Below, piece by piece: positions 1 to 64,000 of a stretch of 64,000 bases of DNA (positions are counted from its first letter, which is position 1; each line of letters starts with the position of its first letter). The position numbers were made by a program, and so were the translations under genes. The notes under the pieces are model-generated. The model searched no databases and was not told the DNA's origin. It saw only the letters and a program-made list of their open reading frames with translations. The DNA is taken from contig NZ_AP024463.1 in NCBI RefSeq assembly GCF_019973735.1, positions 744,001-808,000 on the forward strand. The letters run 5' to 3'. The stretch comes from Arachnia rubra (GTDB lineage Bacteria > Actinomycetota > Actinomycetes > Propionibacteriales > Propionibacteriaceae).

Positions 1-611
1 ATGAACAGCGTGGTCTCCGGATCCAGGTCCGCTGTCTTGAGGTAGCAGTCCGTCGGATCGATGTTCGAAATGAACCGGCATTCGAGGCCGGCCTGCCTGT
101 ACGGCAACAAAGCCTCGTAGACCATCACCGGTCCGAGGTCGGAGCCACCGATGCCGATGTTGACCACGGTCCTGATCTGCTTGCCGGTGACCCCGGTCCA
201 CTCGCCGGAGCGCACCTTGTCCGCGAAGGCGAACATCTTGTCAAGGACCGCGTGGACGTCGGCGACGACATCCTGGCCGTCGACCACCAGCTCCGCGTCG
301 CGAGGCAGCCGCAGCGCGGTATGCAACACCGCACGGTCCTCGGTGGCGTTGATGTGCTCGCCTCTGAACATCGCGTCCCTGCGACCTGCCACGTCCGTCT
401 GCTCCGCGAGGCGCAGCAGGGCCGTGATGACGTCGTCGTTGATCAGGTTCTTCGACAGGTCCACGTGCAGATCCCCAGCGGAGTGCGTGAAACGAGAGGC
501 CCGGTCCGGGTCATCGGCGAAGGCGTCGCGGAGCCCCAGGTCGGCAGTGTCAGCGAGCTCATCCAGCTCTTCCCAGGCAGTGGTGGTGGTGGCGTCAACC
601 GGCTTGATCAT
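1..611 (-). CDS. pgi: Glucose-6-phosphate isomerase, N-terminal third (gene leaves the window)
   Basis: Interconverts glucose 6-phosphate and fructose 6-phosphate in cytosolic glycolysis and gluconeogenesis. The frame opens with ATG at 611 ([10 protein letters not shown]) and is uninterrupted to base 1, giving about 203 residues of a family that is usually about 550 long. Two family blocks are visible: [17 protein letters not shown] near residue 40 and the signature [11 protein letters not shown] near residue 150, followed by [10 protein letters not shown]. The catalytic C-terminal half lies outside the window. It is transcribed away from the glycosyltransferase operon, and the 612-845 gap must hold promoters for both. 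The identification is secure. Confidence 0.95.
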
Positions 612-845
612 GCCCCCAAGAGTAGACGGCGACGTGTTCAGAACGTCACCGCGAGCGCGGGACAAGCGCGGAGGGCCCCGGCGTGCTGGCGCATCGATAT
701 CTGTGCGCCCGGGATCCTCTAACCTTTGGCTGAAGGCCGGGATCGGTCGTTAACCAGCTTGTGCAGCGTGGCTGCTTTCTTTCGACCGGCTGAACGTGAA
801 ATATGTCTCTACGAGGCAATTCCATCGCGCTGGGAGGTTTTCGCT

Positions 846-1478
846 ATGAGCGAACCCGACACGACGATAACAATGAGACAGGTCCTGGGGAGGGTGCCCT
901 CTCCATCCCGTCTGCTGCGAGGAATCAGGGCGCATGTGGTGTTCCTTTTTCTGTGCGGGGTGCTCCTTGCCGTAGTGATTCCTCAGTCTCCCCGGCTTCC
1001 CGGTCTGTGGATTGGATGGTTGTTATCGCTTTGTGCGGCTGGGGTTTTGCTTTGTATGCGACAGGCCCAGCCTGGGATTGACGATCGTGAGGTCGACATG
1101 ATCCTCGCCGTCACTGCTTTGGGCGCGGGGATCTGGACGCTGCGCCAATGGCCTGGCGTTGGCAGCCCTGTGGCGGTCACCGCGGCATGGCTTCTCTGCT
1201 TGGCTGCTTGCTTGCTGATGCTGAGCGGAACCAGGGCCATGATGTGGGTCTGGCCTGCCGCCCTTCCCGCATTGATGTGGCTGTTGCCTCCGCCGGGCAA
1301 CCTGATCACCATGGCCGCTGTCGTCGTCCTGTGGGCCGGTGCCGTCGCGCTGGTGGTGACCCGCCGGGGCTGGGCGCCTGAGGGTCAGCTGGGGCCTATC
1401 CCTGCCTCTCACTACGTCACAGTTGGCGTGGCGCTGGTTCTCGTTGCCGTCCTCTCAAGGATCGGAGTGGTGTCATGA
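846..1478 (+). CDS. Polytopic membrane protein, first gene of glycosyltransferase operon
   Basis: A 210-residue hydrophobic protein with about seven predicted membrane segments (near residues 28-48, 54-70, 84-100, 107-126, 131-147, 152-170 and 190-207) and no recognised domain. The start at 846 is chosen over an upstream in-frame ATG at 726 because a strong GGGAGG ribosome site precedes it. Its last codons overlap the start of the next gene (ATGA at 1475), which implies translational coupling to the glycosyltransferase. The stretch WPAALPALMWLLPPP is faintly reminiscent of exosortase-type cores, but no catalytic residues could be placed. The likely role is a membrane partner in glycan synthesis or export, inferred only from context. 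Confidence 0.75.
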   Translation: MSEPDTTITMRQVLGRVPSPSRLLRGIRAHVVFLFLCGVLLAVVIPQSPRLPGLWIGWLLSLCAAGVLLCMRQAQPGIDDREVDMILAVTALGAGIWTLRQWPGVGSPVAVTAAWLLCLAACLLMLSGTRAMMWVWPAALPALMWLLPPPGNLITMAAVVVLWAGAVALVVTRRGWAPEGQLGPIPASHYVTVGVALVLVAVLSRIGVVS

Positions 1479-3040
1479 CTGCGACAATGCCCAGACGCGC
1501 CCTCGGCCAGGGCGCGCTCCTTCCGCCCGGAGAAGCCCCTGCGCCTTTCCCCGATTCAGAATTCGTAGCTCCCGACCAGGCGCTTGATGTGGCCTGCCAT
1601 GCCTTGGAGTACCGTTCCCCCAAGTACTCAGCCCATGCGGTGCTGGCCCGTTGGCAGCGGGTGCTTCTGGTCATCTGCTTTCTTGTTCTCCTGGCCGGCC
1701 TGATTGTTGCCCCGGGAATCACCGGTGTCCTGTTGATCGGGCTGTTGACCTGCTCATACCTCTGGGCGCTGGTTTTCCGCCTTCTGATATTCAAACGCGG
1801 AGCCAGGGGAGGGCAGCTGATAAAGATCAGCGACGAGGAGGCACGGTCATTTCCGGAGAGCGAGCTTCCGACCTACACGGTGCTGGTCCCGGTTTTCAGA
1901 GAGCCACTCATCGGAGAGCTGGTGGAGGCCCTGGAGCGTATCGACTATCCCCGGGACAAATTGGACATCAGGCTTCTGCTGGAGTCCGGTGACACTGAGA
2001 CGATCGACGCGGCCAGCAGACTGAGGCCCCGAGCGCACCTGACGGTCGTCCAGGTGCCGAAGGCCGATCCGCAGACGAAACCGAAGGCGTGCAACTTTGG
2101 CCTCCTCACGTCGCGAGGAGAGCTGTGCACCATCTACGACGCCGAGGACCAGCCCGACCCGCTCCAGCTGCGCAAAGCCGTCATCGCACTGCACCGCCTG
2201 GGCCCTGCCTATGCCTGCGTCCAGGCCCGCCTGGGCTTCTACAACTCACGCCAGAACCTGCTCACCCGCTGGTTCACGCTCGACTACGGCACCTGGTTCA
2301 GCAACATCCTGCCGGGCCTGGTGGACATCTGTGCCCCTATCCCCCTGGGGGGAACCTCGAACCATTTCCGGGTCGCCGCGCTCAAGGTCGTGGGTGCATG
2401 GGATCCGTGGAACGTCACCGAGGACGCCGACCTGGGACTCAGGCTGCGGCGGGCCGGATATCAGGTCAGCGTGCTCGACTCCACGACCCTGGAGGAGGCC
2501 AACCCCGACCCCATCAACTGGATCCGGCAGCGTAGCCGCTGGTACAAGGGATACCTGCAGACCTTCTTGGTGCACATGCGGTCACCTCGGCTGATCACCG
2601 ACCAGCTCGGCTGGCGATCGGTCGTGGACATGGCGGTCTTCGTCGCCGGCACTCCGCTGCTCAGCGCGCTGAATGGGGTGTTCTGGATCCTCACCATGAT
2701 CTGGTTCACCTCCCACTCCGAGCTGGTGGCGGGGCTGTTCCCACCCGGTATCTACCACCTAGGCCTGCTCTGCCTGGTCCTGGGCAATCTCTGCATCATG
2801 TACATGAACCTGTACACCGCGCGCACCATGGAGCGGCCCGACCTCCTCGTGGCGGCCCTGCTGGCGCCCGCCTACTGGGTGCTGATGTGGGTCGCCGCGG
2901 TGAAGGCCATCGTCCAGCTGGTCCGCAACCCCTCCTACTGGGAGAAGACCGCCCACGGTCTCCACCCCGAGGCCACCCCGCAGGTGGCTTCCAGCGCACC
3001 TGTCCCCACCGTCCCCAGGCAGGAGCAGGCATGGCAGTGA
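1475..3040 (+). CDS. Membrane-anchored family 2 glycosyltransferase (processive, BcsA/HAS-like)
   Basis: Transfers sugars from a nucleotide donor, most likely building an extracellular or cell-envelope polysaccharide at the inner face of the membrane. The 521 residues contain two N-terminal membrane helices (about 62-80 and 82-105), a GT-A domain with PTYTVLVPVFRE (132-143), a DAED acidic motif (222-225), TEDAD (315-319) carrying the catalytic base, and QRSRW (352-356), the QxxRW acceptor motif of processive synthases. Three or four further helices follow to about residue 480. It overlaps the preceding gene by 4 nt and the next by 10 nt, so the three are probably one operon. The product is unknown, and no PilZ domain is present. 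Confidence 0.9.
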   Translation: MTATMPRRALGQGALLPPGEAPAPFPDSEFVAPDQALDVACHALEYRSPKYSAHAVLARWQRVLLVICFLVLLAGLIVAPGITGVLLIGLLTCSYLWALVFRLLIFKRGARGGQLIKISDEEARSFPESELPTYTVLVPVFREPLIGELVEALERIDYPRDKLDIRLLLESGDTETIDAASRLRPRAHLTVVQVPKADPQTKPKACNFGLLTSRGELCTIYDAEDQPDPLQLRKAVIALHRLGPAYACVQARLGFYNSRQNLLTRWFTLDYGTWFSNILPGLVDICAPIPLGGTSNHFRVAALKVVGAWDPWNVTEDADLGLRLRRAGYQVSVLDSTTLEEANPDPINWIRQRSRWYKGYLQTFLVHMRSPRLITDQLGWRSVVDMAVFVAGTPLLSALNGVFWILTMIWFTSHSELVAGLFPPGIYHLGLLCLVLGNLCIMYMNLYTARTMERPDLLVAALLAPAYWVLMWVAAVKAIVQLVRNPSYWEKTAHGLHPEATPQVASSAPVPTVPRQEQAWQ

Positions 3041-4617
3041 GGAGGCAGCGTTCGTGGATCTCCGACGACGGGATGGTCGCCCTCCTCACCGGTGCCCTGT
3101 ACCTGGGATTCGGGATCTGGCTCACCAGCCAGGACCTCATCTTCCCGGACGCGATGAGCCGGGTGGCCAACGGCTATTACGTGGTCTTCAGCCGCGACCC
3201 GCACCTGGCCGCCATCGGCTTCGTCTGGAACCCCCTGCCGTCGCTCTCGACGATTCCGCTGCTGCTGCTCTCGCCGCTGGTGCCGGTGCTGGCATCCAAG
3301 GCATTTGCGGGAACCATTGTCTCTGTGTTCTGCGGGGCTCTCGCGATGGTGCTCTTCCGCAGGTTCCTGGCGCTGTTCGGGATGAACCGTGCGGGAGCGC
3401 TGATCCTCACAGGGATCCTCGCCGTCCAGCCGCTGGTGCTGATATCCGCGGCATGTGGGGCCAGCGAGTCCATGCTCCTGGCCACCGCCCTGTATGCGGC
3501 GTTGAACCTGGCCCGCTGGCTCAAGGAGGATGACCCGTGGCACCTGGTGCACGCTGGGCTCGGTCTCGGGTTGGCGTACCTGGTGCGGTACGAGGCGGTT
3601 GCGGCGGCGCTTGCCGCCAGCATCATCGTCCTTGGCATCAGCCTCTGGCGGACCCGGGGCGGCCGCCGCCGCAAAACCGTGGCCCTCCTCGACCTCTTCC
3701 TGGTGGGCAGTCCCTTCGCGGCGGCCTTTATCGTGTGGGCGACGGTTTCACAGCTGGTCGGGCAGTCATGGTTCCAGACCTACACATCCCCGTACGGCAA
3801 CAGCGCCCAGGTCAACAATGACCGCACGTCCATAGACTCCTTCACCGGTGGAGGGCTTGACGGAATCCTGGGCTACCTGAGCAGCCAGCTGTTCGCCGTG
3901 GCGCCCTTTGCCATCCTGTTCATAGTCATTGCCGTGGTGATAGCCGTGCGGCGCAGGGAGCCCGGGATCCTCGGCCCGGCCGCCATTCTCGGCGGAATCC
4001 TCGCCTTCGATGAATGGGCCTTCATCAACGGGGCGTCCTTTGGATGGCTCCGGTTCCAGATCATGGCCATTCCCTGGGGACTCCTGATGGCCGGCTACAT
4101 CCTGGGGTCTATCAGGCGGGGGACGGGAAGGCTTGCGTTCCGCAAGTCAGTGGCCGTGGTGGTGCTGATCTCCACTATCGCTCCGCTGCCACTGGCCTGG
4201 TGGGCCTCACTCAACCCGCGCCTGGCGCGGGAGGAGAATCTGGCATTCGAGGTGTCGCAGGCACGCCAGTACGCCACGCAGGCGCAGGTAGCGGCATACC
4301 TCGACTCACTGAGCCTGCCCAATGGCAGCGTCATCACGGATGTCGCCTACTCCTTCCCGATCGTCCTGGCCAGCCGCAACCCGCACCAGTTCGTCATCAC
4401 GCCCGACCGGGACTTCCAAGAGAAACTGACCGATCCGGTGGGCGGCAAGGTGCGCTACACCCTCGTAACCGATCCCCAGTACTCCCTGGCCGACGCCATT
4501 TCGGCACAGTTCCCGGGCATACACGACACTGGCGGGGGCGTGGCGACCCTGGAGCGTGAGTGGATCGACGGCCGCGGCACCATATGGCGACTCTACGCGT
4601 TCAACGGTGCGCATTGA
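3031..4617 (+). CDS. GT-C-like polytopic membrane glycosyltransferase, third gene of operon
   Basis: A 528-residue protein with roughly ten hydrophobic segments and a hydrophilic C-terminal part (after about residue 410), the layout of lipid-linked-sugar (GT-C/ArnT/PMT-like) transferases. The first outer loop has an acidic site, FPDAMSRVAN, where these enzymes bind the donor phosphate or metal. I start it at ATG 3031 inside the end of the preceding gene, because the more upstream in-frame start would overlap that gene by 150 nt. It probably moves a sugar from a polyprenyl carrier onto an acceptor outside the membrane, working with the family 2 enzyme. The specific acceptor cannot be read from the sequence. 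Confidence 0.75.
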   Translation: MAVRRQRSWISDDGMVALLTGALYLGFGIWLTSQDLIFPDAMSRVANGYYVVFSRDPHLAAIGFVWNPLPSLSTIPLLLLSPLVPVLASKAFAGTIVSVFCGALAMVLFRRFLALFGMNRAGALILTGILAVQPLVLISAACGASESMLLATALYAALNLARWLKEDDPWHLVHAGLGLGLAYLVRYEAVAAALAASIIVLGISLWRTRGGRRRKTVALLDLFLVGSPFAAAFIVWATVSQLVGQSWFQTYTSPYGNSAQVNNDRTSIDSFTGGGLDGILGYLSSQLFAVAPFAILFIVIAVVIAVRRREPGILGPAAILGGILAFDEWAFINGASFGWLRFQIMAIPWGLLMAGYILGSIRRGTGRLAFRKSVAVVVLISTIAPLPLAWWASLNPRLAREENLAFEVSQARQYATQAQVAAYLDSLSLPNGSVITDVAYSFPIVLASRNPHQFVITPDRDFQEKLTDPVGGKVRYTLVTDPQYSLADAISAQFPGIHDTGGGVATLEREWIDGRGTIWRLYAFNGAH

Positions 4618-4636
4618 GACGCTGACAATAGACGCA

Positions 4637-4660
4637 GCCCAGGGCGTTAGGGCCCTGGGC
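4637..4660. terminator. Hairpin between convergent genes
   Basis: Perfect 9-bp inverted repeat GCCCAGGGC / GCCCTGGGC with a 6-nt loop, 19 bases after the stop of the GT operon and 50 bases beyond the stop of the opposing gene. No clear U-tract follows on either strand, so it may act as a bidirectional hairpin rather than a classical intrinsic terminator. Confidence 0.6.
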
Positions 4661-4710
4661 GCAGGGGAGGATACTCCGCGACGCGTAGCCCGCGGGTTCC
4701 CCGCGTGGGG

Positions 4711-5763
4711 TCAGCCGACCACGGAGATGTGGACGTGGTCGTAGTGGTTTGCGGTGGCGGAGCCGCGGTCCGACATGGAACGCCATCCCTCCGATGAACG
4801 TTGGGTGGTCCAGATCTTCTGGGCATGGATCACCTCCATGACACCGAGTTCGCTGGCATGCTCACGCAGCCACCGGGCGATCTCCCAGGCTCGGTCCCCG
4901 GAGACCATCACGTCGATGGCCCGTCCCTGCCCGTGATACCCGGACTCGTTGCGGTAGCCGCCGTAGGTCTTTACATCCGGGAAGGTGGCGCAGACCTTGC
5001 GCAGCACGGAGACCGACTTTGCGGTCAGCCCCGACTCGATGCTCTTCGCCGACGACGAGGAGCAGGTCCCTGAGCTCTCGGACTGCGCCGACGAGGAGGA
5101 ACTCGGCGAGGACGACGTCGGCGAAGCGGAAGGGGTCTCCGGCTTCTCATCAGAGAGCAGGTCGGACTTCACCCAGCCCGCCCGGCCCTTGTAGGAAACC
5201 TGCTGCCAGCCGTTGGTGGAGACATCCGTCACAGTCAGCGCGATGCCGGCATCAAGCGTGGTCCGCACGTCATAGCTCGACCCGGGGCCGGTGCGGACAT
5301 TCGCAGACGAGACGATGTACTTCTCTCCCACCTTGTTTCCCAGCTCCGATGGGTCGAAGGTATCGGTGGGCGTTGGGGTTGCGCTCTCGGAGGTGCTCTC
5401 CGGCGTGGGAGTCGCCTCAGCCGAGGTTGCCTCGGTACTGGGCGCGGTCGGCAGGGGTGCGGGGGCGCTGGCGTCTGTCTCACTCGATTCCGATGGCGAG
5501 GGCAGGGGAGTGCGCTCGTTGCCGCGGCTGACGCCCAGGTTGACGTCGCTGTAGGTCGGGTCTGCCACCTGGTCAGAGTTTCCTTTGCTCGAGATGGCGA
5601 AGGAACCTGCGATGACTAGGCCTGAAAGTGCTATGGGAGCTATGAACTTGCCGAAGAGGCGTGGTCGCTTGGCCCCCCGTCGTGGGGAAGAAACGGCGGA
5701 AGGGGTGATGTCGAGGATGTAGTCTTCATCCCCGTCCTGGAAGGCGCGTCGTGCCTTTGCCAT
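4711..5763 (-). CDS. Membrane-anchored SH3b protein with LAS-type (M15-like) C-terminal domain
   Basis: Probably binds or trims peptidoglycan outside the membrane. In the 350 residues there is a cytoplasmic basic N-terminus, one membrane helix (about 40-58), a Ser/Thr/Pro/Glu linker, an SH3b domain (about 147-201, with RTGPGSSYDV and GWVKSDLL), a serine-rich linker, and a C-terminal domain (about 240-350). That last domain holds H277-x6-D284 and an HYDHVH cluster (340-345), the metal-ligand pattern of LAS peptidases. The start at 5763 is preferred because GAGGGG lies just upstream; an ATG 12 nt earlier is possible. It resembles ARB_07466-type actinobacterial secreted proteins. Whether it is an active peptidase is unproven. 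Confidence 0.8.
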   Translation of the reverse strand: MAKARRAFQDGDEDYILDITPSAVSSPRRGAKRPRLFGKFIAPIALSGLVIAGSFAISSKGNSDQVADPTYSDVNLGVSRGNERTPLPSPSESSETDASAPAPLPTAPSTEATSAEATPTPESTSESATPTPTDTFDPSELGNKVGEKYIVSSANVRTGPGSSYDVRTTLDAGIALTVTDVSTNGWQQVSYKGRAGWVKSDLLSDEKPETPSASPTSSSPSSSSSAQSESSGTCSSSSAKSIESGLTAKSVSVLRKVCATFPDVKTYGGYRNESGYHGQGRAIDVMVSGDRAWEIARWLREHASELGVMEVIHAQKIWTTQRSSEGWRSMSDRGSATANHYDHVHISVVG

Positions 5764-5846
5764 GGGTCCCCTCATTTCTTAGAATTTCCTGAACTTCTCT
5801 CAGGATAGGTGGTGGTTGCGGATTGCACAAACCTCGTGGCAATAAT

Positions 5847-5861
5847 GTCTGAGCGTCAGAC
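5847..5861. promoter_or_regulatory. Palindrome in divergent intergenic region
   Basis: GTCTGA-GCG-TCAGAC, a perfect 6+3+6 inverted repeat between the SH3b protein gene (-) and the Ig-like protein gene (+). Its place in a 295-bp divergent spacer suggests an operator, but no cognate regulator is nearby and it could be chance. Confidence 0.3.
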
Positions 5862-6058
5862 GTATCATCTCATACGGCAGGCGCCAGCGGTCGCGACCTT
5901 CCCCGGCGGGCCGGGAGGTCTTCACAGGCGCAGGAAATGTGATCCTGGACCCTGTCCTGTCGTAAGTTCGTGGTGTGGAGACCGAAGAAGGCGGGCGCCA
6001 TGACACCTCAAGGTTCTTCCCGGTAGTCTGCGAAGGACCCACCGTAAAAGGAAGCTGA

Positions 6059-7339
6059 ATGACTTCACCGATCGTGCGGGCGAGCCGACTGGCCATGAGT
6101 CTTCTCTTGGCCATCTTGCCGGTCCTGCTCCGTCCAGGCGCTGAGGCCTGGGCGGACCCAGTCCCTACCCAGATCCAGGCTGCCGTCGAGGCGAACATGA
6201 CAGGCCAGGTCAACGCCACGGGGGTCCTGAGCGACGCTGCGGGCCAGGGGGTTGGTAACGGGCAGCTGACGGTCTCTGTCGGCGGCCAGGCGGTGCATAC
6301 CGCCAACACCGGCGCAGACGGTGCCTTCTCCATGCAGTTCAACCTGCCCGCGGACAAGATCGTGGGGCCCCAGGACCTCGTGATCTCCTATGCGGGTGAC
6401 GGCGCCCATGGCGCGTCGTCGCACACTTCCCGGATCGAGTTTCCGGCGCAGGGGAGCACCGCTGTCACCTTGGAGATCGGCTCCACGAATGTGAATCCAG
6501 GGGATGTGGTGAATGTCTCAGGGAACGTCAAGACGGCAACCGGTGGCGCTGTGGCGGGAGCCACCGTGACCTTCGCTTTCGAGGGAACGCAGCTCCCGGA
6601 GTCCACCGTCGTGACGGATGCGGGCGGGAACTTCAGCACTCACGCGGAGATCCCGGGCACGGCTGCGATCGGTTCCGGCAAGCTGGTCGCGACCTTCGCG
6701 GGCGGTGGCAACCTGTCAGCCGGGTCGGCGGAGCATGTCTTCACCGTCGACGAGCCGGCGGCGGAGAGGAGTCCCACGTTCACTCCCGCCGAGACGCCGA
6801 CAGGGGCCTCCGCGCCCGCGGCTGCCTCCTCGATGACGGCGTCGCCGACAGCCACCCCGTCGTCGACGGCCACCGCGACTGAGGGTGGCCGGAAGGACTT
6901 CCCGGTCATATGGTTCCTGGCCGGAGCCGTCGTCTTCCTGGCCGCTGGGGCGCTGACCCTGCTCGGGCTCGTGGTCCGCGCCCGGCGCCGCGAGGCAGAT
7001 GAGGGCACGCTCGGCTTGATCGGCGACGCGTCGGAGGACTCGCAGGAGTTCGAGCTGAACCTTGAGGAGCCCAGGCCAGCTGAGGCCGGGCCCACCGAGA
7101 AGTTCACCCCCGGCCCCACCGAGGTGATCACTCCCAGGCGGGCGCCTGACCCTGTTCAGGAGCCCCAGGCCATGCCGCCTGCCTGGTTCCGTGAGGGGCC
7201 AGAATCCGCGCCGGTCGCGCAGCGTGCCCACCGGGCCGCGAGCGAGAGCACCCCAGGTGAGGACTGGGATGACTTCACCGAGGCGGAGATCACCCAGGTC
7301 CGCCCGCGGCACAGCCCCAGGCCGCGTCGCGGCATGTGA
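6059..7339 (+). CDS. Secreted, membrane-anchored Ig-like repeat surface protein
   Basis: A 426-residue type I membrane protein. A signal peptide (residues 1 to about 32, ending AEAWA) is followed by two tandem Ig-like beta-sandwich domains (about 45-130 and 138-228; each has a GxxVxGxGxVTFxF-like core and a GNFSTHAEIP-type turn). Then come a Ser/Thr/Pro-rich stalk (229-272), one membrane helix (about 280-303) after a short polar segment, and a 120-residue acidic cytoplasmic tail. Start ATG 6059 has AAGGA about 7 bases upstream. No sortase motif is seen, so anchoring is by the helix. It may be an adhesin or cell-surface stalk; no binding function can be read from the sequence. Confidence 0.75.
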   Translation: MTSPIVRASRLAMSLLLAILPVLLRPGAEAWADPVPTQIQAAVEANMTGQVNATGVLSDAAGQGVGNGQLTVSVGGQAVHTANTGADGAFSMQFNLPADKIVGPQDLVISYAGDGAHGASSHTSRIEFPAQGSTAVTLEIGSTNVNPGDVVNVSGNVKTATGGAVAGATVTFAFEGTQLPESTVVTDAGGNFSTHAEIPGTAAIGSGKLVATFAGGGNLSAGSAEHVFTVDEPAAERSPTFTPAETPTGASAPAAASSMTASPTATPSSTATATEGGRKDFPVIWFLAGAVVFLAAGALTLLGLVVRARRREADEGTLGLIGDASEDSQEFELNLEEPRPAEAGPTEKFTPGPTEVITPRRAPDPVQEPQAMPPAWFREGPESAPVAQRAHRAASESTPGEDWDDFTEAEITQVRPRHSPRPRRGM

Positions 7340-7372
7340 TGCGCCTGTGTGCTATGAACCGGGTGATACCTC

Positions 7373-7957
7373 TTAACCCCGGAGATTGCGGCAGCGGTCA
7401 CGCAGGGCCGCCAGGTCGCCCCCGGTGAGGGCGTCGCCGAGCAGGTGCCTGCCTATGCAGACGGCGGATGCGCCGGCCTGCAACCATTGCTTCGCCGTGA
7501 AGGCGATCAGGCCGTCACGCGGCACCACCCGCTCGATCAGCCCGAGGCTGCGCAGGTGCTCTGCCATCGCGGGGCCGACCACTTCAGCCGGACGCAGCTG
7601 CACCCCGGTGACCGGCAGTCCCAGCGCTGAAACCACCTCGCCGGGCGTCATGGCCGAGCCATAGCAGGCCACCCCAGCAGCCCTGGCCGACGCCGCCAGG
7701 TCCGCACCGGTGAAGTCGGGCAGGAGGAAATCAGCGCCCAGGGACGCGGGCTCGGCAGAGGTGTCTATGGGTCCGTGAACACCGATCCTGATCCGTGTCC
7801 CGTAGAGCGCGGCGAGCTCCTCAAGAGCGGGCAGCCCGGCAGGTAGGGAGAGATTCGGTACGCCTTCCTGGGCCAGTACCTCGATGACCCCGATGAGATC
7901 GTCCAGGGAGGCTTCGTCCAGCAGTGCGACGACACCGGTCAGGGGAGCATCAGACAT
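7373..7957 (-). CDS. KDPG/KHG aldolase-family TIM-barrel protein lacking the Schiff-base lysine
   Basis: A 194-residue protein with the layout of 2-keto-3-deoxy-6-phosphogluconate aldolases (usual length about 200): an N-terminal LTGVVALLDEASLDDLI strand, LGADFLLPDF, and the C-terminal phosphate-site strand GASAVCIGRHLLGD. In true aldolases the catalytic lysine sits in a K-F-F-P-A-E motif. The corresponding stretch here is VQLRPAE, with Gln in place of Lys, so it may not be a class I aldolase. The start at 7957 (MSDAPLTG) fits the family, and upstream in-frame residues look non-coding. It is convergent with the Ig-like protein gene and stands alone, without Entner-Doudoroff partners. Confidence 0.65.
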   Translation of the reverse strand: MSDAPLTGVVALLDEASLDDLIGVIEVLAQEGVPNLSLPAGLPALEELAALYGTRIRIGVHGPIDTSAEPASLGADFLLPDFTGADLAASARAAGVACYGSAMTPGEVVSALGLPVTGVQLRPAEVVGPAMAEHLRSLGLIERVVPRDGLIAFTAKQWLQAGASAVCIGRHLLGDALTGGDLAALRDRCRNLRG

Positions 7958-8310
7958 GGGGCAATCATGCCATTGCGGGGTGTTCACCGGGCGTGGCGTC
8001 CTTAGACGCTGGTCAGCGGGTAATTTTAACGCGACGCGGAAGCTCCGGACGGGGCTCCGGATAGGAATGTCCTGGTGGTGTCCCACGGGGTCGCGGAGCC
8101 TGTCCTGGAGCCTCTCGCGCGAGTGGGTTCTGACTACTCACGAAGGGCAACACGACCCCCTTGCTGAAAGTCGATCACTCTTCAGGCAGGCCAAAGGGCT
8201 GGCAAGGGGGATTAGTCGTGGTTAACGGTTCGGGTGAGAATCGATTATTCGCTGTTAACACGAGCGCCAATTAGCTTCCCTGTGGGGAGCGAGTGCGCTA
8301 GTGTAGTTCT
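7958..8310. other. Non-coding spacer upstream of the 6C RNA
   Basis: About 350 bases with no credible gene on either strand. It contains two GTTAAC palindromes (8221-8226 and 8254-8259) 33 bp apart and a short GTC-rich repeat around 8090-8130. The last 50 bases carry a -10-like TAGTGT at 8299-8304, appropriate for a transcript starting near 8311. The GTTAAC pair could be an operator for the small RNA or chance. Confidence 0.4.
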
Positions 8311-8448
8311 CGCCGGAACGCAGGACACGTAGCCTGTTCCCCCCATCTGGGCAGCGGACCGCGTAGCCGGCTCCCGGTTCGCCGGGACCCAAGGACGCCC
8401 GCGCCCGCCCGAACCCCCCCCATCGGACGGGCGCGGGCCTCTAGTTTT
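8311..8448 (+). ncRNA. 6C-type small RNA (actinobacterial, two C-rich loops)
   Basis: A structured non-coding segment showing the defining features of the actinobacterial 6C RNA (B11 in mycobacteria). An upstream C-run of six (8339-8344) lies in a loop between GCC and GGC arms. A second long hairpin has arms 8397-8412 and 8423-8438 (16 bp with one mismatch) closing a loop of eight C residues (8414-8421). This hairpin is followed by CTCTAGTTTT, so it doubles as an intrinsic terminator. The 5' end near 8311 is inferred from the TAGTGT box at 8299. The family is known for loops of at least six cytosines that can base-pair with G-rich mRNA starts. Coordinates of the 5' end are approximate. Confidence 0.8.
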
Positions 8449-8649
8449 CACCAGACTTTCGCAACCCCCGCTCGTGTCGCATGATGGAAGTTCGTCCACG
8501 GAGGCGGCCGATGGGGTAGGCGGCGCGCCAAGGTAACCAGCTGAAACGTCACCAGGACGTAGCCTGAAGCCAGGCGGACTACAGCCCAGGCACCGCATCC
8601 CGGAGGTGAAAACCAGCGGACCTCCGGTCCGCGCCACTAGTGTGAGTCC

Positions 8650-9228
8650 ATGAGCAACTGGCTGGGCGACCTGCTATCCCGGATCCTTCGCGACCTCGTC
8701 GCCCAATTCAGGTCTGACGTGAAACGATCGCACCGGGCCAGCGGCACGAGGCGGCGCGGTGCGGGGGCATCCGGCAACAGGGCAGGACAAAGCGGCAACA
8801 GCTCTCAGCGGGCTGGCGACCCAGCCCGCGGCGGATACCCCGGCGACTTCAAGGGAACACCCCGGATCACCTACTCCCCGGCCCCGGGGAATGAGGCCGA
8901 CCCAGGCGAGGTGGTGTGGACCTGGGTGCCCTACGAGGAGGACCACAGGGAGGGCAAGGACCGGCCCGTGCTGATCATCGGCCGTGACGGCAACTGGCTG
9001 CTCGGCCTGCAGCTCACCTCAAAGGACCACGACCGTGACGCCGCGCAGGAGGCACGCAGCGGACGGCTCTGGATGGACATCGGCACGGGGGAGTGGGATC
9101 CGCAGCGACGTCCCAGCGAGGTGCGCCTGAACCGGATCATCCGCGTCGATCCTGGCGGTGTCCGCCGGATCGGGGCGGTCCTCGACCGCGATATCTTCGA
9201 CGCCGTCGCCAGCGCAGTTCGTCCGTGA
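8650..9228 (+). CDS. Orphan PemK/MazF-like protein
   Basis: A 192-residue protein. The N-terminal 65 residues are basic and low-complexity. The C-terminal part (about 85-190) has PemK/MazF beta-barrel features: GEVVWTWVPYEEDHREGKDRPVLIIGRD, then a strand with LLGLQLTSKDH, then VRLNRIIRVDPGGVRRIGAVLD. MazF toxins cleave mRNA, but no antitoxin gene lies beside this one and it is longer than typical MazF (about 115 residues). It may therefore be a housekeeping relative common in Actinobacteria rather than a toxin. It begins 9 bases after the end of a GC-rich spacer with no strong ribosome site. The function is unproven. Confidence 0.7.
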   Translation: MSNWLGDLLSRILRDLVAQFRSDVKRSHRASGTRRRGAGASGNRAGQSGNSSQRAGDPARGGYPGDFKGTPRITYSPAPGNEADPGEVVWTWVPYEEDHREGKDRPVLIIGRDGNWLLGLQLTSKDHDRDAAQEARSGRLWMDIGTGEWDPQRRPSEVRLNRIIRVDPGGVRRIGAVLDRDIFDAVASAVRP

Positions 9229-9321
9229 GAACCGCCGACAGGCGGGAATTTACGTGGGATCATTCGGGTTGACCCATTGGAGGCTCGATAAGGGAGTCTG
9301 TGACCCAATCCAGGAGGGTTC

Positions 9322-10332
9322 TTGATAACCGTCACCGACCTGCGCAAGGTGTACAAGCAGTCCGGCCGTGAGGTACGTGCCCTCGACGGCGTCTCACTGA
9401 CGGTGCCTGAGGGCAGTGTCCACGGCATCATCGGCCACTCCGGCGCCGGGAAGTCCACCCTGGTGCGCTGCCTGGCGATGCTGGATCGTCCCACCTCGGG
9501 ACGCATCGAGATCGGCGGGGTGGACCTGACCAGCGTCCACTCGGCTGCGCTGCGCAACGCACGCCGCCGCCTCGGGCTGGTGTTCCAGCACGCCAACCTG
9601 TTCGACTCCCGCACCGTGTGGCGCAACATCACCTACCCGCTCGAGATCCAGGGAACCCCCAGCCAGAAAAGCCGCGAGCGGGCCCATGAGCTCCTGGAAC
9701 TCGTCGGGCTGGCGGACTCCGCCAACGCCTACCCGGCGCAGCTCTCGGGCGGGCAGCGGCAGCGGGTGGGCATCGCGCGGGCATTGGCGACCAGCCCCGC
9801 CGTGCTGCTGTGCGATGAGCCGACCTCCGCCCTCGACCCGCGCACCACCGACGAGATCCTCGACCTGATCACCGGGCTGCGCTCCCAGCTGGGATTGGCC
9901 GTGCTGGTGATCACTCATGAGATGCATGTGGTCAAACGCGTCTGCGACTCGGTCTCGCTCCTGGAGGCGGGACGGATCATCGAGTCCGGTCCCCTCACCG
10001 ACGTGATCCGCAGCCTCGATGGCTCTTTGTCGCAGGCGCTGTTCGGCATCCCGCCACACGACCCCAGCGCCGAGGAGGGCGGGAACCTGGTCGACGTGCT
10101 GGCCTCCGGCAGCACCGCCGACCGCCCGGTGGTGGCGCTCACATCGCAGCATTTCGGGGTGACGATGCCCATCGTCGCGGGCAGCGTCGAACACCTGGCG
10201 GGGATCACGTTCAGCCACCTCAGGCTGCGCGTCCCAGACGGCACCGACCCAGATGCCGTCGTCGGGTATCTGCAAGAACTCGGGGCCGATGCCCAGCGGA
10301 CCCCCGAGACCGCACTGAATGGAGCCAGCTGA
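9322..10332 (+). CDS. metN: Methionine ABC importer ATP-binding protein MetN (TTG start)
   Basis: ATPase subunit driving D/L-methionine uptake through MetI with the binding lipoprotein MetQ. The 336 residues show Walker A GHSGAGKST (38-46), Q-loop VFQHANLFDS (87-96), signature LSGGQRQR (141-148), Walker B VLLCDEP (161-167) and the H-loop ITHEMH. A C-terminal regulatory NIL-like domain (about 260-330, TMPIVAGSVEHLAG) in relatives binds methionine and inhibits transport. The start is TTG at 9322, chosen because AGGAGGG sits 4-5 bases upstream. Its TGA overlaps the metI ATG. No SAM riboswitch could be recognised in the 93-bp leader. Confidence 0.93.
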   Translation: MITVTDLRKVYKQSGREVRALDGVSLTVPEGSVHGIIGHSGAGKSTLVRCLAMLDRPTSGRIEIGGVDLTSVHSAALRNARRRLGLVFQHANLFDSRTVWRNITYPLEIQGTPSQKSRERAHELLELVGLADSANAYPAQLSGGQRQRVGIARALATSPAVLLCDEPTSALDPRTTDEILDLITGLRSQLGLAVLVITHEMHVVKRVCDSVSLLEAGRIIESGPLTDVIRSLDGSLSQALFGIPPHDPSAEEGGNLVDVLASGSTADRPVVALTSQHFGVTMPIVAGSVEHLAGITFSHLRLRVPDGTDPDAVVGYLQELGADAQRTPETALNGAS

Positions 10333-11003
10333 TGCCTCTGCTTGAACTGAGCTTCAACGAGATCCTCCAGGCTCTCGATCCCGCGATCAAGGAGACCTTG
10401 ATCATGGTTGGCATGTCGAGCGTCGCAACCGTGCTCCTGGGGTTGCCGCTCGGGGTGGTGCTGTTCACCACGCAACGCGGCGGGATCATCGCGAACCCGG
10501 TGCTCTCGGTCGCGCTCTCGACCATCGCGAACATCACCCGGTCCATCCCCTACGCCATCTTGATGCTGAGCCTGATCCCGTTCACCCGCTGGCTCGTCGG
10601 CTCCTCGATCGGTCCGCAGGCAGCCTGCGTCTCCCTGACGATCGGGGCCGTGCCGTTCTTCGCCCGGCTGGTGGAGTCGGCGCTGCGCGACGTCCACTCA
10701 GGCAAGGTGGACGCAGCCCATGCCATGGGCTCCACCCGGATGCAGACCATCACCAAGGTGCTGCTCCCAGAGGCTGCGCCATCGCTGGTGGCGGCTGTCA
10801 CGACGACGGTGGTCACCCTGGTCGGCTACTCCGCCATGGCGGGGCTGATCGGCGGCGGCGGCCTGGGGCGCCTGGCGTACAACTACGGCTATCAGCGCTT
10901 CGAGCCAACCGTTCAACTGGTCACCATCGCGATTCTCGTGGGAATGGTTCAGCTCATCCAGGTGTTGGGAGATGTAGTGATCCGTTACGTCGACCATCGC
11001 TGA
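10332..11003 (+). CDS. metI: Methionine ABC importer permease MetI
   Basis: Membrane channel of the methionine importer: 223 residues with five hydrophobic segments and a cytoplasmic EAA-type coupling loop, DAAHAMGSTRMQTITKVLLPEAAP-like, at about residues 128-150, which docks on MetN. The N-terminal residues LLELSFNEILQALDPAIKETLIM and the TRSIPYAILMLSLIPFTR block are typical of MetI. The start codon overlaps the metN stop (TGATG), indicating translational coupling. It is followed by a 66-bp gap with a hairpin before metQ. Confidence 0.93.
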   Translation: MPLLELSFNEILQALDPAIKETLIMVGMSSVATVLLGLPLGVVLFTTQRGGIIANPVLSVALSTIANITRSIPYAILMLSLIPFTRWLVGSSIGPQAACVSLTIGAVPFFARLVESALRDVHSGKVDAAHAMGSTRMQTITKVLLPEAAPSLVAAVTTTVVTLVGYSAMAGLIGGGGLGRLAYNYGYQRFEPTVQLVTIAILVGMVQLIQVLGDVVIRYVDHR

Positions 11004-11031
11004 TGGGGCTTCGGCGTACCACGACAACGGT

Positions 11032-11050
11032 GGCCAACTCGTGGTTGGCC
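11032..11050 (+). promoter_or_regulatory. Intercistronic hairpin between metI and metQ
   Basis: GGCCAAC-TCGTG-GTTGGCC, a perfect 7-bp stem with a 5-nt loop, ending 19 bases before the metQ start and just upstream of its AGAAAGGA ribosome site. There is no U-tract. It could adjust the ratio of binding protein to membrane components by mRNA processing or stabilisation, as intercistronic stems often do. Confidence 0.45.
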
Positions 11051-11069
11051 CAGAAAGGACGCACCCAGA

Positions 11070-11885
11070 ATGCGTAGATACCTCTCCCTGCTGGCGGGCT
11101 TGTTGGCCGCCACCCTGGCGCTGACGGCCTGCGGCTCCAGCGGCTCAGGCGACTCCGGCACCACGAAGGTGACGGTCGGCGCCAGTCCCGTGCCACACGC
11201 GAAGATCCTCCAGTACGTCCGCGACAATCTCGCCAAGGACGCCGGCATCGAACTGGAGATCAAGGAGTTCGACGACTACGTGCTCCCCAACTCCGCGCTG
11301 AATGACGGCTCGCTGGACGCCAACTACTACCAGCACCTGCCCTACCTGGAGAACGAGATGTCCCAGAAGGGCTACAAGTTCACCCACGGCGCGGGCATCC
11401 ACATCGAGCCTCTCTCCGTTTTCTCCCGTAAGTACAGCGACCTGGCCTCCGTGCCTGATGGCGCCACCATCGCCATCACCAGCGACGTGTCCAACCAGTA
11501 CCGTGCCCTGAAGCTGCTGGAGAAGGCCGGCCTGCTGCAGAACCTCACCAAGGACGCCACCGTCCTGTCGCTGACCGCTGAGCAGAACCCACGTGGCTTC
11601 AAGTTCGAGGAGAACCAGCCCGAGGTCATCGTTCAGTTGCTGGATGACTCCGCCATCGACCTGGCCTTCATCAACTCGAACTTCATCCTGAGCGCAGGCC
11701 TGAACACCAGCGGTGCACTGCTGGTCGAGGAGGTCGAGGACAACCCCTACGCCAACCTGCTCGTGTGGCGCGAGGACAACACCAATCCCGGAGTCCAGAA
11801 ACTCGACGAACTGCTGCACAGCCAGCAGGTCAAGGACTTCATCAAGACCACCTGGCCGGAGGGCGAGGTGATCGCAGCCAAGTGA
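11070..11885 (+). CDS. metQ: Methionine-binding lipoprotein MetQ
   Basis: Captures methionine outside the membrane and delivers it to MetNI. The 271 residues open with a lipoprotein signal peptide, and lipobox LTAC places the lipidated cysteine at residue 21. The mature part has the NlpA/MetQ blocks KVTVGASPVPHAKIL, EFDDYVLPNSALNDGSLDANYYQHLPYL (in two strands) and DSAIDLAFINSNFI. It is the third gene of metNIQ, 66 bp after metI, and is followed by a GC-rich hairpin that overlaps the end of the convergent gene. Confidence 0.93.
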   Translation: MRRYLSLLAGLLAATLALTACGSSGSGDSGTTKVTVGASPVPHAKILQYVRDNLAKDAGIELEIKEFDDYVLPNSALNDGSLDANYYQHLPYLENEMSQKGYKFTHGAGIHIEPLSVFSRKYSDLASVPDGATIAITSDVSNQYRALKLLEKAGLLQNLTKDATVLSLTAEQNPRGFKFEENQPEVIVQLLDDSAIDLAFINSNFILSAGLNTSGALLVEEVEDNPYANLLVWREDNTNPGVQKLDELLHSQQVKDFIKTTWPEGEVIAAK

Positions 11886-11897
11886 TCGCGGACCGCC

Positions 11898-11934
11898 CCG
11901 CGCTTCCGCCCGGCTCCGGTCAGCGGAAGCGCGG
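11898..11934 (+). terminator. Hairpin downstream of metQ
   Basis: CCGCGCTTCCGC (11898-11909) pairs perfectly with GCGGAAGCGCGG (11923-11934), a 12-bp stem 12 bases after the metQ stop. The right arm lies inside the last codons of the convergent gene ending at 11920. There is no U-run. Confidence 0.55.
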
Positions 11935-12600
11935 TAGGCGGCCGTAGAAGATGTTTCCCGGAGTCTGATAGGTCTCCTGGGACGAGGCCCGGTGAGCTTT
12001 GCAGTACCTGAGGTAGCGGGTCGTGTCGGGCCAGAACACGAACACGGTTCCCAGCAGCGCCAAGGCAGCCCCGGGCAGCGCCCACAGATCAAACAGCAGC
12101 ATCGCGACCACCGTCAGAGCCAGCGCCGTGATCGCGATGGGCCGCGACCAGCTCCAGCCGATCCAGGCCTGATACCCCGCGACGGCGCAGGCCCCCGCCA
12201 CCAGCACGACGACGAGCGCCAGCACCCCTTCCAAGGTCAGCGACAGCCACTTCCCGGGATCAGGGCTCACCCACTGGACCAGATTCGCCGATGCCGGGTA
12301 CGAGCTGGGGTGCACGGCGAGCCACCAGTGCCGCCCATAGACGACTGCGATGGCCGCGGCGGCCAGGCAGAAGAGCACCAGTGCCACCAGCGTGCTCCAC
12401 GGCCTGGGTGGTTCTCCTGTGCGCTTGGACAGGGGGACCTCCTGGCGCAGCACCGGCAGCGGCGGCAGCGTCGCGATCTCCTTGACAGCGGGCGTGACGC
12501 CGGGCTGAAGCCCTGGGGCAGGACTAGATGGCGCTGGGCCCCCAGAAACGGGCGTTCCTGGCGGTGTGGCCTGTGGAGGGGGTATCGGATGGGTGGTCAT
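11920..12600 (-). CDS. Proline-rich membrane protein, unknown function
   Basis: A 226-residue protein: about 65 Pro/Gly/Ala-rich residues at the N-terminus, then four hydrophobic helices (about 70-88, 122-145, 152-170 and 172-190) and a short basic C-terminal tail (WPDTTRYLRYCKAHRAS). No family is recognised. The first helix ends in a WW pair (HWWLAVHPSSYP) followed by an outer loop. It is convergent with metQ and 12 bp downstream of the M20 amidohydrolase gene, so those two may be co-transcribed, but no functional link is evident. Confidence 0.6.
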   Translation of the reverse strand: MTTHPIPPPQATPPGTPVSGGPAPSSPAPGLQPGVTPAVKEIATLPPLPVLRQEVPLSKRTGEPPRPWSTLVALVLFCLAAAAIAVVYGRHWWLAVHPSSYPASANLVQWVSPDPGKWLSLTLEGVLALVVVLVAGACAVAGYQAWIGWSWSRPIAITALALTVVAMLLFDLWALPGAALALLGTVFVFWPDTTRYLRYCKAHRASSQETYQTPGNIFYGRLPRFR

Positions 12601-12612
12601 CGTCCTCCAAGA

Positions 12613-13839
12613 CTACTGGGCTGAGAGCGTAAGACGCCTGTGCGCCAGCTCCGCCAGGAGAGCGGAGCCGTCGGCGATCACGGAGTCATCGAAACGGCAG
12701 TAGGCCGAGTGGTTCATCGGGGCGGTCGCCGGGTCCAGCTCGGGCAGGCAGGCCGACAGGCCGATGAAGCAGCCGGGAGTCACCTCCAGGATGCGGGAGA
12801 AGTCCTCGGCAGCAGCCAGCGGATTGCTCCAGCGGGCATGCCGGTCCTCGCCGAACACCTCAGCCACCACCTCGGCGACATGGTCCGCAGCAGCGTCGTC
12901 GTTGACGGTGACGGGATACTGCTCGACCACCTCGATCTCCACGCTGACGCCGTGGACCCGGGCAATGCCCTCCAGCAGCTCCGGCCAGAGCTGCATCAGG
13001 CGTGACCGGGATGCTTCGGAGAAGGTGCGCATCGTGGCGTCGAAGAAGGCGTCCTCCGGAATCACATTGGCCGCCGTGCCCGCCTGTACCCGGCCCACGC
13101 TGACCACCACAGGGTCGAAGATGCTGAACCGGCGCGTGACCATGGCGTGGGTGGCGGTGATCATCTCCGCCAGCGCGGGGACGGGGTCGGCGGCCAGTTG
13201 CGGAGCGGAGCCGTGACCCCCACGTCCCACCACCCGGGCCTTGATCACATCGGCCCCGGCCATCACCGGGCCGGGTTTGGTGGAGAAGGTGCCCAGCGGA
13301 TCCAGCCCCGCCCACACATGGATGGCCCAGGCAGCATCGGGACGCCGCCCGGCAGCGTCCAGCAGGCCCTCGCCAATCATGTGGCCACAGCCGTCGAAAC
13401 CCTCCTCGCCCGGCTGGAACTGGAGGATCACATCCCCAGCCAGCTCATCGCGATGGGCTGCGAGCGCCTTAGCGGCTCCGACCAGCAATGACATGTGCAG
13501 ATCGTGTCCGCAGGCATGCATGTTGCCGTTCTCCGATGCGAACGGCTCACCAGACAGCTCCCTGACCGGCAGGCCGTCCATGTCGCCGCGAAGTAGCACG
13601 ACGGGTCTTTCATTGTCGCCAGGGGCCGTGCCGCGCAGCACCGCGACGATGCTGCTCAGTGATTTGCCCAGCGTGATCTCCAACGGCAGGCCGTCGAGGG
13701 CCTTTAGCACCCGAGCCTGGGTCAGGGGCAGGTCGAGCCCAACCTCAGGAATCTGGTGGAGTTCGCGGCGCAGGGCCACGAGCTCGGTGCTCAACTGGTT
13801 GCAGTACTCCCGGATACTCACGAGCACCAAGTCTTTCAC
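12613..13839 (-). CDS. M20-family amidohydrolase (N-acyl amino acid / hippurate hydrolase type)
   Basis: Hydrolyses the amide bond of N-acylated amino acids or related amides in the cytosol using two metal ions. The 408 residues contain the metal-site motifs LRGDMDGLPV (83-92), MHACGHDLHM (107-116, with the Cys-Gly-His typical of the AmhX/HipO subgroup) and QPGEEG (142-147), plus a C-terminal NHSAYCRFDD with the last ligand histidine. The central residues 190-310 form the dimerisation lid (VGRGGHGSAPQLAADPV). The start is GTG at 13839. Substrate choice within the family cannot be read. Confidence 0.85.
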   Translation of the reverse strand: MKDLVLVSIREYCNQLSTELVALRRELHQIPEVGLDLPLTQARVLKALDGLPLEITLGKSLSSIVAVLRGTAPGDNERPVVLLRGDMDGLPVRELSGEPFASENGNMHACGHDLHMSLLVGAAKALAAHRDELAGDVILQFQPGEEGFDGCGHMIGEGLLDAAGRRPDAAWAIHVWAGLDPLGTFSTKPGPVMAGADVIKARVVGRGGHGSAPQLAADPVPALAEMITATHAMVTRRFSIFDPVVVSVGRVQAGTAANVIPEDAFFDATMRTFSEASRSRLMQLWPELLEGIARVHGVSVEIEVVEQYPVTVNDDAAADHVAEVVAEVFGEDRHARWSNPLAAAEDFSRILEVTPGCFIGLSACLPELDPATAPMNHSAYCRFDDSVIADGSALLAELAHRRLTLSAQ

Positions 13840-13927
13840 GCCTCAGGCGAGGCCGCGGGCAGGGACCGTATCGCGACTCGCTCCGCTCAATTCGTCGCAA
13901 ATACTGAGAAACTCATAAGATGTTCTC

Positions 13928-14473
13928 ATGCAAGCCGTCTCTAAGCCTCACCTGGTGCGTCGGCAGTCAGCGCTGATGTTGAAATGCTCAGACACGGAGC
14001 CGGTTGTGCAGAGCCTGAGAGAACGTCTGGACCCATCAGCGGCAGACGGAGTGTCCGCTCATCTCAACCTGCTGTACCCGTTCACCACGAACCTTTCGAT
14101 GGGAGACGACGACGCCCTGATCGAGGTGCTGCGCGACTTCGGGCGCTTCCACATCGACTTCACCCGCACCGGCTGGTTCGGGACCGACTCGGTGTACCTG
14201 GTGCCCGACAACACGACGGTGCTGACGAACCTCGTCACCAGGATCCGTGAGGTGTTCCCGGAATATCCGGCCTTCGGCGCCGTCCCCGAGCGTGCCGTCC
14301 CGCACGTGACCATCGGCAAGCGTGCCCCAGCCTCGGAGCTGCGGGCCGCGGAGGCCGAAGTGCTTGCGAAGCTCCCGGTCCGCCAGGTCTGCACCACCGT
14401 CGAGCTGTGGAGTGGTCCCCCGCCCGGCACAGGCCGCTGGCAGCGGCATCGCACCTACCAGCTGGGGGAGTGA
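13928..14473 (+). CDS. 2H phosphoesterase (2'-5' RNA ligase family)
   Basis: A 181-residue protein of the 2H superfamily, which handles 2'-5' or cyclic phosphodiesters of RNA or nucleotides. The second catalytic motif is HVTIG (about residues 121-125). The first, AHLNLLYPF (about 45-53), has Asn where the family usually has Thr or Ser (H-x-T/S). The C-terminal strand ELWSGPPPGTGRWQRHRTYQL closes the barrel. It stands alone and is followed by a long hairpin. Activity is uncertain given the atypical first motif. Confidence 0.75.
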   Translation: MQAVSKPHLVRRQSALMLKCSDTEPVVQSLRERLDPSAADGVSAHLNLLYPFTTNLSMGDDDALIEVLRDFGRFHIDFTRTGWFGTDSVYLVPDNTTVLTNLVTRIREVFPEYPAFGAVPERAVPHVTIGKRAPASELRAAEAEVLAKLPVRQVCTTVELWSGPPPGTGRWQRHRTYQLGE

Positions 14474-14475
14474 AT

Positions 14476-14513
14476 AGCAGGTCCCCGTCCCTGTGCTGGG
14501 ACGGGGACCTGCT
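14476..14513. terminator. Bidirectional 16-bp hairpin
   Basis: AGCAGGTCCCCGTCCC (14476-14491) and GGGACGGGGACCTGCT (14498-14513) pair perfectly around a 6-nt loop, between the convergent 2H gene (stop 14473) and CoA-transferase gene (stop 14532). No U-tract is present on either side. Confidence 0.75.
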
Positions 14514-14531
14514 GTCTGGCTGGGCAGGGTG

Positions 14532-16043
14532 TCACTTCATGGAGCCGGTCTCCAGGAAACGGACATGCCAGCTGAGGGCGCTGGACAGGTCATGCGGGGT
14601 GTGCTGCCCATTGGCCTTCGTGGCGGCCAGTTTCACGTACTCGCGCAGCGGTTCCTTGTAATCCGGGTGTGCGCAGTTCTCGATGATCGCCTGGGCGCGC
14701 TGCCTGGGTGCCAGGCCGCGCAGGTCGGCCAGTCCCTGCTCCGTGATGATCAGGTCTACGTCGTGTTCGGTGTGGTCCACATGGCTGACCATCGGGGTGA
14801 TGGCCGAGATCGCCCCGCCCTTCGCCGTCGACGGAGTCACGAAGGCGGAGAAGAAGCCGTTGCGGGTGAAGTCGCCCGAGCCGCCGATGCCGTTCTGCAT
14901 CCGGGAGCCCATGATGTGGGTGGAGTTGACGTTGCCGTAGATGTCGGCCTCGATCATGCCATTGCAGGCGATGACACCCATGCGGCGGATTGGCTCCGGA
15001 TGGTTGGAGACGTCCTGCGGGCGCAGAATGATCTTCTTGGTGTAGTCGGCAGCGTTCTCGTTCATCTTGTGTGCGGCCTCGGGGGACAGCGAGAACGCCG
15101 TGGCGGAGGCCACCAGGAGCTTGCCGGAGTCCAGCAGGTCGACCATGCCGTCCTGGATCACCTCGGTGTATGAGGTCAGGTTCTCGAACGGACCCTCCAG
15201 TAGGCCGGCGAGCACCGCGTTAGCGATGTTCCCGACCCCTGACTGCAGCGGGAGCAGGTTCTCGGGCAGGCGGCCGTGCTTGACCTCGTCGGCCAGGAAG
15301 TCCAGGAAATAGCCGGCGATGGCGCGGGAGTCGTCGTCGAGCGGTTTGAACGGGGTGTTCCGGTCGGCCGCGTCGGTGGCGATGACGGCCACCACCTTCT
15401 CCGGGTCCACCAGCATGGTCTTGCCGCCAATGCGGTCGCCCGGGGCTGTGATGGGCAGGGGTACCCGGCTCGGGGGCAGCGCGCCGATGGGGTAGTAGAT
15501 GTCGTGCATGCCGTAGAGGTCTTCCGACTGCCACGAGTTGACCTCGATGATCACCTTGTCAGCCTGGTCGACGTAGGTGCGGTTCATGCCCACCGACGAT
15601 GACGGCACGATCTCGCCGTAGGTCGTGATGGCGGTGGCCTCGATCACGGCCAGGTTGAGCTTGCCCAGGAAGCCCTGGGTCACCTGGTTCCCGACATGCG
15701 ACAGGTGGATGTCGGTGTAGTAGGAGTCGCCCTTGTTGATGGCGGTGCGCATCGCAGGGTCGGACTGGTAGGGCTGCCGGTAGGCGACGCCGCCTGTGGC
15801 AGCCAGCGCTCCGTCCAGTTCGGGGGCGGTGGAGGCGCCGGTCCAGACGCCGACCCGGAACTCCTCTCCCTTCTCGTGGGCAGCGGTGATGCGCTCGGCG
15901 AGCGCACCGGGGAAGGCTTTGGGATAGCCAGCGCCGGTGAAGCCGGAGAAGCCGATATTCCAGCCATTCTCCACCAGGGCTGCGGCATCCGCCGCAGACA
16001 TCACCTTGGAACGGAACCTCTCGTTCCGAATCCGATCTGACAT
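14532..16043 (-). CDS. Acetyl-CoA hydrolase/CoA-transferase family protein (succinyl-CoA:acetate/propionate type)
   Basis: Moves CoA between acyl-CoA and a carboxylate (succinyl-CoA to acetate or propionate), a step that in propionibacteria links succinate and propionate metabolism. At 503 residues it matches Cat1/AarC-type enzymes. It carries GxGY near residues 37-40, the adenine-binding QSGVGNIANAV block (267-277), SYTEVIQD with Glu294 aligned to the catalytic glutamate of AarC, and a C-terminal ITEQGLADLRG. The start at 16043 (MSDRIRN) has AGGGA upstream. Propionyl-CoA:succinate transfer is the likely in vivo role, inferred from the presumed lineage and the adjacent anaplerotic genes rather than demonstrated. 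Confidence 0.88.
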   Translation of the reverse strand: MSDRIRNERFRSKVMSAADAAALVENGWNIGFSGFTGAGYPKAFPGALAERITAAHEKGEEFRVGVWTGASTAPELDGALAATGGVAYRQPYQSDPAMRTAINKGDSYYTDIHLSHVGNQVTQGFLGKLNLAVIEATAITTYGEIVPSSSVGMNRTYVDQADKVIIEVNSWQSEDLYGMHDIYYPIGALPPSRVPLPITAPGDRIGGKTMLVDPEKVVAVIATDAADRNTPFKPLDDDSRAIAGYFLDFLADEVKHGRLPENLLPLQSGVGNIANAVLAGLLEGPFENLTSYTEVIQDGMVDLLDSGKLLVASATAFSLSPEAAHKMNENAADYTKKIILRPQDVSNHPEPIRRMGVIACNGMIEADIYGNVNSTHIMGSRMQNGIGGSGDFTRNGFFSAFVTPSTAKGGAISAITPMVSHVDHTEHDVDLIITEQGLADLRGLAPRQRAQAIIENCAHPDYKEPLREYVKLAATKANGQHTPHDLSSALSWHVRFLETGSMK

Positions 16044-16149
16044 ATTCCCTCCTTGGAAGAACCTGCATGTGGTGGTTGTAAGCGTATCGGCTCACTGCCC
16101 AGGGAACGCATGGGGGTGTCGCCATTCCCGCGTGGCCAGGGAATGCCGT

Positions 16150-16983
16150 TCAGGACCCAGGACCCGCTAGGACCAGGTCGGTCAGGGCATCGAGCCGGGG
16201 GAAGGCGATGACTGCGTCTGCCCGGGTCGCCGTCGCGGGTTTCGCGCAGTAGGCGACGCTGAGCCCGGCGGCAGCGAGCATCCCCAGGTCGTTGGCGCCG
16301 TCACCCACTGCCACGGCGTATTCGAGTGGGACGCCGGAGTCCTGCGCGAACTGGGTGAGGTCGCGGGCTTTCTGGGCCCGGTCCACGACGGTGCCGGTCA
16401 CCTGGCCCGTCAGATGGCCGTTGCGTACCTCCAGGTGGTTGGCGTTGAAGAAGTCGAGGCACAGTTCCTCTGCCAGCGGGCCCACCAGGGCGCTGAACCC
16501 GCCCGAGGTGACGCCCACCCGCACCCCCGCCTCGTGGAGGGCCGCGATCAGCTCCCGGGCCCCCGGGGAGAGGGTCATGCAGGGAAGCACGTCGCCGAAG
16601 ACACCGGCTGGCAGGCCCCTCAGCGTGGCCACTCGCTCCCGTAGCGAGCTCTCGAAGTCGAGCTCACCGCGCATGGCGCGTTCGGTGATGGACGCGACAA
16701 GGCCGCCGGTCCCCGCGTGGGAGGCCAGGAGGTCGATGGCCTCTGTCGTGGTCAGGGTCGAGTCCACATCCATCATCACCAGACGCGCCGGCTCCGTGGC
16801 CAGGGGCCCTGTCACCACCCCACCCGAGGCCACTTCAACAAGACTCAGCCGCATCTGCTCCGGGTCGTCAGTATCGACGAGGTGACTGGCGGCGTACCCG
16901 AATGGCCGCGGCTGCCAGCCGGCCTCAACATCAAAGGGGAGAGCGACCGGAGCCGGATTCAAGGCGGTGAGGCGGGCACGCAT
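16150..16983 (-). CDS. serB: Phosphoserine phosphatase SerB
   Basis: Dephosphorylates phosphoserine in the last step of serine synthesis (cytosolic HAD hydrolase). The 277 residues have HAD motif I DVDSTLT (nucleophile Asp), motif II GVTSGGFS, the cap with the EAIDLLA block, the basic residue in VDRAQKARDL and motif IV VGDGANDLGML. An N-terminal segment of about 65 residues may be a remnant ACT-like part. I start at ATG 16983, because a longer frame reaching 17106 would run through the terminator of the upstream protease gene at 17039-17074. No strong ribosome site precedes 16983, so the start is less certain than the function. Confidence 0.9.
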   Translation of the reverse strand: MRARLTALNPAPVALPFDVEAGWQPRPFGYAASHLVDTDDPEQMRLSLVEVASGGVVTGPLATEPARLVMMDVDSTLTTTEAIDLLASHAGTGGLVASITERAMRGELDFESSLRERVATLRGLPAGVFGDVLPCMTLSPGARELIAALHEAGVRVGVTSGGFSALVGPLAEELCLDFFNANHLEVRNGHLTGQVTGTVVDRAQKARDLTQFAQDSGVPLEYAVAVGDGANDLGMLAAAGLSVAYCAKPATATRADAVIAFPRLDALTDLVLAGPGS

Positions 16984-17038
16984 GGCGTCGAGGCTATCCA
17001 GAAAACCTACCCCGGGAAAACAAGCCTCGAGAAAACGA

Positions 17039-17074
17039 TCTGGGCCCTCCCGGAGTGGGGCGGGAGGGCCCAGA
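17039..17074 (-). terminator. Intrinsic terminator of the HtrA-like protease gene
   Basis: Stem of TCTGGGCCCTCCC paired with GGGAGGGCCCAGA (13 bp, 10-nt loop), followed on the minus strand by ATCGTTTTC. It begins 37 bases after the stop at 17111. It separates the protease from serB and argues against the longest serB frame. Confidence 0.8.
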
Positions 17075-17110
17075 CGATCTCTCAACAGGTATGGCCTCCA
17101 GGCCACGGGC

Positions 17111-18553
17111 TCAGCGGCTGGCAGCAGCCAGGGTGGCTTTCAGCTCGATGGTCTCACCGTCCCGGAGGACCTTCAGCGTCACCTCCTTGCCCACCTCGTG
17201 GGTGCGTATCTGCGCCACCAGGGACTCAGTCCCCACCACCGGGGTGCCGTCGATGGCGGTGATGAGGTCGCCGGTGCGCAAACCGGCTTTCTCGGCGGGG
17301 GATCCCTGGGTGACCTCATCCACCTTGGCCCCGAGCTGGGTCCCGGAGGAGCCGTCGCTGGCGCGGACCCCTATCTGGGCGTGCTTGACGGTTCCGTTTG
17401 CGATGAGCTGCTCAACCACGGACTTCGCCTGAGCTGACGGGATGGCGAAACCGATGCCGATGTTGCCGGACTGGCCGGAGGAGTTGCCCGAGGCCAGGGA
17501 CGCGATCGAGGAGGTGATACCGACCAGCGCACCCGACGAGTCCACCAGGGCCCCGCCCGAGTTGCCGGGGTTGATTGCCGCGTTGGTCTGGATGGCGGAG
17601 GTGACCACCACATCGCTGCCCTGGTTATTCGCGGTGTTCTCCGAGGATACGGCCTGCGTGGTGACGGGCCGGTTCAGGGCCGAGACGATGCCGGTGGTGA
17701 CGGTGTCGGATAGCCCCAGGGGGTTGCCGACAGCCATCACGGGCTGCCCCACCTTGAGGCCGGAGGAATCACCCCAGGACGCGACCGTCAGATCCGACGG
17801 CGGGTTCTCAAGCTTCAGCACCGCCAGGTCCGTGGAGGGATCGGTGCCGACGACGCTGGCTGCGTAGCTCTTGTCACCTATCGTGACGTTGATCTGGGCA
17901 CCCTGGCCGGCGCTGGAGACCACGTGATTGTTGGTGACGATGTGCCCCTGGGAGTCGATGACCACACCCGACCCCTGGCCCTGGCCGCTGCTGCCGGCCA
18001 CCTTGATGGCAACCACAGCGTTCTTGACGGCGGCCGCCGTGGCCGTCCAGTCGGGGCTGTTCGCGGACGACTGGGCCACCTGGGTGGTGGTCGCCGTGGA
18101 GACGGCGGAGGAGGCATTCGAGCCGCTGCCCAGGTAGTGGTTTGCGGCGACCGCGCTGACTCCACCAACTCCGGCCGACAGCAGGGCGACGGCAACCAGC
18201 CCCGCCAGGGTCTTCCGGCTCTTCCTGGGGCGCGTCGTCGTGGCCGCCTGAGCTGGGGCGGGGTATGGACCTGCGGCCGGGACCGCGCCAGGGGATACCG
18301 GGCTCGTGCCGTGAGACGGCCCGTTGGGGGTCTGTGCGCTCTGGCCTTGCCCAGTGGGAGTCTGGGGCATCTGGCTGCCCTGGCCGGCCTGGTAAGCGGG
18401 GCTTTGGGGGCTGGGGTGGCCGTCTTGGTGGGGCTGCTGTTGGTGGTTGTGCGATTGATAGGTGTTCTGCTGGTAGCCGGGCGCATTGTGGAAGGGATTC
18501 CCGGGCAGGCCGTCCTGGGTGAAGGCCGGGCGGTTGTTTTCCTGGTTCGTCAT
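17111..18553 (-). CDS. HtrA/DegP-like S1C serine protease with PDZ domain
   Basis: Envelope quality-control protease. The 480 residues contain a Gln/Pro/Gly-rich cytoplasmic region (1-110), a membrane helix (about 114-136), a trypsin-like domain with His210 (NNHVVS), Asp242 (STDLAVL) and Ser332 (NPGNSGG), and one PDZ domain (about 385-478, beginning HAQIGVRAS and containing DLITAIDGTPV). The start at 18553 (MTNQENN) is preferred since GGAG lies 7 bases upstream; an ATG 12 nt earlier is possible. It resembles actinobacterial PepD/HtrA proteins. The DNA at 18150-18500 is Gln/Pro-codon repetitive. A strong terminator follows. Confidence 0.92.
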   Translation of the reverse strand: MTNQENNRPAFTQDGLPGNPFHNAPGYQQNTYQSHNHQQQPHQDGHPSPQSPAYQAGQGSQMPQTPTGQGQSAQTPNGPSHGTSPVSPGAVPAAGPYPAPAQAATTTRPRKSRKTLAGLVAVALLSAGVGGVSAVAANHYLGSGSNASSAVSTATTTQVAQSSANSPDWTATAAAVKNAVVAIKVAGSSGQGQGSGVVIDSQGHIVTNNHVVSSAGQGAQINVTIGDKSYAASVVGTDPSTDLAVLKLENPPSDLTVASWGDSSGLKVGQPVMAVGNPLGLSDTVTTGIVSALNRPVTTQAVSSENTANNQGSDVVVTSAIQTNAAINPGNSGGALVDSSGALVGITSSIASLASGNSSGQSGNIGIGFAIPSAQAKSVVEQLIANGTVKHAQIGVRASDGSSGTQLGAKVDEVTQGSPAEKAGLRTGDLITAIDGTPVVGTESLVAQIRTHEVGKEVTLKVLRDGETIELKATLAAASR

Positions 18554-18651
18554 CGGAATCTCCATTCGTTCGCGTTGTGGCTACGGGAGATACGAAACTC
18601 CGGGAGTCTGTGAGCTACCTGTGAGTTTTTTGCGTGCTTCCTGTGGACAGG

Positions 18652-19626
18652 TCACGGAATTGTAAACGTCAGTTGATAGCTTCTGTCCTGAGCTACGACC
18701 CTGGTCCGACCAACCCGTTCAGCCAGCTCACGGCGCCACGGCAGATGCGAGTTGAAGACGCACCAGAACTGCCCGCCGGGACGCAGCACCCGGGCGATCT
18801 GGTCGAACATCCGCAGGGTTGGCCCGGACTCCTTCGCGTGACCCTGGTGGAACGGGGGATTGGCGGCGATGACGTCGAAGCTGTGGGCAGGGAAATCACT
18901 GAGGCCGTCAGCCCAGCGGACCTCGATGTCGAGGCCGTTTGCCTCAGCGGTGGCGCGGGTGGCGGTCACGGCCGACCAGGAGACATCGGTCGCTGTGGTC
19001 TCCAGGCCGTGCCGGGCGAGGAAGGCGGCGATCACCCCGTTTCCGCATCCGAGGTCCAGGGCTCGCCGGCCCTCGGGCTGCAGGTGGTCTAGGAGAAGCC
19101 GGGTGCCGTCGTCGATGCGGTTGCCGTTGAATGTGGCGCCGTGGGCGACGAGCACCAGGTCAAGGTCGGCGTGCCGGCGGTTCTTCGGCCACTCGGAGGT
19201 GAGCTGGTTCGGTCCCCAGCCCCGCAGGACCCGGCATTTGGAACGTCCCAGGCTGGCATTCACGGCCGTGAAATGACGGGCCAGCACCTGGTTCATGGAG
19301 CGGTTCATGTGCTTGACCCGGGCACCGCTGAGGAACAGCACATCCGAGGCGCCCTGGACGCTGGCGCACTGCTCATCCAGTGCCGCGAGGGATTTCGGCA
19401 GATGTCCCCAGGCGAGCGTCACGCCTCTCAGCTCGCCGGGGTGGGCAACGAGCAGGCCAGGATCGATCTCGGCCACGGCCTGTGCGTCACGCAGGTCGTC
19501 GCACCACACCCGGACGTCGCCGCTGCGTTCCCTGGCTGCGGTGACGAGACCGGGGGCGTCGATGACGGCGATTGCCTCGGCCCGCTCGGGGGACTCGTCC
19601 AGGATCAGTGGATCGACGGGGTGCAT
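18652..19626 (-). CDS. RsmC/RlmG-like rRNA guanine-N2 methyltransferase
   Basis: S-adenosylmethionine-dependent methyltransferase probably acting on a guanine N2 of ribosomal RNA. The 324 residues fall into an N-terminal pseudo-methyltransferase half (1 to about 150) and a catalytic half with motif I DLGCGNG (191-197), acidic TDVSWSA (about 213-219) and motif IV NPPFH (256-260), the N-P-P-F/Y signature of N2-guanine or N6-adenine enzymes. The tandem architecture matches RsmC (16S G1207) and RlmG (23S G1835), and I cannot separate the two by eye. The gene stands alone. Confidence 0.82.
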   Translation of the reverse strand: MHPVDPLILDESPERAEAIAVIDAPGLVTAARERSGDVRVWCDDLRDAQAVAEIDPGLLVAHPGELRGVTLAWGHLPKSLAALDEQCASVQGASDVLFLSGARVKHMNRSMNQVLARHFTAVNASLGRSKCRVLRGWGPNQLTSEWPKNRRHADLDLVLVAHGATFNGNRIDDGTRLLLDHLQPEGRRALDLGCGNGVIAAFLARHGLETTATDVSWSAVTATRATAEANGLDIEVRWADGLSDFPAHSFDVIAANPPFHQGHAKESGPTLRMFDQIARVLRPGGQFWCVFNSHLPWRRELAERVGRTRVVAQDRSYQLTFTIP

Positions 19627-19736
19627 GCAGGAATCGTCTCACGGTGACGCCGCAGCCGCAGTGACCGAAAGGCCACGGAAGGGCATTTCGCTGTTGCTGT
19701 TCGGCACCATCTCATGTTCTTCCGGAAAGATGACAG

Positions 19737-19759
19737 ATGCCTGACAGGCTTTCAGGCAT
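19737..19759. promoter_or_regulatory. Inverted repeat upstream of GNAT pseudogene
   Basis: ATGCCTGA (19737-19744) and TCAGGCAT (19752-19759), 7-nt spacer, perfect arms. It lies in the divergent gap between the methyltransferase gene and the decayed acetyltransferase. It may be an old operator; the evidence is positional only. Confidence 0.3.
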
Positions 19760-20218
19760 GAATACCCTTATCCCAGCAGCGGACCGCGAAGAAACGGATT
19801 CCCCATGCCTCAGGCCTGTTGACCGCCGGCCTGTCCCTGATACCCGCAGAAGCCATTGCCAGGCTGCCATTGCGGGGCATCGGCATTGATGATCTGAACT
19901 CGCTGGCCCGGCTGTATCTCATGAGCCACCCTTCCGGCATTGGGGCTGATGATCTCGGCGCCCGGTCGGAGATCCTGGCCGCCTTCGCCGGTGAATACGG
20001 ATTTCTCCGCTCCGACGCGAGCCTCTTGAGCGAGATTGATGGCCAGCCCGTGGGCGCTGTTATGACAGTGAATCCATCTGGGACGGCGGACTCCACGGCC
20101 CTTTCATCACCGACGTGTTCGCCGGTCCGGCGCACTGTGGTCTTGGCATAGTGGTCTTGGCATAGGAAAAGCTTTGCTGGCTGCCGCTTCTGATGACCCT
20201 TGCTGCGACGGAGCCTGA
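19758..20218 (+). pseudogene. Decayed GNAT-family N-acetyltransferase
   Basis: Remnant of a GCN5-type acetyltransferase. From about 19860 one frame reads GIGIDDLNSLARLY ... FLRSDASLLSEIDGQPVGAVMTVN. A shift near 20065-20072 moves the homologous reading to SIWDGGLHGPFITDVFAGPAHCGLGI. The acetyl-CoA loop is then broken by a 14-bp tandem duplication (TGGTCTTGGCATAG at 20138-20151 and 20152-20165). Removing one copy restores AHCGLGIGKALLAAA, a proper GNAT motif A, ending at the TGA at 20216-20218. There is no single intact frame and no clear start, so the locus is non-functional as it stands. Confidence 0.75.
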
Positions 20219-20240
20219 GAGCTGCTCACCTCCAAGAGAA

Positions 20241-20268
20241 AGAGGCAGCACCCATAGATGCTGCCTCT
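20241..20268. terminator. Hairpin between GNAT remnant and PhnD-like gene
   Basis: AGAGGCAGCA (20241-20250) and TGCTGCCTCT (20259-20268) form a perfect 10-bp stem with an 8-nt loop, 15 bases from the stop of the minus-strand operon. It is a likely terminator for that operon, with a weak T content downstream. Confidence 0.6.
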
Positions 20269-20283
20269 CGCGTTTCCGGGCCT

Positions 20284-21057
20284 TCAGTCCGACCGGCTCG
20301 GTGAGTCCTCCTGAGCCAGGGCGTCCATGAGGTCGATCATGAACTCTGTGTCCTCCTGAGCCAGGCGTTCCCAGCCGTTGGGGGCTCCCAGGGCAGTGAG
20401 CAGCTCTGTGTTGGCGGGGTCGGCGCTCATCTGCTCCAGGCCTTTCCAGACCGGTTCAACCAGGTGAGCTATGCCGGGGCTGACGAGCAGACTGCTGCGC
20501 ACCACATAGATCCGGCTGCGGATCAGCTCGCGGAGCTGCATCTTCACTATCGAGGACAACTCCTCATAGGCATCCTGCGGGAAGAATCCGACCTGCACCT
20601 GCCCCTGAATGACCGCTTTGGCGACCAGCACCGGATTGGGGCGCAGTGACACATCGACATCCCGGTAGGCCAGGTTCGCAGGCTCCAGGAGGATGCGGCA
20701 GATTCGTTCGACGTCGGGGGCATCCGTGGCTGCCGCGGTTAACGGAGTGCTCAGGTCGGTCACCTGCTGGATATCGCTGTCAGCGGAGACCGCGACTGTT
20801 GCCTCTTTCGCCATACCGCTTGCCCAGGCGACAGGAAGATATCCTTTGTCTCTGACGAGATGAGCCGTGTCTGCCGCATTTGCGTAGACCAAATCAGCTC
20901 TACCCTCCGCGAAGGCAGAATGCAGATCAGCGAAATCCGTGTAAGACGTGGGATGAAAAGCCTCACCCGTGATCCGCTGCAGTTTGGTGTTGAAAATGAA
21001 CCAGTCCGTGACATTCTGAATGTTCACATCAGGACTGATGGCGAAGTGCAAGGTCAT
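20284..21057 (-). CDS. PhnD-like substrate-binding domain protein without signal peptide
   Basis: A 257-residue type II periplasmic-binding fold protein of the PhnD/SsuA/transferrin group. Visible blocks are TSYTDFADLHSAFAEGRADLVYANAADTAHLV (as several strands, residues about 38-70) and the second-lobe VAKAVIQGQVQVGFFPQDAYEEL (about 148-170). There is no signal peptide or lipobox, so it should stay in the cytosol. It is the last gene of a tight operon, one base after the PAS gene and downstream of a Roadblock gene, with no permease or ATPase nearby. That points to ligand sensing rather than transport. The ligand is unknown. Confidence 0.75.
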   Translation of the reverse strand: MTLHFAISPDVNIQNVTDWFIFNTKLQRITGEAFHPTSYTDFADLHSAFAEGRADLVYANAADTAHLVRDKGYLPVAWASGMAKEATVAVSADSDIQQVTDLSTPLTAAATDAPDVERICRILLEPANLAYRDVDVSLRPNPVLVAKAVIQGQVQVGFFPQDAYEELSSIVKMQLRELIRSRIYVVRSSLLVSPGIAHLVEPVWKGLEQMSADPANTELLTALGAPNGWERLAQEDTEFMIDLMDALAQEDSPSRSD

Positions 21058-21058
21058 T

Positions 21059-21541
21059 TCAGCGACCCTCGGCCTTCACCATTTCGGCGTAGAGCTTTTC
21101 CATCTCTGCCACCTTGTCGCGCGATGGCTCCCGGCGCACTGAGGTGTGTCCGAGAATCTGGCCATTGCGCACCTTCGGAATCACCGTGGCGTATACCCAG
21201 TAGTAGCCGCCGTCGGCCCGGAGGTTCTTCACGTAACCGCTCCAGCGCTTACCCTGCTGCACAGTGGACCACAGATCCTGATAGGCGGCGCGTGGCATGT
21301 CTGGATGGCGCAGGATCGCGTGCGGCGCCCCGATCAGCTCCTCCTTGGTGAAACCCGACATGATGACGAACGCCTCATTGCACGTGGTGATCATGCCGTC
21401 ACGATCGGTCTGTGACACGATCAGCTCACCGGTCGGGAAACGAGTCTCCACGTCGGTGACCACCACCTGACGACTGCTGCCGTCGTAGTAGGTCCATTGC
21501 GCTGCCCGTCCCGGGCCGGTCATATCCCCCAGCTTTTTCAT
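21059..21541 (-). CDS. Aer-type PAS domain protein (single domain)
   Basis: A 160-residue soluble protein that is essentially one PAS domain (about 36-138) with a short helical tail. It closely follows the FAD-binding PAS of the aerotaxis receptor Aer: NEAFVIMSGFTKEEL (55-69), PHAILRHPDMPRAAY (73-87), Trp91, WSGYVKNLRADG (100-111) and the final GHTSVRREP strand. A role in sensing redox state or oxygen is therefore plausible. No HAMP, kinase or methyl-accepting domain is attached. Its ATG overlaps the stop of the Roadblock gene (ATGA), and the PhnD-like gene follows after 1 nt, so the three proteins are probably made together. Confidence 0.8.
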   Translation of the reverse strand: MKKLGDMTGPGRAAQWTYYDGSSRQVVVTDVETRFPTGELIVSQTDRDGMITTCNEAFVIMSGFTKEELIGAPHAILRHPDMPRAAYQDLWSTVQQGKRWSGYVKNLRADGGYYWVYATVIPKVRNGQILGHTSVRREPSRDKVAEMEKLYAEMVKAEGR

Positions 21542-21906
21542 GCGAGTTCGCGAGCGAGGTCCTTGGCCGTCGCCTTCATCTCGAAGAGGATCATGCCGAG
21601 CTTGGCGTAGCCGTTCGAGATGCCGATCAGGACGGCCTCGTGTCCGGCTGCGATGTGCACGATGTAGCCGTCGCTGCCCTTGACCAGCACCTGCTCCAGC
21701 TCACCACGCTTCAGCTCGCTGACGGTGCGGGTTCCGGTCGCCAGCGCGGCGGCGCCCATGGCCGCGACGCGGTCCTCGTCAGTGCCCCCAGCCAGCGCCG
21801 AGGCGATGGGCAGGCCGTCGAGAGTCACGAGAAGCGCGCCCTCCAGGTCGGGGGTGAGAGCGACGAGCCTTTGCAGGTGTTGTTGGATCTGTTCAATCCT
21901 GGACAT
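21538..21906 (-). CDS. Roadblock/LC7 domain protein
   Basis: A 122-residue protein with the Roadblock/LC7 fold found in MglB-type GTPase regulators: LVALTPDLEGALLVTLDG (about 13-30), DEDRVAAMGAAALATGTRTVSEL (two helices), the strand QVLVKGSDGYIVHIAA, and LGMILFEMKATAKDLAREL. The start at 21906 (MSRIEQIQ) has AAGGAAG upstream. A longer frame reaching 22002 lacks coding character. It is first in the operon with the PAS and PhnD-like genes. No Ras-like GTPase gene, the usual partner, is present in the window. Confidence 0.85.
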   Translation of the reverse strand: MSRIEQIQQHLQRLVALTPDLEGALLVTLDGLPIASALAGGTDEDRVAAMGAAALATGTRTVSELKRGELEQVLVKGSDGYIVHIAAGHEAVLIGISNGYAKLGMILFEMKATAKDLARELA

Positions 21907-22006
21907 GGTCTTCCTTTGGTTTTGCGGTCCGGTGCTGGTCTCCAGCGCCCTGAGCGGTACGGTCATATTAGAAGTTTGGCGATAGAAGTGGATGGTTGTC
22001 AAAAGT

Positions 22007-22027
22007 TTAAAGCTCCGCTTTAGCCAT
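22007..22027 (-). CDS. Possible six-codon leader ORF (MAKAEL)
   Basis: ATG at 22027 preceded by a near-ideal AGGAGGT ribosome site, then six codons and TAA, about 100 nt upstream of the Roadblock gene on the same strand. Such a strong site with nothing else to serve suggests a leader peptide, or the relic of a lost gene start. Its function is unknown. Confidence 0.3.
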   Translation of the reverse strand: MAKAEL

Positions 22028-22567
22028 ACCTCCTAAAGTGACTATCCTTCTTGAGTGAATGTTGTTCGCTTCACGTGCTCTGAGTATGCCGAAAAAAAGG
22101 CCTTGATGGGGTGGGTGGTTTCGTGCATGGGGTTTGCGCGATCTGATTGAACCAGGCGGCGTCAGGCTCGTCCAGGGGCATCAGGCACTGGACGCCCGCC
22201 ATTGTGGATGCCTGGGCCAGCGTGGTGACGCCAGGCGGCCAGGCCTGTGCAGGGTCAGGGCGGGCTTTGTCACTCCAAGACTTGGCCGCTTCTGAGATGC
22301 CAGATCCGTGCAGGGCCGGGCCGGCTCGGCACGGGGACTTGTCACGGGGTCGGGAGACCTGAGCTAGAACTAGTGTCGCGTGGCGTTAGTTCGCCGGTGT
22401 TTTTCTTCTCCTGGTTGCGGTGCCTCGCCTCATTCACCTCTTACATCACGGTACGCCCGGTAGCGTTTCACTCGGGTTGCCTTGGCACACCATCCGCCCC
22501 GGAACAACCTCCCAACTGAACTTCCACCACGCGACACTGGGTCGTGCCCGCGGGGTCGAGTCGGCGG
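22028..22567. other. 540-bp spacer with no recognised gene
   Basis: Between the divergent Roadblock operon and the VWA gene. Short open frames exist but none has a ribosome site or protein-like composition. The left 70 bases are AT-richer and should hold the promoter of the Roadblock operon. The stretch 22145-22350 has repeated GGCC/CAGG-rich words and may be gene debris. The right end carries the VWA promoter described separately. Confidence 0.4.
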
Positions 22568-22608
22568 TTGACATTTGCAAACGCGAAGCATAAATTCGCA
22601 TTTGCGAA
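22568..22608 (+). promoter_or_regulatory. Consensus promoter with overlapping palindrome, VWA gene
   Basis: TTGACA (22568-22573), 17-bp spacer, TAAATT (22591-22596): a near-consensus housekeeping promoter placing the start near 22603, about 20 bases before the ATG at 22625. The -10 and start region carry a palindrome, TTCGC-ATTT-GCGAA (22595-22608), and an earlier GCGAA (22584-22588) pairs with the first TTCGC. Such overlap is typical of a repressor site. The HTH protein encoded at 25775-26203 is the nearest candidate regulator. Confidence 0.65.
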
Positions 22609-22624
22609 GATTGGAGGTAAGCCG

Positions 22625-24580
22625 ATGACCCGATCCCGCCATCTGGCAGCAGCCTGCGGGGTGCTGCTGCTGGTTTCCATGTACGGACTTGCCCAGCCTG
22701 CCGCACAAGCAGATGACTCTGCCCCCAAGGTCTTGCTGATGCTGGACTCCTCCGGATCTATGAAAGAAGCCGACCCCTCCGGCGGCGCCAAGATGGACGC
22801 GGCAAAGAAATCGCTGATCCGTGCCCTCGATTCCATACCCTCGAACGCAGAGGTCGGCCTGCGGGTCTACGGTGCGGATGCCGACGGCAACGGAGCCTCG
22901 GGGTCCTGCTCGGACTCTCGCCAGGCGCATCCCGTGGGTGCCCTGGACAAGGCCGGCCTGACCAGCGCCATCAACCAGTTCCAGCCTCGCGGCGATAGCC
23001 CCATCGCCTACTCGCTGAAGGAGGGGGCCAAAGACCTGGGGGACGGCGGAAAGCGCCATGTCATCCTCGTCTCCGATGGCGAAGAGACCTGCTCGCCCGA
23101 TCCCTGCCAGGAGATCCGCTCACTGATCGCCGGCGGCGTCAGTCTGCAGATCGACACCGTCGGATTCGCAGTCCAGGACAAAGCGCGCGAGCAGCTTTCC
23201 TGTATCGCAGAGGCCGGCGGAGGCACCTACTACGAGGCCAAGGACGCGACGGCCCTCGAATCGAGCCTGCAGCGTCTCGGGGCGCGTACCTCGCGTGAAT
23301 TCACCGTCTCGGGCACACCGGTCCAGGGCACCGCGATCCCTGCTGGCGCTCCGCTGCTGACCCCCGGGCAGTACACAGACACCTCGGTTGCGTCCACATC
23401 TGAGGAAACCGAGAAGTATTACAGGGTGAAGCGGACCCAGCCCGGGTCCACGATACGTGTCAACATCCTGGCCCGTATGCCTGGTGCGAACACCAAGGAG
23501 TCGAACGAGCGCGCCGGCTGGGTGTGGAGCCTGAAGACTTTCGATGACGACTCTTGTGATAACCAGACCAGCTCCGGCCAGGACGGCTACAACACCGGGG
23601 TGGTGGTCGGGCAGACCTTGCTCTCCATGGGTCGGGATCCAAAACCAGGTGCCGCCACGCCGCCGAGTGGCTCAGAGAAATGCGCCGAGGCGAAGGAACT
23701 CTATTTCAATGTGAAACGCATCAAGGGCACTGGTGGTGAGACGCCGATTGAGATCCGGGTTATCGAGGAGGCTCCCATGGAGAACGCCGGTCAGCTGCCC
23801 GCCGGGGTGGTGGATACGCCCTCGGCCAGTGACAGCGGAGCGGCCTCTCCCGCCTCTGGTGATCCCACATCGGTGGTTGGCGGCGCGAGTTTCAATGACG
23901 CCTTGGAGGTGGGGTCTGGAACCTATAGCACCGAGGTGGTACCCGGCGAGATGGTCTTTTTCAAGACCCCCATAAAGTATGGCCAGAACGGTGTTTTCTC
24001 CCTCGACGGCTTGGAGGTCCTGCCCGAGGTGATCCAGGGGGCCACCCCCTCTGACGACGCCGTCGTCTCTCCCGCGGTCTATGCGCCCGACCTGAGCCGG
24101 ATGGATTCCCACACCCCTACTGGTCTGCATTTCTCGATGAGCAAGACCGGGGCGCGTTCAAGCGGCGCTCCGCACATCGACCTGACGCCTGAGGTGCGGT
24201 ACCGGAATCGCTGGGACTCGCCCAAGATGTACTACGGGCGAAGCCTTGGCTTCTCGATGGAGGGGTATTACTACTATGCGCTTGCCCTGGGCCAGGCGGA
24301 CTTCCTGAAGGGTCAGCCCACGAAGATCCAGTTCTCGCTCAAGGTCTCAGGTGAGGTCTCAGATGTCCCAGGTGAGACCTCAGATGTCGCAGGTGAGACC
24401 TCGGATCAGGAGGGAGACGCGCAGCCCACCTGGGCCTACACCAGCGGATTCGACAGCCCTGACCAGGCAGCCGCGTCCGCGGACCCCGGCAAACTGCTCA
24501 TGCTCGCTGGGGGTGGAGTCCTGGTGATCCTCGGTGGTGGCGGTATCGCCTATGTGCTGCTGCGCCGCCCGGCTGAGTAG
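22625..24580 (+). CDS. Surface von Willebrand factor A domain protein
   Basis: A 651-residue secreted membrane protein. A signal peptide (about 1-31) is followed by a VWA domain (about 37-215) with MIDAS motif LMLDSSGSM (D-x-S-x-S) and ILVSDGEETCSPDPC, which binds a metal and protein ligands. Then come beta-rich regions up to about 590, a short tandem repeat of the GETSDVA type (about 575-595), and a C-terminal membrane helix (about 621-645) with a basic tail. The start at 22625 has GGAGG upstream, and a longer frame from 22544 precedes the promoter. It is followed by a 16-bp terminator and a convergent Ser/Thr kinase gene. Adhesion or signalling is possible. Confidence 0.8.
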   Translation: MTRSRHLAAACGVLLLVSMYGLAQPAAQADDSAPKVLLMLDSSGSMKEADPSGGAKMDAAKKSLIRALDSIPSNAEVGLRVYGADADGNGASGSCSDSRQAHPVGALDKAGLTSAINQFQPRGDSPIAYSLKEGAKDLGDGGKRHVILVSDGEETCSPDPCQEIRSLIAGGVSLQIDTVGFAVQDKAREQLSCIAEAGGGTYYEAKDATALESSLQRLGARTSREFTVSGTPVQGTAIPAGAPLLTPGQYTDTSVASTSEETEKYYRVKRTQPGSTIRVNILARMPGANTKESNERAGWVWSLKTFDDDSCDNQTSSGQDGYNTGVVVGQTLLSMGRDPKPGAATPPSGSEKCAEAKELYFNVKRIKGTGGETPIEIRVIEEAPMENAGQLPAGVVDTPSASDSGAASPASGDPTSVVGGASFNDALEVGSGTYSTEVVPGEMVFFKTPIKYGQNGVFSLDGLEVLPEVIQGATPSDDAVVSPAVYAPDLSRMDSHTPTGLHFSMSKTGARSSGAPHIDLTPEVRYRNRWDSPKMYYGRSLGFSMEGYYYYALALGQADFLKGQPTKIQFSLKVSGEVSDVPGETSDVAGETSDQEGDAQPTWAYTSGFDSPDQAAASADPGKLLMLAGGGVLVILGGGGIAYVLLRRPAE

Positions 24581-24591
24581 ACGCCTGCCTG

Positions 24592-24627
24592 ACGGGTGGT
24601 CCCGGGCGCTGGCCCGGGACCACCCGT
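24592..24627. terminator. 16-bp perfect hairpin between VWA and kinase genes
   Basis: ACGGGTGGTCCCGGGC (24592-24607) pairs with GCCCGGGACCACCCGT (24612-24627) around a GCTG tetraloop, followed by TTTC on the plus strand. It terminates the VWA transcript and probably also the convergent kinase gene (stop 24661). Confidence 0.85.
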
Positions 24628-24660
24628 TTCTGTGGGTTTCAGGTGCGCCGGTGGGGGTCC

Positions 24661-25782
24661 TCAGGGGATGATCCACAGCACTAGCAGGACCACTCCGCCG
24701 GCGAGCAGCGCCAGGGAGCCGCCGAGCAGCCACCAGTCGATTTTCCTGCGTTTGTGGGTTTGCGGGACCGCGGCCAGCGGCAGCGGGCCTGGGGGCATCT
24801 GCACCGGCGAAGCTGAAGGCTGGGTCACCGGTGTGGGCATTGATGGTGTGGGAGAGGGTCTGGGGGCGTGGCCGGGGGGCGTCTGGAACTGCCGGGAGGC
24901 TGTCATCGGTGAAGCCAGCGGGGTTGTCGGGGTATCGGCGGGGCGCGGAATCGGCGGGCTGGCAGGCAGGGGAGCGAGCTGCTGGAACACCTCGACCTCC
25001 TCAGCCGCGCCGTCCTGCCAGGCCAGGTCCGCGGTGCTCAGGCGCCTCAGCGCGGTGGCCAGATCGGGACGGGTGTCGGGGCGGGGATTGGTCAGGTCGC
25101 GGATCAGCGACCAGAGGTTGCCTGGGATCCCCTCGGGCGGAGGGGCACTGGTGTCGATGTCCCGGGGCCGCAACCCGGTCAGCATCGTTGCCCCCACCAT
25201 GCCGACGGCGAACAGATCGACCGCGGGGCTCGCCTCCCCGAGATTCATCAGTTCCGGGGCTAGGTACCCCGGCGTGCCATGGACCATGCCGGTTTCCGTG
25301 AGGCGCGGGCCCTCAAGGTCGATGGCGATCCCGAAATCCGACAGGTAGGCGTGAGGACGGCCCTTGCCTGTGGCGTCCAGGAGGATGTTTGCCGGTTTAA
25401 CGTCGCGATGCACCAGGTGCGCGGCGTGGACCGCCTGGAGGCCGGCCAGGAGCTGGCGCATGATCTCGGCGGCAAACCGGGGCGGTAGGGGGCCGTGGTC
25501 GCCGATCAGCGTCGCCAGGGAGCCGCCAGAGACAATCCGCATGGTGAAGAGCACCCGGTTGTCCTCGCCGATCCAGCCGAGCGGCGCGATGACGTTTGGG
25601 TGGTCCACCCGCAGCGCCTGCTCCCGGACGAAACGCAGCAGCGCCGACGCATCGGACTGGCGCAGCACCTTGGCGGCGACAAACCGGTTCAGCTTCAGGT
25701 CGCGGGCACGCCACACCGCGCCCATGCCACCTTCGCCAATCGGGTCGATGAGCTCGTACCGGCCGCCGAAAACCTCACCCAT
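24661..25782 (-). CDS. PknB-like Ser/Thr protein kinase, C-terminal membrane anchor
   Basis: Phosphorylates proteins on Ser/Thr. Of 373 residues, 1-265 are the kinase: glycine loop GEGGMG (16-21), ATP lysine Lys38 (AAKVL), catalytic HRDVKPAN (125-132), DFG (149-151) and the APE-equivalent YLAPELM. A Pro/Thr-rich linker leads to a single helix at the extreme C-terminus (about 350-371) with no extracellular sensor. The start overlaps the end of the upstream XRE gene by 8 nt, so the two are coupled. It is convergent with the VWA gene; a shared pathway is an inference from position. Confidence 0.88.
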   Translation of the reverse strand: MGEVFGGRYELIDPIGEGGMGAVWRARDLKLNRFVAAKVLRQSDASALLRFVREQALRVDHPNVIAPLGWIGEDNRVLFTMRIVSGGSLATLIGDHGPLPPRFAAEIMRQLLAGLQAVHAAHLVHRDVKPANILLDATGKGRPHAYLSDFGIAIDLEGPRLTETGMVHGTPGYLAPELMNLGEASPAVDLFAVGMVGATMLTGLRPRDIDTSAPPPEGIPGNLWSLIRDLTNPRPDTRPDLATALRRLSTADLAWQDGAAEEVEVFQQLAPLPASPPIPRPADTPTTPLASPMTASRQFQTPPGHAPRPSPTPSMPTPVTQPSASPVQMPPGPLPLAAVPQTHKRRKIDWWLLGGSLALLAGGVVLLVLWIIP

Positions 25783-26203
25783 CGCCGGCGGCGATCCTCA
25801 GCAGTCGGGATAGTTCAGGCGCGGTGGTGAGTCCCGCGAGTCGCAGCAGTTCCTCCTTCGGTGCGGCGTTGCGCAGTTCCCTGGATGCGGGGTGCATGGA
25901 CGTGGAGATGGTGGGCGTGGTTTCCTTGATTGCGGTCAGGCGTTCCGCGCGTTGCGTTGCCGTCAGCCGCGATGCCTGGCGAGCGAGGTCGATGAGGGCC
26001 TGTAGGCGTCCTAACACGGCCGGGTTCCCGATCTTGGCGCGCTGTCCTGACAACAACTGCGACATCATCGGCGCCGACAGCCCCAGGACCTCGGCGAGCC
26101 CTGCCTGCGTCAGGCTCAGGTCGCGCCGGATGCGTCCCGCGATGTCAGCAAGCGGTTCACCGTAAATCTGCCTTTGTCGCGCGAGGTTCTCCTCAGTCGC
26201 CAT
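25775..26203 (-). CDS. XRE-family helix-turn-helix protein coupled to kinase
   Basis: A 142-residue DNA-binding protein. An XRE-type helix-turn-helix occupies about residues 22-60 (LTQAGLAEVLGLSAPMMSQLLSGQRAKIG), followed by helices rich in Leu/Arg/Ala and a C-terminal PKEELLRLAGLTTAPELSRLLRIAAG segment. The next gene, a Ser/Thr kinase, starts inside its last codons, so the two proteins are probably produced together and the regulator may be a kinase substrate. It might also control the VWA promoter with its palindrome at 22595. Both ideas are untested. Confidence 0.8.
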   Translation of the reverse strand: MATEENLARQRQIYGEPLADIAGRIRRDLSLTQAGLAEVLGLSAPMMSQLLSGQRAKIGNPAVLGRLQALIDLARQASRLTATQRAERLTAIKETTPTISTSMHPASRELRNAAPKEELLRLAGLTTAPELSRLLRIAAGDG

Positions 26204-26343
26204 CGTGCCTCCTTCGTCGACATCCTACGGGGCAAGGACGTTATTGGCACGACTTCTGGGAGGTCGGATGTCAGACAGGGGATATCGACGTTCTGGCTAC
26301 GCCTGCCCCCACAAGGCATCGAATATCTTTGGATATAGTCCGG

Positions 26344-26712
26344 TCAGCCGCGGCGAAAATGCCGGATGAGGGACACCGCGACGGGGAACAACAACAGCCA
26401 GAAACCCGATGCCGGCATGAGAACCACCCCCGCTACGGTCAGCAGGCCGAAGAACACCGTGAAGGAGACCGGGATTCCCACGCCCGCGCTCTCCAGCCGC
26501 GCCGCAAGCAGGCCGAGCGCGATCAGGACAAAGCCGGTCACCAGGAACCAGAAGAACAGACCATTGACAGGTGAATTGTCCCAGACCCCGATCAGGCCCG
26601 CATTCACGGCCTCGCCCAGGACGTTCCACCCGACGACGAGGCCGAAGGTGTTGTGGATGATGCCGATGATGATGAGGCTCCAGCCCACCAGGGGAAAAGT
26701 TTTTGATCGCAT
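26344..26712 (-). CDS. Small four-helix membrane protein (DUF6463-like)
   Basis: A 122-residue protein with four hydrophobic helices (about 8-25, 48-68, 78-97 and 99-115). The N-terminal WSLIIIGIIHNTFGLVVGW and the spacing of helices resemble DUF6463-type proteins of unknown function. ATG 26712 (MRSKTF) is preferred to a start five codons earlier. It is divergent from a TetR regulator gene 191 bp away, the usual arrangement of a regulator and its target, so TetR control is likely. Confidence 0.6.
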   Translation of the reverse strand: MRSKTFPLVGWSLIIIGIIHNTFGLVVGWNVLGEAVNAGLIGVWDNSPVNGLFFWFLVTGFVLIALGLLAARLESAGVGIPVSFTVFFGLLTVAGVVLMPASGFWLLLFPVAVSLIRHFRRG

Positions 26713-26903
26713 ACTAAAAAATAACACAGCCGGGGACTCGTGCGTAAGTTGGGCAGCGAGATGCGGTGCCGGGAGAGGCTCTCCAGGCCGCCGACTGAGG
26801 CAGTGCCAGGTCGTGCTGTGCGTGGGGTGGGCGAAGTGAGGTGTCGTATCCGGTGCTGGGAAATGTCGACGAAGCCACGTCGTGCGGCACTAGAGTTCTC
26901 CTC

Positions 26904-27572
26904 ATGGGGCGGCCACCTAAATTCACCGAGGACGCGCTGCTGGATGCTGCGCTGACGATTGTTGCCCAGGACGGGGCGGCTGCTACGACCGCCGCCATTG
27001 CGACTGCTGCGGGGGCGAAGCCCGGGTCGCTGTACTACCGGTTCCCGAACCGCGAGGTGCTGCTGCTGACGTTGTGGGTGCGCAGCATCAGGCGTTTTCA
27101 GGCTGTCTTCCTCGCGGCTGCCCGCTCATCCGCTGACCCTGATGAGGCACTCGTCGCGGCCGCCGTCACCATACCGCGCTACTGCCGGGAGCACCCCGGC
27201 GAGGCGCAGGCCCTGAGACTGTTCAGATATAAGGAGGTCCTGCGCCGGCTGGACGCGGGGGAGGGGGAACTGACGGTCTGTCCCGCAGAGCTGCGGGAGG
27301 CCGTCCGGGGGCTCAACGACGAGGTCTACAAGATGTTCAGCGAACTGACCTGGCGCCGGTTCGGGACCCTCGACAGGCTGGAGCTGGTGCGGCTGGCCGT
27401 TCATCAGACCGCGTACGGTCTGGTGAGGCCCTTCCTCGGTCCGGGGAGCGAGCCGATGCCCTGCTGGCTTGACGACATGGTGGCGGCTATGGTGCCACAT
27501 GCCCTGGCGGTGGGGGACCGGCCGGGAGGGCTCCTGGAAGATCCTGTCTCACCGCCCCCTCACGCCAGGTGA
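26904..27572 (+). CDS. TetR-family transcriptional regulator
   Basis: A 222-residue repressor-type protein. The helix-turn-helix is at about residues 8-50 (ALLDAALTIVAQDGAAATTAAIATAAGAKPGSLYYRF, the last part being the conserved recognition helix and tyrosine). The rest is an all-helical ligand-binding and dimer domain. The start at 26904 (MGRPPKF) matches the usual family N-terminus; an in-frame ATG at 26841 would add non-conserved residues. It is divergently transcribed from the small membrane protein gene, its probable target. The ligand is unknown. Confidence 0.85.
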   Translation: MGRPPKFTEDALLDAALTIVAQDGAAATTAAIATAAGAKPGSLYYRFPNREVLLLTLWVRSIRRFQAVFLAAARSSADPDEALVAAAVTIPRYCREHPGEAQALRLFRYKEVLRRLDAGEGELTVCPAELREAVRGLNDEVYKMFSELTWRRFGTLDRLELVRLAVHQTAYGLVRPFLGPGSEPMPCWLDDMVAAMVPHALAVGDRPGGLLEDPVSPPPHAR

Positions 27573-27875
27573 CCGCGCGGTAAGAACCGGCTGGTCGCAC
27601 AGGCCTGCCAGCCTGGTTGCGGGGTGCCATCGGCGCGCGATCCACAGCCGGCTCACGGCGCGGTTTCCTCCCGATGCTCTGCGGGATGGCACCTGGACGC
27701 CGTCCCCCCGGCACCTGAGGCCATATCAACTGCACCCGGCAATACGTGCGTATCTATGCCCTACTGAGCGGCTTGGGAACCGGCTGCGCACAGCTGACTC
27801 GCATAGGATCAGCGGTGGGGACTGCCGCCACGAGACAGGTGTCCCCGGAAAGCGCTGTCACAGGAAGAGGTTCTG
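27573..27875. other. 303-bp spacer before the malic enzyme gene
   Basis: No credible gene on either strand. The right part (27740-27875) should hold the malic enzyme promoter; a TAGGAT -10-like box lies near 27805-27810. An AGGAAGAGG ribosome site sits at about 27861-27869. Nothing else was recognised. Confidence 0.4.
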
Positions 27876-29525
27876 ATGCCCGCTCGCCCAGCTGCCCTGA
27901 CCAACCCACTCACCAACCGCGGCACCGCATTCACCCTGGAGGAGCGAGCCAAGCTCGGGCTGACGGGCCGGCTGCCCTCAGCTGTCGAGACCCTCGACCA
28001 GCAAGTTGCTCGCTGCTACCGGCAGCTGAAGAGCCTCACCACCGACCTGCACAGGTACATCTACCTCGACCAGCTGCACAGCCGCAACGAGGTGCTCTAC
28101 TACCGTCTCCTCACCGACCACCTGCCGGAGATGCTGCCCATCGTCTACGACCCCACCGTCGGGGAGGCCATCAAGATGTGGTCGCGCGACTACCGGCGTT
28201 CCCGCGCCGTCTACCTGTCGATCGACCGGATCGAGGACATCGAGGCCTCCTTCGCGACCCTTGATATGGGACCGGAGGACGTCGACCTGCTGGTCGTCTC
28301 GGATGCCGAGGAGATCCTGGGGATCGGCGACTGGGGGGTCAACGGCACCGACATCAGCGTGGGCAAGCTCGCTGTCTACACCGCTGCCGCTGGCATCCAT
28401 CCGGAGCGGGCCATTGCAGTCAACCTCGACTGCGGCACCAACAACGAACTCCTGCTCAACGATCCTGATTACCTCGGCAACCGGCATTCCCGCATCCGCG
28501 GTGAGAGGTACGACGAGTTCATCGCCGAGTATCTGCGCGTCGCCGCCAAGCTCTACCCGAAGGCACTGCTCCACTTCGAGGACTTCGGACCGTCCAATGC
28601 CCGCCGCATCCTGGTGGAGAACCGCGACAAGTACCGGATCTTCAACGACGACATGCAGGGCACTGGGGCCATCGTCATGGCCGCCGTCGTCTCAGGACTG
28701 AAGGTGACCGGACAGACGTTCGCCGACCAGCGGCTCGTCGTCTACGGCGCCGGAACCGCGGGCACCGGCATGGCCGACCAGATCCACGCCGCCATGGTGC
28801 GGGACGGGCTCAGCGAGGACGAGGCGCGCCGGCGGGTGTGGCTGATCGACCGCAATGGCCTAGTGACCGATGACATGCCGGGCCTGCCCGGGTACCAGGC
28901 TGCCTACGCGCGCCCTGCCGCCGAGGTCGTGGACTGGGAGCGGCACGGCGGCACGATCGGGCTGTTGGAGACTGTGAAGCAGGTGAAGCCGACGATTCTG
29001 ATCGGCACCTCCACCGACCACGGAGCCTTCACCCGGGAGGTCATCGAGACCATGTCCGCCGGTGTGGAGCGGCCCATCGTGTTGCCGCTGTCGAACCCCA
29101 CCGAGCGCATCGAGGCCATGCCCAGCGACGTCATCGCGTGGTCGAAGGGCCGCGCGCTGGTGGCCGTCGGCATCCCCGTCGACCCGTTTACCTACGACGG
29201 CACGACCTACACCATCGGGCAGGGCAACAATGCGCTGCTGTACCCCGGACTCGGGCTGGGGGTCATTGTCTCCGGCGCCAGCACCGTCACCGACGGCATG
29301 CTGCTGGCCGCTGCCCAGGCGGTCGCGGGACAGGTCGATCCCACCGAGCTCGGTGCCGCGCTGCTGCCGCCGGTGGAGAACCTGCGGGCCTCGTCGGCGA
29401 CCGTCGCGGTCGCGGTGGCCAGGCAGGCGGCCGCCGACGGGGTGGCGACCGTGGAGCCCGACGACCTCATCCAGGCGGTGCAGGACGCCATGTGGCAGCC
29501 GGTCTACCAGGCCCTCCCGGGGTGA
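27876..29525 (+). CDS. NAD-dependent malic enzyme (SfcA/MaeA type)
   Basis: Oxidatively decarboxylates malate to pyruvate, producing NADH and CO2. The 549 residues match the large malic enzymes (about 560): N-terminal GTAFTLEERAKLGLTGRLP, the signature FNDDMQGTGAIVMAA (about 258-272), nucleotide-binding VVYGAGTAGTGMADQI (about 289-304), and the later LPLSNPTERIEA block. It would return C4 acids to pyruvate alongside the succinate/propionate branch suggested by the CoA-transferase. It stands alone, followed 72 bp later by the ClC gene. Confidence 0.93.
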   Translation: MPARPAALTNPLTNRGTAFTLEERAKLGLTGRLPSAVETLDQQVARCYRQLKSLTTDLHRYIYLDQLHSRNEVLYYRLLTDHLPEMLPIVYDPTVGEAIKMWSRDYRRSRAVYLSIDRIEDIEASFATLDMGPEDVDLLVVSDAEEILGIGDWGVNGTDISVGKLAVYTAAAGIHPERAIAVNLDCGTNNELLLNDPDYLGNRHSRIRGERYDEFIAEYLRVAAKLYPKALLHFEDFGPSNARRILVENRDKYRIFNDDMQGTGAIVMAAVVSGLKVTGQTFADQRLVVYGAGTAGTGMADQIHAAMVRDGLSEDEARRRVWLIDRNGLVTDDMPGLPGYQAAYARPAAEVVDWERHGGTIGLLETVKQVKPTILIGTSTDHGAFTREVIETMSAGVERPIVLPLSNPTERIEAMPSDVIAWSKGRALVAVGIPVDPFTYDGTTYTIGQGNNALLYPGLGLGVIVSGASTVTDGMLLAAAQAVAGQVDPTELGAALLPPVENLRASSATVAVAVARQAAADGVATVEPDDLIQAVQDAMWQPVYQALPG

Positions 29526-29597
29526 GCAGGAAGCCGGCCAGGGTTGCTGGCCTGATTCTCTGCCCCAGGCGCGGCAGCCGCTGATCAGGTTGCCGCG

Positions 29598-30959
29598 GTG
29601 CCCGAGCGGGAAACGGATCGTGTTGGATATCGTGCGGTGGTGCCCTTGCCATCTGAGCCAGCCCCCCGGCCCCACCCCGGGATGACCGCCTGGGAACGGC
29701 GCGGCCGGGTCGTGACAGCCGTTGTCCTGGCGGGCGTCGCGGCGGGGCTCATCGGCATCGCCATGGCGATGCTGCTGGAGGTTTTCGAGTCGCTGTTCTA
29801 TGGGGTCAGCGAGGGCAGTCTTCCGCAGCGGGTGGCTGCGGCCCCGTCCTGGCGGCGTGTCCTGGCCCCTGCCGCCGGCGGGGCTGTGGCGGGGGCACTG
29901 TGGTGGTGGCTGCGCGCCACCGGCGGGGTCACTGGCGTGGAGGATGCCCTGAGGGACCCCGCCGGCAGGACCGCGTCCCGGATGGGGATCCTGCGGCCCT
30001 TCGCCGACGCCGTCGTCCAGGTCCTAACCGTGGGGTCGGGGAACTCGGTGGGGCGTGAGGGCGCGCCGCGGCTGGCGGCCGGCGCGGTGGCAGCCCGCCT
30101 AGGCAGCTGGCTGCGTCTCGATGCGGCCACGGCACTCATGCTCATCGCGGCTGCGGCCGGTGCCGGTCTGGGGGCGATGTACAACACACCCCTGGGTGGG
30201 GCGGCCTATGCCGTCGAGATCGTCATGATCCCAGGCATGCGCCGCCGTGGTGTGCTGCTGGCGGTGCCGGTCAGCTGTGTGGCGACGGTGGTCTCCTGGC
30301 TGCATTCCGGCGGCCAGCCGGCCTTCCAGGTGACGATGGAGACACCGGCGACGGCCACGATCCTGGGGCTGGTCCTGCTGGTCCCGGTCGCCGCGGGCCT
30401 GGGGGTGGGTGCCCGGATGCTGTGGGCGTGGGTCAAAAGACATCGCCTGGGCAACGGCTGGACCCTGCCAGTGGCGATCGGGGGAGCCGGCCTCGCGACG
30501 GGCCTGGTGTCGCTGTGGCTGGTCATGGTGCCGGGCAATGGCCGGGACGCCATGGCGTTCGCCCTCGCATCTGATGCCCAAGGGACGGCGCTGGCCATGC
30601 TGCTGGGGGTCGTCGTCCTCAAACCGGCCCTCACCGCCCTGACGCTGGGCGCGGGAGCCACAGGAGGTCTCCTTGCGCCGTCTTTCGGTCTAGGCGCGAG
30701 CGCTGGCGCTGCCTTGGCGGGTGGAGCGCAGCTGATGGGGTTCGACGTCAACGTGACGGTCTTGGCATTCGTGGGAGCGGCAGTGGTGCTTGCGGTCACA
30801 CAGAAGGCCCCTGTCTTCGGTGCTGTCTTCGTCTGGGAGCTGGTCCGTCCTGAGGCCTGGGCGCTGGGGGCGGTGTGCCTGGCCGTCGTGGCGGCTCTCC
30901 TCCTGGCCCGGGGTTCCTGGCTGGATGCGCTGCCCCGGCTGCTGCGCCGCCAGTCGTGA
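29598..30959 (+). CDS. ClC-family chloride channel/transporter
   Basis: A 453-residue membrane protein with ten or more hydrophobic segments. It carries the ClC anion-site motif in the form GSGNSVGREGAP (146-157), which corresponds to the G-K/R-E-G-P selectivity motif, a second motif GATGGLLAPSFGLGASAG (about 355-372), and PVFGAVFVWEL for the C-terminal site. GSGNS replaces the usual GSGIP-type first motif. The start is GTG 29598; a later in-frame start at GTG 29637 is possible. It probably moves chloride, perhaps in exchange for protons. Confidence 0.85.
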   Translation: MPERETDRVGYRAVVPLPSEPAPRPHPGMTAWERRGRVVTAVVLAGVAAGLIGIAMAMLLEVFESLFYGVSEGSLPQRVAAAPSWRRVLAPAAGGAVAGALWWWLRATGGVTGVEDALRDPAGRTASRMGILRPFADAVVQVLTVGSGNSVGREGAPRLAAGAVAARLGSWLRLDAATALMLIAAAAGAGLGAMYNTPLGGAAYAVEIVMIPGMRRRGVLLAVPVSCVATVVSWLHSGGQPAFQVTMETPATATILGLVLLVPVAAGLGVGARMLWAWVKRHRLGNGWTLPVAIGGAGLATGLVSLWLVMVPGNGRDAMAFALASDAQGTALAMLLGVVVLKPALTALTLGAGATGGLLAPSFGLGASAGAALAGGAQLMGFDVNVTVLAFVGAAVVLAVTQKAPVFGAVFVWELVRPEAWALGAVCLAVVAALLLARGSWLDALPRLLRRQS

Positions 30960-31075
30960 GCGCGTGCACCACTCTGGGAGGGAGTCCCTCTTGTGGGCGG
31001 GCGGCGACTACGATGCATTCGTACCCGCTTCGGGTGCCACCGAGGCGGCTTCAGCTGCAGCAGAAAGCAGGACCG

Positions 31076-32395
31076 ATGCCCGATCGCCCTAGCGCACAAC
31101 GGCCTCCCTCGCAGCCAGGTGAGAGCCGTGGCAAGCCAGCCGGTGTCGCAGCAATGCTGTCTGGAGACAACCCGACGCCGCCGCCTGCTGACATCATCGT
31201 CGAGGCCGCTTCAGTGCTCCATGCTCATGGACACACCACCAGTGCCACGATGCGCGCCGTTGCCAGATTGAATGAGATCCTGGGCACCCGGTACAAGGTG
31301 GACATTACGTGGACCCTGGTGGTGTTGTTCACCCCCGAAGGTGAGACAGTGCGGACGCACGCTGCCATGCCCTCCACAGTGCACATGGGCAGGGTGGCTC
31401 CCCTGGTGTCGACGATCTTCGCCGACAAGCCACCGACTGCGGAGCAGCTGTGGTCGGCGGTCACATCGGCGCGCACCGTCCCCCTCAGGCCGACGTGGCT
31501 GTTCGCGCTTGCAGCGGGCTTGGGCGCTGTCTGCCTGGCGCTGATCTTCGGCTCCCAGCGCCCGGGCGCATTGGCCCTCATCTTCGTCGCCGCTGCTGTA
31601 GGGGCGGTGACCCGGAGACTGCTCGCAGGACACACCACCTTCGTGACGCAGACCCTGGCCGCTGCCCTCATCGCGGGGATTGCCGGATCATTGTCGGTGT
31701 ACCTGGACCTGACCAGCGCCGCCCGGCTCGTGGCCGTCTGCCCCGCGATGGTGCTGGTTCCCGGCCCGGCTTTGGTCAATGCCTGCCTCGACTTCGCAGA
31801 CCGGCGGCACCGGCTCGGCATGGCCAGGCTCTGTGATGCGTCGGTGACGATCCTGATGATCTGCCTGGGGCTGCTCGTTGGCCTGTTTCTCGGCGGGACC
31901 ACTCTTCCCGTCACGGCTCCGGGGGTGTCCGTCCCATGGTGGCTCGATGTTGCCGCCGCCGGTCTGGTCGCCTGTTGTTTCCCCGTCTTCTTCTCCATGC
32001 CCCACCGGTCCATCGGTTGGGCAGCGCTGGCAGGGGCGATCGGGCACGGAGCGAGGTGGCTGTGCATCGCCGGGCTGGGCTGGAGCATACCCGCGGCCGC
32101 CCTGGTGGATTGCCTCCTGGTGGCGGCAATCCTGGCCCCGGTCTGCTTCCACAAGCACCTTCCCTTTGCGGGCGTCGGGTTCGCCGCTGTGGTGGCTCTC
32201 GTGCCTGGGGTGTTCCTGTTTCGCGCTTTCTCGGGGATCTTCCAGATTGCGGCCGGTGACACCAGTCTCGTTACCCTGGGGGCGACAGCCCAAGACGCTG
32301 CCTCAGCGCTGCTGATCATCCTGGCGATGGCCATCGGGATCGCCCTGCCCCACGAGTTCTGGCTACGCCGGATGCATCGCGACCGGAAAATCTGA
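31076..32395 (+). CDS. ThrE-type threonine/serine exporter
   Basis: A 439-residue inner-membrane exporter that in Corynebacterium removes excess threonine and serine. The N-terminal half (about 35-150 cytosolic, then five helices) has the ThrE block ADIIVEAASVLHAHGHTTSATM. The C-terminal half holds five more helices with VLVPGPALVNACLDFADRRH and ends in ALPHEFWLRRMHRD. The start at 31076 is supported by AGCAGGA upstream; the open frame extends to 30875 but overlaps the ClC gene. Fusion of the two ThrE halves is normal for Actinobacteria. Confidence 0.85.
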   Translation: MPDRPSAQRPPSQPGESRGKPAGVAAMLSGDNPTPPPADIIVEAASVLHAHGHTTSATMRAVARLNEILGTRYKVDITWTLVVLFTPEGETVRTHAAMPSTVHMGRVAPLVSTIFADKPPTAEQLWSAVTSARTVPLRPTWLFALAAGLGAVCLALIFGSQRPGALALIFVAAAVGAVTRRLLAGHTTFVTQTLAAALIAGIAGSLSVYLDLTSAARLVAVCPAMVLVPGPALVNACLDFADRRHRLGMARLCDASVTILMICLGLLVGLFLGGTTLPVTAPGVSVPWWLDVAAAGLVACCFPVFFSMPHRSIGWAALAGAIGHGARWLCIAGLGWSIPAAALVDCLLVAAILAPVCFHKHLPFAGVGFAAVVALVPGVFLFRAFSGIFQIAAGDTSLVTLGATAQDAASALLIILAMAIGIALPHEFWLRRMHRDRKI

Positions 32396-32423
32396 GACGG
32401 CTTGTCGAAGAGATCTTAAATGT

Positions 32424-33047
32424 TTATGGGTAGGCTGCGTTGCCTTGCAACGCAGAGACCACTAGATTGCTTTTCGGTAAAAGATTGCCGCTTTGTATTG
32501 TGCGCAGCCAGTCTTTAGTTGTGGCGACTGCTGCGAAGTTGGACTGCAACAACACCATCAGTGTTTCGTGGATTTGCCGGGCTGAAATAGCGCCAGCCTC
32601 ATTAGCCAGGTGGATAGAACCGGTGGCGTCGGACAACACCTCGACGGCAAACCCGAGTCGTTCCGCATCGGCGGCCGTAGCTATCACGCAGTTGTTGCTC
32701 ATGTAGCCCACCAGGGTGACAACTTTGACATCCTGTGTCCGGAGCCAGTCGGTCAGAGTCGTGCCAGCGAATATGCTGGCATATTGTTTAGTCACCCAAT
32801 GCCATGAAGACGAGCTGCATGCCTTGAGTGCGGGATGCAGTCGCTGTCCTTGTGATCCAGCAGCGAAAGCGGCCGCGTTTTTTGGGTTCTCGTGCTGCAC
32901 TATGACGGTCGGCAATCGGTCTTGTGCTGCCTCGACTGCCTCGATGATGTGCGCCAGTGATTGCTCTCGTGATGGATAGTGAATGGCCAGCGGGCCATCA
33001 AAGTATTCGTTCTGTACATCGATCACGATTAAGGCTCGTTCTTTCAT
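32424..33047 (-). CDS. Isochorismatase-family cysteine hydrolase
   Basis: A 207-residue hydrolase with the catalytic triad Asp10 (VIDVQNEYF), Lys87 (TKQYASIF) and Cys120 (GYMSNNCV), typical of enzymes cleaving amides or similar bonds of small molecules. The GC content drops visibly here relative to the left flank. It is divergent from a GlxA/AraC-type regulator gene (33140), which very likely controls it; such pairs often handle nitrogen compounds such as nicotinamide- or urea-like amides. The substrate is not identifiable. Confidence 0.85.
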   Translation of the reverse strand: MKERALIVIDVQNEYFDGPLAIHYPSREQSLAHIIEAVEAAQDRLPTVIVQHENPKNAAAFAAGSQGQRLHPALKACSSSSWHWVTKQYASIFAGTTLTDWLRTQDVKVVTLVGYMSNNCVIATAADAERLGFAVEVLSDATGSIHLANEAGAISARQIHETLMVLLQSNFAAVATTKDWLRTIQSGNLLPKSNLVVSALQGNAAYP

Positions 33048-33139
33048 GGTTATTCCTTTCCTGAGGCGTTAACCATTCTCGATGCGGTCATAGTGCTATC
33101 GTGAGTGGCTGATAGGAAGACTTTCGATGGGATTAGGCC

Positions 33140-34111
33140 ATGCATATCGCGATCCATGCCTTCGAGGGCATCACTATGTTCCACCTGGCCGCTCCGCTGC
33201 TGGTCTTTAACGAGGTGACCCGGCGAGGTCTAGCCGACGACTGGAGCACCGTAGTGTGGAGCGACGATTCAGAGCCAATCGTTAGCGCTGAGGGTCTACG
33301 GGTCAGCAATGTCGTTTCCCTTCAGGATGTGGAGCCAGCCGACGTGCTGGTTTTTCCATCCTGGCGAACTGACGGGATGGTCCCCAGCGATGAGCTGATA
33401 CGGCTGATCAATGACGCCCATACGCGTGGTGCGACCGTTGTTGGGCTTTGCTTGGGTGCGTTTCCGGTAGCAGCCAGCGGGATTGTGGACCGTAGGAGTG
33501 TTGTCACGCACTGGGCTGCGGCTGCACGACTCAGAGAACTATGTCCGAGAGTGAAGGTCTGTGACACTGCGCTCTATCTGGACCATGGTGACGTCTTGAC
33601 CTCTGCCGGTACTGCTTCTGCCCTTGACGCCTGTCTACACCTGGTGAGGAACCGGCTCGGGGCCGCGGCAGCAGCAGAAGTTGCCCGGCACCTCGTTGTG
33701 GCTCCACACCGCGAAGGCGATCAAGCCCAGTACATTGAGCGACCGGTCCCAGCGGAAAGAACTGGGCCGATATCAGAAGTTATGACGTGGGTGCTGACGA
33801 ACCTAGACCATCCGCTGACCGTCCCTGAACTTGCTGCTCGTGCTGCTATGAGCGTCCGGAACTTCAGTCGTAGATTCCGTGAGATGACGGGACTGCCTCC
33901 GGCGCGGTGGGTACAGGCTCGCCGACTCGATGAGGCCCGCCGACTGCTGGAGGTCACGTCTTGGTCGGTGGAGAAAGTGGGCCGTTCCTGTGGCTTTGCC
34001 AGCGTCGTGACGTTCCGTCAGGGTTTCATGGCTGCCTACTCGACTACGCCGACATCATATCGGCGTCGTTTTACCGCCGAGCCATCGCGCGAGGAAATTA
34101 AACAACAGTAG
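33140..34111 (+). CDS. GlxA-type AraC-family regulator (DJ-1/PfpI + HTH)
   Basis: A 323-residue transcription factor. An N-terminal DJ-1/PfpI-like domain (about 1-190, nucleophile-elbow cysteine Cys104 in VGLCLGAF) probably senses a ligand. A C-terminal pair of AraC helix-turn-helices spans about 215-315, with AARAAMSVRNFSRRFREMTG and VGRSCGFASVVTFRQGFMAAY. It is divergently transcribed from the cysteine hydrolase gene across a 92-bp gap and is probably its activator. Its last 14 bases overlap the end of the convergent HIRAN gene. Confidence 0.88.
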   Translation: MHIAIHAFEGITMFHLAAPLLVFNEVTRRGLADDWSTVVWSDDSEPIVSAEGLRVSNVVSLQDVEPADVLVFPSWRTDGMVPSDELIRLINDAHTRGATVVGLCLGAFPVAASGIVDRRSVVTHWAAAARLRELCPRVKVCDTALYLDHGDVLTSAGTASALDACLHLVRNRLGAAAAAEVARHLVVAPHREGDQAQYIERPVPAERTGPISEVMTWVLTNLDHPLTVPELAARAAMSVRNFSRRFREMTGLPPARWVQARRLDEARRLLEVTSWSVEKVGRSCGFASVVTFRQGFMAAYSTTPTSYRRRFTAEPSREEIKQQ

Positions 34112-34808
34112 CCTCAAGCTTGCAAAGCACCGCCAGATGGGGTGGGGCGTCGTGGTTGACCTGATCAACGTAGATGCTCACTGATCCCTCTTGGCGGAGG
34201 CGGTGTGCATCGTCGACCAGCCAGTCTGGCAGATAGCCGACCGGGTGTCCGTCTGCATTGAGTAGTATGGCGCGTTCATTGACCGGGTTGTGTGGCTCGT
34301 CTTTCAATGCCAGTTCCTGTCCTGGACGGAGGGCACCAAGCAGCTCCAGTCCTGGAATGACATGACGCATGCCGGAGATGAAGAATCGTCCTTCGCAACG
34401 ACCCTCGCGAAGATTGAAATCCTCGACGAGCTGGTAAAAGTCAGTAGCCCGGCCTCCTCCGGTGCGGGCCATGATCTCGACTGGCAAGGCGTCTGGGTCG
34501 AGTCCTAGCCAGCCGACATACTGGTCGTAGCTTGGGCGCCGACGGTTCATGACTCGGTTGGCAAAGAAGGCTGGCAGCACCTCTGATACATAGGTCTGGG
34601 AAGGGTCTGGATACTGCGAGACGTAGGTGAAACCGTCGATATCGACTGCCTCCGGGGTGTACCTGAAGCAGTACCGGCCATCGGCCAAGGCTTCGAGCCA
34701 GCCGACATGGCTGTACCGGCCAGTTTTTGGATCCTTCCAGATCAGGCGCAGCCTACGGTCCTTCGTGGTGGCTACAGGCGAGTGGGCTTCAGCGAGCGCT
34801 GAGTGCAT
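34098..34808 (-). CDS. HIRAN-domain protein with HipA-N-like region, partner of HipA-like kinase
   Basis: A 236-residue protein. Residues about 18-130 (RLIWKDPKTGRYSHVGWL, then a strand-rich part with VLPAFFANRVMNRR) resemble the N-terminal subdomain of HipA proteins. Residues about 141-232 read as a HIRAN domain, with FFISGMRHV, GQELALKDEPHNPVNERAILL and VGYLPDWLVDD; HIRAN domains bind DNA ends or branched DNA. It overlaps the end of the upstream kinase gene by 20 nt, so the two are co-translated. The N-terminus and the kinase together look like a HipA protein split over two genes. Its role is unknown; nucleic-acid sensing for a toxin-like kinase is the attractive idea. Confidence 0.65.
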   Translation of the reverse strand: MHSALAEAHSPVATTKDRRLRLIWKDPKTGRYSHVGWLEALADGRYCFRYTPEAVDIDGFTYVSQYPDPSQTYVSEVLPAFFANRVMNRRRPSYDQYVGWLGLDPDALPVEIMARTGGGRATDFYQLVEDFNLREGRCEGRFFISGMRHVIPGLELLGALRPGQELALKDEPHNPVNERAILLNADGHPVGYLPDWLVDDAHRLRQEGSVSIYVDQVNHDAPPHLAVLCKLEATVV

Positions 34809-35715
34809 CGAGCAGCCTCCTTCGGTTCATCTCAACGATCTTGCAGGCAAGGCTACCTCGCTTGGCTGACAGGATCTCTGCTGGGAAGGCTCTTGCTGCC
34901 TCAACGACGTCTTCAAGGCAGAAATCGAGGAGGCGGCAGCGGAAGTACTCTCGGCTGGCTTGGGAAGCAAGACGTAGCGCCTTGATAGCGAGCTCGATAA
35001 GGCGGGGTTTGCCGGCAAAGTACTTATTCCGGCCTTTCATAAGCCATTTCTTCAATTGTTCAGTGTCCTCTAATAATTCCTGTACGCGGTTATCTGGTTC
35101 AGCGAATCCGAGGGCGTTTCCATGATCGAAGGTTGGTGTCAATACGCTCGAATCGTGGTCAGGTGACTTCAGAATACCCCAATTCGTATGGTGATGGTCG
35201 CAGCCGGAAACCAGTGCATCAAGCATTAAATAGCTAGCTAACACGTCAAATGCAGTCCAGCGGGTATAAGGAGGTGGCCCAGTCATTTCCCTTAGAGCAA
35301 TTTGAATATTTTCTACCGTGTATAACTTATATTCGCGTTCCGTGGAGCTGTCATATCCCTTGATGGCTTTAGCCAGTAGCTCGTTGCCATGTTCAAGCTC
35401 TTGTCCATTTTTTAGGAAGGTGTGAATTAGAACGCCTCTTTTATTGTCTCGCAGCGCAAGAGACGTACATACAGAGGGCAAGCCGAGGTTTTGTGCAACG
35501 ACATGCACAAGGCATTCTGCCCAGTCTTCTCCGCGGGTGAAGCCATCTTTGTTGCGTGCCTGCTTCCAGAGCCATCGCTCGTCTTTTTCTTGGCTACGGA
35601 GCCAAAACTTTTCCTTCGTTCCCATTTGCTCGTCGCCGTCTATGTTGAACGAGCTCACGTCGACGGGGACCCAGTCGTAGGGCGGACAGCCTTGGCAGTG
35701 AAATGACATTTTCAA
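34789..35715 (-). CDS. HipA-like Ser/Thr kinase (standalone catalytic domain)
   Basis: A 308-residue kinase-like protein. SGCDHHHTNWGIL (170-182) corresponds to the catalytic D-R-H-x2-N loop of HipA, with Asp173 and Asn178. TFDHGNALGF (195-204) supplies the metal-binding Asp197. WLWKQAR near residue 51 supplies a candidate ATP lysine, and an N-terminal C-x2-C pair is present. HipA toxins phosphorylate tRNA synthetases. No HipB-like antitoxin is adjacent; the following overlapping gene encodes a HIRAN protein. The DNA is clearly poorer in GC than its neighbours, suggesting transfer. An IS5-family element lies 9 bp upstream of the ATG. Confidence 0.7.
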   Translation of the reverse strand: MKMSFHCQGCPPYDWVPVDVSSFNIDGDEQMGTKEKFWLRSQEKDERWLWKQARNKDGFTRGEDWAECLVHVVAQNLGLPSVCTSLALRDNKRGVLIHTFLKNGQELEHGNELLAKAIKGYDSSTEREYKLYTVENIQIALREMTGPPPYTRWTAFDVLASYLMLDALVSGCDHHHTNWGILKSPDHDSSVLTPTFDHGNALGFAEPDNRVQELLEDTEQLKKWLMKGRNKYFAGKPRLIELAIKALRLASQASREYFRCRLLDFCLEDVVEAARAFPAEILSAKRGSLACKIVEMNRRRLLDALSAR

Positions 35716-36436
35716 ACCTTCCAGGAGGCTTATTCATAGGGGTGTTTTGGCTTTCCCCAGCTAACACTTTACCCGAGGGGGATGTGAGGGCGGCTTGCCC
35801 GATCTGAGATAATTCAAAATGCAGAAAGAAAACCCTCAGATGAAAGACAAGCCGCCGCCGTGAATACTACCACAAGCCTTGACCGTGACCAGATCCTCAA
35901 CCTGTGCGAACTGATCCACACATCCCGTTCCGGAAACCTTCCCCCGGCAGGGTCCCGTGTCCTGGGCTTGTTCCGCTGTATCCAGGTCACTGTGTTGATA
36001 TTGCGGCACAATCTCACCCAGGAGTTGCTGGCCGACATCCACACAGTCTCCCAAGCCACCATCTCACGAGTGGTGGCGGTCTACACTCCCCTGATCGCCG
36101 AAGCCCTCCAGAACTGGGTGCCCAGTGTGGGGGACCTCGACCCGGACCGTCAGTACATCATCGACGGTACTCTGGTGTCCTGCTGGTCGTGGCACGACCG
36201 TCCCGAGCTGTACTCAGGCAAGCACCACACGACGGGGGTGAACCTGCAAGTGGCCTGCACCCTGGCCGGACAGCTCGCCTGGATCTCCCCGCCCCTGCCG
36301 GGTAGTGTGCATGATGCAAAGGCCATCAAGGAATCCGGCTTCCTCGCAGCCCTCGACAGTCAAAGTCATATTGGAGACAAAGGCTACATCGGATTGGGGA
36401 TGATCACCCCCGCGAAGAAACCCGCCCATGGTGAAC

Positions 36437-37510
36437 GGCGGTGTCAAGTGGTGGAAGCAACGAGTAGTTTCTGGAAAGCTTCTCGTGGGGTGAGGTAGCC
36501 GAGGGTGGCTCGGGGGCGTTCGTTCAGTTCTTCGGCGATGGCTGTGAGATAGGGCTGGTGTTGGGGGATGGGAGTGCCTTTGGGTAGGTAGTCACGGATG
36601 AGTCGGTTGGTGTTCTCATTGCTGCCGCGTTCCCAGGGAGAGTGGGGATGGGCGAAGTACACCGGCATCTGGGTGGCCATGGTGAACGCGGCGTGCCGGG
36701 CCATCTCAGAGCCCTGATCCCAGGTCAGGGTGCCCTTCATCAATTCGGGCAGCCCAGTGATGTGGTCGATCAGGGCGTCACACACCCCGTCTGCGTTCTT
36801 GCCCTTCGGCAGGGCGAGGATCGTGACGAACCGGGTGGTTCGTTCGACGAGGGTGATCGCGGCTGTTCTGCCGTAGGCGCCGATGATCAAGTCTCCTTCC
36901 CAATGACCGGGAACCTTCCGTCCTGTAACCTCCTGAGGCCGCTGATCGATACTGACCATTCCCACAATCGGGGATTTCCGCTCACCCAAACGACGCCGGG
37001 ACTGACGGCTAGTGCGTTTCGACCCGAGCATGACACCGTGCTCCCGCAGCGTCTTCTTCGGCATCGCATAAATCCAGGTGTAGATCGCTTCATGAGACAC
37101 GCTCGCTCCTTGGGCCGTGGGGGAACCCTGACACGGTTCAAGCCTGTCACCCCCAGCCTCAGCACGTAATCTTCCCGCGATCTGACGTGGTGTACGAGAC
37201 CTCCGAAGATCAGCAATCACCCGCTGCTTCAACACCAGATCAGCATCAATCTTGCGGGGCTTGGGCCGGGCACGCCGCCGCTGCGCAGCTACATCAGCAG
37301 CCACACACTTGTACCCCGTCTCACCCTGATTCCGGGCCACTTCCCGCGAAACCACCGACACATCCCTACCAATCCGCCGAGCAATCTCACGTAACCCACA
37401 CCCCTCCGCCAAGCCCCTCGCGATCCCAGCCCGATCCGTCACCGTCAACAACCGCCGCACCAACAACCCCTCCTTAACAAGCACTGTTGCTACGACCCTA
37501 TGACACCACC
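36437..37510 (-). mobile_element. IS30-family insertion sequence, copy 1
   Basis: A 1,074-bp element with imperfect terminal repeats: left GGCGGTGTCAAGTGGTGG, right (read inward) GGTGGTGTCATAGGGTCG, both continuing with AGCAAC. It is flanked by a 3-bp duplication AAC (36434-36436 and 37511-37513). It carries one transposase gene on the minus strand and is inserted in the IS5 transposase gene. Confidence 0.92.
36444..37460 (-). CDS. IS30-family transposase, copy 1
   Basis: A 338-residue DDE transposase with an N-terminal helix-turn-helix (LAEGCGLREIARRIGRDVSVVSREV, about residues 15-40) and the IS30 catalytic core: VSIDQRP and GHWEGDLIIG with the first Asp, TWDQGSEMARH with the second, and NENTNRLIRDYLPKG with the Glu. 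I place the start at GTG 37460, eight bases after AAGGAGG within the element; longer frames run outside the IS. It differs from copy 2 by one residue (REAFQ here, REVFQ there). Intact and potentially active. Confidence 0.92.
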   Translation of the reverse strand: MRRLLTVTDRAGIARGLAEGCGLREIARRIGRDVSVVSREVARNQGETGYKCVAADVAAQRRRARPKPRKIDADLVLKQRVIADLRRSRTPRQIAGRLRAEAGGDRLEPCQGSPTAQGASVSHEAIYTWIYAMPKKTLREHGVMLGSKRTSRQSRRRLGERKSPIVGMVSIDQRPQEVTGRKVPGHWEGDLIIGAYGRTAAITLVERTTRFVTILALPKGKNADGVCDALIDHITGLPELMKGTLTWDQGSEMARHAAFTMATQMPVYFAHPHSPWERGSNENTNRLIRDYLPKGTPIPQHQPYLTAIAEELNERPRATLGYLTPREAFQKLLVASTT

Positions 37511-37635
37511 AACTCACCGACAGCGACAAAAGAAACAACACGACCATCAACCGCGTCCGCTACCTCATCGAACGTGTCATCGCGAACGTCAAAACCTGGC
37601 GTGTTCTACACACCGATTACCGCCGCCCCTACAAC

Positions 37636-38709
37636 GGCGGTGTCAAGTGGTGGAAGCAACGAGTAGTTTCTGGAAGACTTCTCGTGGGGTGAGGTAGCCG
37701 AGGGTGGCTCGGGGGCGTTCGTTCAGTTCTTCGGCGATGGCTGTGAGATAGGGCTGGTGTTGGGGGATGGGAGTGCCTTTGGGTAGGTAGTCACGGATGA
37801 GTCGGTTGGTGTTCTCATTGCTGCCGCGTTCCCAGGGAGAGTGGGGATGGGCGAAGTACACCGGCATCTGGGTGGCCATGGTGAACGCGGCGTGCCGGGC
37901 CATCTCAGAGCCCTGATCCCAGGTCAGGGTGCCCTTCATCAATTCGGGCAGCCCAGTGATGTGGTCGATCAGGGCGTCACACACCCCGTCTGCGTTCTTG
38001 CCCTTCGGCAGGGCGAGGATCGTGACGAACCGGGTGGTTCGTTCGACGAGGGTGATCGCGGCTGTTCTGCCGTAGGCGCCGATGATCAAGTCTCCTTCCC
38101 AATGACCGGGAACCTTCCGTCCTGTAACCTCCTGAGGCCGCTGATCGATACTGACCATTCCCACAATCGGGGATTTCCGCTCACCCAAACGACGCCGGGA
38201 CTGACGGCTAGTGCGTTTCGACCCGAGCATGACACCGTGCTCCCGCAGCGTCTTCTTCGGCATCGCATAAATCCAGGTGTAGATCGCTTCATGAGACACG
38301 CTCGCTCCTTGGGCCGTGGGGGAACCCTGACACGGTTCAAGCCTGTCACCCCCAGCCTCAGCACGTAATCTTCCCGCGATCTGACGTGGTGTACGAGACC
38401 TCCGAAGATCAGCAATCACCCGCTGCTTCAACACCAGATCAGCATCAATCTTGCGGGGCTTGGGCCGGGCACGCCGCCGCTGCGCAGCTACATCAGCAGC
38501 CACACACTTGTACCCCGTCTCACCCTGATTCCGGGCCACTTCCCGCGAAACCACCGACACATCCCTACCAATCCGCCGAGCAATCTCACGTAACCCACAC
38601 CCCTCCGCCAAGCCCCTCGCGATCCCAGCCCGATCCGTCACCGTCAACAACCGCCGCACCAACAACCCCTCCTTAACAAGCACTGTTGCTACGACCCTAT
38701 GACACCACC
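37636..38709 (-). mobile_element. IS30-family insertion sequence, copy 2
   Basis: A second 1,074-bp copy in the same orientation, with the same terminal repeats and its own AAC target duplication (37633-37635 and 38710-38712). The two copies are separated by only 125 bp of IS5 sequence. The only differences I see are two adjacent bases near the 3' end of the transposase (AG versus GA), so both insertions, or a local duplication event, are recent. Confidence 0.92.
37643..38659 (-). CDS. IS30-family transposase, copy 2
   Basis: Same 338-residue transposase as copy 1, with GTG start at 38659 behind AAGGAGG and one residue difference (Val in REVFQKLL). All catalytic motifs are intact: GHWEGDLIIG, TWDQGSEM and NENTNR. 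It ends 7 bases from the element edge. Probably functional. Confidence 0.92.
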   Translation of the reverse strand: MRRLLTVTDRAGIARGLAEGCGLREIARRIGRDVSVVSREVARNQGETGYKCVAADVAAQRRRARPKPRKIDADLVLKQRVIADLRRSRTPRQIAGRLRAEAGGDRLEPCQGSPTAQGASVSHEAIYTWIYAMPKKTLREHGVMLGSKRTSRQSRRRLGERKSPIVGMVSIDQRPQEVTGRKVPGHWEGDLIIGAYGRTAAITLVERTTRFVTILALPKGKNADGVCDALIDHITGLPELMKGTLTWDQGSEMARHAAFTMATQMPVYFAHPHSPWERGSNENTNRLIRDYLPKGTPIPQHQPYLTAIAEELNERPRATLGYLTPREVFQKLLVASTT

Positions 38710-38791
38710 AACACCTTCGAAACCACAATACAAGCCGTCACAGGACTCATCTTCGCCTACAGTCTATGAATAAGCCTCCAGGTCATCAGAG

Positions 38792-40033
38792 TCAACTGGA
38801 ACTTCCACGGTCTTGCAGCCCCAGCAGCGCGACCGCATTCGCTGCGACTGCGACGATCACGATCACCACCCCGAAGGCCGCCCCCGATTCCTCGCCGCTC
38901 AGCCCCACGAGCGGACTCGCCAGCCCGCCGGCGGCGAACTGGATGAAACCCAGCAGAGCTGACCCTGTCCCTGCCCGGTGGCCGGTGCGTTCCAGAGCCA
39001 GGGCCGGCAGATTCCCGAAACACAGGCCCAGGCAGGCCACATGCGCCAAGGCGAGTGCGATCACCGCGACCAGGAGCGGCGTGGACCGGGTCGGTGAGCC
39101 CAGCCAGGCCAGGCAGACCCCGGCGAACACCAGGTCAACCACCAGCTGGGCCGTCAAACCGATGCGGACCTGCCTGGCAGGCGGGACCCGCCGCACCAGG
39201 GAGCCTGCGATCCCAACGGACACCGTCACCGTCAGCCCACAGGCGCCGAACACCAGGGTGTAGGGCCCTGTCGCCATGCCCAGGACGTTCTTCAGGATGA
39301 ATGGCGCCGCTGACAGGAAACACATCAGCAGGGCGAAGACGAGGGCATTGACACTCACCAGGCGCACGAAGATCCCATCGCGCATCAGCTCTCGGGTACC
39401 CCGTGCCAGCTCCTTCAGCCCGCCGGAGGAACGGTCTTGCGATGGGAGAGACTCGGGCACCCAGGCAAGCACCATCAGCAGCATCACCAGGGTGAACCCC
39501 GCGACCACCGCCATGATCCCGCGCCAGCCGATGAAATCCATCAGCACCCCGCCCAGGATCGGCGCCACGACGGGGGCGACGCCCTGGATCGCCATCACGA
39601 CGCTAAGCGCCTGGGTGGCGGTGGCACCCCGGGCGCGGTCGGAGATGACGGCGCGTCCCAGCACCATGCCCGCCGCGCCGCCTAGGCCCTGGAGGAACCG
39701 GGCGGCCAGCAACGTCACTAGCCCAGGGGCCACCACCGTGCCAATGCCAGCTGCCAAAGCCAGCAGCGTTCCCCACACCAGCAGCGGACGCCGGCCAAAA
39801 CGATCTGAGAGCATCCCGATCAGCAGCTGCCCAGCGGCGATGCCGACCAGGAACGTCGTCATGGTCAGCTGGATGCCCGATGCGCTCGCCTTCAGGTCGG
39901 TGGCCATCTGCGCGAAGGCGGGAAGGTACGTGTCGGTGGCCAGCGGGCCCACAGCAGCCAAGGCTGCCAAGGCCACCAGCAATGTGACGGGGAAAACAGA
40001 ACGCAGGGAAGTCTCACCTGCGGAATCACTCAT
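38792..40033 (-). CDS. Bcr/CflA-type multidrug efflux MFS transporter
   Basis: A 413-residue, 12-helix drug:proton antiporter. Family features: GPLATDTYLPAF in helix 1, the loop motif GMLSDRFGRRPLLVWG between helices 2 and 3, and QGLGGAAGMVLGRAVISD in helix 4-5, as in Bcr. I use ATG 40033 (MSDSAGE); an ATG 15 codons upstream is also open. Removing the IS5 insertion would leave only about 20 bp between this stop and the HipA-like kinase ATG, so the exporter, kinase and HIRAN genes may once have been co-transcribed. Confidence 0.88.
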   Translation of the reverse strand: MSDSAGETSLRSVFPVTLLVALAALAAVGPLATDTYLPAFAQMATDLKASASGIQLTMTTFLVGIAAGQLLIGMLSDRFGRRPLLVWGTLLALAAGIGTVVAPGLVTLLAARFLQGLGGAAGMVLGRAVISDRARGATATQALSVVMAIQGVAPVVAPILGGVLMDFIGWRGIMAVVAGFTLVMLLMVLAWVPESLPSQDRSSGGLKELARGTRELMRDGIFVRLVSVNALVFALLMCFLSAAPFILKNVLGMATGPYTLVFGACGLTVTVSVGIAGSLVRRVPPARQVRIGLTAQLVVDLVFAGVCLAWLGSPTRSTPLLVAVIALALAHVACLGLCFGNLPALALERTGHRAGTGSALLGFIQFAAGGLASPLVGLSGEESGAAFGVVIVIVAVAANAVALLGLQDRGSSS

Positions 40034-40084
40034 GGCCGCCAGCTTAGAGGCCCAGGCTGGTTGCGGTGTCCTGGCCATCTTGGG

Positions 40085-40477
40085 TCAGCGACTGGACCTC
40101 TGCGCCGGGTCGGGGTATCGCCAGTCGGCGAGGGCGGCTGCGATCCTAGCCCGGTTCAGACCGGTGCTGGCTATCGCCATCACCAGGTCGAAGGCCTCGT
40201 CGTCAGGGGCGTCGAGAGTGATGTTGTTCAGTCCGAGGAACACCACAGTTGCCAGCCAGCCCAGGCGTTTATTGCCGTCGACCAGGCCGTGATTCTGGAT
40301 GCTGGCCTCCAGCAGGACGGCTGCCTTCTCGGTCAGGCTGGGGTATGCCTCGTGACCCCACACTACGGTCTGTGGACGATGAACCGCAGACTCCAGCAGC
40401 CCCACATCACGAACTGGGCCGACACCCAGGTCGTCAGCCAGGGCTAGGAGATCCTCAAGGGTGAGGTAGCTGGTCAC
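40085..40477 (-). CDS. doc: Doc-family toxin (Fic fold, death-on-curing)
   Basis: A 130-residue Fic-fold protein. The catalytic motif HGLVDGNKRLG (about residues 63-73) matches Doc, which phosphorylates elongation factor Tu and stops translation. The N-terminus (YLTLEDLLALADDLG, VRDVGLLESAVHRPQTVVWG) is also typical. Its ATG overlaps the stop of the upstream ribbon-helix-helix antitoxin gene (ATGA), giving an antitoxin-first operon. Confidence 0.88.
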   Translation of the reverse strand: MTSYLTLEDLLALADDLGVGPVRDVGLLESAVHRPQTVVWGHEAYPSLTEKAAVLLEASIQNHGLVDGNKRLGWLATVVFLGLNNITLDAPDDEAFDLVMAIASTGLNRARIAAALADWRYPDPAQRSSR

Positions 40478-40677
40478 CGTCCGAGACGATCCAGCAAGGA
40501 GGCATAGCGTGAGCGGGCTTGGGCTGACAACCTGTCGACAGCCTGCTCATGCCCTTGCCGGGCGGCGGCCTCGCGGATTGCCCGGATGGTGGCCTCCTGA
40601 CGGCTGACCCCCTGAGAGTCGGCGAGGTCGGCCAGGATCTGCTCATCAGCGGGGGTGAGCCGGAGAGTCATTGCCAT
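40474..40677 (-). CDS. Ribbon-helix-helix antitoxin for Doc
   Basis: A 67-residue protein with an N-terminal beta strand (MTLRLTPADEQ) and two helices typical of CopG/MetJ DNA-binding dimers, then a charged C-terminal tail that would cover the toxin. It precedes and overlaps doc. Most Doc toxins pair with Phd-type antitoxins, and an RHH partner is a common actinobacterial variant. The palindrome at 40687-40703 just upstream is a probable autoregulatory site. No ribosome site precedes the ATG, consistent with a leaderless mRNA. Confidence 0.82.
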   Translation of the reverse strand: MAMTLRLTPADEQILADLADSQGVSRQEATIRAIREAAARQGHEQAVDRLSAQARSRYASLLDRLGR

Positions 40678-40684
40678 GAAGGTG

Positions 40685-40703
40685 ATGATACCAAGATGGT
40701 ATC
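40685..40703 (-). promoter_or_regulatory. Operator palindrome and -10 of RHH-Doc operon
   Basis: GATACCA-AGA-TGGTATC (40687-40703) is a perfect 7-bp inverted repeat. On the minus strand it overlaps TATCAT (40690-40685), a -10 box placed so that transcription would begin at or next to the antitoxin ATG (40677). This suggests a leaderless, autorepressed operon. Confidence 0.55.
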
Positions 40704-40841
40704 GCTCACGACTCTTGGCAGCGTCATCGTGGAGCGTCCTGGGAGCCTGCGCGTGAGTGTGTGAGCTTGGCAGTGGTTAATACCGATTTCGTGGCCGGCT
40801 GCTGGATTCATCAGGTGATCACAGCATGGGCGAATGAGCCG

Positions 40842-40889
40842 GTCTCTGGGGCGAGCTCACGAGTGTTTCGTATAGCTCGCCCCAGAGAC
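40842..40889. terminator. 16-bp hairpin downstream of DUF4097 gene
   Basis: GTCTCTGGGGCGAGCT (40842-40857) and AGCTCGCCCCAGAGAC (40874-40889) form a perfect 16-bp stem with a 16-nt loop, 31 bases beyond the stop at 40921. It is followed on the plus strand by TTT. It may be a bidirectional terminator isolating the two-component operon from the toxin-antitoxin region. Confidence 0.65.
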
Positions 40890-40920
40890 TTTCACGACGA
40901 CGCCGATCGCAGGTGGGCGT

Positions 40921-41739
40921 TCAGGACTTGGTGGTCAGTTTGGCATCGCCTGCGCTCATGCGAATGTCGACCTGGCTTTTGGTGCCCTGCGAGTCGGTGG
41001 TCAGCTGGTTGTCGAAGTGACCTGCACTGACATTTGAGTTCACGCTGTAGTTGCCGGCGGGGAGGGCTAGTTCGAGACTGCCGGCGGACGAGTCGATCTT
41101 CAGCTTCTCGGGCACTTGGCTGAGGCTGCCTTTGATATTGCCGGCGGACATGTGCAGGTCGGCCTGTTTGGTGCCGTCCAGATTCATGGTGAGGTTGCCG
41201 GCAGAGAGCCGGGCCGTGATGCTGCTGGCTGTACCGCTGAGTGTCGCGTCCCCTGCGCTCATGTCCATGTTGAGGGCGCCGAAGCGGGCATCGGCGTTCA
41301 GGTTTCCCGCGCTCAGCTTGAGGTCAGCGTCTAGGTTCTGCTGGCAGGCGGCCTCGGGAATGGAGAGCGTCACCTTCTCGTTCTCCTGGGAGAACAGTCC
41401 GAACAGGTTGATCTGGACAGGCCAGAATGGTGAATTGCGACTGACCTTGACGGTGTCGCCGTCGCGTTCCAGATTCCATTTCTCGGACACCTTTTGCTGG
41501 GTCAGCGTGAAGTCGCTGGTCCCGCTGCAATTGATGGTGACATCCCCGACGGGAGCGTCCAGTTTCACGTGGGTGATGCCCTCGCTGGACAGGTGCTCGG
41601 GGTCGTAGTCACGCACCTGTGAGGATCTGATGGCGCTCATGATCGCCGATAACACCAATCCCAGAATAACGATTCCTCCGAGCACGGTGAGCAATCGACT
41701 GAGCGGGGACCGGCGGTCGGTCCTGTGTGATGCGGTCAT
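40921..41739 (-). CDS. DUF4097 beta-helix membrane protein
   Basis: A 272-residue protein with one N-terminal membrane helix (about 17-36) and an outside part made of short repeats with the core (A)LSAGN / MSAGD / SSAGS, each one turn of a predicted right-handed beta-helix, as in DUF4097/DUF4098. A C-terminal MSAGDAKL repeat closes it. It is the last gene of a three-gene operon after a histidine kinase and a LuxR-type regulator; its ATG overlaps the regulator stop (ATGA). It is likely an envelope-stress-related accessory of that system, since similar genes accompany LiaRS/VraRS-type systems elsewhere. The exact function is unknown. Confidence 0.82.
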   Translation of the reverse strand: MTASHRTDRRSPLSRLLTVLGGIVILGLVLSAIMSAIRSSQVRDYDPEHLSSEGITHVKLDAPVGDVTINCSGTSDFTLTQQKVSEKWNLERDGDTVKVSRNSPFWPVQINLFGLFSQENEKVTLSIPEAACQQNLDADLKLSAGNLNADARFGALNMDMSAGDATLSGTASSITARLSAGNLTMNLDGTKQADLHMSAGNIKGSLSQVPEKLKIDSSAGSLELALPAGNYSVNSNVSAGHFDNQLTTDSQGTKSQVDIRMSAGDAKLTTKS

Positions 41740-42395
41740 GGCTTGTTCCTTTCGTCGGCGACGTGCGCCAGGGCGGCTAGCACGCGGCGGTTGCTGTTCT
41801 CGTCGACATGGAGGTCGAGTTTGTGGAAGATGGCCGAGACGTGTTTCTCGATGCTGGCTGCGGAGAGGTACAGCATCTCGGCGATGGCCTGGTTGGAGCG
41901 CCCCTCGGCTATCAGGGCCAGCACCTGGCGTTCACGCTCACTCAGGGCGGCCAGGCGGCTGTCGTGGGAGCGCCTGGTGAGGAGCTGCGCCACCACCTCC
42001 GGGTCGAGCACCACGCCGCCGGAGGCGATGCGTTCGAGCGCGTCCAGGAATTCGACGACGTCGGTCACCCGGTCCTTGAGGAGGTAGCCGAGCGCGCCGC
42101 CGTTGGAGGCGATGAGCTCACCGGCGTAGCGTTCCTCGACGTACTGGGACAGCACGAGCACGGGCAGCTCGGGATACTGTTCGCGGACCTGGAGCGCGGC
42201 GCGGATCCCCTCGTCGGTGAACGTCGGCGGCAGCCGGACGTCGAGGATGCAGAAGTCCGGCGCATCCACGACCAGGGTGGCATGAAGGTCGGTGGCGTCG
42301 GGCAGGGCCGCGACCACCTCGTGGCCGACCTCGGTGAGTAGCCTGATGAGTCCCTCCCGCAGCAGGACGGAGTCCTCGCAGATCAGGATGCGCAT
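41736..42395 (-). CDS. NarL/LuxR-type response regulator
   Basis: A 219-residue two-domain regulator. The receiver (1 to about 120) has acidic ED (residues 7-8), phospho-acceptor Asp in CILDVRLP (about 54) and Lys in YLLKDR (about 107). The DNA-binding domain (about 148-212) is LuxR/NarL type with ALSERERQVLALIAEGRSNQAIAEML. It overlaps the histidine kinase gene by 13 nt and the DUF4097 gene by 4 nt. The longer open frame upstream is the kinase gene in another frame. Confidence 0.92.
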   Translation of the reverse strand: MRILICEDSVLLREGLIRLLTEVGHEVVAALPDATDLHATLVVDAPDFCILDVRLPPTFTDEGIRAALQVREQYPELPVLVLSQYVEERYAGELIASNGGALGYLLKDRVTDVVEFLDALERIASGGVVLDPEVVAQLLTRRSHDSRLAALSERERQVLALIAEGRSNQAIAEMLYLSAASIEKHVSAIFHKLDLHVDENSNRRVLAALAHVADERNKP

Positions 42396-43636
42396 GGGAT
42401 GCTCACCTCCAGGGTGGTGGGGCCGCCTGCCGGGCTTGCCAGGCGGAGTGTGCCGCCGGCGGCGCGTACCCGCTGGGTGATTCCGTCGAGCCCGCCGCCG
42501 GGCTGCACCTCGGCGCCTCCCACGCCGTTGTCCTCCACGCGGACCCACAGCCTTGCCTCCGGTGTGCCGGCGTCGTGGAGCCGTCCCAGCACCTGGCATT
42601 CGCTGGCGTGGGAGTGCTTGGCGGCGTTGGTGAGGGCCTCGGCGATGATGAAATAGGCGGCAGCCTCCACCTCGCGGTAGCGGGAGTTATCGATGAGAGC
42701 GCGGTCAGCTAGTCGCATATCCAGCTGCACTGGCACATGACTGCGAGCGGCCAGCGCCGAGAGCGCGGCGTCGAGCCCGCGATCAGCCAGCACCGAGGCG
42801 TGAATGCCGCGGGCGAGCTGCCTGAGCTCGGTGATGGCTGCCTTCGTTGATGTGTGGGCCTCGGTGACGAGTTCGCGGGCGCTCGCCGGATCGGTCTCGA
42901 TCTTGTGCTGGGCCAGGCCGAGCGTCATTCCGATGGAGACCAGCCGGGGCTGGACGCCGTCGTGGAGGTCGCGTTCGAGGCGGGTGCGCTCCAGGCTGGC
43001 GGCCCGGACGGCGCCTTCGCGCTGCTGACTGCTGGCCTCGGCCGCCGCGGTCAGCTCCTTCCGGCTGGGGCGGCCCACCAGGTTCACCGCGATCACGGTA
43101 TGGGCGTATGCCGCCAGTGGGGTGAGGAGTAGCGCGGCGACCCCTCCCAGGATGAACAGCACGCCAACTCCCAGGCCCGCCTGATCAAATTCCATGGCGC
43201 CCTGCATGATCAGTGTGATGCAGGCCGGGATGCTGACCACCACGAGAAGGCCAAAGACAGAAGCCAGCATGAATGAGCTGAACGGGCGCCAGAACTGCGG
43301 CGAGATGACCTGCCGCAGCAGCCACCGCAGTGTTGCCCAGACTCCCTTGCCGGACCGAGGCGCCAGCCGCATCTTCATCCGGGGCAGGCCGTAGAGAGTC
43401 TGCACCCGAACAGTCTCGAAATAGGCTGCGCCGATCGCGATACAGGCCAGCAGCGCGAAAAACACAAGCCCGAGCCCGAAGACAGGCAGGGTCACGATGC
43501 TGACGACGAGCAACACCGTGACCAGCGCCATGGTGATGTTGCCGACCACACCCATCAGGGCGAGGTGGCTGACCGTGAACAGTAGAGTCCCGGCGCCCCG
43601 TCTGGTCGGCCTGGGTGCCGGGGAAGAATCCGTCAT
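42383..43636 (-). CDS. Membrane histidine kinase (NarL/DesK class)
   Basis: A 417-residue sensor kinase. Four hydrophobic helices (about 19-70 in two pairs, and about 120-180) make a compact intramembrane-sensing domain. A HisKA_3 dimerisation helix with phospho-acceptor His in RDLHDGVQPRL (about 222-232) follows, then the HATPase_c domain with NAAKHSHAS (N box) and VEDNGVGG (G1). There is no large extracellular loop, as in intramembrane-sensing kinases that respond to cell-wall stress. It partners with the overlapping response regulator and shares an operon with the DUF4097 protein. Confidence 0.9.
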   Translation of the reverse strand: MTDSSPAPRPTRRGAGTLLFTVSHLALMGVVGNITMALVTVLLVVSIVTLPVFGLGLVFFALLACIAIGAAYFETVRVQTLYGLPRMKMRLAPRSGKGVWATLRWLLRQVISPQFWRPFSSFMLASVFGLLVVVSIPACITLIMQGAMEFDQAGLGVGVLFILGGVAALLLTPLAAYAHTVIAVNLVGRPSRKELTAAAEASSQQREGAVRAASLERTRLERDLHDGVQPRLVSIGMTLGLAQHKIETDPASARELVTEAHTSTKAAITELRQLARGIHASVLADRGLDAALSALAARSHVPVQLDMRLADRALIDNSRYREVEAAAYFIIAEALTNAAKHSHASECQVLGRLHDAGTPEARLWVRVEDNGVGGAEVQPGGGLDGITQRVRAAGGTLRLASPAGGPTTLEVSIPCAS

Positions 43637-43913
43637 GCCCTATACGCTAGTGGGAGACTCAGAGCGGTCCCAGGGGGCTACCCAGAACCTTGATTCGGGT
43701 TATCCATAAACCCCGCAGCACCTGGATGTGGCTTGCCTCATCGTGGCCTCTCCGGGCGTTGGCGTGGACTCTCACGGGCTTTCCGCAACAACGCCTGGCA
43801 GGTCGCCGAAGCGTGCTGCTGCGTCGTGACTCACGACGAGCCGTCCGGTGTGGGCGGCGATGATAGGTCGTGCGCACTGCGGAGTCTTCCGGCAGCCTGG
43901 CAATATCGAGGGT

Positions 43914-44435
43914 ATGGATGCAACTGCTCTTCTCATGGACGCTGCGCACCGGCCCGTCGAGACGGCCCGAGCTGTGCTCGATGGGATCTCCGACGAGGCC
44001 CTCCACGCCATGCCCGGTGGGCACGGGAACTCGATTGCCTGGCTGATCTGGCACGCGGCCCGGCAGTGGGACTACCAGCTGGCCGAGCTTGCGGGTGAAG
44101 ACCAGGTCTGGGTCACAGGGGAGTGGGGCGGCAGACTCGGCATCGACCGGGGCGCGAAGGAGATCGGCTTCGGCGACTCCCCGGACGACGTCGCCCGGCT
44201 TCGGGTGAAGGCCCCGGCGGCACTGCTCGACTACCTGACCGCCGTCACCGAGGCCTTCACCCGGTACGCTGGGAGCCTGTCAGCCGCCAGCCTCGATGAC
44301 GTCGTCGACACCCGCTGGGATCCGCCGGTGACCCGTGGAGTCCGGCTCATCAGTGTCATCGACGATGCCGTCACCCACCTGGGTCAGGCTGCCTACGCCC
44401 GGGGCCTGGTCGAGAACTGGCGCATCGGGTACTGA
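43914..44435 (+). CDS. DinB/DUF664-family protein (mycothiol-transferase-like fold)
   Basis: A 173-residue four-helix-bundle protein with the metal-binding histidine pattern of the DinB superfamily: LIWHAARQWDYQL (about residues 44-56) and ISVIDDAVTHLGQAAYARGL (about 144-163). GDSPDDVARLRV lies between. Related actinobacterial proteins use mycothiol or bacillithiol as cofactor. The start at 43914 is the first in-frame ATG matching the family N-terminus; an upstream ATG at 43848 lacks conserved residues. Its substrate is unknown. Confidence 0.8.
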   Translation: MDATALLMDAAHRPVETARAVLDGISDEALHAMPGGHGNSIAWLIWHAARQWDYQLAELAGEDQVWVTGEWGGRLGIDRGAKEIGFGDSPDDVARLRVKAPAALLDYLTAVTEAFTRYAGSLSAASLDDVVDTRWDPPVTRGVRLISVIDDAVTHLGQAAYARGLVENWRIGY

Positions 44436-44456
44436 ACCGGGACGCACGCCGGTGGC

Positions 44457-45086
44457 TCAGTTCGCGCTCAGTTGCCTGCGCTTCAGGAAGGCGCGCGCGG
44501 AGTCGACCAGCAGGACGAAACCTGCACCCAGCTGGATGCAGTCCTTGATCACCAGCCGTCCGCGGCCGTTCAGGTAGGGGAAACCGAGGTCGGCGTCAGC
44601 GATGCCGTCCTTGGGGGCCGCAACCCACACCTCCGGGGTGGTGACCAGGAAGGACAGGGTCACGATGGTGAAGCCGATCACCCCGATGGCCCCCAGCATC
44701 CCCAGGGTCGGGTGCAGGTAGTGCGCCAGGATCAGCACACCGATCAGGCAGATGGTGACGCCGATGAAGATCCCCACCGTATAGGTGCCGTTAGCCTCAT
44801 GCCAGGAGCGGTTGGCCTCGATGAGCGCGCCCTCGGCGTTCATGTGGGATTTGTAGTTCCCAGGGTCGCCGATCATCCATCTCATGAACGGCGAGTTCGC
44901 AATGAACGGCACGATCCCGTCAGCCTCGTACTTGAACCACTTCAGACCGCCGATCCACAGGAAAACGACGGCCACACCGAGGCGGAGCATCAGCAGGGCG
45001 AATCGGTCGAGCCTGGTTATCGCCTCGGCCAGCCGGGTGAGGACAGAGCTGGAAGCCGGCTTGGCGCTGGACTGGTTGTCGGACAT
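44457..45086 (-). CDS. YkgB/DUF417-family membrane protein
   Basis: A 209-residue protein with four membrane helices (about 28-46, 98-118, 121-145 and 178-195). Its core, LRLGVAVVFLWIGGLKWFKYEADGI followed by IANSPFMRWM, is the signature of the YkgB/RclC-type DUF417 family, which relates to reactive-chlorine resistance in enteric bacteria. The start at 45086 (MSDNQSS) has AAAGG 8 bases upstream. It is divergent from hen1 across 184 bp. Confidence 0.82.
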   Translation of the reverse strand: MSDNQSSAKPASSSVLTRLAEAITRLDRFALLMLRLGVAVVFLWIGGLKWFKYEADGIVPFIANSPFMRWMIGDPGNYKSHMNAEGALIEANRSWHEANGTYTVGIFIGVTICLIGVLILAHYLHPTLGMLGAIGVIGFTIVTLSFLVTTPEVWVAAPKDGIADADLGFPYLNGRGRLVIKDCIQLGAGFVLLVDSARAFLKRRQLSAN

Positions 45087-45270
45087 TCGGGCGCCTTTCA
45101 TAGAGAAGCCAATGGGTAAGGGTAACCTGTGGGCCACGAGATGGGCGGTTCCGACTTTCCCGCTGGCATCGGGCTGCGACACCGGTGTGCCGTGCAACGG
45201 CTCAGTTGATGGGGTCCCTGGCCACCCGGTGCTGGTTCCGGCGGGACAGGCCTGATGAAACAATGAAGCG

Positions 45271-46647
45271 GTGCTTCTGACTCTCACCTCGACGGCTCAC
45301 GACGCCGATGACCTCGGCTACCTGCTGCACAAACACCCTGACCGGGTGCAGCAGCGCGACCTGCCGGGTGGCGTCGCCACTGTGTTCTACCCCGAATCGG
45401 GGCCCGGGCGCTGCACAGTCGCGCTGCTGGTCGAGGTCGACCCCGTGGCCCTGGTGCGTGGCACCCACAAGGACTCCTTCGCCCTCGGCCAGTACGTCAA
45501 CGACCGGCCTTATGCTGCGGCGTCATTGCTGGCGGTCGCACTCGGACGACTGTTCGGAACTGCAATGAATGGGCGTTGCGACGCTTGTCCCGACCTGGTC
45601 GGGGTGCCGCTGCCTCTCAGCGTCCGGATTTCCGCGCTGCGGACCTCACCCGAGCTGGCGCGACGCCTGTTCGCACCCCTGGGATGGCAGGTCGAGACTG
45701 AGGAGGTCCCCCTGGCTGAAGGGTTCGACTGGGGGACAGCCCCGCACATCGGCCTAACCCTGACCGGTGAGCAGCGCCTGGCCGATGCGCTGAGCCATCT
45801 CTACGTCCTGCTGCCCGCCCTGGATGGCGTCAAGCACTACTGGGTCAGCCGTGACGAGGTGGACAAACTGCTGCGCCGTGGCGAGCGCTGGCTGGCCGCC
45901 CACCCCGAACGCGACCTGATCACCCGCCGCTACCTCGTGGCCCGGGACCTGAGCGAGGATGCTCTCGCCCGTCTCGACGCCCTGGATGATGCTGCTCCCG
46001 GGGCGGCAGCACCGGAGGAGATTGTCCCGGCTGATGACGCTCGCCCGCTGCGGCTGGACCGCCGCGACGCGGTGTTGACCGTGCTGCGTGAGGTGGGCGC
46101 GCACCGCGTCGTCGATCTCGGCTGCGGCGAAGGTTTCTACCTGCGGGCGCTGCTCGACGACCCCGCGTTCACCGAGATCCTGGGCGTCGACGTGTCCGCG
46201 CGCGAGCTGGAACGTGCGGAGCAGCGCCTGGCTCGGCTACCCGACCGGCAGCGGGAACGGATCCGGCTCCGCCAGTCATCGGCCACCTACCGCGACGACG
46301 AGCTGACGGGCTTTGACGCCATGCTGCTGGTCGAGGTGATCGAGCACCTCGACCCAGACCGGCTGGGTGCCCTGGAGGTCAACGTCTTCGGGCATGCAAG
46401 GTCGCGTCACGTCGTTGTGACAACACCCAACGCCGAGTACAACGCGCGCTACGAGATCCCCGAGGGGCAGTTCCGCCATCCGGACCACCGGTTCGAGTTC
46501 ACGCGCGGCCAGTTCCGGCAGTGGGCTGAGCGCGTCGCCGGGGAATACGGCTACCGGGTGGAGACCCGGCCGGCCGGGCCATCCGACCCGGAGCTCGGCT
46601 CACCCACCCAGCTGGCGCTGCTCACCCTGGAGGTCCCGCATGACTGA
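45271..46647 (+). CDS. hen1: 3'-terminal RNA ribose 2'-O-methyltransferase Hen1
   Basis: Methylates the 2'-OH at the 3' end of a cleaved RNA before ligation by Pnkp, which protects the repaired junction from re-cleavage. The 458 residues consist of an N-terminal domain (1 to about 245) characteristic of bacterial Hen1 and a C-terminal methyltransferase with SAM motif VVDLGCGEGFYL (280-291), metal ligands in EVIEH (355-359) and the HPDHRFEF block (403-410). The start is GTG 45271. Its last 8 nt overlap the start of pnkp, so the two repair proteins are made together. Confidence 0.95.
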   Translation: MLLTLTSTAHDADDLGYLLHKHPDRVQQRDLPGGVATVFYPESGPGRCTVALLVEVDPVALVRGTHKDSFALGQYVNDRPYAAASLLAVALGRLFGTAMNGRCDACPDLVGVPLPLSVRISALRTSPELARRLFAPLGWQVETEEVPLAEGFDWGTAPHIGLTLTGEQRLADALSHLYVLLPALDGVKHYWVSRDEVDKLLRRGERWLAAHPERDLITRRYLVARDLSEDALARLDALDDAAPGAAAPEEIVPADDARPLRLDRRDAVLTVLREVGAHRVVDLGCGEGFYLRALLDDPAFTEILGVDVSARELERAEQRLARLPDRQRERIRLRQSSATYRDDELTGFDAMLLVEVIEHLDPDRLGALEVNVFGHARSRHVVVTTPNAEYNARYEIPEGQFRHPDHRFEFTRGQFRQWAERVAGEYGYRVETRPAGPSDPELGSPTQLALLTLEVPHD

Positions 46648-49141
46648 ACCCATCAAACTGCCGGTTCCGGAGCTATCGCTGGTGGTGCTCGTCGGCGTCT
46701 CCGGGTCGGGGAAGTCCACCTTCGCCGACCGCGTCTTCGAGCCTTTCGAGGTGGTCAGCTCCGACTTCTGCCGCGGCCTGGTCTCCGGCGACGAGAACGA
46801 CCAGTCGGCCTCAGCGGACGCCTTCGACGTGCTGAACCACATCGTCGGCAAGCGTCTGGACCGCGGCCTGCTGACCGTCGTCGACGCCACCAACGTGACA
46901 CGCGAGGCCCGCGCCGAGCTGGTGAGACTGGCCCGCGACCACGATGTGCTGCCCGTGGCGATCGTCCTCGACATCGACGCCAAGGAAGCCATCGCCCGGA
47001 ACCGCGCCCGGCCCGGCCGCGGCTTCGGCAACGGTCCGATCCAGCGACAGGCCCAGGCCCTGCGCCGCTCGCTGCGCGGCCTCGGACGGGAGGGCTTCCG
47101 CAAGGTGCACCGTCTGGGCAGCCCCGCCGACGTGGATGCCGCGGTCATCGTCCGCGAGCGCCTCCTCAACGACCGCCGCGACCTTCACGGTCCCTTCGAC
47201 ATCATCGGCGACGTTCATGGCTGCCTCGACGAGCTGGTGGAGCTTCTTGGTGAACTCGGCTACACCATCACCCGCGATGACCAGGGCCGCCCCGTTGACG
47301 CGGCCCACCCGGAGGGACGCACCGCGTTCTTCGTCGGTGACCTCATCGACCGTGGCCCCTCATCGTTGGGTGTGTTGCGGCTGGCGATGGGCATGGCCGC
47401 GGCAGGTCACGCCATCGCGGTGCCCGGCAATCACGAGGCCAAGCTGATCCGCGCCCTCGACGGCAAGAACGTCCAGGTGGGACATGGCTTGGAGACCACG
47501 CTCGCGGAGCTGGATGCGGAGACTCCCGAGTTCCGCAGGCAGGTGCGCGACTGGTGCTATGACCTGGTCGCCCACCTCGTGCTGGATGACGGACGACTCG
47601 TCGTTGCCCACGCTGGCCTGAAGGAGGCCTACCACGGGCGGGCGTCGGGCCGGGTGCGGTCCTTCGCGTTGTACGGCGACACCACCGGAGAGAGCGACGA
47701 GTACGGCCTGCCGGTGCGCTATCCGTGGGCCGAGGACTACCGTGGCCGGGCGATGGTGGTCTACGGACACACCCCCACACCGACCCTCGACTGGGTCAAC
47801 AACACGCTGTGCCTGGACACAGGATGCGTGTTCGGCGGGAGGCTGTCGGCGCTGCGCTACCCGGAACGGGAGACCGTCCAGGTGCCTGCGCGACGGGTCT
47901 ACTACGAACCCGCTAGGCCCCTCGTCGCCCCAGGACGTCCCAGCGACGAGCTGCGCATCAGCGACGTCACCGGGCGCAGGACCGTCGAGACCTCGGAGCT
48001 GGGGCGGCTGACCATCCCGGCGGAGAGCGCGGCGGGTGCTCTGGAGGTGATGAGCCGGTTCGCGCTGCACCCGGGCCTCCTGCCGTACCTGCCGCCGACC
48101 ATGTCGCCGGTGGCCACGTCGTCGCGTCCTGACTACCTCGAACATCCCGACGAGGCCTTCTCGCAGTACGCCGACTGGGGCGTCGGGGAGGTGATCTGCG
48201 AGGAGAAACACATGGGGTCGCGGGCCGTGGTGTATCTGCGGGGCGACGGTGCCGTCTACACCCGCACCGGGCGGGCCTTCTTCGGTGCGGAGCTGTCCCG
48301 CGAGTTCCTGGGCCGGGTGCGGCGCGCTGCCGAGACGACGGGGCTATTCGACGAGCTGGGCAGCGACTGGCTGCTGCTGGACGCGGAACTCCTTCCGTGG
48401 TCGTTGAAAGCCGGAGAGCTGCTGCGCAGCCAGTACGCACCCGTTAGCGCGGCGGGCCGGCTGGCGCTGCCCCCGACGGTCGAGGTGCTGGGCCAGGCGG
48501 CCGCGCGAGGCCTCGACGTCGCCAAGCTGCTGGAGCGCAGCCGCACCCGGCTGCAGAACATCGACGCCTACGACCAGGCCTGGCGGCGCTACGCCTGGCC
48601 AACGTCCGGACTCGACGGAGTGCAGCTCGCCCCCTTCCAGGTGCTGGCCGCGGAGGGGACATCGTTCGCCGGCCGGGATCACCTGTGGCATCTGGGCGTC
48701 GCTGACCGGCTCGTCGAGGCCGATCCCGGACTGTTCCGCACGACGCGGCGGCTGGTGGTTGACACCGCCGGCGAAGCCAGCCGCACCGAGGGCGTGCGCT
48801 GGTGGGAGGAACTGACGGCCGGCGGCGGCGAAGGCATGGTGGTCAAGCCCCTCGCCAACCTGACCCGCACCGGCCGCGGCTCCCTGGCCCAGCCCGGGTT
48901 GAAGGTGCGGGGCCGCGAGTACCTGCGCATCATCTACGGCCCCGACTACACATCGCCCGAGAACCTGACCCGGCTGCGGAATCGCAACCTGGGGCGCAAA
49001 CGTTCCCTGGCGCTACGGGAATACGCGCTGGGACTGGAATCGGTCTCCCGGCTGGTCGCAGGTGAGCCGCTGTGGCGCATCCATGAGGCCGTCTTCGCAG
49101 TCCTGGCCCTGGAGTCTGAACCCGTCGATCCGAGGCTGTAG
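46640..49141 (+). CDS. pnkp: Polynucleotide kinase-phosphatase-ligase Pnkp (bacterial RNA repair)
   Basis: A three-domain RNA end-healing and sealing enzyme. In 833 residues there is a 5'-OH kinase with P-loop GVSGSGKST (19-27), a binuclear metallophosphoesterase with GDVHG (190-194), GDLIDRG (233-239) and GNHE (263-266), and an adenylyltransferase/ligase domain in which Lys523 of EEKHMGSR is the nucleotidyl-accepting lysine. With Hen1 it repairs RNAs, probably tRNAs, cut by ribotoxins that leave 2',3'-cyclic phosphate and 5'-OH ends. Length and motif spacing match the Clostridium thermocellum enzyme. All three active sites look intact. Confidence 0.95.
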   Translation: MTEPIKLPVPELSLVVLVGVSGSGKSTFADRVFEPFEVVSSDFCRGLVSGDENDQSASADAFDVLNHIVGKRLDRGLLTVVDATNVTREARAELVRLARDHDVLPVAIVLDIDAKEAIARNRARPGRGFGNGPIQRQAQALRRSLRGLGREGFRKVHRLGSPADVDAAVIVRERLLNDRRDLHGPFDIIGDVHGCLDELVELLGELGYTITRDDQGRPVDAAHPEGRTAFFVGDLIDRGPSSLGVLRLAMGMAAAGHAIAVPGNHEAKLIRALDGKNVQVGHGLETTLAELDAETPEFRRQVRDWCYDLVAHLVLDDGRLVVAHAGLKEAYHGRASGRVRSFALYGDTTGESDEYGLPVRYPWAEDYRGRAMVVYGHTPTPTLDWVNNTLCLDTGCVFGGRLSALRYPERETVQVPARRVYYEPARPLVAPGRPSDELRISDVTGRRTVETSELGRLTIPAESAAGALEVMSRFALHPGLLPYLPPTMSPVATSSRPDYLEHPDEAFSQYADWGVGEVICEEKHMGSRAVVYLRGDGAVYTRTGRAFFGAELSREFLGRVRRAAETTGLFDELGSDWLLLDAELLPWSLKAGELLRSQYAPVSAAGRLALPPTVEVLGQAAARGLDVAKLLERSRTRLQNIDAYDQAWRRYAWPTSGLDGVQLAPFQVLAAEGTSFAGRDHLWHLGVADRLVEADPGLFRTTRRLVVDTAGEASRTEGVRWWEELTAGGGEGMVVKPLANLTRTGRGSLAQPGLKVRGREYLRIIYGPDYTSPENLTRLRNRNLGRKRSLALREYALGLESVSRLVAGEPLWRIHEAVFAVLALESEPVDPRL

Positions 49142-49267
49142 CTGCCGCAGGTAAAGACCAGCAGAATTGTCGGTGCCGATAATCCGGCCCGATGATGTGT
49201 CTGACCTGAGACGTTCCAAAATTGTGGCCATTAGCGACATTGACGACTACCACTGCCAGGAGGAGCC

Positions 49268-49597
49268 ATGACTAGGACCAACTACGCCGTCGCCCCGGGG
49301 GAGTATCTGGAAGAGTGGATCCTTGAGCAGGGCCTGTCCCAGCAGCAGGTCGCCGGCCTCCTGGGATGCAGCCGTAAGCAGGTCAACGAGATCGTGAATG
49401 GACACGCCCCCCATCACAGGCGGCACTGCTTCCCGGCTGGAGAGCGTGGTCGGCATCCCCGCCGACTCGTGGCTTCGCTATGAGACCGCATATCGGACAG
49501 ACCTGGAGCGCATCGCTGGCTAGGAGGACCTTTCGGCACATATCGATCGCATCGATCCGAACGCTCTGGTCTATTCCACAAGCTCGGAGCGACGATA
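49268..49597 (+). pseudogene. Decayed HigA-like XRE antitoxin / ImmA-IrrE protein gene
   Basis: Begins as a typical HigA-family protein, YAVAPGEYLEEWILEQGLSQQQVAGLL, with the helix-turn-helix ending SRKQVNEIVNGHAP. A run of six C residues (49407-49412) then throws the frame. With five C it would continue ITGGTASRLESVVGIPADSWLRY, as relatives do. In that restored frame a TAG (49521-49523) interrupts, yet homologous reading resumes as EDLSAHIDRIDPNALVY until a second stop near 49597. Relatives of about 350 residues carry an ImmA/IrrE protease domain, which is missing here. Inactive relic. Confidence 0.75.
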
Positions 49598-49780
49598 GCG
49601 ACGCGATAATCTTTGGTTCATTGAGTCGGCTGGTGGGTCTGGGCCCCCGGAAGTCACACTGATCGATCTGGGTTCGTGATTCCGGTCTTTCTCTTGTCGC
49701 TCTGACTACGCGAGTTGTATGGTTCTAGGCGCTGTTTGAAGTTTCAGCATTTTCGCAACACCAGCCCGCAAGGAGGCGGA

Positions 49781-50944
49781 ATGTTCGACGAGACCACCAG
49801 CGCCGTCCTCGCGCGGCAGGAGATCGAGGTCCCATCCTGGGCCTATGGGAACTCCGGGACACGTTTCCGTGTCTTCGGGTCTCCCGGCGCGCCCCGCACT
49901 ATCCACGAGAAACTGGCCGACGCCGCCCAGGTGCACCGTTTCACCGGACTGGCGCCCATCGTCGCCCTGCACTACCCGTGGGACAAGGTCAGCGACTGGC
50001 CGGGATTGGTGCAGGAGGCCCACGACCTGGGAGTCCGGATCGGCACGATCAATTCCAACACCTTCCAGGACGAGACCTACAAACTGGGCAGCCTCGCCCA
50101 CCACGACCCCGCCGTCCGGTCCAAGGCCGTTGAGCATCACCTGGAATGCATCGAGGTGATGAACCAGACCGGCTCCAGCGACCTGAAGATCTGGCTCGCT
50201 GACGGCACCAACTACCCCGGCCAGGGTGACCTGCGCCGCCGCCAGGACTGGCTGGCCGAGTCCCTGGCGCAGATCTACGCCGCGCTCAGCCCACAGCAGC
50301 GGCTCGTCCTGGAGTATAAGTTCTTCGAGCCGGCGTTCTACCACACCGACGTGCCCGACTGGGGCACCTCCTACGCGCAGGTCGCAGCGCTGGGGGAGCG
50401 CGCCTTCGTCTGCCTCGACACCGGGCACCACGCCCCAGGGACCAACATCGAGTTCATCGTCGCGCAGCTGCTGCGCCTCGGACGGCTCGGCTCCTTCGAC
50501 TTCAACTCCCGGTTCTACGCCGACGACGACCTCATCGTCGGTGCAGCCGACCCCTTCCAGCTGTTCCGGATCCTCTACGAGGTACGGCGCGGCGGCGGTT
50601 TCGAGCCGGACTCACCTGTGGCATTCATGCTGGACCAGTGCCACAACATCGAGGACAAGATCCCCGGGCAGATCCGGTCGGTGCTGAACGTCCAGGAGAT
50701 GACGGCCCGCGCCCTGCTGGTGGATCTCGACGCGCTGCAGCAGGCGCAGCAGGCAGGCGATGTGCTGGGCGCGAACGCCATCTTCATGGACGCGTTCTAC
50801 ACCGACGTCCGCCCGGCCCTGGCGGCCTGGCGCGAGGAACGTGGCCTGCCCGCCGACCCAGCGCAGGCCTTCCTGGACAGCGGCTACCTGGCCCGTATCG
50901 CTGGAGAGCGGGTCGGCGGCGTGCAGTCCAGCTGGGGTGCGTGA
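49781..50944 (+). CDS. rhaI: L-rhamnose isomerase (Pseudomonas RhaI type)
   Basis: Converts L-rhamnose to L-rhamnulose, a metal-dependent TIM-barrel reaction. The 387 residues show LEYKFFEPAFYHTDVPDWGTSY with metal ligands (about 183-204), VCLDTGHHAPGTNIE (about 216-230) and GSFDFNSRFYADDDLI (about 245-260), characteristic of the RhaI branch rather than the E. coli RhaA branch. The start at 49781 has AAGGAGGCGGA immediately upstream. The next gene starts 1 base after its stop, so isomerase and kinase-aldolase form an operon. No rhamnose transporter or regulator gene is nearby. Confidence 0.92.
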   Translation: MFDETTSAVLARQEIEVPSWAYGNSGTRFRVFGSPGAPRTIHEKLADAAQVHRFTGLAPIVALHYPWDKVSDWPGLVQEAHDLGVRIGTINSNTFQDETYKLGSLAHHDPAVRSKAVEHHLECIEVMNQTGSSDLKIWLADGTNYPGQGDLRRRQDWLAESLAQIYAALSPQQRLVLEYKFFEPAFYHTDVPDWGTSYAQVAALGERAFVCLDTGHHAPGTNIEFIVAQLLRLGRLGSFDFNSRFYADDDLIVGAADPFQLFRILYEVRRGGGFEPDSPVAFMLDQCHNIEDKIPGQIRSVLNVQEMTARALLVDLDALQQAQQAGDVLGANAIFMDAFYTDVRPALAAWREERGLPADPAQAFLDSGYLARIAGERVGGVQSSWGA

Positions 50945-50945
50945 C

Positions 50946-53417
50946 GTGGACTGCGTGGTCGCGGTCGACCTGGGAGCCACCAGCGGCCGTGTGATCCTGG
51001 CTACCTTCGACGGAAAACTGGAGCTACGCGAGATCCATCGGTTCAGCACCGCTGCACAGTCCACCGAGATGGGGCTCCGGCTGGATGCGATGACGCTGTT
51101 TGGCCGGATCCAGGCGGGCATCGCCCATGCCATAGCGGCCGCACCCGGCCCCGTCAGGGCTGTCGGCGTCGACTCCTGGGCGGTGGACTACGGACTCCTG
51201 GCGGGTGATGAGCTGCTGGACCAGCCCTACAACTATCGCGACCCCCGCTGCGAGGACGGCCGCCGAGCCGTTCTTGAGAAGATCTCCCCGGCCGAACTAT
51301 ACGCTCGTACTGGAATCCAGGACCAGCCCTTCAACACCGTCAACCAGCTGGTCCACGACCTTGCCTCGGGCCGGCTCGGCGAGGCGAGCCGGTTCCTGTT
51401 GCTGCCCGACCTGATCGGCTACTGGCTGACTGGACAGCAGGTCGCTGAGCGCACCAACGCCTCCACCACCGCCCTCCTGAGTCCCGTAACTGGCGACTGG
51501 GATTGGGAGCTGATCGACTGGCTGGGGCTGCCCCGCCGGATCTTCCCCGAGGTGATCGAACCGGGGACGGTGGTCGGTCCCATCCGGTCGGGCGCAGCCG
51601 TCGGTATTCCGCTGGTGGCTGTCGGCTCCCATGACACCGCGTCGGCTGTGGCCGGTGCCCCCCTGCGAGGCCCCGACGATGTCTATCTATCGTCGGGGAC
51701 CTGGTCACTGCTGGGCATGGAACTGCCGGCCCCGATCCTGACCGAGACCTCCCGCCAGGCGAATTTCACCAACGAGGCCGGCCTGGACGGCAGCGTCCGC
51801 TACCTGAAGAACATCACGGGGCTGTGGCTGCTGTCTGAGTCCATCCGCACCTGGGGGAGACAGGGGCACGACCACGCCATTCCGGAACTCATCGCTGCCG
51901 CCCGTGGGGTGCAGGACGCGCCGGTCTTCGACGCCATGGACCCGGGCCTCGTCGCACCCGGCGACATGCCGGCCCGGCTGAAGGCACTCACCGGCGATCC
52001 CCGGCTAGACGATCCCGCGGTGCTGACCCGTTCGGTCCTGGAATCCCTGGCTGTGGCATACGATCGTACTGTCCGTGAGCTGGCGTCGCTCACGGACAGA
52101 AATCCTGCCCAGATCGTGATCGTCGGCGGCGGCTCCGCCAATACGCTCCTATGCCGGCTTGCCGCAGATCACACCGGCCTGCCCATACTCGCCGGACCCA
52201 AAGAGGCCACCGCCATCGGCAACGCCCTGGTCCAGGCACGCGCCGTCGGCCTGATCACCGGGTCCTTGAGTGATGCGAGGCAAACCGTCATGGAATCCTG
52301 CGAGATCACCGAGTACCAGCCCGCGCCCACACCCCCTGCTGGGCTGTTGGAGGCCATCTGCGACCTGTCCAACGAGTTCGGGGCCGATCCCAGATTCACC
52401 CGCGCAGGTGGCGGGAACTCGTCAGCCACGTCGGATGGGGTGTTGTGGATCAAACCGAGCGGGGTCTCGATGGCGACGCTCACCCCTAAGGATCTGGTGC
52501 CGTTGCGTATCGACGTACTGACAGCGGCCCTCGATGAGCCCGACCCAGCCCCGGAGCTGGGTGACCCCGTCCAGCACCTGGCGCAGCTGGCCCGCCTCGA
52601 CGAAGGGTCACGCCGGCCAAGCGTCGAGATCCTGTTCCACGCACTCATCGACGACCCCTATGTGCTGCACACCCACCCGCTCCTGATCAATGCGGTCACC
52701 TGCAACGAGGATGGAGAGACGCTAACCCGGGAACTGTTCGGTGACGAGGTGCTATGGGTGCCCTACGTTGATCCGGGGCTGCCGCTGGCCCGCGAGATCG
52801 CGTCACGGCGCCGGGAGTATGTGGAACGTACCGGCCGGTCTGCCCCGAAGGTCATATTTCTGATGAATCACGGGCTGATCGTGGCGGGAGCCTCGCCCGA
52901 GGCGATCCGCGCGACCAGCTACCGGGTCGTGGGACGGATCCAGCAGGCCCTGGATGAGGCGGCGACTGGGCTGTCCGCCATGGCCGAGGTCTTCCGGAAC
53001 GCCGTGGAGGCTGCGGTGGTGGTTTTCGAGGACAGCAGGGTGGCGGTGGAGTTTCCCCTCACCCGGGAGGGGGCGCGGTTCCTGGAGCAGGGCCCGCTGA
53101 TCCCGGACCAGATCGTCTACGCCGGGGCGTTCCCGGTGGTGATCGACCAGGAGAGCGATATCGCTGAGGAGGTCGCGAGATACCGGGACCGGCATGGCGC
53201 CGATCCGAAGGTCGCGGTCTTCCCAGGATGTGGGGTCGCCGCGGTGGGCGGGAACCAGGAGCAGGCCTGCACCGCCCTGGCGGTCTACATCGATGCCCTC
53301 ATCGTGGCGCAGGCGGCCTCGAAGCTGGGCCGGGTCCGGGCCCTCGACGAGCGGGAACGGCGGTTCATCGAGACCTGGGAGGCCGAGGCCTACCGGCAGA
53401 AGATGCTCCACAGCTGA
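50946..53417 (+). CDS. Rhamnulokinase fused to class II rhamnulose-1-phosphate aldolase
   Basis: An 823-residue fusion that would carry out the second and third steps of L-rhamnose breakdown: phosphorylation of L-rhamnulose, then cleavage to dihydroxyacetone phosphate and L-lactaldehyde. Residues 1 to about 455 are a FGGY-type kinase (VVAVDLGATSGRVILA at the start; VGSHDTASAVAGAP; GGGSANTLLCRLAAD). Residues about 463-823 are a zinc-dependent class II aldolase with AGGGNSSA, HTHP (His575/His577) and FLMNHGLIV. The start is GTG 50946, 1 nt after the isomerase stop. The two activities are normally separate proteins, or the aldolase is fused to a dehydrogenase instead. Confidence 0.88.
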   Translation: MDCVVAVDLGATSGRVILATFDGKLELREIHRFSTAAQSTEMGLRLDAMTLFGRIQAGIAHAIAAAPGPVRAVGVDSWAVDYGLLAGDELLDQPYNYRDPRCEDGRRAVLEKISPAELYARTGIQDQPFNTVNQLVHDLASGRLGEASRFLLLPDLIGYWLTGQQVAERTNASTTALLSPVTGDWDWELIDWLGLPRRIFPEVIEPGTVVGPIRSGAAVGIPLVAVGSHDTASAVAGAPLRGPDDVYLSSGTWSLLGMELPAPILTETSRQANFTNEAGLDGSVRYLKNITGLWLLSESIRTWGRQGHDHAIPELIAAARGVQDAPVFDAMDPGLVAPGDMPARLKALTGDPRLDDPAVLTRSVLESLAVAYDRTVRELASLTDRNPAQIVIVGGGSANTLLCRLAADHTGLPILAGPKEATAIGNALVQARAVGLITGSLSDARQTVMESCEITEYQPAPTPPAGLLEAICDLSNEFGADPRFTRAGGGNSSATSDGVLWIKPSGVSMATLTPKDLVPLRIDVLTAALDEPDPAPELGDPVQHLAQLARLDEGSRRPSVEILFHALIDDPYVLHTHPLLINAVTCNEDGETLTRELFGDEVLWVPYVDPGLPLAREIASRRREYVERTGRSAPKVIFLMNHGLIVAGASPEAIRATSYRVVGRIQQALDEAATGLSAMAEVFRNAVEAAVVVFEDSRVAVEFPLTREGARFLEQGPLIPDQIVYAGAFPVVIDQESDIAEEVARYRDRHGADPKVAVFPGCGVAAVGGNQEQACTALAVYIDALIVAQAASKLGRVRALDERERRFIETWEAEAYRQKMLHS

Positions 53418-53455
53418 CCAAGCTCGGGGTGCTCGGGCAGGTGAATGATCACGAG

Positions 53456-54298
53456 TTAGCCGCGGGAATCGATGAGGTCCCGGACCTGCGCCAGGACGTC
53501 GTCGAGCATCTGCTCGGTCAGGCGGCCGGTGAAGGTGTTCTGCTGGCTGACGTGGTAGCAGCCGACCAGGGTCACCGCGCGCCCTGATGCTTCCAGGCTG
53601 GCTGTGGCACCGTGGCCGAACCGGGGTTTGGGACGCGGCACCCTCCAGCCGAGGCGGCGGGCTGCCGCCAGGGCTGCGTCCCAGCCGATTCCCCCGAGCG
53701 CCATGATCGCTCGGATATCCGGCGACAGCTCCAGCTCACGGTCCAGCCAGGGAGAACAGGTGGTCTTCTCCACGGTGGCTGGCTTGTTCTGGGGTGGGGC
53801 GCAGTGCACGGCGGCGGTGATCCTCAGATTTGCCAGGTGCAGCCCATCCCCTGCGGCGGCGCTGGCAGGCTGGCTGGCGAACCCGGTCCGGTGGAGTGCG
53901 GCGAACAGCCAGTCCCCGGAACGGTCACCGGTGAAGACGCGCCCGGTGCGGTTACCGCCATTCGCGGCTGGGGCGAGTCCGACGATCAGGGCCCTCGCCT
54001 GGGGGTCGCCGAATGACGGTACCGGCCGGCCCCAATACGGTTCATGCCTGAATGAGGCCCGGCGGTTCGTCGTCGCTACCGACTCGCGCCAGTCCACCAG
54101 CCGTGGGCAGGCCCGGCACACCGAGACGGCGGCATCCAGCCCGGTGAGATCTGTTGCTGCCACCGCTAGCCGGGTGACATCTTCTGCGGTTTGGGCGACG
54201 GGGGTTGCCGCGGTAGCCGGGTCCCCAGGCCAGCCGCTCCCCGGCGGAACAGGCGACGCAAAAGCATCGCCTGTTAGCGGGTGTGGATCGGTCGGCAC
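53456..54298 (-). CDS. Uracil-DNA glycosylase, family 5 (UdgB, Fe-S type)
   Basis: Removes uracil and deaminated bases from DNA. The 280 residues contain an iron-sulfur cysteine pair in [13 protein letters not shown], motif [20 protein letters not shown] with a final DWLFAAL, and the C-terminal [19 protein letters not shown], whose HVSQQNT is diagnostic for family 5. The start is placed at GTG 54298 in a GTGGTG pair; longer frames add non-conserved sequence. Standalone gene, convergent with the rhamnose operon. Confidence 0.9.
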
Positions 54299-54338
54299 CA
54301 CCCCAGGGTAACGAGGTGCCGGCAAGCCGTGTGCCCGG

Positions 54339-54749
54339 TCAGGTGATCGACACGATCTCGACCATTTCCTCAAGCCCGGTGAAATCTGCGGCATTTCTTG
54401 TAATGAGTGGGAGCTTCTCTGCGATTGCCACGGAGGTGATCAGCAGATCAGCGAAACGACGTCTCGGCTGTCTCCCCATCGCCAGAACCGCTGAGTAGAC
54501 ACGGCCGTAAGCGCGGGCGGCCTCGGTGGTGAAAGGAATTGGGTCGAAGACGGCTTCTGCACGTTGAAGCCTGTCCTGGCGGCGTGCGCGTTCGCCCGGG
54601 TCATTGCAAGCTGCTGGCCCGGCGGCGAGTTCGGCCATTGTAATCACTGATACCGCCACCTGTTCGGGAAGTAGTTCTGCGGGAATGTGCTCCAGATCGA
54701 TCACCACTGATGTGTCGAGCAAACCCGCAGCGAGCCGCTGCCTAGGCAC
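54339..54749 (-). CDS. vapC: PIN-domain toxin (VapC family)
   Basis: A 136-residue PIN-domain ribonuclease-type toxin: [11 protein letters not shown] (first acidic residue), MAELAAG (second), [26 protein letters not shown] (third acidic cluster and core strand). The start is GTG 54749, nested in the last codons of the Phd-type antitoxin gene so that translation is coupled. VapC toxins cut tRNA or rRNA. The partner antitoxin is directly upstream. Confidence 0.9.
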
Positions 54750-54996
54750 GAGGCACGCAGGTCTGGTCGATCGCCTCGTCCAGGTCGGCCTGGAACTTCT
54801 CATGGTCCAGAGGAGGTGCGTTTCTGAAGACTTCAGTCACGGCGTGAGCATCCACGAGCCTTTGACGGCGCATAGGACGAAGTTCTCCGACAGGCTGGCT
54901 GTGCCGGGTCACGATGAAGCTCTGCCCCTCGTCCAAGGCACGCATGATCCGGCCGCTGTCATTGCGAAGTTCTCGTTGGCTAATGACCTCACTCAT
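54742..54996 (-). CDS. Phd/YefM-type antitoxin
   Basis: An 84-residue antitoxin. The N-terminal Phd DNA-binding fold reads SEVISQRELRNDSGRIMRALDEGQSFIVTRHSQPVGEL, and the C-terminal tail (VTEVFRNAPPLDHEKFQADLDEAID) would bind the toxin. ATG 54996 is preferred over an ATG six codons upstream because the latter lies inside the operator. A perfect 21-bp palindrome just upstream (55004-55024) overlaps the -10 box, typical of autorepression. Confidence 0.9.
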   Translation of the reverse strand: MSEVISQRELRNDSGRIMRALDEGQSFIVTRHSQPVGELRPMRRQRLVDAHAVTEVFRNAPPLDHEKFQADLDEAIDQTCVPRA

Positions 54997-55002
54997 GAGC
55001 CA

Positions 55003-55024
55003 ATTGTAGCACATTGTGCTACAA
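55003..55024 (-). promoter_or_regulatory. Operator palindrome and -10 of Phd-VapC operon
   Basis: TTGTAGCACA-T-TGTGCTACAA (55004-55024) is a perfect 10+1+10 palindrome. On the minus strand its edge forms TACAAT (55008-55003), a consensus -10 whose expected start point falls on the antitoxin ATG at 54996, again suggesting a leaderless mRNA repressed by its own antitoxin. Confidence 0.7.
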
Positions 55025-55156
55025 CATGTCCGGGATCCTCAATGACGTTATTCTCTCGCGATATCTTGAAGCGAGATGGCTGGCAGGCTAGTCGTAGGGT
55101 AGAGCTGTGATGCCATATTTAAGTGGTATCGGGAAAGATCTTGAAAGGATTTTGAG

Positions 55157-55815
55157 GTGCCCAGAGAACGCCTGTCTGCCTTTGTTGATGCTGTTATCGC
55201 GATCGTGATGACGATTCTGGTATTAGAATTGAAAAAGCCCTCCGAAGTCACCTGGGAGGCGTTGTGGGAGCTGCGTTCTCATTTTTTCGCCTATGCGGTG
55301 TCTTTCCTCTGGCTGGGGGCAATGTGGATTAATAATCATAGCGAATGGTATAACGTCAAACGGGTGAGCCAGAAAACAGTCTGGTTGACTGTTCTCATGT
55401 TGTTCTCAGCTTCTTTCTTCCCTTGCTTCACAGATCTGGAAGGTTATTCAGGAGCCATCTCTTCGCGGCATCTCCCCTTGTCAACCGCAGGTTGGTGGAA
55501 GCTTGACCGCTTTGCTGAATAAACTTCCTGGTGTCAACGAATTTCTTCAACTCCACGGCGCAGATTCTTTATGGTGGAGTTGTGCTATTGATCACCCTGA
55601 TGAATTTCCTCATGTATGCCTCACTTCGTGAAGACAATCAGGATGTGAAGTCCTTCTCCAGTAGAATGTCGCGGCGTAACCGGTGGATGATGCTTGATAT
55701 CGTGATCAAGTTGGTTGGGTTAACCCTGACCATTGTCGTCTTTCCGCCCGCGATGCTACTTTCGGTGCTTGTGACGCTGCTTTTGATAGTTGTCCCGCAG
55801 CAGTTCAGGGCATGA
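55157..55815 (+). pseudogene. TMEM175-family potassium channel gene disrupted by an 89-bp element
   Basis: Bacterial TMEM175 channels are six-helix potassium channels of about 200 residues. The first reading frame (GTG 55157) gives RERLSAFVDAVIAIVMTILVLELKKP (channel helix 1, with FVD in place of the usual FSD) through FFPCFTDL. Foreign bases then end it at 55522. Deleting 55439-55527 plus one CTG duplication (92 nt) joins FFPCFTDL directly to VSTNFFNSTAQILYGG in one frame to 55815, a full family-length channel. The gene is thus broken by a single recent insertion. Confidence 0.85.
55439..55527. mobile_element. 89-bp MITE in the TMEM175 gene
   Basis: Terminal inverted repeats GAAGGTTATTCAG (55439-55451) and CTGAATAAACTTC (55515-55527), 12 of 13 bases complementary, are flanked by a 3-bp duplication CTG (55436-55438 and 55528-55530). 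There is no coding capacity. The ends resemble the IS5-family element at 35725 (GAGGCTTATTCATAG, 3-bp duplication), so its transposase family probably mobilised it. Confidence 0.85.
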
Positions 55816-55874
55816 CTGCTGTTGTGTGAGGTTTGAGCACTGCTGGTTATATGGTGGCGACTAGTTTTGGGGGT

Positions 55875-56531
55875 ATGAGTGAGATGAGGATTACCAAGCT
55901 GCATCATGCGTCGCTGCTGGTGGAGACCGTCCAGGCCCGGGTGCTCATCGACCCGGGGAGCCTTGGGCCCCGGCCTGATCTTGACGGGCTTGACGCCATC
56001 CTGGTCACCCACGACCACTACGACCATGCGGAACCGCAGGTCCTGGCTGAGGCCGCTCACCGTGGGATAGCCATCTGGGCGCCGTCAGATGCGATCGTTC
56101 GCCTGGAGGTCCAGGGGGAGAGCGTGCACGAGGCGCAGGCCGGTGATGCCTTCACGATCGGCGACCTTGACGTCCTGGTCGCAGGTGACCGGCATGCGGA
56201 GGTGCATCCCGATGTTCTAGGACCGCTGAACCGGGCCTATCTGCTGGGTGGACGGCTCTTCATCACCGGCGACGAGCACGCGATCCCGCCGGGGCCTGTG
56301 GAAGTCCTGGCTACTCCGGTGGACGCTCCTTGGCTGCGTGCCACTGACCTGATCCGCTACGTCCGGCAGGTACAGCCCCGGCGGGTGCTCGGTGTACACG
56401 ACGGCCTGATCAATCCAGAGGTGCTCAACCCCGATGGTCTCACGGTCGTCGACGCTGTCCTGCAGTCCCTACTGCGTGAGGGCGCCGAGACGGTCGACCG
56501 GTTGCCGGTCGGCGACAGCATGACGTTGTGA
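55875..56531 (+). CDS. MBL-fold metal-dependent hydrolase (UlaG-like)
   Basis: A 218-residue metallo-beta-lactamase-fold protein. The metal-binding motif is VTHDHYDHAE (H-x-H-x-D-H, about residues 46-54), followed by GDRHAEVH and GDEHA, with GVHDG near the C-terminus. The absence of further domains and the LHHASLLVE start are typical of UlaG/YtkL-like small hydrolases of broad or unknown substrate. ATG 55875 is used because GGGGG precedes it. Solitary gene. Confidence 0.82.
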   Translation: MSEMRITKLHHASLLVETVQARVLIDPGSLGPRPDLDGLDAILVTHDHYDHAEPQVLAEAAHRGIAIWAPSDAIVRLEVQGESVHEAQAGDAFTIGDLDVLVAGDRHAEVHPDVLGPLNRAYLLGGRLFITGDEHAIPPGPVEVLATPVDAPWLRATDLIRYVRQVQPRRVLGVHDGLINPEVLNPDGLTVVDAVLQSLLREGAETVDRLPVGDSMTL

Positions 56532-56543
56532 CCACGCCACCCC

Positions 56544-56960
56544 TCAGTCTTTGGGGATTCCGCCGCCGTCGCGGATCCGCATTGCTGCTGCCACCCGGTT
56601 GTCGACTTCCAGTTTCAGGAAGATCCGGGTGATGTTGGCTTTCACCGTCGCCAGACTCATGTAGAGCTCGTGGGCTATGTCCTGGTTCGACTTGCCCTCC
56701 GCGAGCAGGCGGGCGACGTCGCGTTCCCGGGTGGTCAGGGAGTCCAGGTTCTGCTTGGCGGCCGTATCCACCCGCTCCTGAGCGGTGGCGGCCGCGATGA
56801 CCTGCCCCGCGACCTGTGGCGACAGCACCGGCTCCCCTGCGGCGGCGCGGCGGATGGCGTCCAGCATCTCGGCGGGAGAGGTGTCCTTGAGGAGGAAACC
56901 ACGTGCCCCGGCCTTCAGAGCACGCAACACGTAGTCATCGGTGTTGAAGGTGGTGAGCAT
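56544..56960 (-). pseudogene. LuxR-type response regulator lacking the front of its receiver domain
   Basis: Reads MLTTFNTDDYVLRALKAGARGFLLKDTSPAEML (the second half of a receiver, including the conserved Lys) and a complete LuxR-type helix-turn-helix (LTTRERDVARLLAEGKSNQDIAHELY). The first 80 or so residues of a normal regulator, with the phospho-acceptor Asp, are missing. Upstream in this frame only PNPPAII is homologous before a TAG. The preceding DNA is instead the end of the histidine kinase gene, so a deletion has joined the two genes. It could still yield a short DNA-binding protein. Confidence 0.75.
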
Positions 56961-58096
56961 GATGATCGCTGGTGGATTGGGCTGGGACAGCAGCCGTCCC
57001 GCTCGCTAGCCGACCAGCGGCCGCCGATCAGCTCCATCCGCTCCGCCAATCCAACCAGTCCCAGCCGGGAGCCCGGGCCACGGGGCGTGCCAGTGAGGGG
57101 ATTGGTGACCCGGATGAGCAGTCCCTCGCCGCGCGATCCCGTCACTCGCACCTCGACGGGGGCGCCGGGCGCATGCTTGCGGGCGTTGGTCAGGCTCTCC
57201 TGCACGATGTGGAAGCCGTGGCGGCCGACCTGGCTGGGCACCTCGGCCAGATCCGCCTGGACGTCGAGGCCGATGTGTTGTCCGGCCTGCCGCGCCTCCG
57301 CGACCAGTATCGGCACCTGCTCGATTCCCGGCTGGGGTGGGGCTGGGGCGGAACCGGAGTCCCGCAGGGTGCCGAGCACCAGGCGCAGTTCGTTGAGAGA
57401 GCGTTTTGCGTTGTCGTTGATGAGCTGGGCGGCCTCGCGGATCTCGGTGGGGGTCATGTTGTCGCGGTAGGCGAGCGCCCCGGAGGCCATCGCTACCAGT
57501 GAGATGCGGTGGGCCACCACGTCATGCATCTCGCGGGCGATGCGCTCGCGTTCGGCCAGCCGCACCTGCTCCAGGCGGGCCTCGTCAGCCCGCCGGGCGG
57601 CCTCCTCCCGTGCCGCCTCCGCGGCCAGGGTCTTCTGCCGCTGCTGGATTCCATGGCCGACGGCGGTTGCGGTGACGATGCCCAGCGCCAGGAACGTGGC
57701 CTGCACGATGACCGGCTGATTCCAGTTCCCCCTGAAGCCCTCCACCGCGCAAGCCAGCATCGCTGCCGTCCCGGAGAGCAGGGCCTGCGGCAGAGGACGC
57801 CACCTGGCGAGATAGGCCGTCAGGATCACCAGGGCCGGGTTCAGCTCAGGCCCCATGGTCCGCAGCACCACCGCGGCCACCAGCAGTTTTGCCAGGTGGC
57901 GGCTCTGGCGTCCTGCGATCAAGGCCAGGGACAAGACGTCGCAGGCCGGCGGTAGGAGCATGGCGGCATCCCAGCCCCGCCGCAGCGTAGACCACAGCAG
58001 CGGAGAGACGTAGTAGAGCTGCATCAGTCCGGTGAGCGGCCACACGGTGAGCGACCGCCCTCGTCGGAAGGGGGCACCGGAGGGATGGTGATTCAC
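56915..58096 (-). CDS. Histidine kinase (NarL/DesK class) with replaced C-terminus
   Basis: A 393-residue sensor kinase: four or five membrane helices (about 15-135), a helix region, HisKA_3 with phospho-acceptor His in AREMHDVVAHRISLV (about 191-205), and HATPase_c with ESLTNARKHAPGAPVEV and RLGLVGLAERMELIGGRWSA (G2 box, about 342-361). After this the sequence should finish in a short strand. Instead it runs out of homology (SERDGCCPSPIHQRSS) into response-regulator DNA in the wrong frame. The start is GTG 58096. The catalytic core seems complete, so some activity is possible, but its own regulator is truncated. Confidence 0.8.
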   Translation of the reverse strand: MNHHPSGAPFRRGRSLTVWPLTGLMQLYYVSPLLWSTLRRGWDAAMLLPPACDVLSLALIAGRQSRHLAKLLVAAVVLRTMGPELNPALVILTAYLARWRPLPQALLSGTAAMLACAVEGFRGNWNQPVIVQATFLALGIVTATAVGHGIQQRQKTLAAEAAREEAARRADEARLEQVRLAERERIAREMHDVVAHRISLVAMASGALAYRDNMTPTEIREAAQLINDNAKRSLNELRLVLGTLRDSGSAPAPPQPGIEQVPILVAEARQAGQHIGLDVQADLAEVPSQVGRHGFHIVQESLTNARKHAPGAPVEVRVTGSRGEGLLIRVTNPLTGTPRGPGSRLGLVGLAERMELIGGRWSASERDGCCPSPIHQRSSCSPPSTPMTTCCVL

Positions 58097-58243
58097 CCGT
58101 CCAGCAAAGCATGAATGACGCTGCTGAATGGCTGTCGCCGGTCCTTTACTGACCTTCGGCTACCTCAGATCCAGTCCATGGTCGAGGCAGCTCCAGCCCC
58201 TGGCAGCTGGAGGCGGCCTAGCCGGCTTGGGTGGGCTGGAGTC

Positions 58244-59416
58244 ATGATCACGATCACAGAACTGACCAAGCGGTACGGCAGGGGGACACGCCAGGTCGTT
58301 GCCGTCGACCGCATCTCATTCGATGTCGCTCCGGGCACCGTCACCGGTTTTCTCGGGCCGAACGGGGCCGGGAAGTCCACCACCCTGCGGATCCTGTGTG
58401 GACTGGCGGACGCCACCAGCGGCTCGGCGCTCATCGGCGGCGTCTCATACCGCCAGCTCCCCAACCCTGGTCACACCGTCGGCGCGCTACTCGACGCCTC
58501 CGCCACCCATCCTGGCCGCACCGGGACCGAGACACTGCGCCTGGCCGCGATGTCCATGGGGGCCGACCGTGACCGGGTCACCGAGCTGCTCGACCTGGTC
58601 GGCCTGACCCGGCCCGAGGTCAGCCGTCGTGTCGGCACCTACTCGCTGGGCATGCGACAGCGGCTCGGCATCGCGCTGGCGCTGCTCGGTGACCCGGAGG
58701 TCCTAGTGCTCGACGAGCCCGCCAACGGACTCGACCCGCAGGGCATCGTGTGGCTGCGTCACCTGGTGGCCGCTATCGCCCTGACACTGGCCTTCGCCGC
58801 CGGTGGAGCCATGACCCGCGTCCAGGGGTTTTCCGGCGTCGCCGCCCTGGCTGTCGCACCCGCCGGGACTCTGCTGACGGTGGTGGCGATCCTGGCCACC
58901 ACCAGCGAATACGCCAACCGCAGCGTGATGGGTACCTACCTCCTGGAACCTCATCGCGGACGTGTGCTGGCGGCCCGGGCGCTGGCGCTGGTCGTCGTCA
59001 CGCTCGTTTCCTATGGGCTCATCTACCTGGCCGCGGTGCCGGTGAACTTCATCGCGGCCGCGTTCAAGAACACCACTCCCGACTGGTCGGTGGACGGTGT
59101 GCTGCTGACCGGTGTCGTGCTCGTCGCAGTGCTCTACGTGCTGGAGGCCTACGCCATGGGCCTGCTGTTGCTCAATGGTCCCACTGCCATCGTCATGATC
59201 CTGGTGCAGCCCATGGTCTTCAACATGATCCGCACCGCGCTGCCCCAGCATGCCGGGGCGCTGGCCTGGGTCGATCCGACTACCCCGTCGGCGATGCTCC
59301 GGCAGGGCAGCTACACTCCGGTGGAATGGGCGACGACCGGCACGGGGGTCGCGATCTGGCTGGTCGTCCCCGCCATCGCAGGGGTGTTGCGGGTGCTGCG
59401 TAAGGAGGTCAGTTAA
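58244..59416 (+). CDS. ABC ATPase-permease fusion, probably created by deletion
   Basis: A 390-residue chimera. Residues 1-174 are the front of a drug- or bacteriocin-export type ATPase with Walker A GPNGAGKST (38-46), signature YSLGMRQR (133-140) and Walker B VLVLDEP (153-159), then GLDPQGIVWLRHL. At that point the H-loop and C-terminal part are absent, and the sequence continues as an ABC-2 permease missing its first helix (IALTLAFAAGGAMTRV... onward, five helices). Natural exporters of this kind encode the two as separate genes. The in-frame junction beside a deletion-damaged two-component system suggests a degenerate locus; activity is unlikely without the H-loop. Confidence 0.7.
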   Translation: MITITELTKRYGRGTRQVVAVDRISFDVAPGTVTGFLGPNGAGKSTTLRILCGLADATSGSALIGGVSYRQLPNPGHTVGALLDASATHPGRTGTETLRLAAMSMGADRDRVTELLDLVGLTRPEVSRRVGTYSLGMRQRLGIALALLGDPEVLVLDEPANGLDPQGIVWLRHLVAAIALTLAFAAGGAMTRVQGFSGVAALAVAPAGTLLTVVAILATTSEYANRSVMGTYLLEPHRGRVLAARALALVVVTLVSYGLIYLAAVPVNFIAAAFKNTTPDWSVDGVLLTGVVLVAVLYVLEAYAMGLLLLNGPTAIVMILVQPMVFNMIRTALPQHAGALAWVDPTTPSAMLRQGSYTPVEWATTGTGVAIWLVVPAIAGVLRVLRKEVS

Positions 59417-59581
59417 TGAGGGTCACTCGTGTAGGGATTCCCACGGGTGGGGCGGCGGATTCGTTGGAACCCTGACCGGTGGCGGCACCGTCGGTGACGG
59501 ATAGCTGCCGACGCTTTACTGCAGGTGTGGAAAGGCTCTCAGACTATGGTGCTGTGAACTTTCGTTAGGCAGAATTGGTCA

Positions 59582-60475
59582 ATGCCGTTCATGAGAAAGC
59601 GGGGGCTATCGCTGGAGGACCAGGTCCTGGAGCTGGCCGTCCAGGAATTCCGGGCCCGCGGCTTTGAATCCCGGGTCGAGGGAACAGGTGATGACACGGC
59701 GCTCACCCTGCTCGATCCCGCTGGGCAGGAAAGCCACACGTTCATGCTCAAGAACACCTTCGACATGGCCCGCCGCACCCCTCCTGACGAATGGCCCCAG
59801 CTGGTGGCATACCGCATCGGCTCCGTCAGCGATGCGCTGTCAGCGCCCGAACCATCGGATCTGACGCCCGAGCAGCTGAGAGCTCAGATCAGGACTCGCC
59901 TGTACCCGCCTGAGGCGGGTCGCAGCTCGTATGAGCGGGTCATCGCCGAGGGCCTGGCCCTCGCGTTGACTCTCGACTTCCCGACGACCGTCGTGACCCT
60001 GACCGACCAGAACATCGAGGGCATCGCGCTCCCGCTCGACGAGCTGTATGCCGTCGGGCAGGCCAACACCGATTGCGAACCCATCGACGACCGGTTCGAC
60101 CTGTCCGAGAATGTCTCAGCATTCACGGGGGAGTCGTTGTTCGTCGCCTCTCGTGCCGCCAACTGGGCCAGCCTGGTGCCGGAGGTCGTCGGACCGGCTC
60201 CGCTGGGTGTGGCCTTCGGGGTGCCCAGCCGGGAGGTCGTGTTCTACTCGGTCCTGCGTCACGCGGACTGGGCGGACCAGATCAGGGAACTGGCCTACCG
60301 GTTGAGCGACTACATCTCCGACCCCCGGTACACCCATCCCGGCGGGGTGGTCAGCGACAGCATCTATTACGCCTCGCCAGAGGGCGCAATCAGTCAGTTG
60401 GCCTTCTTCGCGAACCCGCAGGAGCTGGTGATGATTCCCGATCCGGGGTTTGAGCGGCGTTTCGTGAGCAGCTGA
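59582..60475 (+). CDS. Hypothetical cytosolic protein
   Basis: A 297-residue protein of mixed alpha/beta composition with no signal peptide or membrane segment. It starts MPFMRKRGLSLEDQVLELAVQEFRARGF. Two halves can be seen: an N-terminal part reading like a sequence of short strands (TALTLLDPAGQESHTFMLKN) and a C-terminal half with TTVVTLTDQNIEGIALPLDELY and LGVAFGVPSREVVFYSVL. It vaguely recalls DUF1444-type proteins, but not enough to assign. No ribosome site of note. Standalone between the ABC fusion gene and a convergent exporter gene. Confidence 0.6.
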   Translation: MPFMRKRGLSLEDQVLELAVQEFRARGFESRVEGTGDDTALTLLDPAGQESHTFMLKNTFDMARRTPPDEWPQLVAYRIGSVSDALSAPEPSDLTPEQLRAQIRTRLYPPEAGRSSYERVIAEGLALALTLDFPTTVVTLTDQNIEGIALPLDELYAVGQANTDCEPIDDRFDLSENVSAFTGESLFVASRAANWASLVPEVVGPAPLGVAFGVPSREVVFYSVLRHADWADQIRELAYRLSDYISDPRYTHPGGVVSDSIYYASPEGAISQLAFFANPQELVMIPDPGFERRFVSS

Positions 60476-60556
60476 GGGACTCCGCGGCTACCTCGCTCCT
60501 GGCCCTGTGAGACCTCCTGGGAAAACGCCGAGTCGTGGGTTTGGCGCGGATCGTGC

Positions 60557-62614
60557 TCAGCCCGGTTTCGTCGTCATCCGGCGGGTGGCGATGTCGGCCA
60601 CCAGTGCGCTGTCCAGCATCATCAGGGCACGCCGCATGCTGACGCCGTCGATGCCCTCGACCGTGTCGATGCGTGGCTTGGTCGGAGTCCCCGTGGGGCG
60701 CTGCGCCACCAGCGTCGCGACGGCGTCCAGTCGGTCTGTGATGTCTCGGCTGAGCATGTGCCTGGCGCGGCCTCGCTGCGACAGTTCGACGGCGAATGCT
60801 TCGTGCTCGTCGATGACCTTGGGGTCCTCGCTCAGCAGCATGGTGCCGGTGGAGCGCAGCAGCTGCAGCCCACGGGCCAGGTCGCCGCCGCCGAACTCGG
60901 CGACGGCGTCACGCAGGATCGGGTTCTTGTCCCCGACCTCCTCCGCCAGCAGCACCAGATGTGCTCCCATGATGCGCTCCTTGTGGCGGGTGTGTTCGTC
61001 CTCGCAGCTGAGGTGGTGGCGTTCCTGGTCGGGGCTAGACATGGCGGTGGCGTCGAGCAGTTCTCCGGGCCGGTCGTCGAGGGTCTCCCGCAGCCGCAGC
61101 GGCTTGATGCACAACGTCGCAGCCAGCGACAGCGTCGTCAGCAACGGCAGCAGCAGGAACACCGACGACATCGCATCGGCCAGGGCGGAGCGCAGCACAT
61201 CGGCCAGCGGCGCCGGCAGACCCGCCAGCGACTCCGGTGTCAGCACGACGTTCGGATCCAGGCCCTCCGGTGGCGTCAGCGCCCGCAGTTCAGGAGTCAG
61301 ACGGTTGTCGATTCCGCCCATCAGGTGGGTGGTCATGATCGTCCCGGCGATGGCGGTGCCCAGCGTCGAGCCGATGTTGCGGAAGAACTGCAGGCCTGAT
61401 GTGGCGACCCCGAGGTCACGGCGCTGCACGGCGTTCTGGATGGCGAGCACATACAGCTGGAAGCTCATGCCGTAGCCAAGCCCGTAGATGGCCGTGGTCA
61501 GCAACGCCTCCAGCGAGGTGGACGAGGAGCTGAGGCGCATCACCAGGATGGCGCCCACCACTTGAATGGCGCTGCCTGCCGCCACGAATTCCTTGTAGTG
61601 ACCGGTGCGGGTGACGAGGTTGCCTATGACGATGCCGGTGGAGAACAGCACCACATTCATCGGGATCAGGATCAGCCCAGACTCGGTGGCGCTGACACCC
61701 AGCACACCCTGCGCGTAGACCGGCACGTAGATCATCACCACGAACATCGACATATTCATGAAGAAGGCCCCGCTGCTGGCGGTGACGAAGACGCTGTTGC
61801 GCAGCAGGCGCAGCGGGATGATCGGCTCGGTGGCACGCCGCTCCACCAGCACGAAGGCGATGGTGAAAGCCGCGCCGATGGCTAGCAGCACCAGCACCTC
61901 CGGCCGTAGCCAGCCAAGGGATCCCCCGAGTGAGATCCCGAGCAGGCCTGATGTGACGGCCACCGTCATCGTCGAGATCCCGGCGTGGTCGATCGTGCCG
62001 TTCACGTCGGCCTCGGGCACCTTGAGGTGTCGCAGGATGATGATCAGCGCGGTCAGGCCGACCGGCATGGAGATGTAGAACAGCCACCGCCAGCTGTAGG
62101 CGTCGGTGATCCAGCCACCGATCAGCGGTCCTGCGGCCTGTGAGGCTCCCATCACCGCACCCATGTAACCCTGGTATTTGCCACGCTGCCTGGGCGGGAT
62201 GATGGCCCCAAGAATGGTCTGCGACAGCGGCAGCAGGATACCCATCCCGGCTCCCTGGATGGCGCGGGAGAAGATCAGGAAGGGGAAGTTCATCGCCATG
62301 CCGGACAGCGCGGACCCGGCGAGGAACAGTCCCAGCCCGAGGATGTAGAAGCGCCGGCGCCCGAAGATGTCGGACAGCTTCCCGCTGACCGGCGTGATGA
62401 CCGCCGAGACCAGCATCACGATCGTCGAGAGCCAGGAATACCAGGCCAGACCGCCGAGGTCCGCGACGATCCGTGGGATGGCGGGGGAGACGATGGTCTG
62501 GCTGATCGACGCGGTGAACATCCCCACCACAAGTCCCGCATATGCCCATCTGACGGCGTGGAAGTCGAAACTGGCTGATGGATTCCCGGTTACCTGGCCC
62601 ACGCCTTCGCTCAT
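60557..62614 (-). CDS. DHA2 (EmrB/QacA-type) drug exporter with long cytosolic tail
   Basis: A 685-residue, 14-helix drug:proton antiporter. Motif A is GKLSDIFGRRRFYILG in the loop between helices 2 and 3, and motif C is AAGPLIGGWITDAYSWRWLFYISMPVG in helices 5-6. The helices end near residue 500. The final about 185 residues are hydrophilic and charged (HHLSCEDEHTRHKERIMG, PTKPRIDTVEGIDG), an unusual extension for this family whose role is unknown. The start at 62614 (MSEGVGQV) is the first with transporter-like sequence; upstream in-frame residues are non-coding. Confidence 0.88.
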   Translation of the reverse strand: MSEGVGQVTGNPSASFDFHAVRWAYAGLVVGMFTASISQTIVSPAIPRIVADLGGLAWYSWLSTIVMLVSAVITPVSGKLSDIFGRRRFYILGLGLFLAGSALSGMAMNFPFLIFSRAIQGAGMGILLPLSQTILGAIIPPRQRGKYQGYMGAVMGASQAAGPLIGGWITDAYSWRWLFYISMPVGLTALIIILRHLKVPEADVNGTIDHAGISTMTVAVTSGLLGISLGGSLGWLRPEVLVLLAIGAAFTIAFVLVERRATEPIIPLRLLRNSVFVTASSGAFFMNMSMFVVMIYVPVYAQGVLGVSATESGLILIPMNVVLFSTGIVIGNLVTRTGHYKEFVAAGSAIQVVGAILVMRLSSSSTSLEALLTTAIYGLGYGMSFQLYVLAIQNAVQRRDLGVATSGLQFFRNIGSTLGTAIAGTIMTTHLMGGIDNRLTPELRALTPPEGLDPNVVLTPESLAGLPAPLADVLRSALADAMSSVFLLLPLLTTLSLAATLCIKPLRLRETLDDRPGELLDATAMSSPDQERHHLSCEDEHTRHKERIMGAHLVLLAEEVGDKNPILRDAVAEFGGGDLARGLQLLRSTGTMLLSEDPKVIDEHEAFAVELSQRGRARHMLSRDITDRLDAVATLVAQRPTGTPTKPRIDTVEGIDGVSMRRALMMLDSALVADIATRRMTTKPG

Positions 62615-62719
62615 GAGGCCGAAGGTACACCTCACCTGGCGGCGTGATCTGGAAGGCCGGGCTGTTGAATCAGGGCAATAGCCTGGGGTGGGCATGAAGT
62701 TTTGAGGAAGGAGCCTTTG

Positions 62720-63403
62720 ATGTCGCGCATCGTCATCGTCGGTGGCCATGGGAAGGTCGCCCTGCTGCTCGCGCCGCTTCTTACGGGGCGTGGCGACCAG
62801 GTGGTCTCCCTGATCCGCGACCCAGCCCAGAGCGGCGACGTCACCGCTGCGGGAGCCGAGCCCCTGGTGTTGAGCGTTGAGGAGGCCGGGCTGGGGGATC
62901 TCACCCAGGCCTTCGAGGGCGCTGATGCTGTGGTGTGGTCGGCGGGTGCTGGCGGCAAGGGCGGACCGGAGCGGACCGACGCCATCGACCGGGTCGCCGC
63001 CATTCGCAGCATGGAGGCGGCAGCGGCCGCGGGGGCCCGGCGCTATGTGATGGTCTCGTTCATCGGCTCCCATGGGGAGATCGCCGAGGATCACCCGCTT
63101 CTCGCCTACGCGCTGGCCAAACTCGCTGCCGATCGCCACCTCCAGACCACGGACTTGGACTGGACGATCCTCGGTCCCGGTCTCCTCACTCTCGACGAGC
63201 CCACCGGGAGGATCACGCTGGGGCGTTCAGTGGATGGGATGGGCGCGAACTACCCGACTTCTCGCGCCAATGTCGCCGCGGTGATAGCAGCCGCCCTCAG
63301 CGATGACAGGACCATCGGCAAGGTCATCCCCTTCTGCGACGGCGACGTGCCCATCGCCGAGGCCCTGGCTGATGTGCCGGCCGAGTTCGCCGACCTTTCC
63401 TGA
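62720..63403 (+). CDS. NAD(P)-binding (atypical SDR, NmrA/YwnB-like) protein
   Basis: A 227-residue Rossmann-fold protein. The N-terminal nucleotide motif is RIVIVGGHGKVA (G-x-x-G-x-x-A form), then VVWSAGAGGKGGPER, MVSFIGSHGEIAEDHPLLAYALAKLAADRHL with a pseudo-catalytic Tyr/Lys, and WTILGPGLLTLDEPTGRI, matching small SDR_a5-type flavin reductase-like proteins. ATG 62720 follows GGAAGGAGCC. Divergent from the DHA2 exporter gene across 105 bp, where a shared promoter region is likely. Substrate unknown. Confidence 0.85.
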   Translation: MSRIVIVGGHGKVALLLAPLLTGRGDQVVSLIRDPAQSGDVTAAGAEPLVLSVEEAGLGDLTQAFEGADAVVWSAGAGGKGGPERTDAIDRVAAIRSMEAAAAAGARRYVMVSFIGSHGEIAEDHPLLAYALAKLAADRHLQTTDLDWTILGPGLLTLDEPTGRITLGRSVDGMGANYPTSRANVAAVIAAALSDDRTIGKVIPFCDGDVPIAEALADVPAEFADLS

Positions 63404-63430
63404 GACGAAGAGACTGAGATCTGCAAGAAA

Positions 63431-63468
63431 AACTTGGGCTCCCGGCTTTGCTGCCGGGAGCCCAAGTT
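63431..63468 (-). terminator. Terminator of the tRNA-Ser gene
   Basis: AACTTGGGCTCCCGGC (63431-63446) pairs perfectly with GCCGGGAGCCCAAGTT (63453-63468) around a 6-nt loop. On the minus strand the stem ends in TT and is followed by TTTC, a good U-tract, just 6 bases beyond the tRNA 3' end. It probably also stops the convergent SDR transcript. Confidence 0.88.
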
Positions 63469-63474
63469 ACTCAG

Positions 63475-63559
63475 CGGAGGATACGAGATTCGAACTCGTG
63501 AGGGCGTGAACCCAACCCGCTTTCCAAGCGAGCGCCATAGGCCTCTAGGCGAATCCTCC
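63475..63559 (-). tRNA. tRNA-Ser (anticodon GGA)
   Basis: An 85-nt class II tRNA. Acceptor arms GGAGGAT and ATCCTCC pair fully, with discriminator G. The anticodon stem is CTCGC/GCGGG with loop TTGGAAA (anticodon GGA, reading UCC/UCU). There is a long variable arm, and a T arm ACGAG-TTCGAAT-CTCGT. CCA is not encoded. The gene is followed directly by its terminator. Confidence 0.96.
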
Positions 63560-63617
63560 GCCGGGAACCATACCCGAGGTCGCGGGCTGGGGCAAACCTG
63601 GTGGTATCCCGTGGTTG

Positions 63618-64000
63618 TCAGTGGTGGAAGCCGGATTGCCTGGCGGCTGAGGGCATGGGGGCGGTCAGGGCGTTGAGATAGCCGACCTCGGTACGCAGGT
63701 CCTCCAGGAAGGCTTGCGCGAGGTCGTGGCTGAACCCGTTGCGGACCACGACGCGCTGCACCAGGACGTCAGCCAGGTCATCGGGCAGGGGATAGGTGGG
63801 CACCAGCCAGCCTTTCATGCGTAGCCGGTCAGAGAGGTCGTGCAGTTCCCAGCAGCGTCCCGGGCGCTGGGCGAGGCGCCAGGCGAAGACGGGAATGCCG
63901 GTGCCGTCGCTGCACAGCTCGAAGTCATCCATCGCTCCGATCTGGTCCGCCAGGAACGTCGCCACCGCCTGCGACGTCTCGTGCACCCGCCGGTACCCGT
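63618..64000 (-). CDS. gadB: Glutamate decarboxylase, C-terminal part (gene leaves the window)
   Basis: The last about 127 residues of a PLP-dependent glutamate decarboxylase, which makes GABA and consumes a proton in acid resistance. It is recognisable from GTGIPVFAWRL, WELHDLSDRLRMKGWLVPTYPLPDDLADVLVQRVVVRNGFSHDLAQAFLEDL and the C-terminal end at 63618. The frame is open to base 64000, so the PLP lysine and N-terminal part lie beyond the window. Located 58 bp from the tRNA-Ser gene on the same strand. Confidence 0.88.
   Translation of the reverse strand, partial: GYRRVHETSQAVATFLADQIGAMDDFELCSDGTGIPVFAWRLAQRPGRCWELHDLSDRLRMKGWLVPTYPLPDDLADVLVQRVVVRNGFSHDLAQAFLEDLRTEVGYLNALTAPMPSAARQSGFHH

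Follow-up and report, generated by a model that had tools for sequence, protein, structure and literature searches.

Two overlapping genes lie on the minus strand at positions 34098–35715 of the 64,000-nucleotide stretch of Arachnia rubra DNA that we analysed (the window), and both reading frames were confirmed from the ORF list and the sequence. The first gene, PDC-M03A, encodes a HipA/CtkA-type Ser/Thr kinase (34789–35709; 306 amino acids counted from the ATG), and the second, PDC-M03B, encodes a HipS-HIRAN protein (34098–34808; 236 amino acids) identified with Pfam, PADLOC and a structure model. The ORF list starts the kinase at a TTG at 35715, which is probably two codons too early; the ATG at 35709, with GGAAGG 7 nt ahead of it, is the likelier start. 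The 20-nt overlap between the genes (34789–34808) was present, as a preliminary description of this DNA had reported. Within the kinase gene, an AAGGAGG (34816–34822) stands 7 nt ahead of the ATG of the HIRAN gene at 34808. Judging from this site and the overlap, the two genes are likely to be translationally coupled.

The kinase matched the PADLOC model PDC-M03A (PDLC04342) at 1.9e-96 over residues 15–305, and Pfam HipA_C at 1.1e-6 (28.9 bits), slightly below the curated cut-off of 30.5. NCBIfam gave no model for the kinase or the HIRAN protein at E up to 1. The AlphaFold model of the kinase (pLDDT 90.8) displayed a HipA-type fold supported by PDB matches, and the protein combines this fold with the Lys, catalytic Asp, Asn and metal Asp expected of a Hip kinase. 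The residues present in the window kinase are K49, E65, D171, N176 and D195. In two alignments of family kinases, of 37 and 18 rows, which share the window kinase and one further row (L001), residues K49, E65, D171, H173, N176, W177 and D195 are invariant (37/37 and 18/18). Position 172 is Arg in 36 of 37 and 17 of 18 kinases, and H172 of the window kinase is the sole exception in both sets. The CDHHHTN loop singled out in the preliminary description is therefore there as claimed but atypical; the family loop is DRHxxN, and the window kinase alone among the 37 carries His. HipA and HipT autophosphorylate a Ser/Thr in the glycine loop. At the site nearest that position, which directly follows G30, 20 of 37 kinases have Ser/Thr, and the window kinase has T31.

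The partner protein matched PADLOC PDC-M03B (PDLC04347) at 1.5e-71 over residues 17–235, Pfam HIRAN at 2.8e-6, above the cut-off, and Couple_hipA, the Pfam model for the HipA N-terminal domain, at 5.1e-4, slightly below it. Its AlphaFold model (pLDDT 89.7, pTM 0.83) and PDB fold matches place both folds within a single chain: a HipS-like domain at residues 17–131 (34416–34760, minus strand) and a HIRAN domain at residues 134–236 (34101–34409, minus strand). Among the 15 partners of alignment A3, the HIRAN model matched 13 and the HipA N-terminal model 4, so the HipS assignment rests mainly on fold; as modelled, the HIRAN protein has an inhibitor-like domain of HipS type in its front half. Y50, F82, R85, R91, D123, N174, G191 and P194 are invariant in 39 aligned partners, with N174 thus found in 39/39 and R148 in 33/39.

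Profiles, AlphaFold models and PDB fold matches therefore agree with the domains first read by eye, namely a HipA-type kinase and a partner joining the missing HipA front part to a HIRAN domain: Pfam matched HipA_C, Couple_hipA and HIRAN, and the HipA and HIRAN folds were both found in the models and the PDB matches. This agreement, together with the pairing of the genes in 32 of 32 genome loci described below, rules out that the ORFs arose by chance or that the domains were wrongly assigned.

The pair is not new; it is already catalogued in PADLOC as PDC-M03. We take PDC to mean phage defence candidate, the description field in PADLOC being blank. A PDC-M03A match lies adjacent to a PDC-M03B match, with the 20-nt overlap, and both window proteins match almost end to end; no sequence difference from the catalogued system was seen. 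Bicistronic operons of a Hip kinase and a HipS-HIRAN protein, as well as fused kinase-HipS-HIRAN proteins, were reportedly described by Gerdes, Baerentsen and Brodersen (mBio 2021), and the window pair shares the bicistronic layout. Similar to HipBST of E. coli (PDB 7ab3) and HipS-HipT of Legionella pneumophila (PDB 8ezr), the window pair consists of a HipT-like kinase and a separate HipS-like protein. In contrast to both, we found no HipB with it, its HipS domain is fused to HIRAN, and its kinase gene comes first. The Helicobacter pylori kinase CtkA (PDB 3akk) is 15% identical to the window kinase. Relative to the HIRAN domain of human HLTF (PDB 4s0n, 4xzf, 6kcs), that of the window comes without a helicase and is joined to a HipS-like domain.

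We surveyed the distribution of the kinase in overlapping samples of order, phylum, family and class genomes. The PDC-M03A model matched 14 of 293 genomes of the order sample strongly (at 1e-70 or better) and, with the other three scans cut at 1e-30, 7 of 396 phylum, 10 of 198 family and 12 of 394 class genomes, A. rubra itself being included in these counts. None of 14 control genomes was matched. When the window kinase alone was scanned once against the named genome collection, it found one relative, in Bowdeniella nasicola. Adding Bowdeniella to the 31 loci from the PDC-M03A searches gave 32 whole-genome kinase loci, and in all 32 a HIRAN gene follows directly downstream on the same strand (at L087 the kinase is in pieces). 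This survey of adjacency, which the preliminary description had called for, disposes of its worry that homologues might never co-occur. Weak kinase matches, from 1e-3 to about 1e-12 and mostly of 380–600 amino acids, the size of canonical HipA, were left out of the pairing count; one of those dropped (G164, L022/L056) turned out to be the remains of a kinase attached to a HIRAN frame. Seven plasmid records hold the kinase and all seven match the HIRAN protein nearby (six of the seven were opened); in one of them an IS110 lies between the kinase and HIRAN genes and may clip the end of the kinase. Six phage records hold the kinase, five of which also match the HIRAN protein, the sixth encoding a fused protein (three of the six were opened).

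The A. rubra genome holds a second kinase-HIRAN pair (G000:C1:246984-247931; L002, L042), whose kinase is 31% identical to that of the window and carries the DRH loop. On the kinase tree this sister copy pairs with a copy from a type I restriction operon (G223). The window kinase groups with six others, namely two copies from its genus and those of Bowdeniella, G268, G282 and a Rhodococcus plasmid; this group of seven is well supported, and three of its members are restriction-linked.

Viral-contig scans with single proteins as query found no relative; a scan with the kinase alignment found 22 loci. Fourteen of these have a separate HIRAN-type partner, five encode a fused protein (three of them, L106–L108, are near copies), two have a HipS-only partner, and one is cut by the contig end. 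The HipS-only partners are 131 amino acids long, match Pfam Couple_hipA and have no HIRAN domain (L102:2713-4126 and L116:7893-9306), indicating that HIRAN is not always needed. In P2-like prophages (L098, L106, L114), a replication nicking protein is encoded upstream and a portal gene lies downstream, and the record of E. coli phage 899 shows the same slot, between nicking protein and portal genes. An integrase gene adjoins the pair in two more phages, one of Vibrio (assigned to Vinavirales) and one of Clostridioides. One E. coli P2-like phage encodes a fused kinase-HipS-HIRAN protein (L041:3908-5467), and of 5426 E. coli genomes, 61 carry this form at ≥99% identity; the rows listed label it a HIRAN domain-containing protein.

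Loss of the pair was one-sided. Searching the family with the PDC-M03B model revealed 14 loci in 13 of 198 genomes, 11 of which accompany the 11 kinase loci. Five loci (L056, L087, L088, L093, L096) retain the HIRAN gene with a kinase that is damaged or vestigial, or with none at all. Of the three remaining family loci, L093 retains a 40-amino-acid kinase remnant, L056 has an in-frame remnant of the kinase C-terminus, and L096 shows no kinase within 1.4 kb of upstream sequence. A plasmid record from Oscillatoria has a HIRAN gene with a 39-amino-acid kinase remnant. A whole kinase without its partner was seen at none of the loci examined, one contig-end case aside. Such one-sided loss would be expected of a toxic kinase and its guardian; the observation is indirect, and the two directions were sampled unequally, with the HIRAN side searched in the family, plasmids, phages and viral contigs (with one protein) only.

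Hip kinases are known for antibiotic persistence; HipA and HipT phosphorylate tRNA synthetases, and HipS blocks HipT. The HIRAN domain of HLTF binds DNA ends. What we observed comprises the domains, the pairing of the genes, the fused form, the mobile and restriction-linked settings and the loss of the kinase alone. We put at roughly one half the probability that the two genes form a toxin-antitoxin-like defence module of the PDC-M03 kind, in which the HipS-HIRAN protein restrains the kinase and DNA ends release or aim it. The first protein would act as a HipA/CtkA-type protein kinase with a complete active site, and the HipS-like half would most likely dock on it as the missing N-terminal subdomain and keep it quiet. 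The HIRAN half would bind DNA ends, and free or odd ends could serve as the trigger, whether they come from phage replication, from breakdown of the chromosome or from cutting by a neighbouring restriction enzyme. Once bound to them, HIRAN would release the kinase or bring it into action, and the kinase would phosphorylate a growth-stopping target, probably in translation as with other Hip kinases. The presence of a partner in 21 of the 22 viral loci (HipS-only in 2 of the 21) favors this defence module. Several features count against it: the two HipS-only viral loci; the position of the kinase gene, which comes first, unlike the order in many antitoxin-first pairs; the poor conservation of the glycine-loop Ser/Thr at its nearest site; and the majority of genome loci (26/32), where no restriction enzyme was found among the neighbours scanned, several contigs being short. 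As a candidate function, the phage-defence role suggested in the preliminary description gains support from PADLOC PDC-M03, the cargo positions in prophages and the restriction links.

An ordinary stability (addiction) module would also be carried by plasmids and prophages. The HipS-HIRAN protein would then be a plain antitoxin, with HIRAN replacing HipB as the autorepressor of the operon and sensing nothing. That no HipB gene was found beside the pair fits this explanation, as does the structure of HLTF HIRAN that was, by its entry title, solved with duplex DNA (6kcs), and broken kinases beside intact HIRAN genes would fit any antitoxin. However, joining kinase, HipS and HIRAN in one chain, as in the five fused viral loci, of which three are near copies, and in the E. 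coli phage, argues against a plain unstable antitoxin, since one that must be freely degraded cannot work in that form, and both the recurrence in one slot of P2-like phages and the restriction operons speak for defence. We consider the addiction module unlikely. Under the defence reading, the HipS-only partners suggest that restraint may not need HIRAN, which fits HIRAN as an added sensor.

Restriction genes are a recurrent neighbor of the pair. Type ISP or type I restriction genes adjoin it in 6 of 32 genome loci and on one plasmid, and 6/32 is a lower bound because several contigs are short and only selected neighbors were scanned. The Rhodococcus plasmid has the order hsdR-hsdS-kinase-HIRAN-hsdM, its three hsd genes confirmed by Pfam, and one genome (G223) has hsdM-hsdS-hsdR-kinase-HIRAN. 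In three others (G237, G687, G113) a type ISP restriction gene extends with its 3' end 4 nt into the kinase gene, the G113 type ISP gene being split by an IS; in G268 a 2-nt gap separates the type ISP gene from the kinase, and in G282 the type ISP gene follows 256 nt after the pair. Looser associations were left uncounted: type I genes starting 3.8 kb away (L080, G922), a divergent HmaA/DrmD-like helicase beside the pair (L086), and a DUF499/DUF1156 methylase cluster alongside a Nostoc plasmid copy. Large ORFs beside L049, L050, L077, L086 (one of two) and L043 (three) had no PADLOC match. A preprint by Payne and colleagues is said to describe defence genes that sit within immune systems.

Of the 198 genomes of the family, 38 carry type ISP genes: 6 of the 10 kinase genomes compared with 32 of the 188 others (p 0.004). 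An estimate for type ISP adjacency, which takes loci as independent and genome size only roughly, gave p ~2e-12; counting once the near copies L045, L046 and L078, which make up three of the five loci, gave 3/4 and ~1e-7 by hand. Mapped on the 37-row kinase tree, the restriction label must change four times or more along well-supported branches, and thus the link did not arise once and stay.

These contexts raise the alternative that the pair is an accessory of DNA-translocating restriction enzymes, watching or controlling type I and type ISP systems, with the kinase phosphorylating a restriction subunit when the wrong DNA is cut. The direct adjacency, with a 4-nt overlap or 2-nt gap in four cases, and the enrichment of type ISP genes in kinase genomes speak for this explanation. 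Yet no adjoining restriction enzyme was found at 26 of the 32 genome loci, where several contigs are short and some neighbors were scanned, and none was found for the sister copy (scanned against an RM reference) or in the three phage records opened. No restriction gene was recognised among the ORFs beside the window pair, and the window genome has no type ISP match at 1e-20. We regard a dedicated accessory role as improbable.

Within the defence module, we speculate, with considerable doubt, that HIRAN is the sensor that switches the kinase: DNA ends from translocating restriction enzymes or phage replication would bind HIRAN and pull HipS off the kinase, turning a restriction hit or failure into growth arrest. 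If so, type ISP or type I enzymes and the pair would form a two-layer system, restriction first and suicide second. More generally, an inhibitor-like half joined to a domain resembling a DNA-end binder, in a pair that moves with prophages and occurs beside restriction genes, suggests a possible direct line from DNA damage or invasion to a kinase that stops growth. Operons with type ISP or type I genes recur and are a concrete setting for asking what HIRAN senses. The module is real, well formed and of a catalogued kind, and its value lies in this handle on HIRAN sensing, foremost in the restriction-linked copies.

The setting of the window copy bears out much of what had been noted about it. 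GC content is 0.50–0.58 at the pair and about 0.65 over most of the window, consistent with the AT-richer DNA claimed, and the block is indeed rich in IS elements. The pair is flanked by a convergent AraC-type regulator gene and IS remnants. One remnant (35721–38782) is bounded by 19-nt terminal inverted repeats (35721–35739 and 38764–38782) and holds two tandem, near-identical IS30 copies 1199 bp apart, which interrupt a transposase frame (35860–36498). The AraC-type gene, left of the pair, was matched at 1e-40 in 5 other genomes of the genus; the MFS gene right of the block had no match at 1e-80 in the 38 other genomes of the genus searched. The reported absence of a HipB antitoxin also holds: the operon consists of two genes, neither HipB-like, and no HipB-like gene was found among the neighboring ORFs, profile scans there covering the isochorismatase, AraC-type, transposase and Fic genes. 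We reject a classical hipBA locus because this search turned up nothing HipB-like and because it is the partner that carries the front domain; an upstream gene could have been displaced by the IS.

The inverted repeat of the IS remnant ends 11 nt upstream of the kinase ATG, and the natural promoter has therefore probably been displaced. A promoter scan covering one promoter type found no promoter-like site on the strand of the pair and one on the plus strand. A terminator scan yielded nothing useful, and Rfam gave no match at the gathering score. The proximity of the IS end and the unique change from R to H suggest that the window copy may be impaired. It could even be a decaying relic in A. 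rubra, a prospect compatible with the other explanations, for which the second copy, with its family loop intact, also speaks. Against decay, neither frame is interrupted and each has a good ribosome site, all five core catalytic residues have been retained, the promoter scan was limited to one type, and the IS may supply its own promoter. On balance we lean against decay while giving it a real chance, and regard the window copy as one more, possibly impaired, member of the PDC-M03 group.

An ARAGORN tmRNA call with an odd tag peptide (42611–42993, plus strand) lies inside an opposite-strand ORF resembling a sensor kinase and is probably false. A Doc-type death-on-curing toxin gene (TIGR01550, Pfam Fic; 40085–40677, minus strand) is preceded by a 67-amino-acid ORF that has no NCBIfam match and may be its antitoxin. 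ORFs of 154 and 90 amino acids (54339–55014, minus strand), adjoining a patch of 50% GC, resemble by eye a VapC/VapB-type toxin-antitoxin pair. About 10 kb from the kinase-HIRAN pair, at 45271–49141 on the plus strand, are genes for Hen1 and Pnkp, the bacterial RNA-repair pair (NCBIfam TIGR04074 and TIGR04075).
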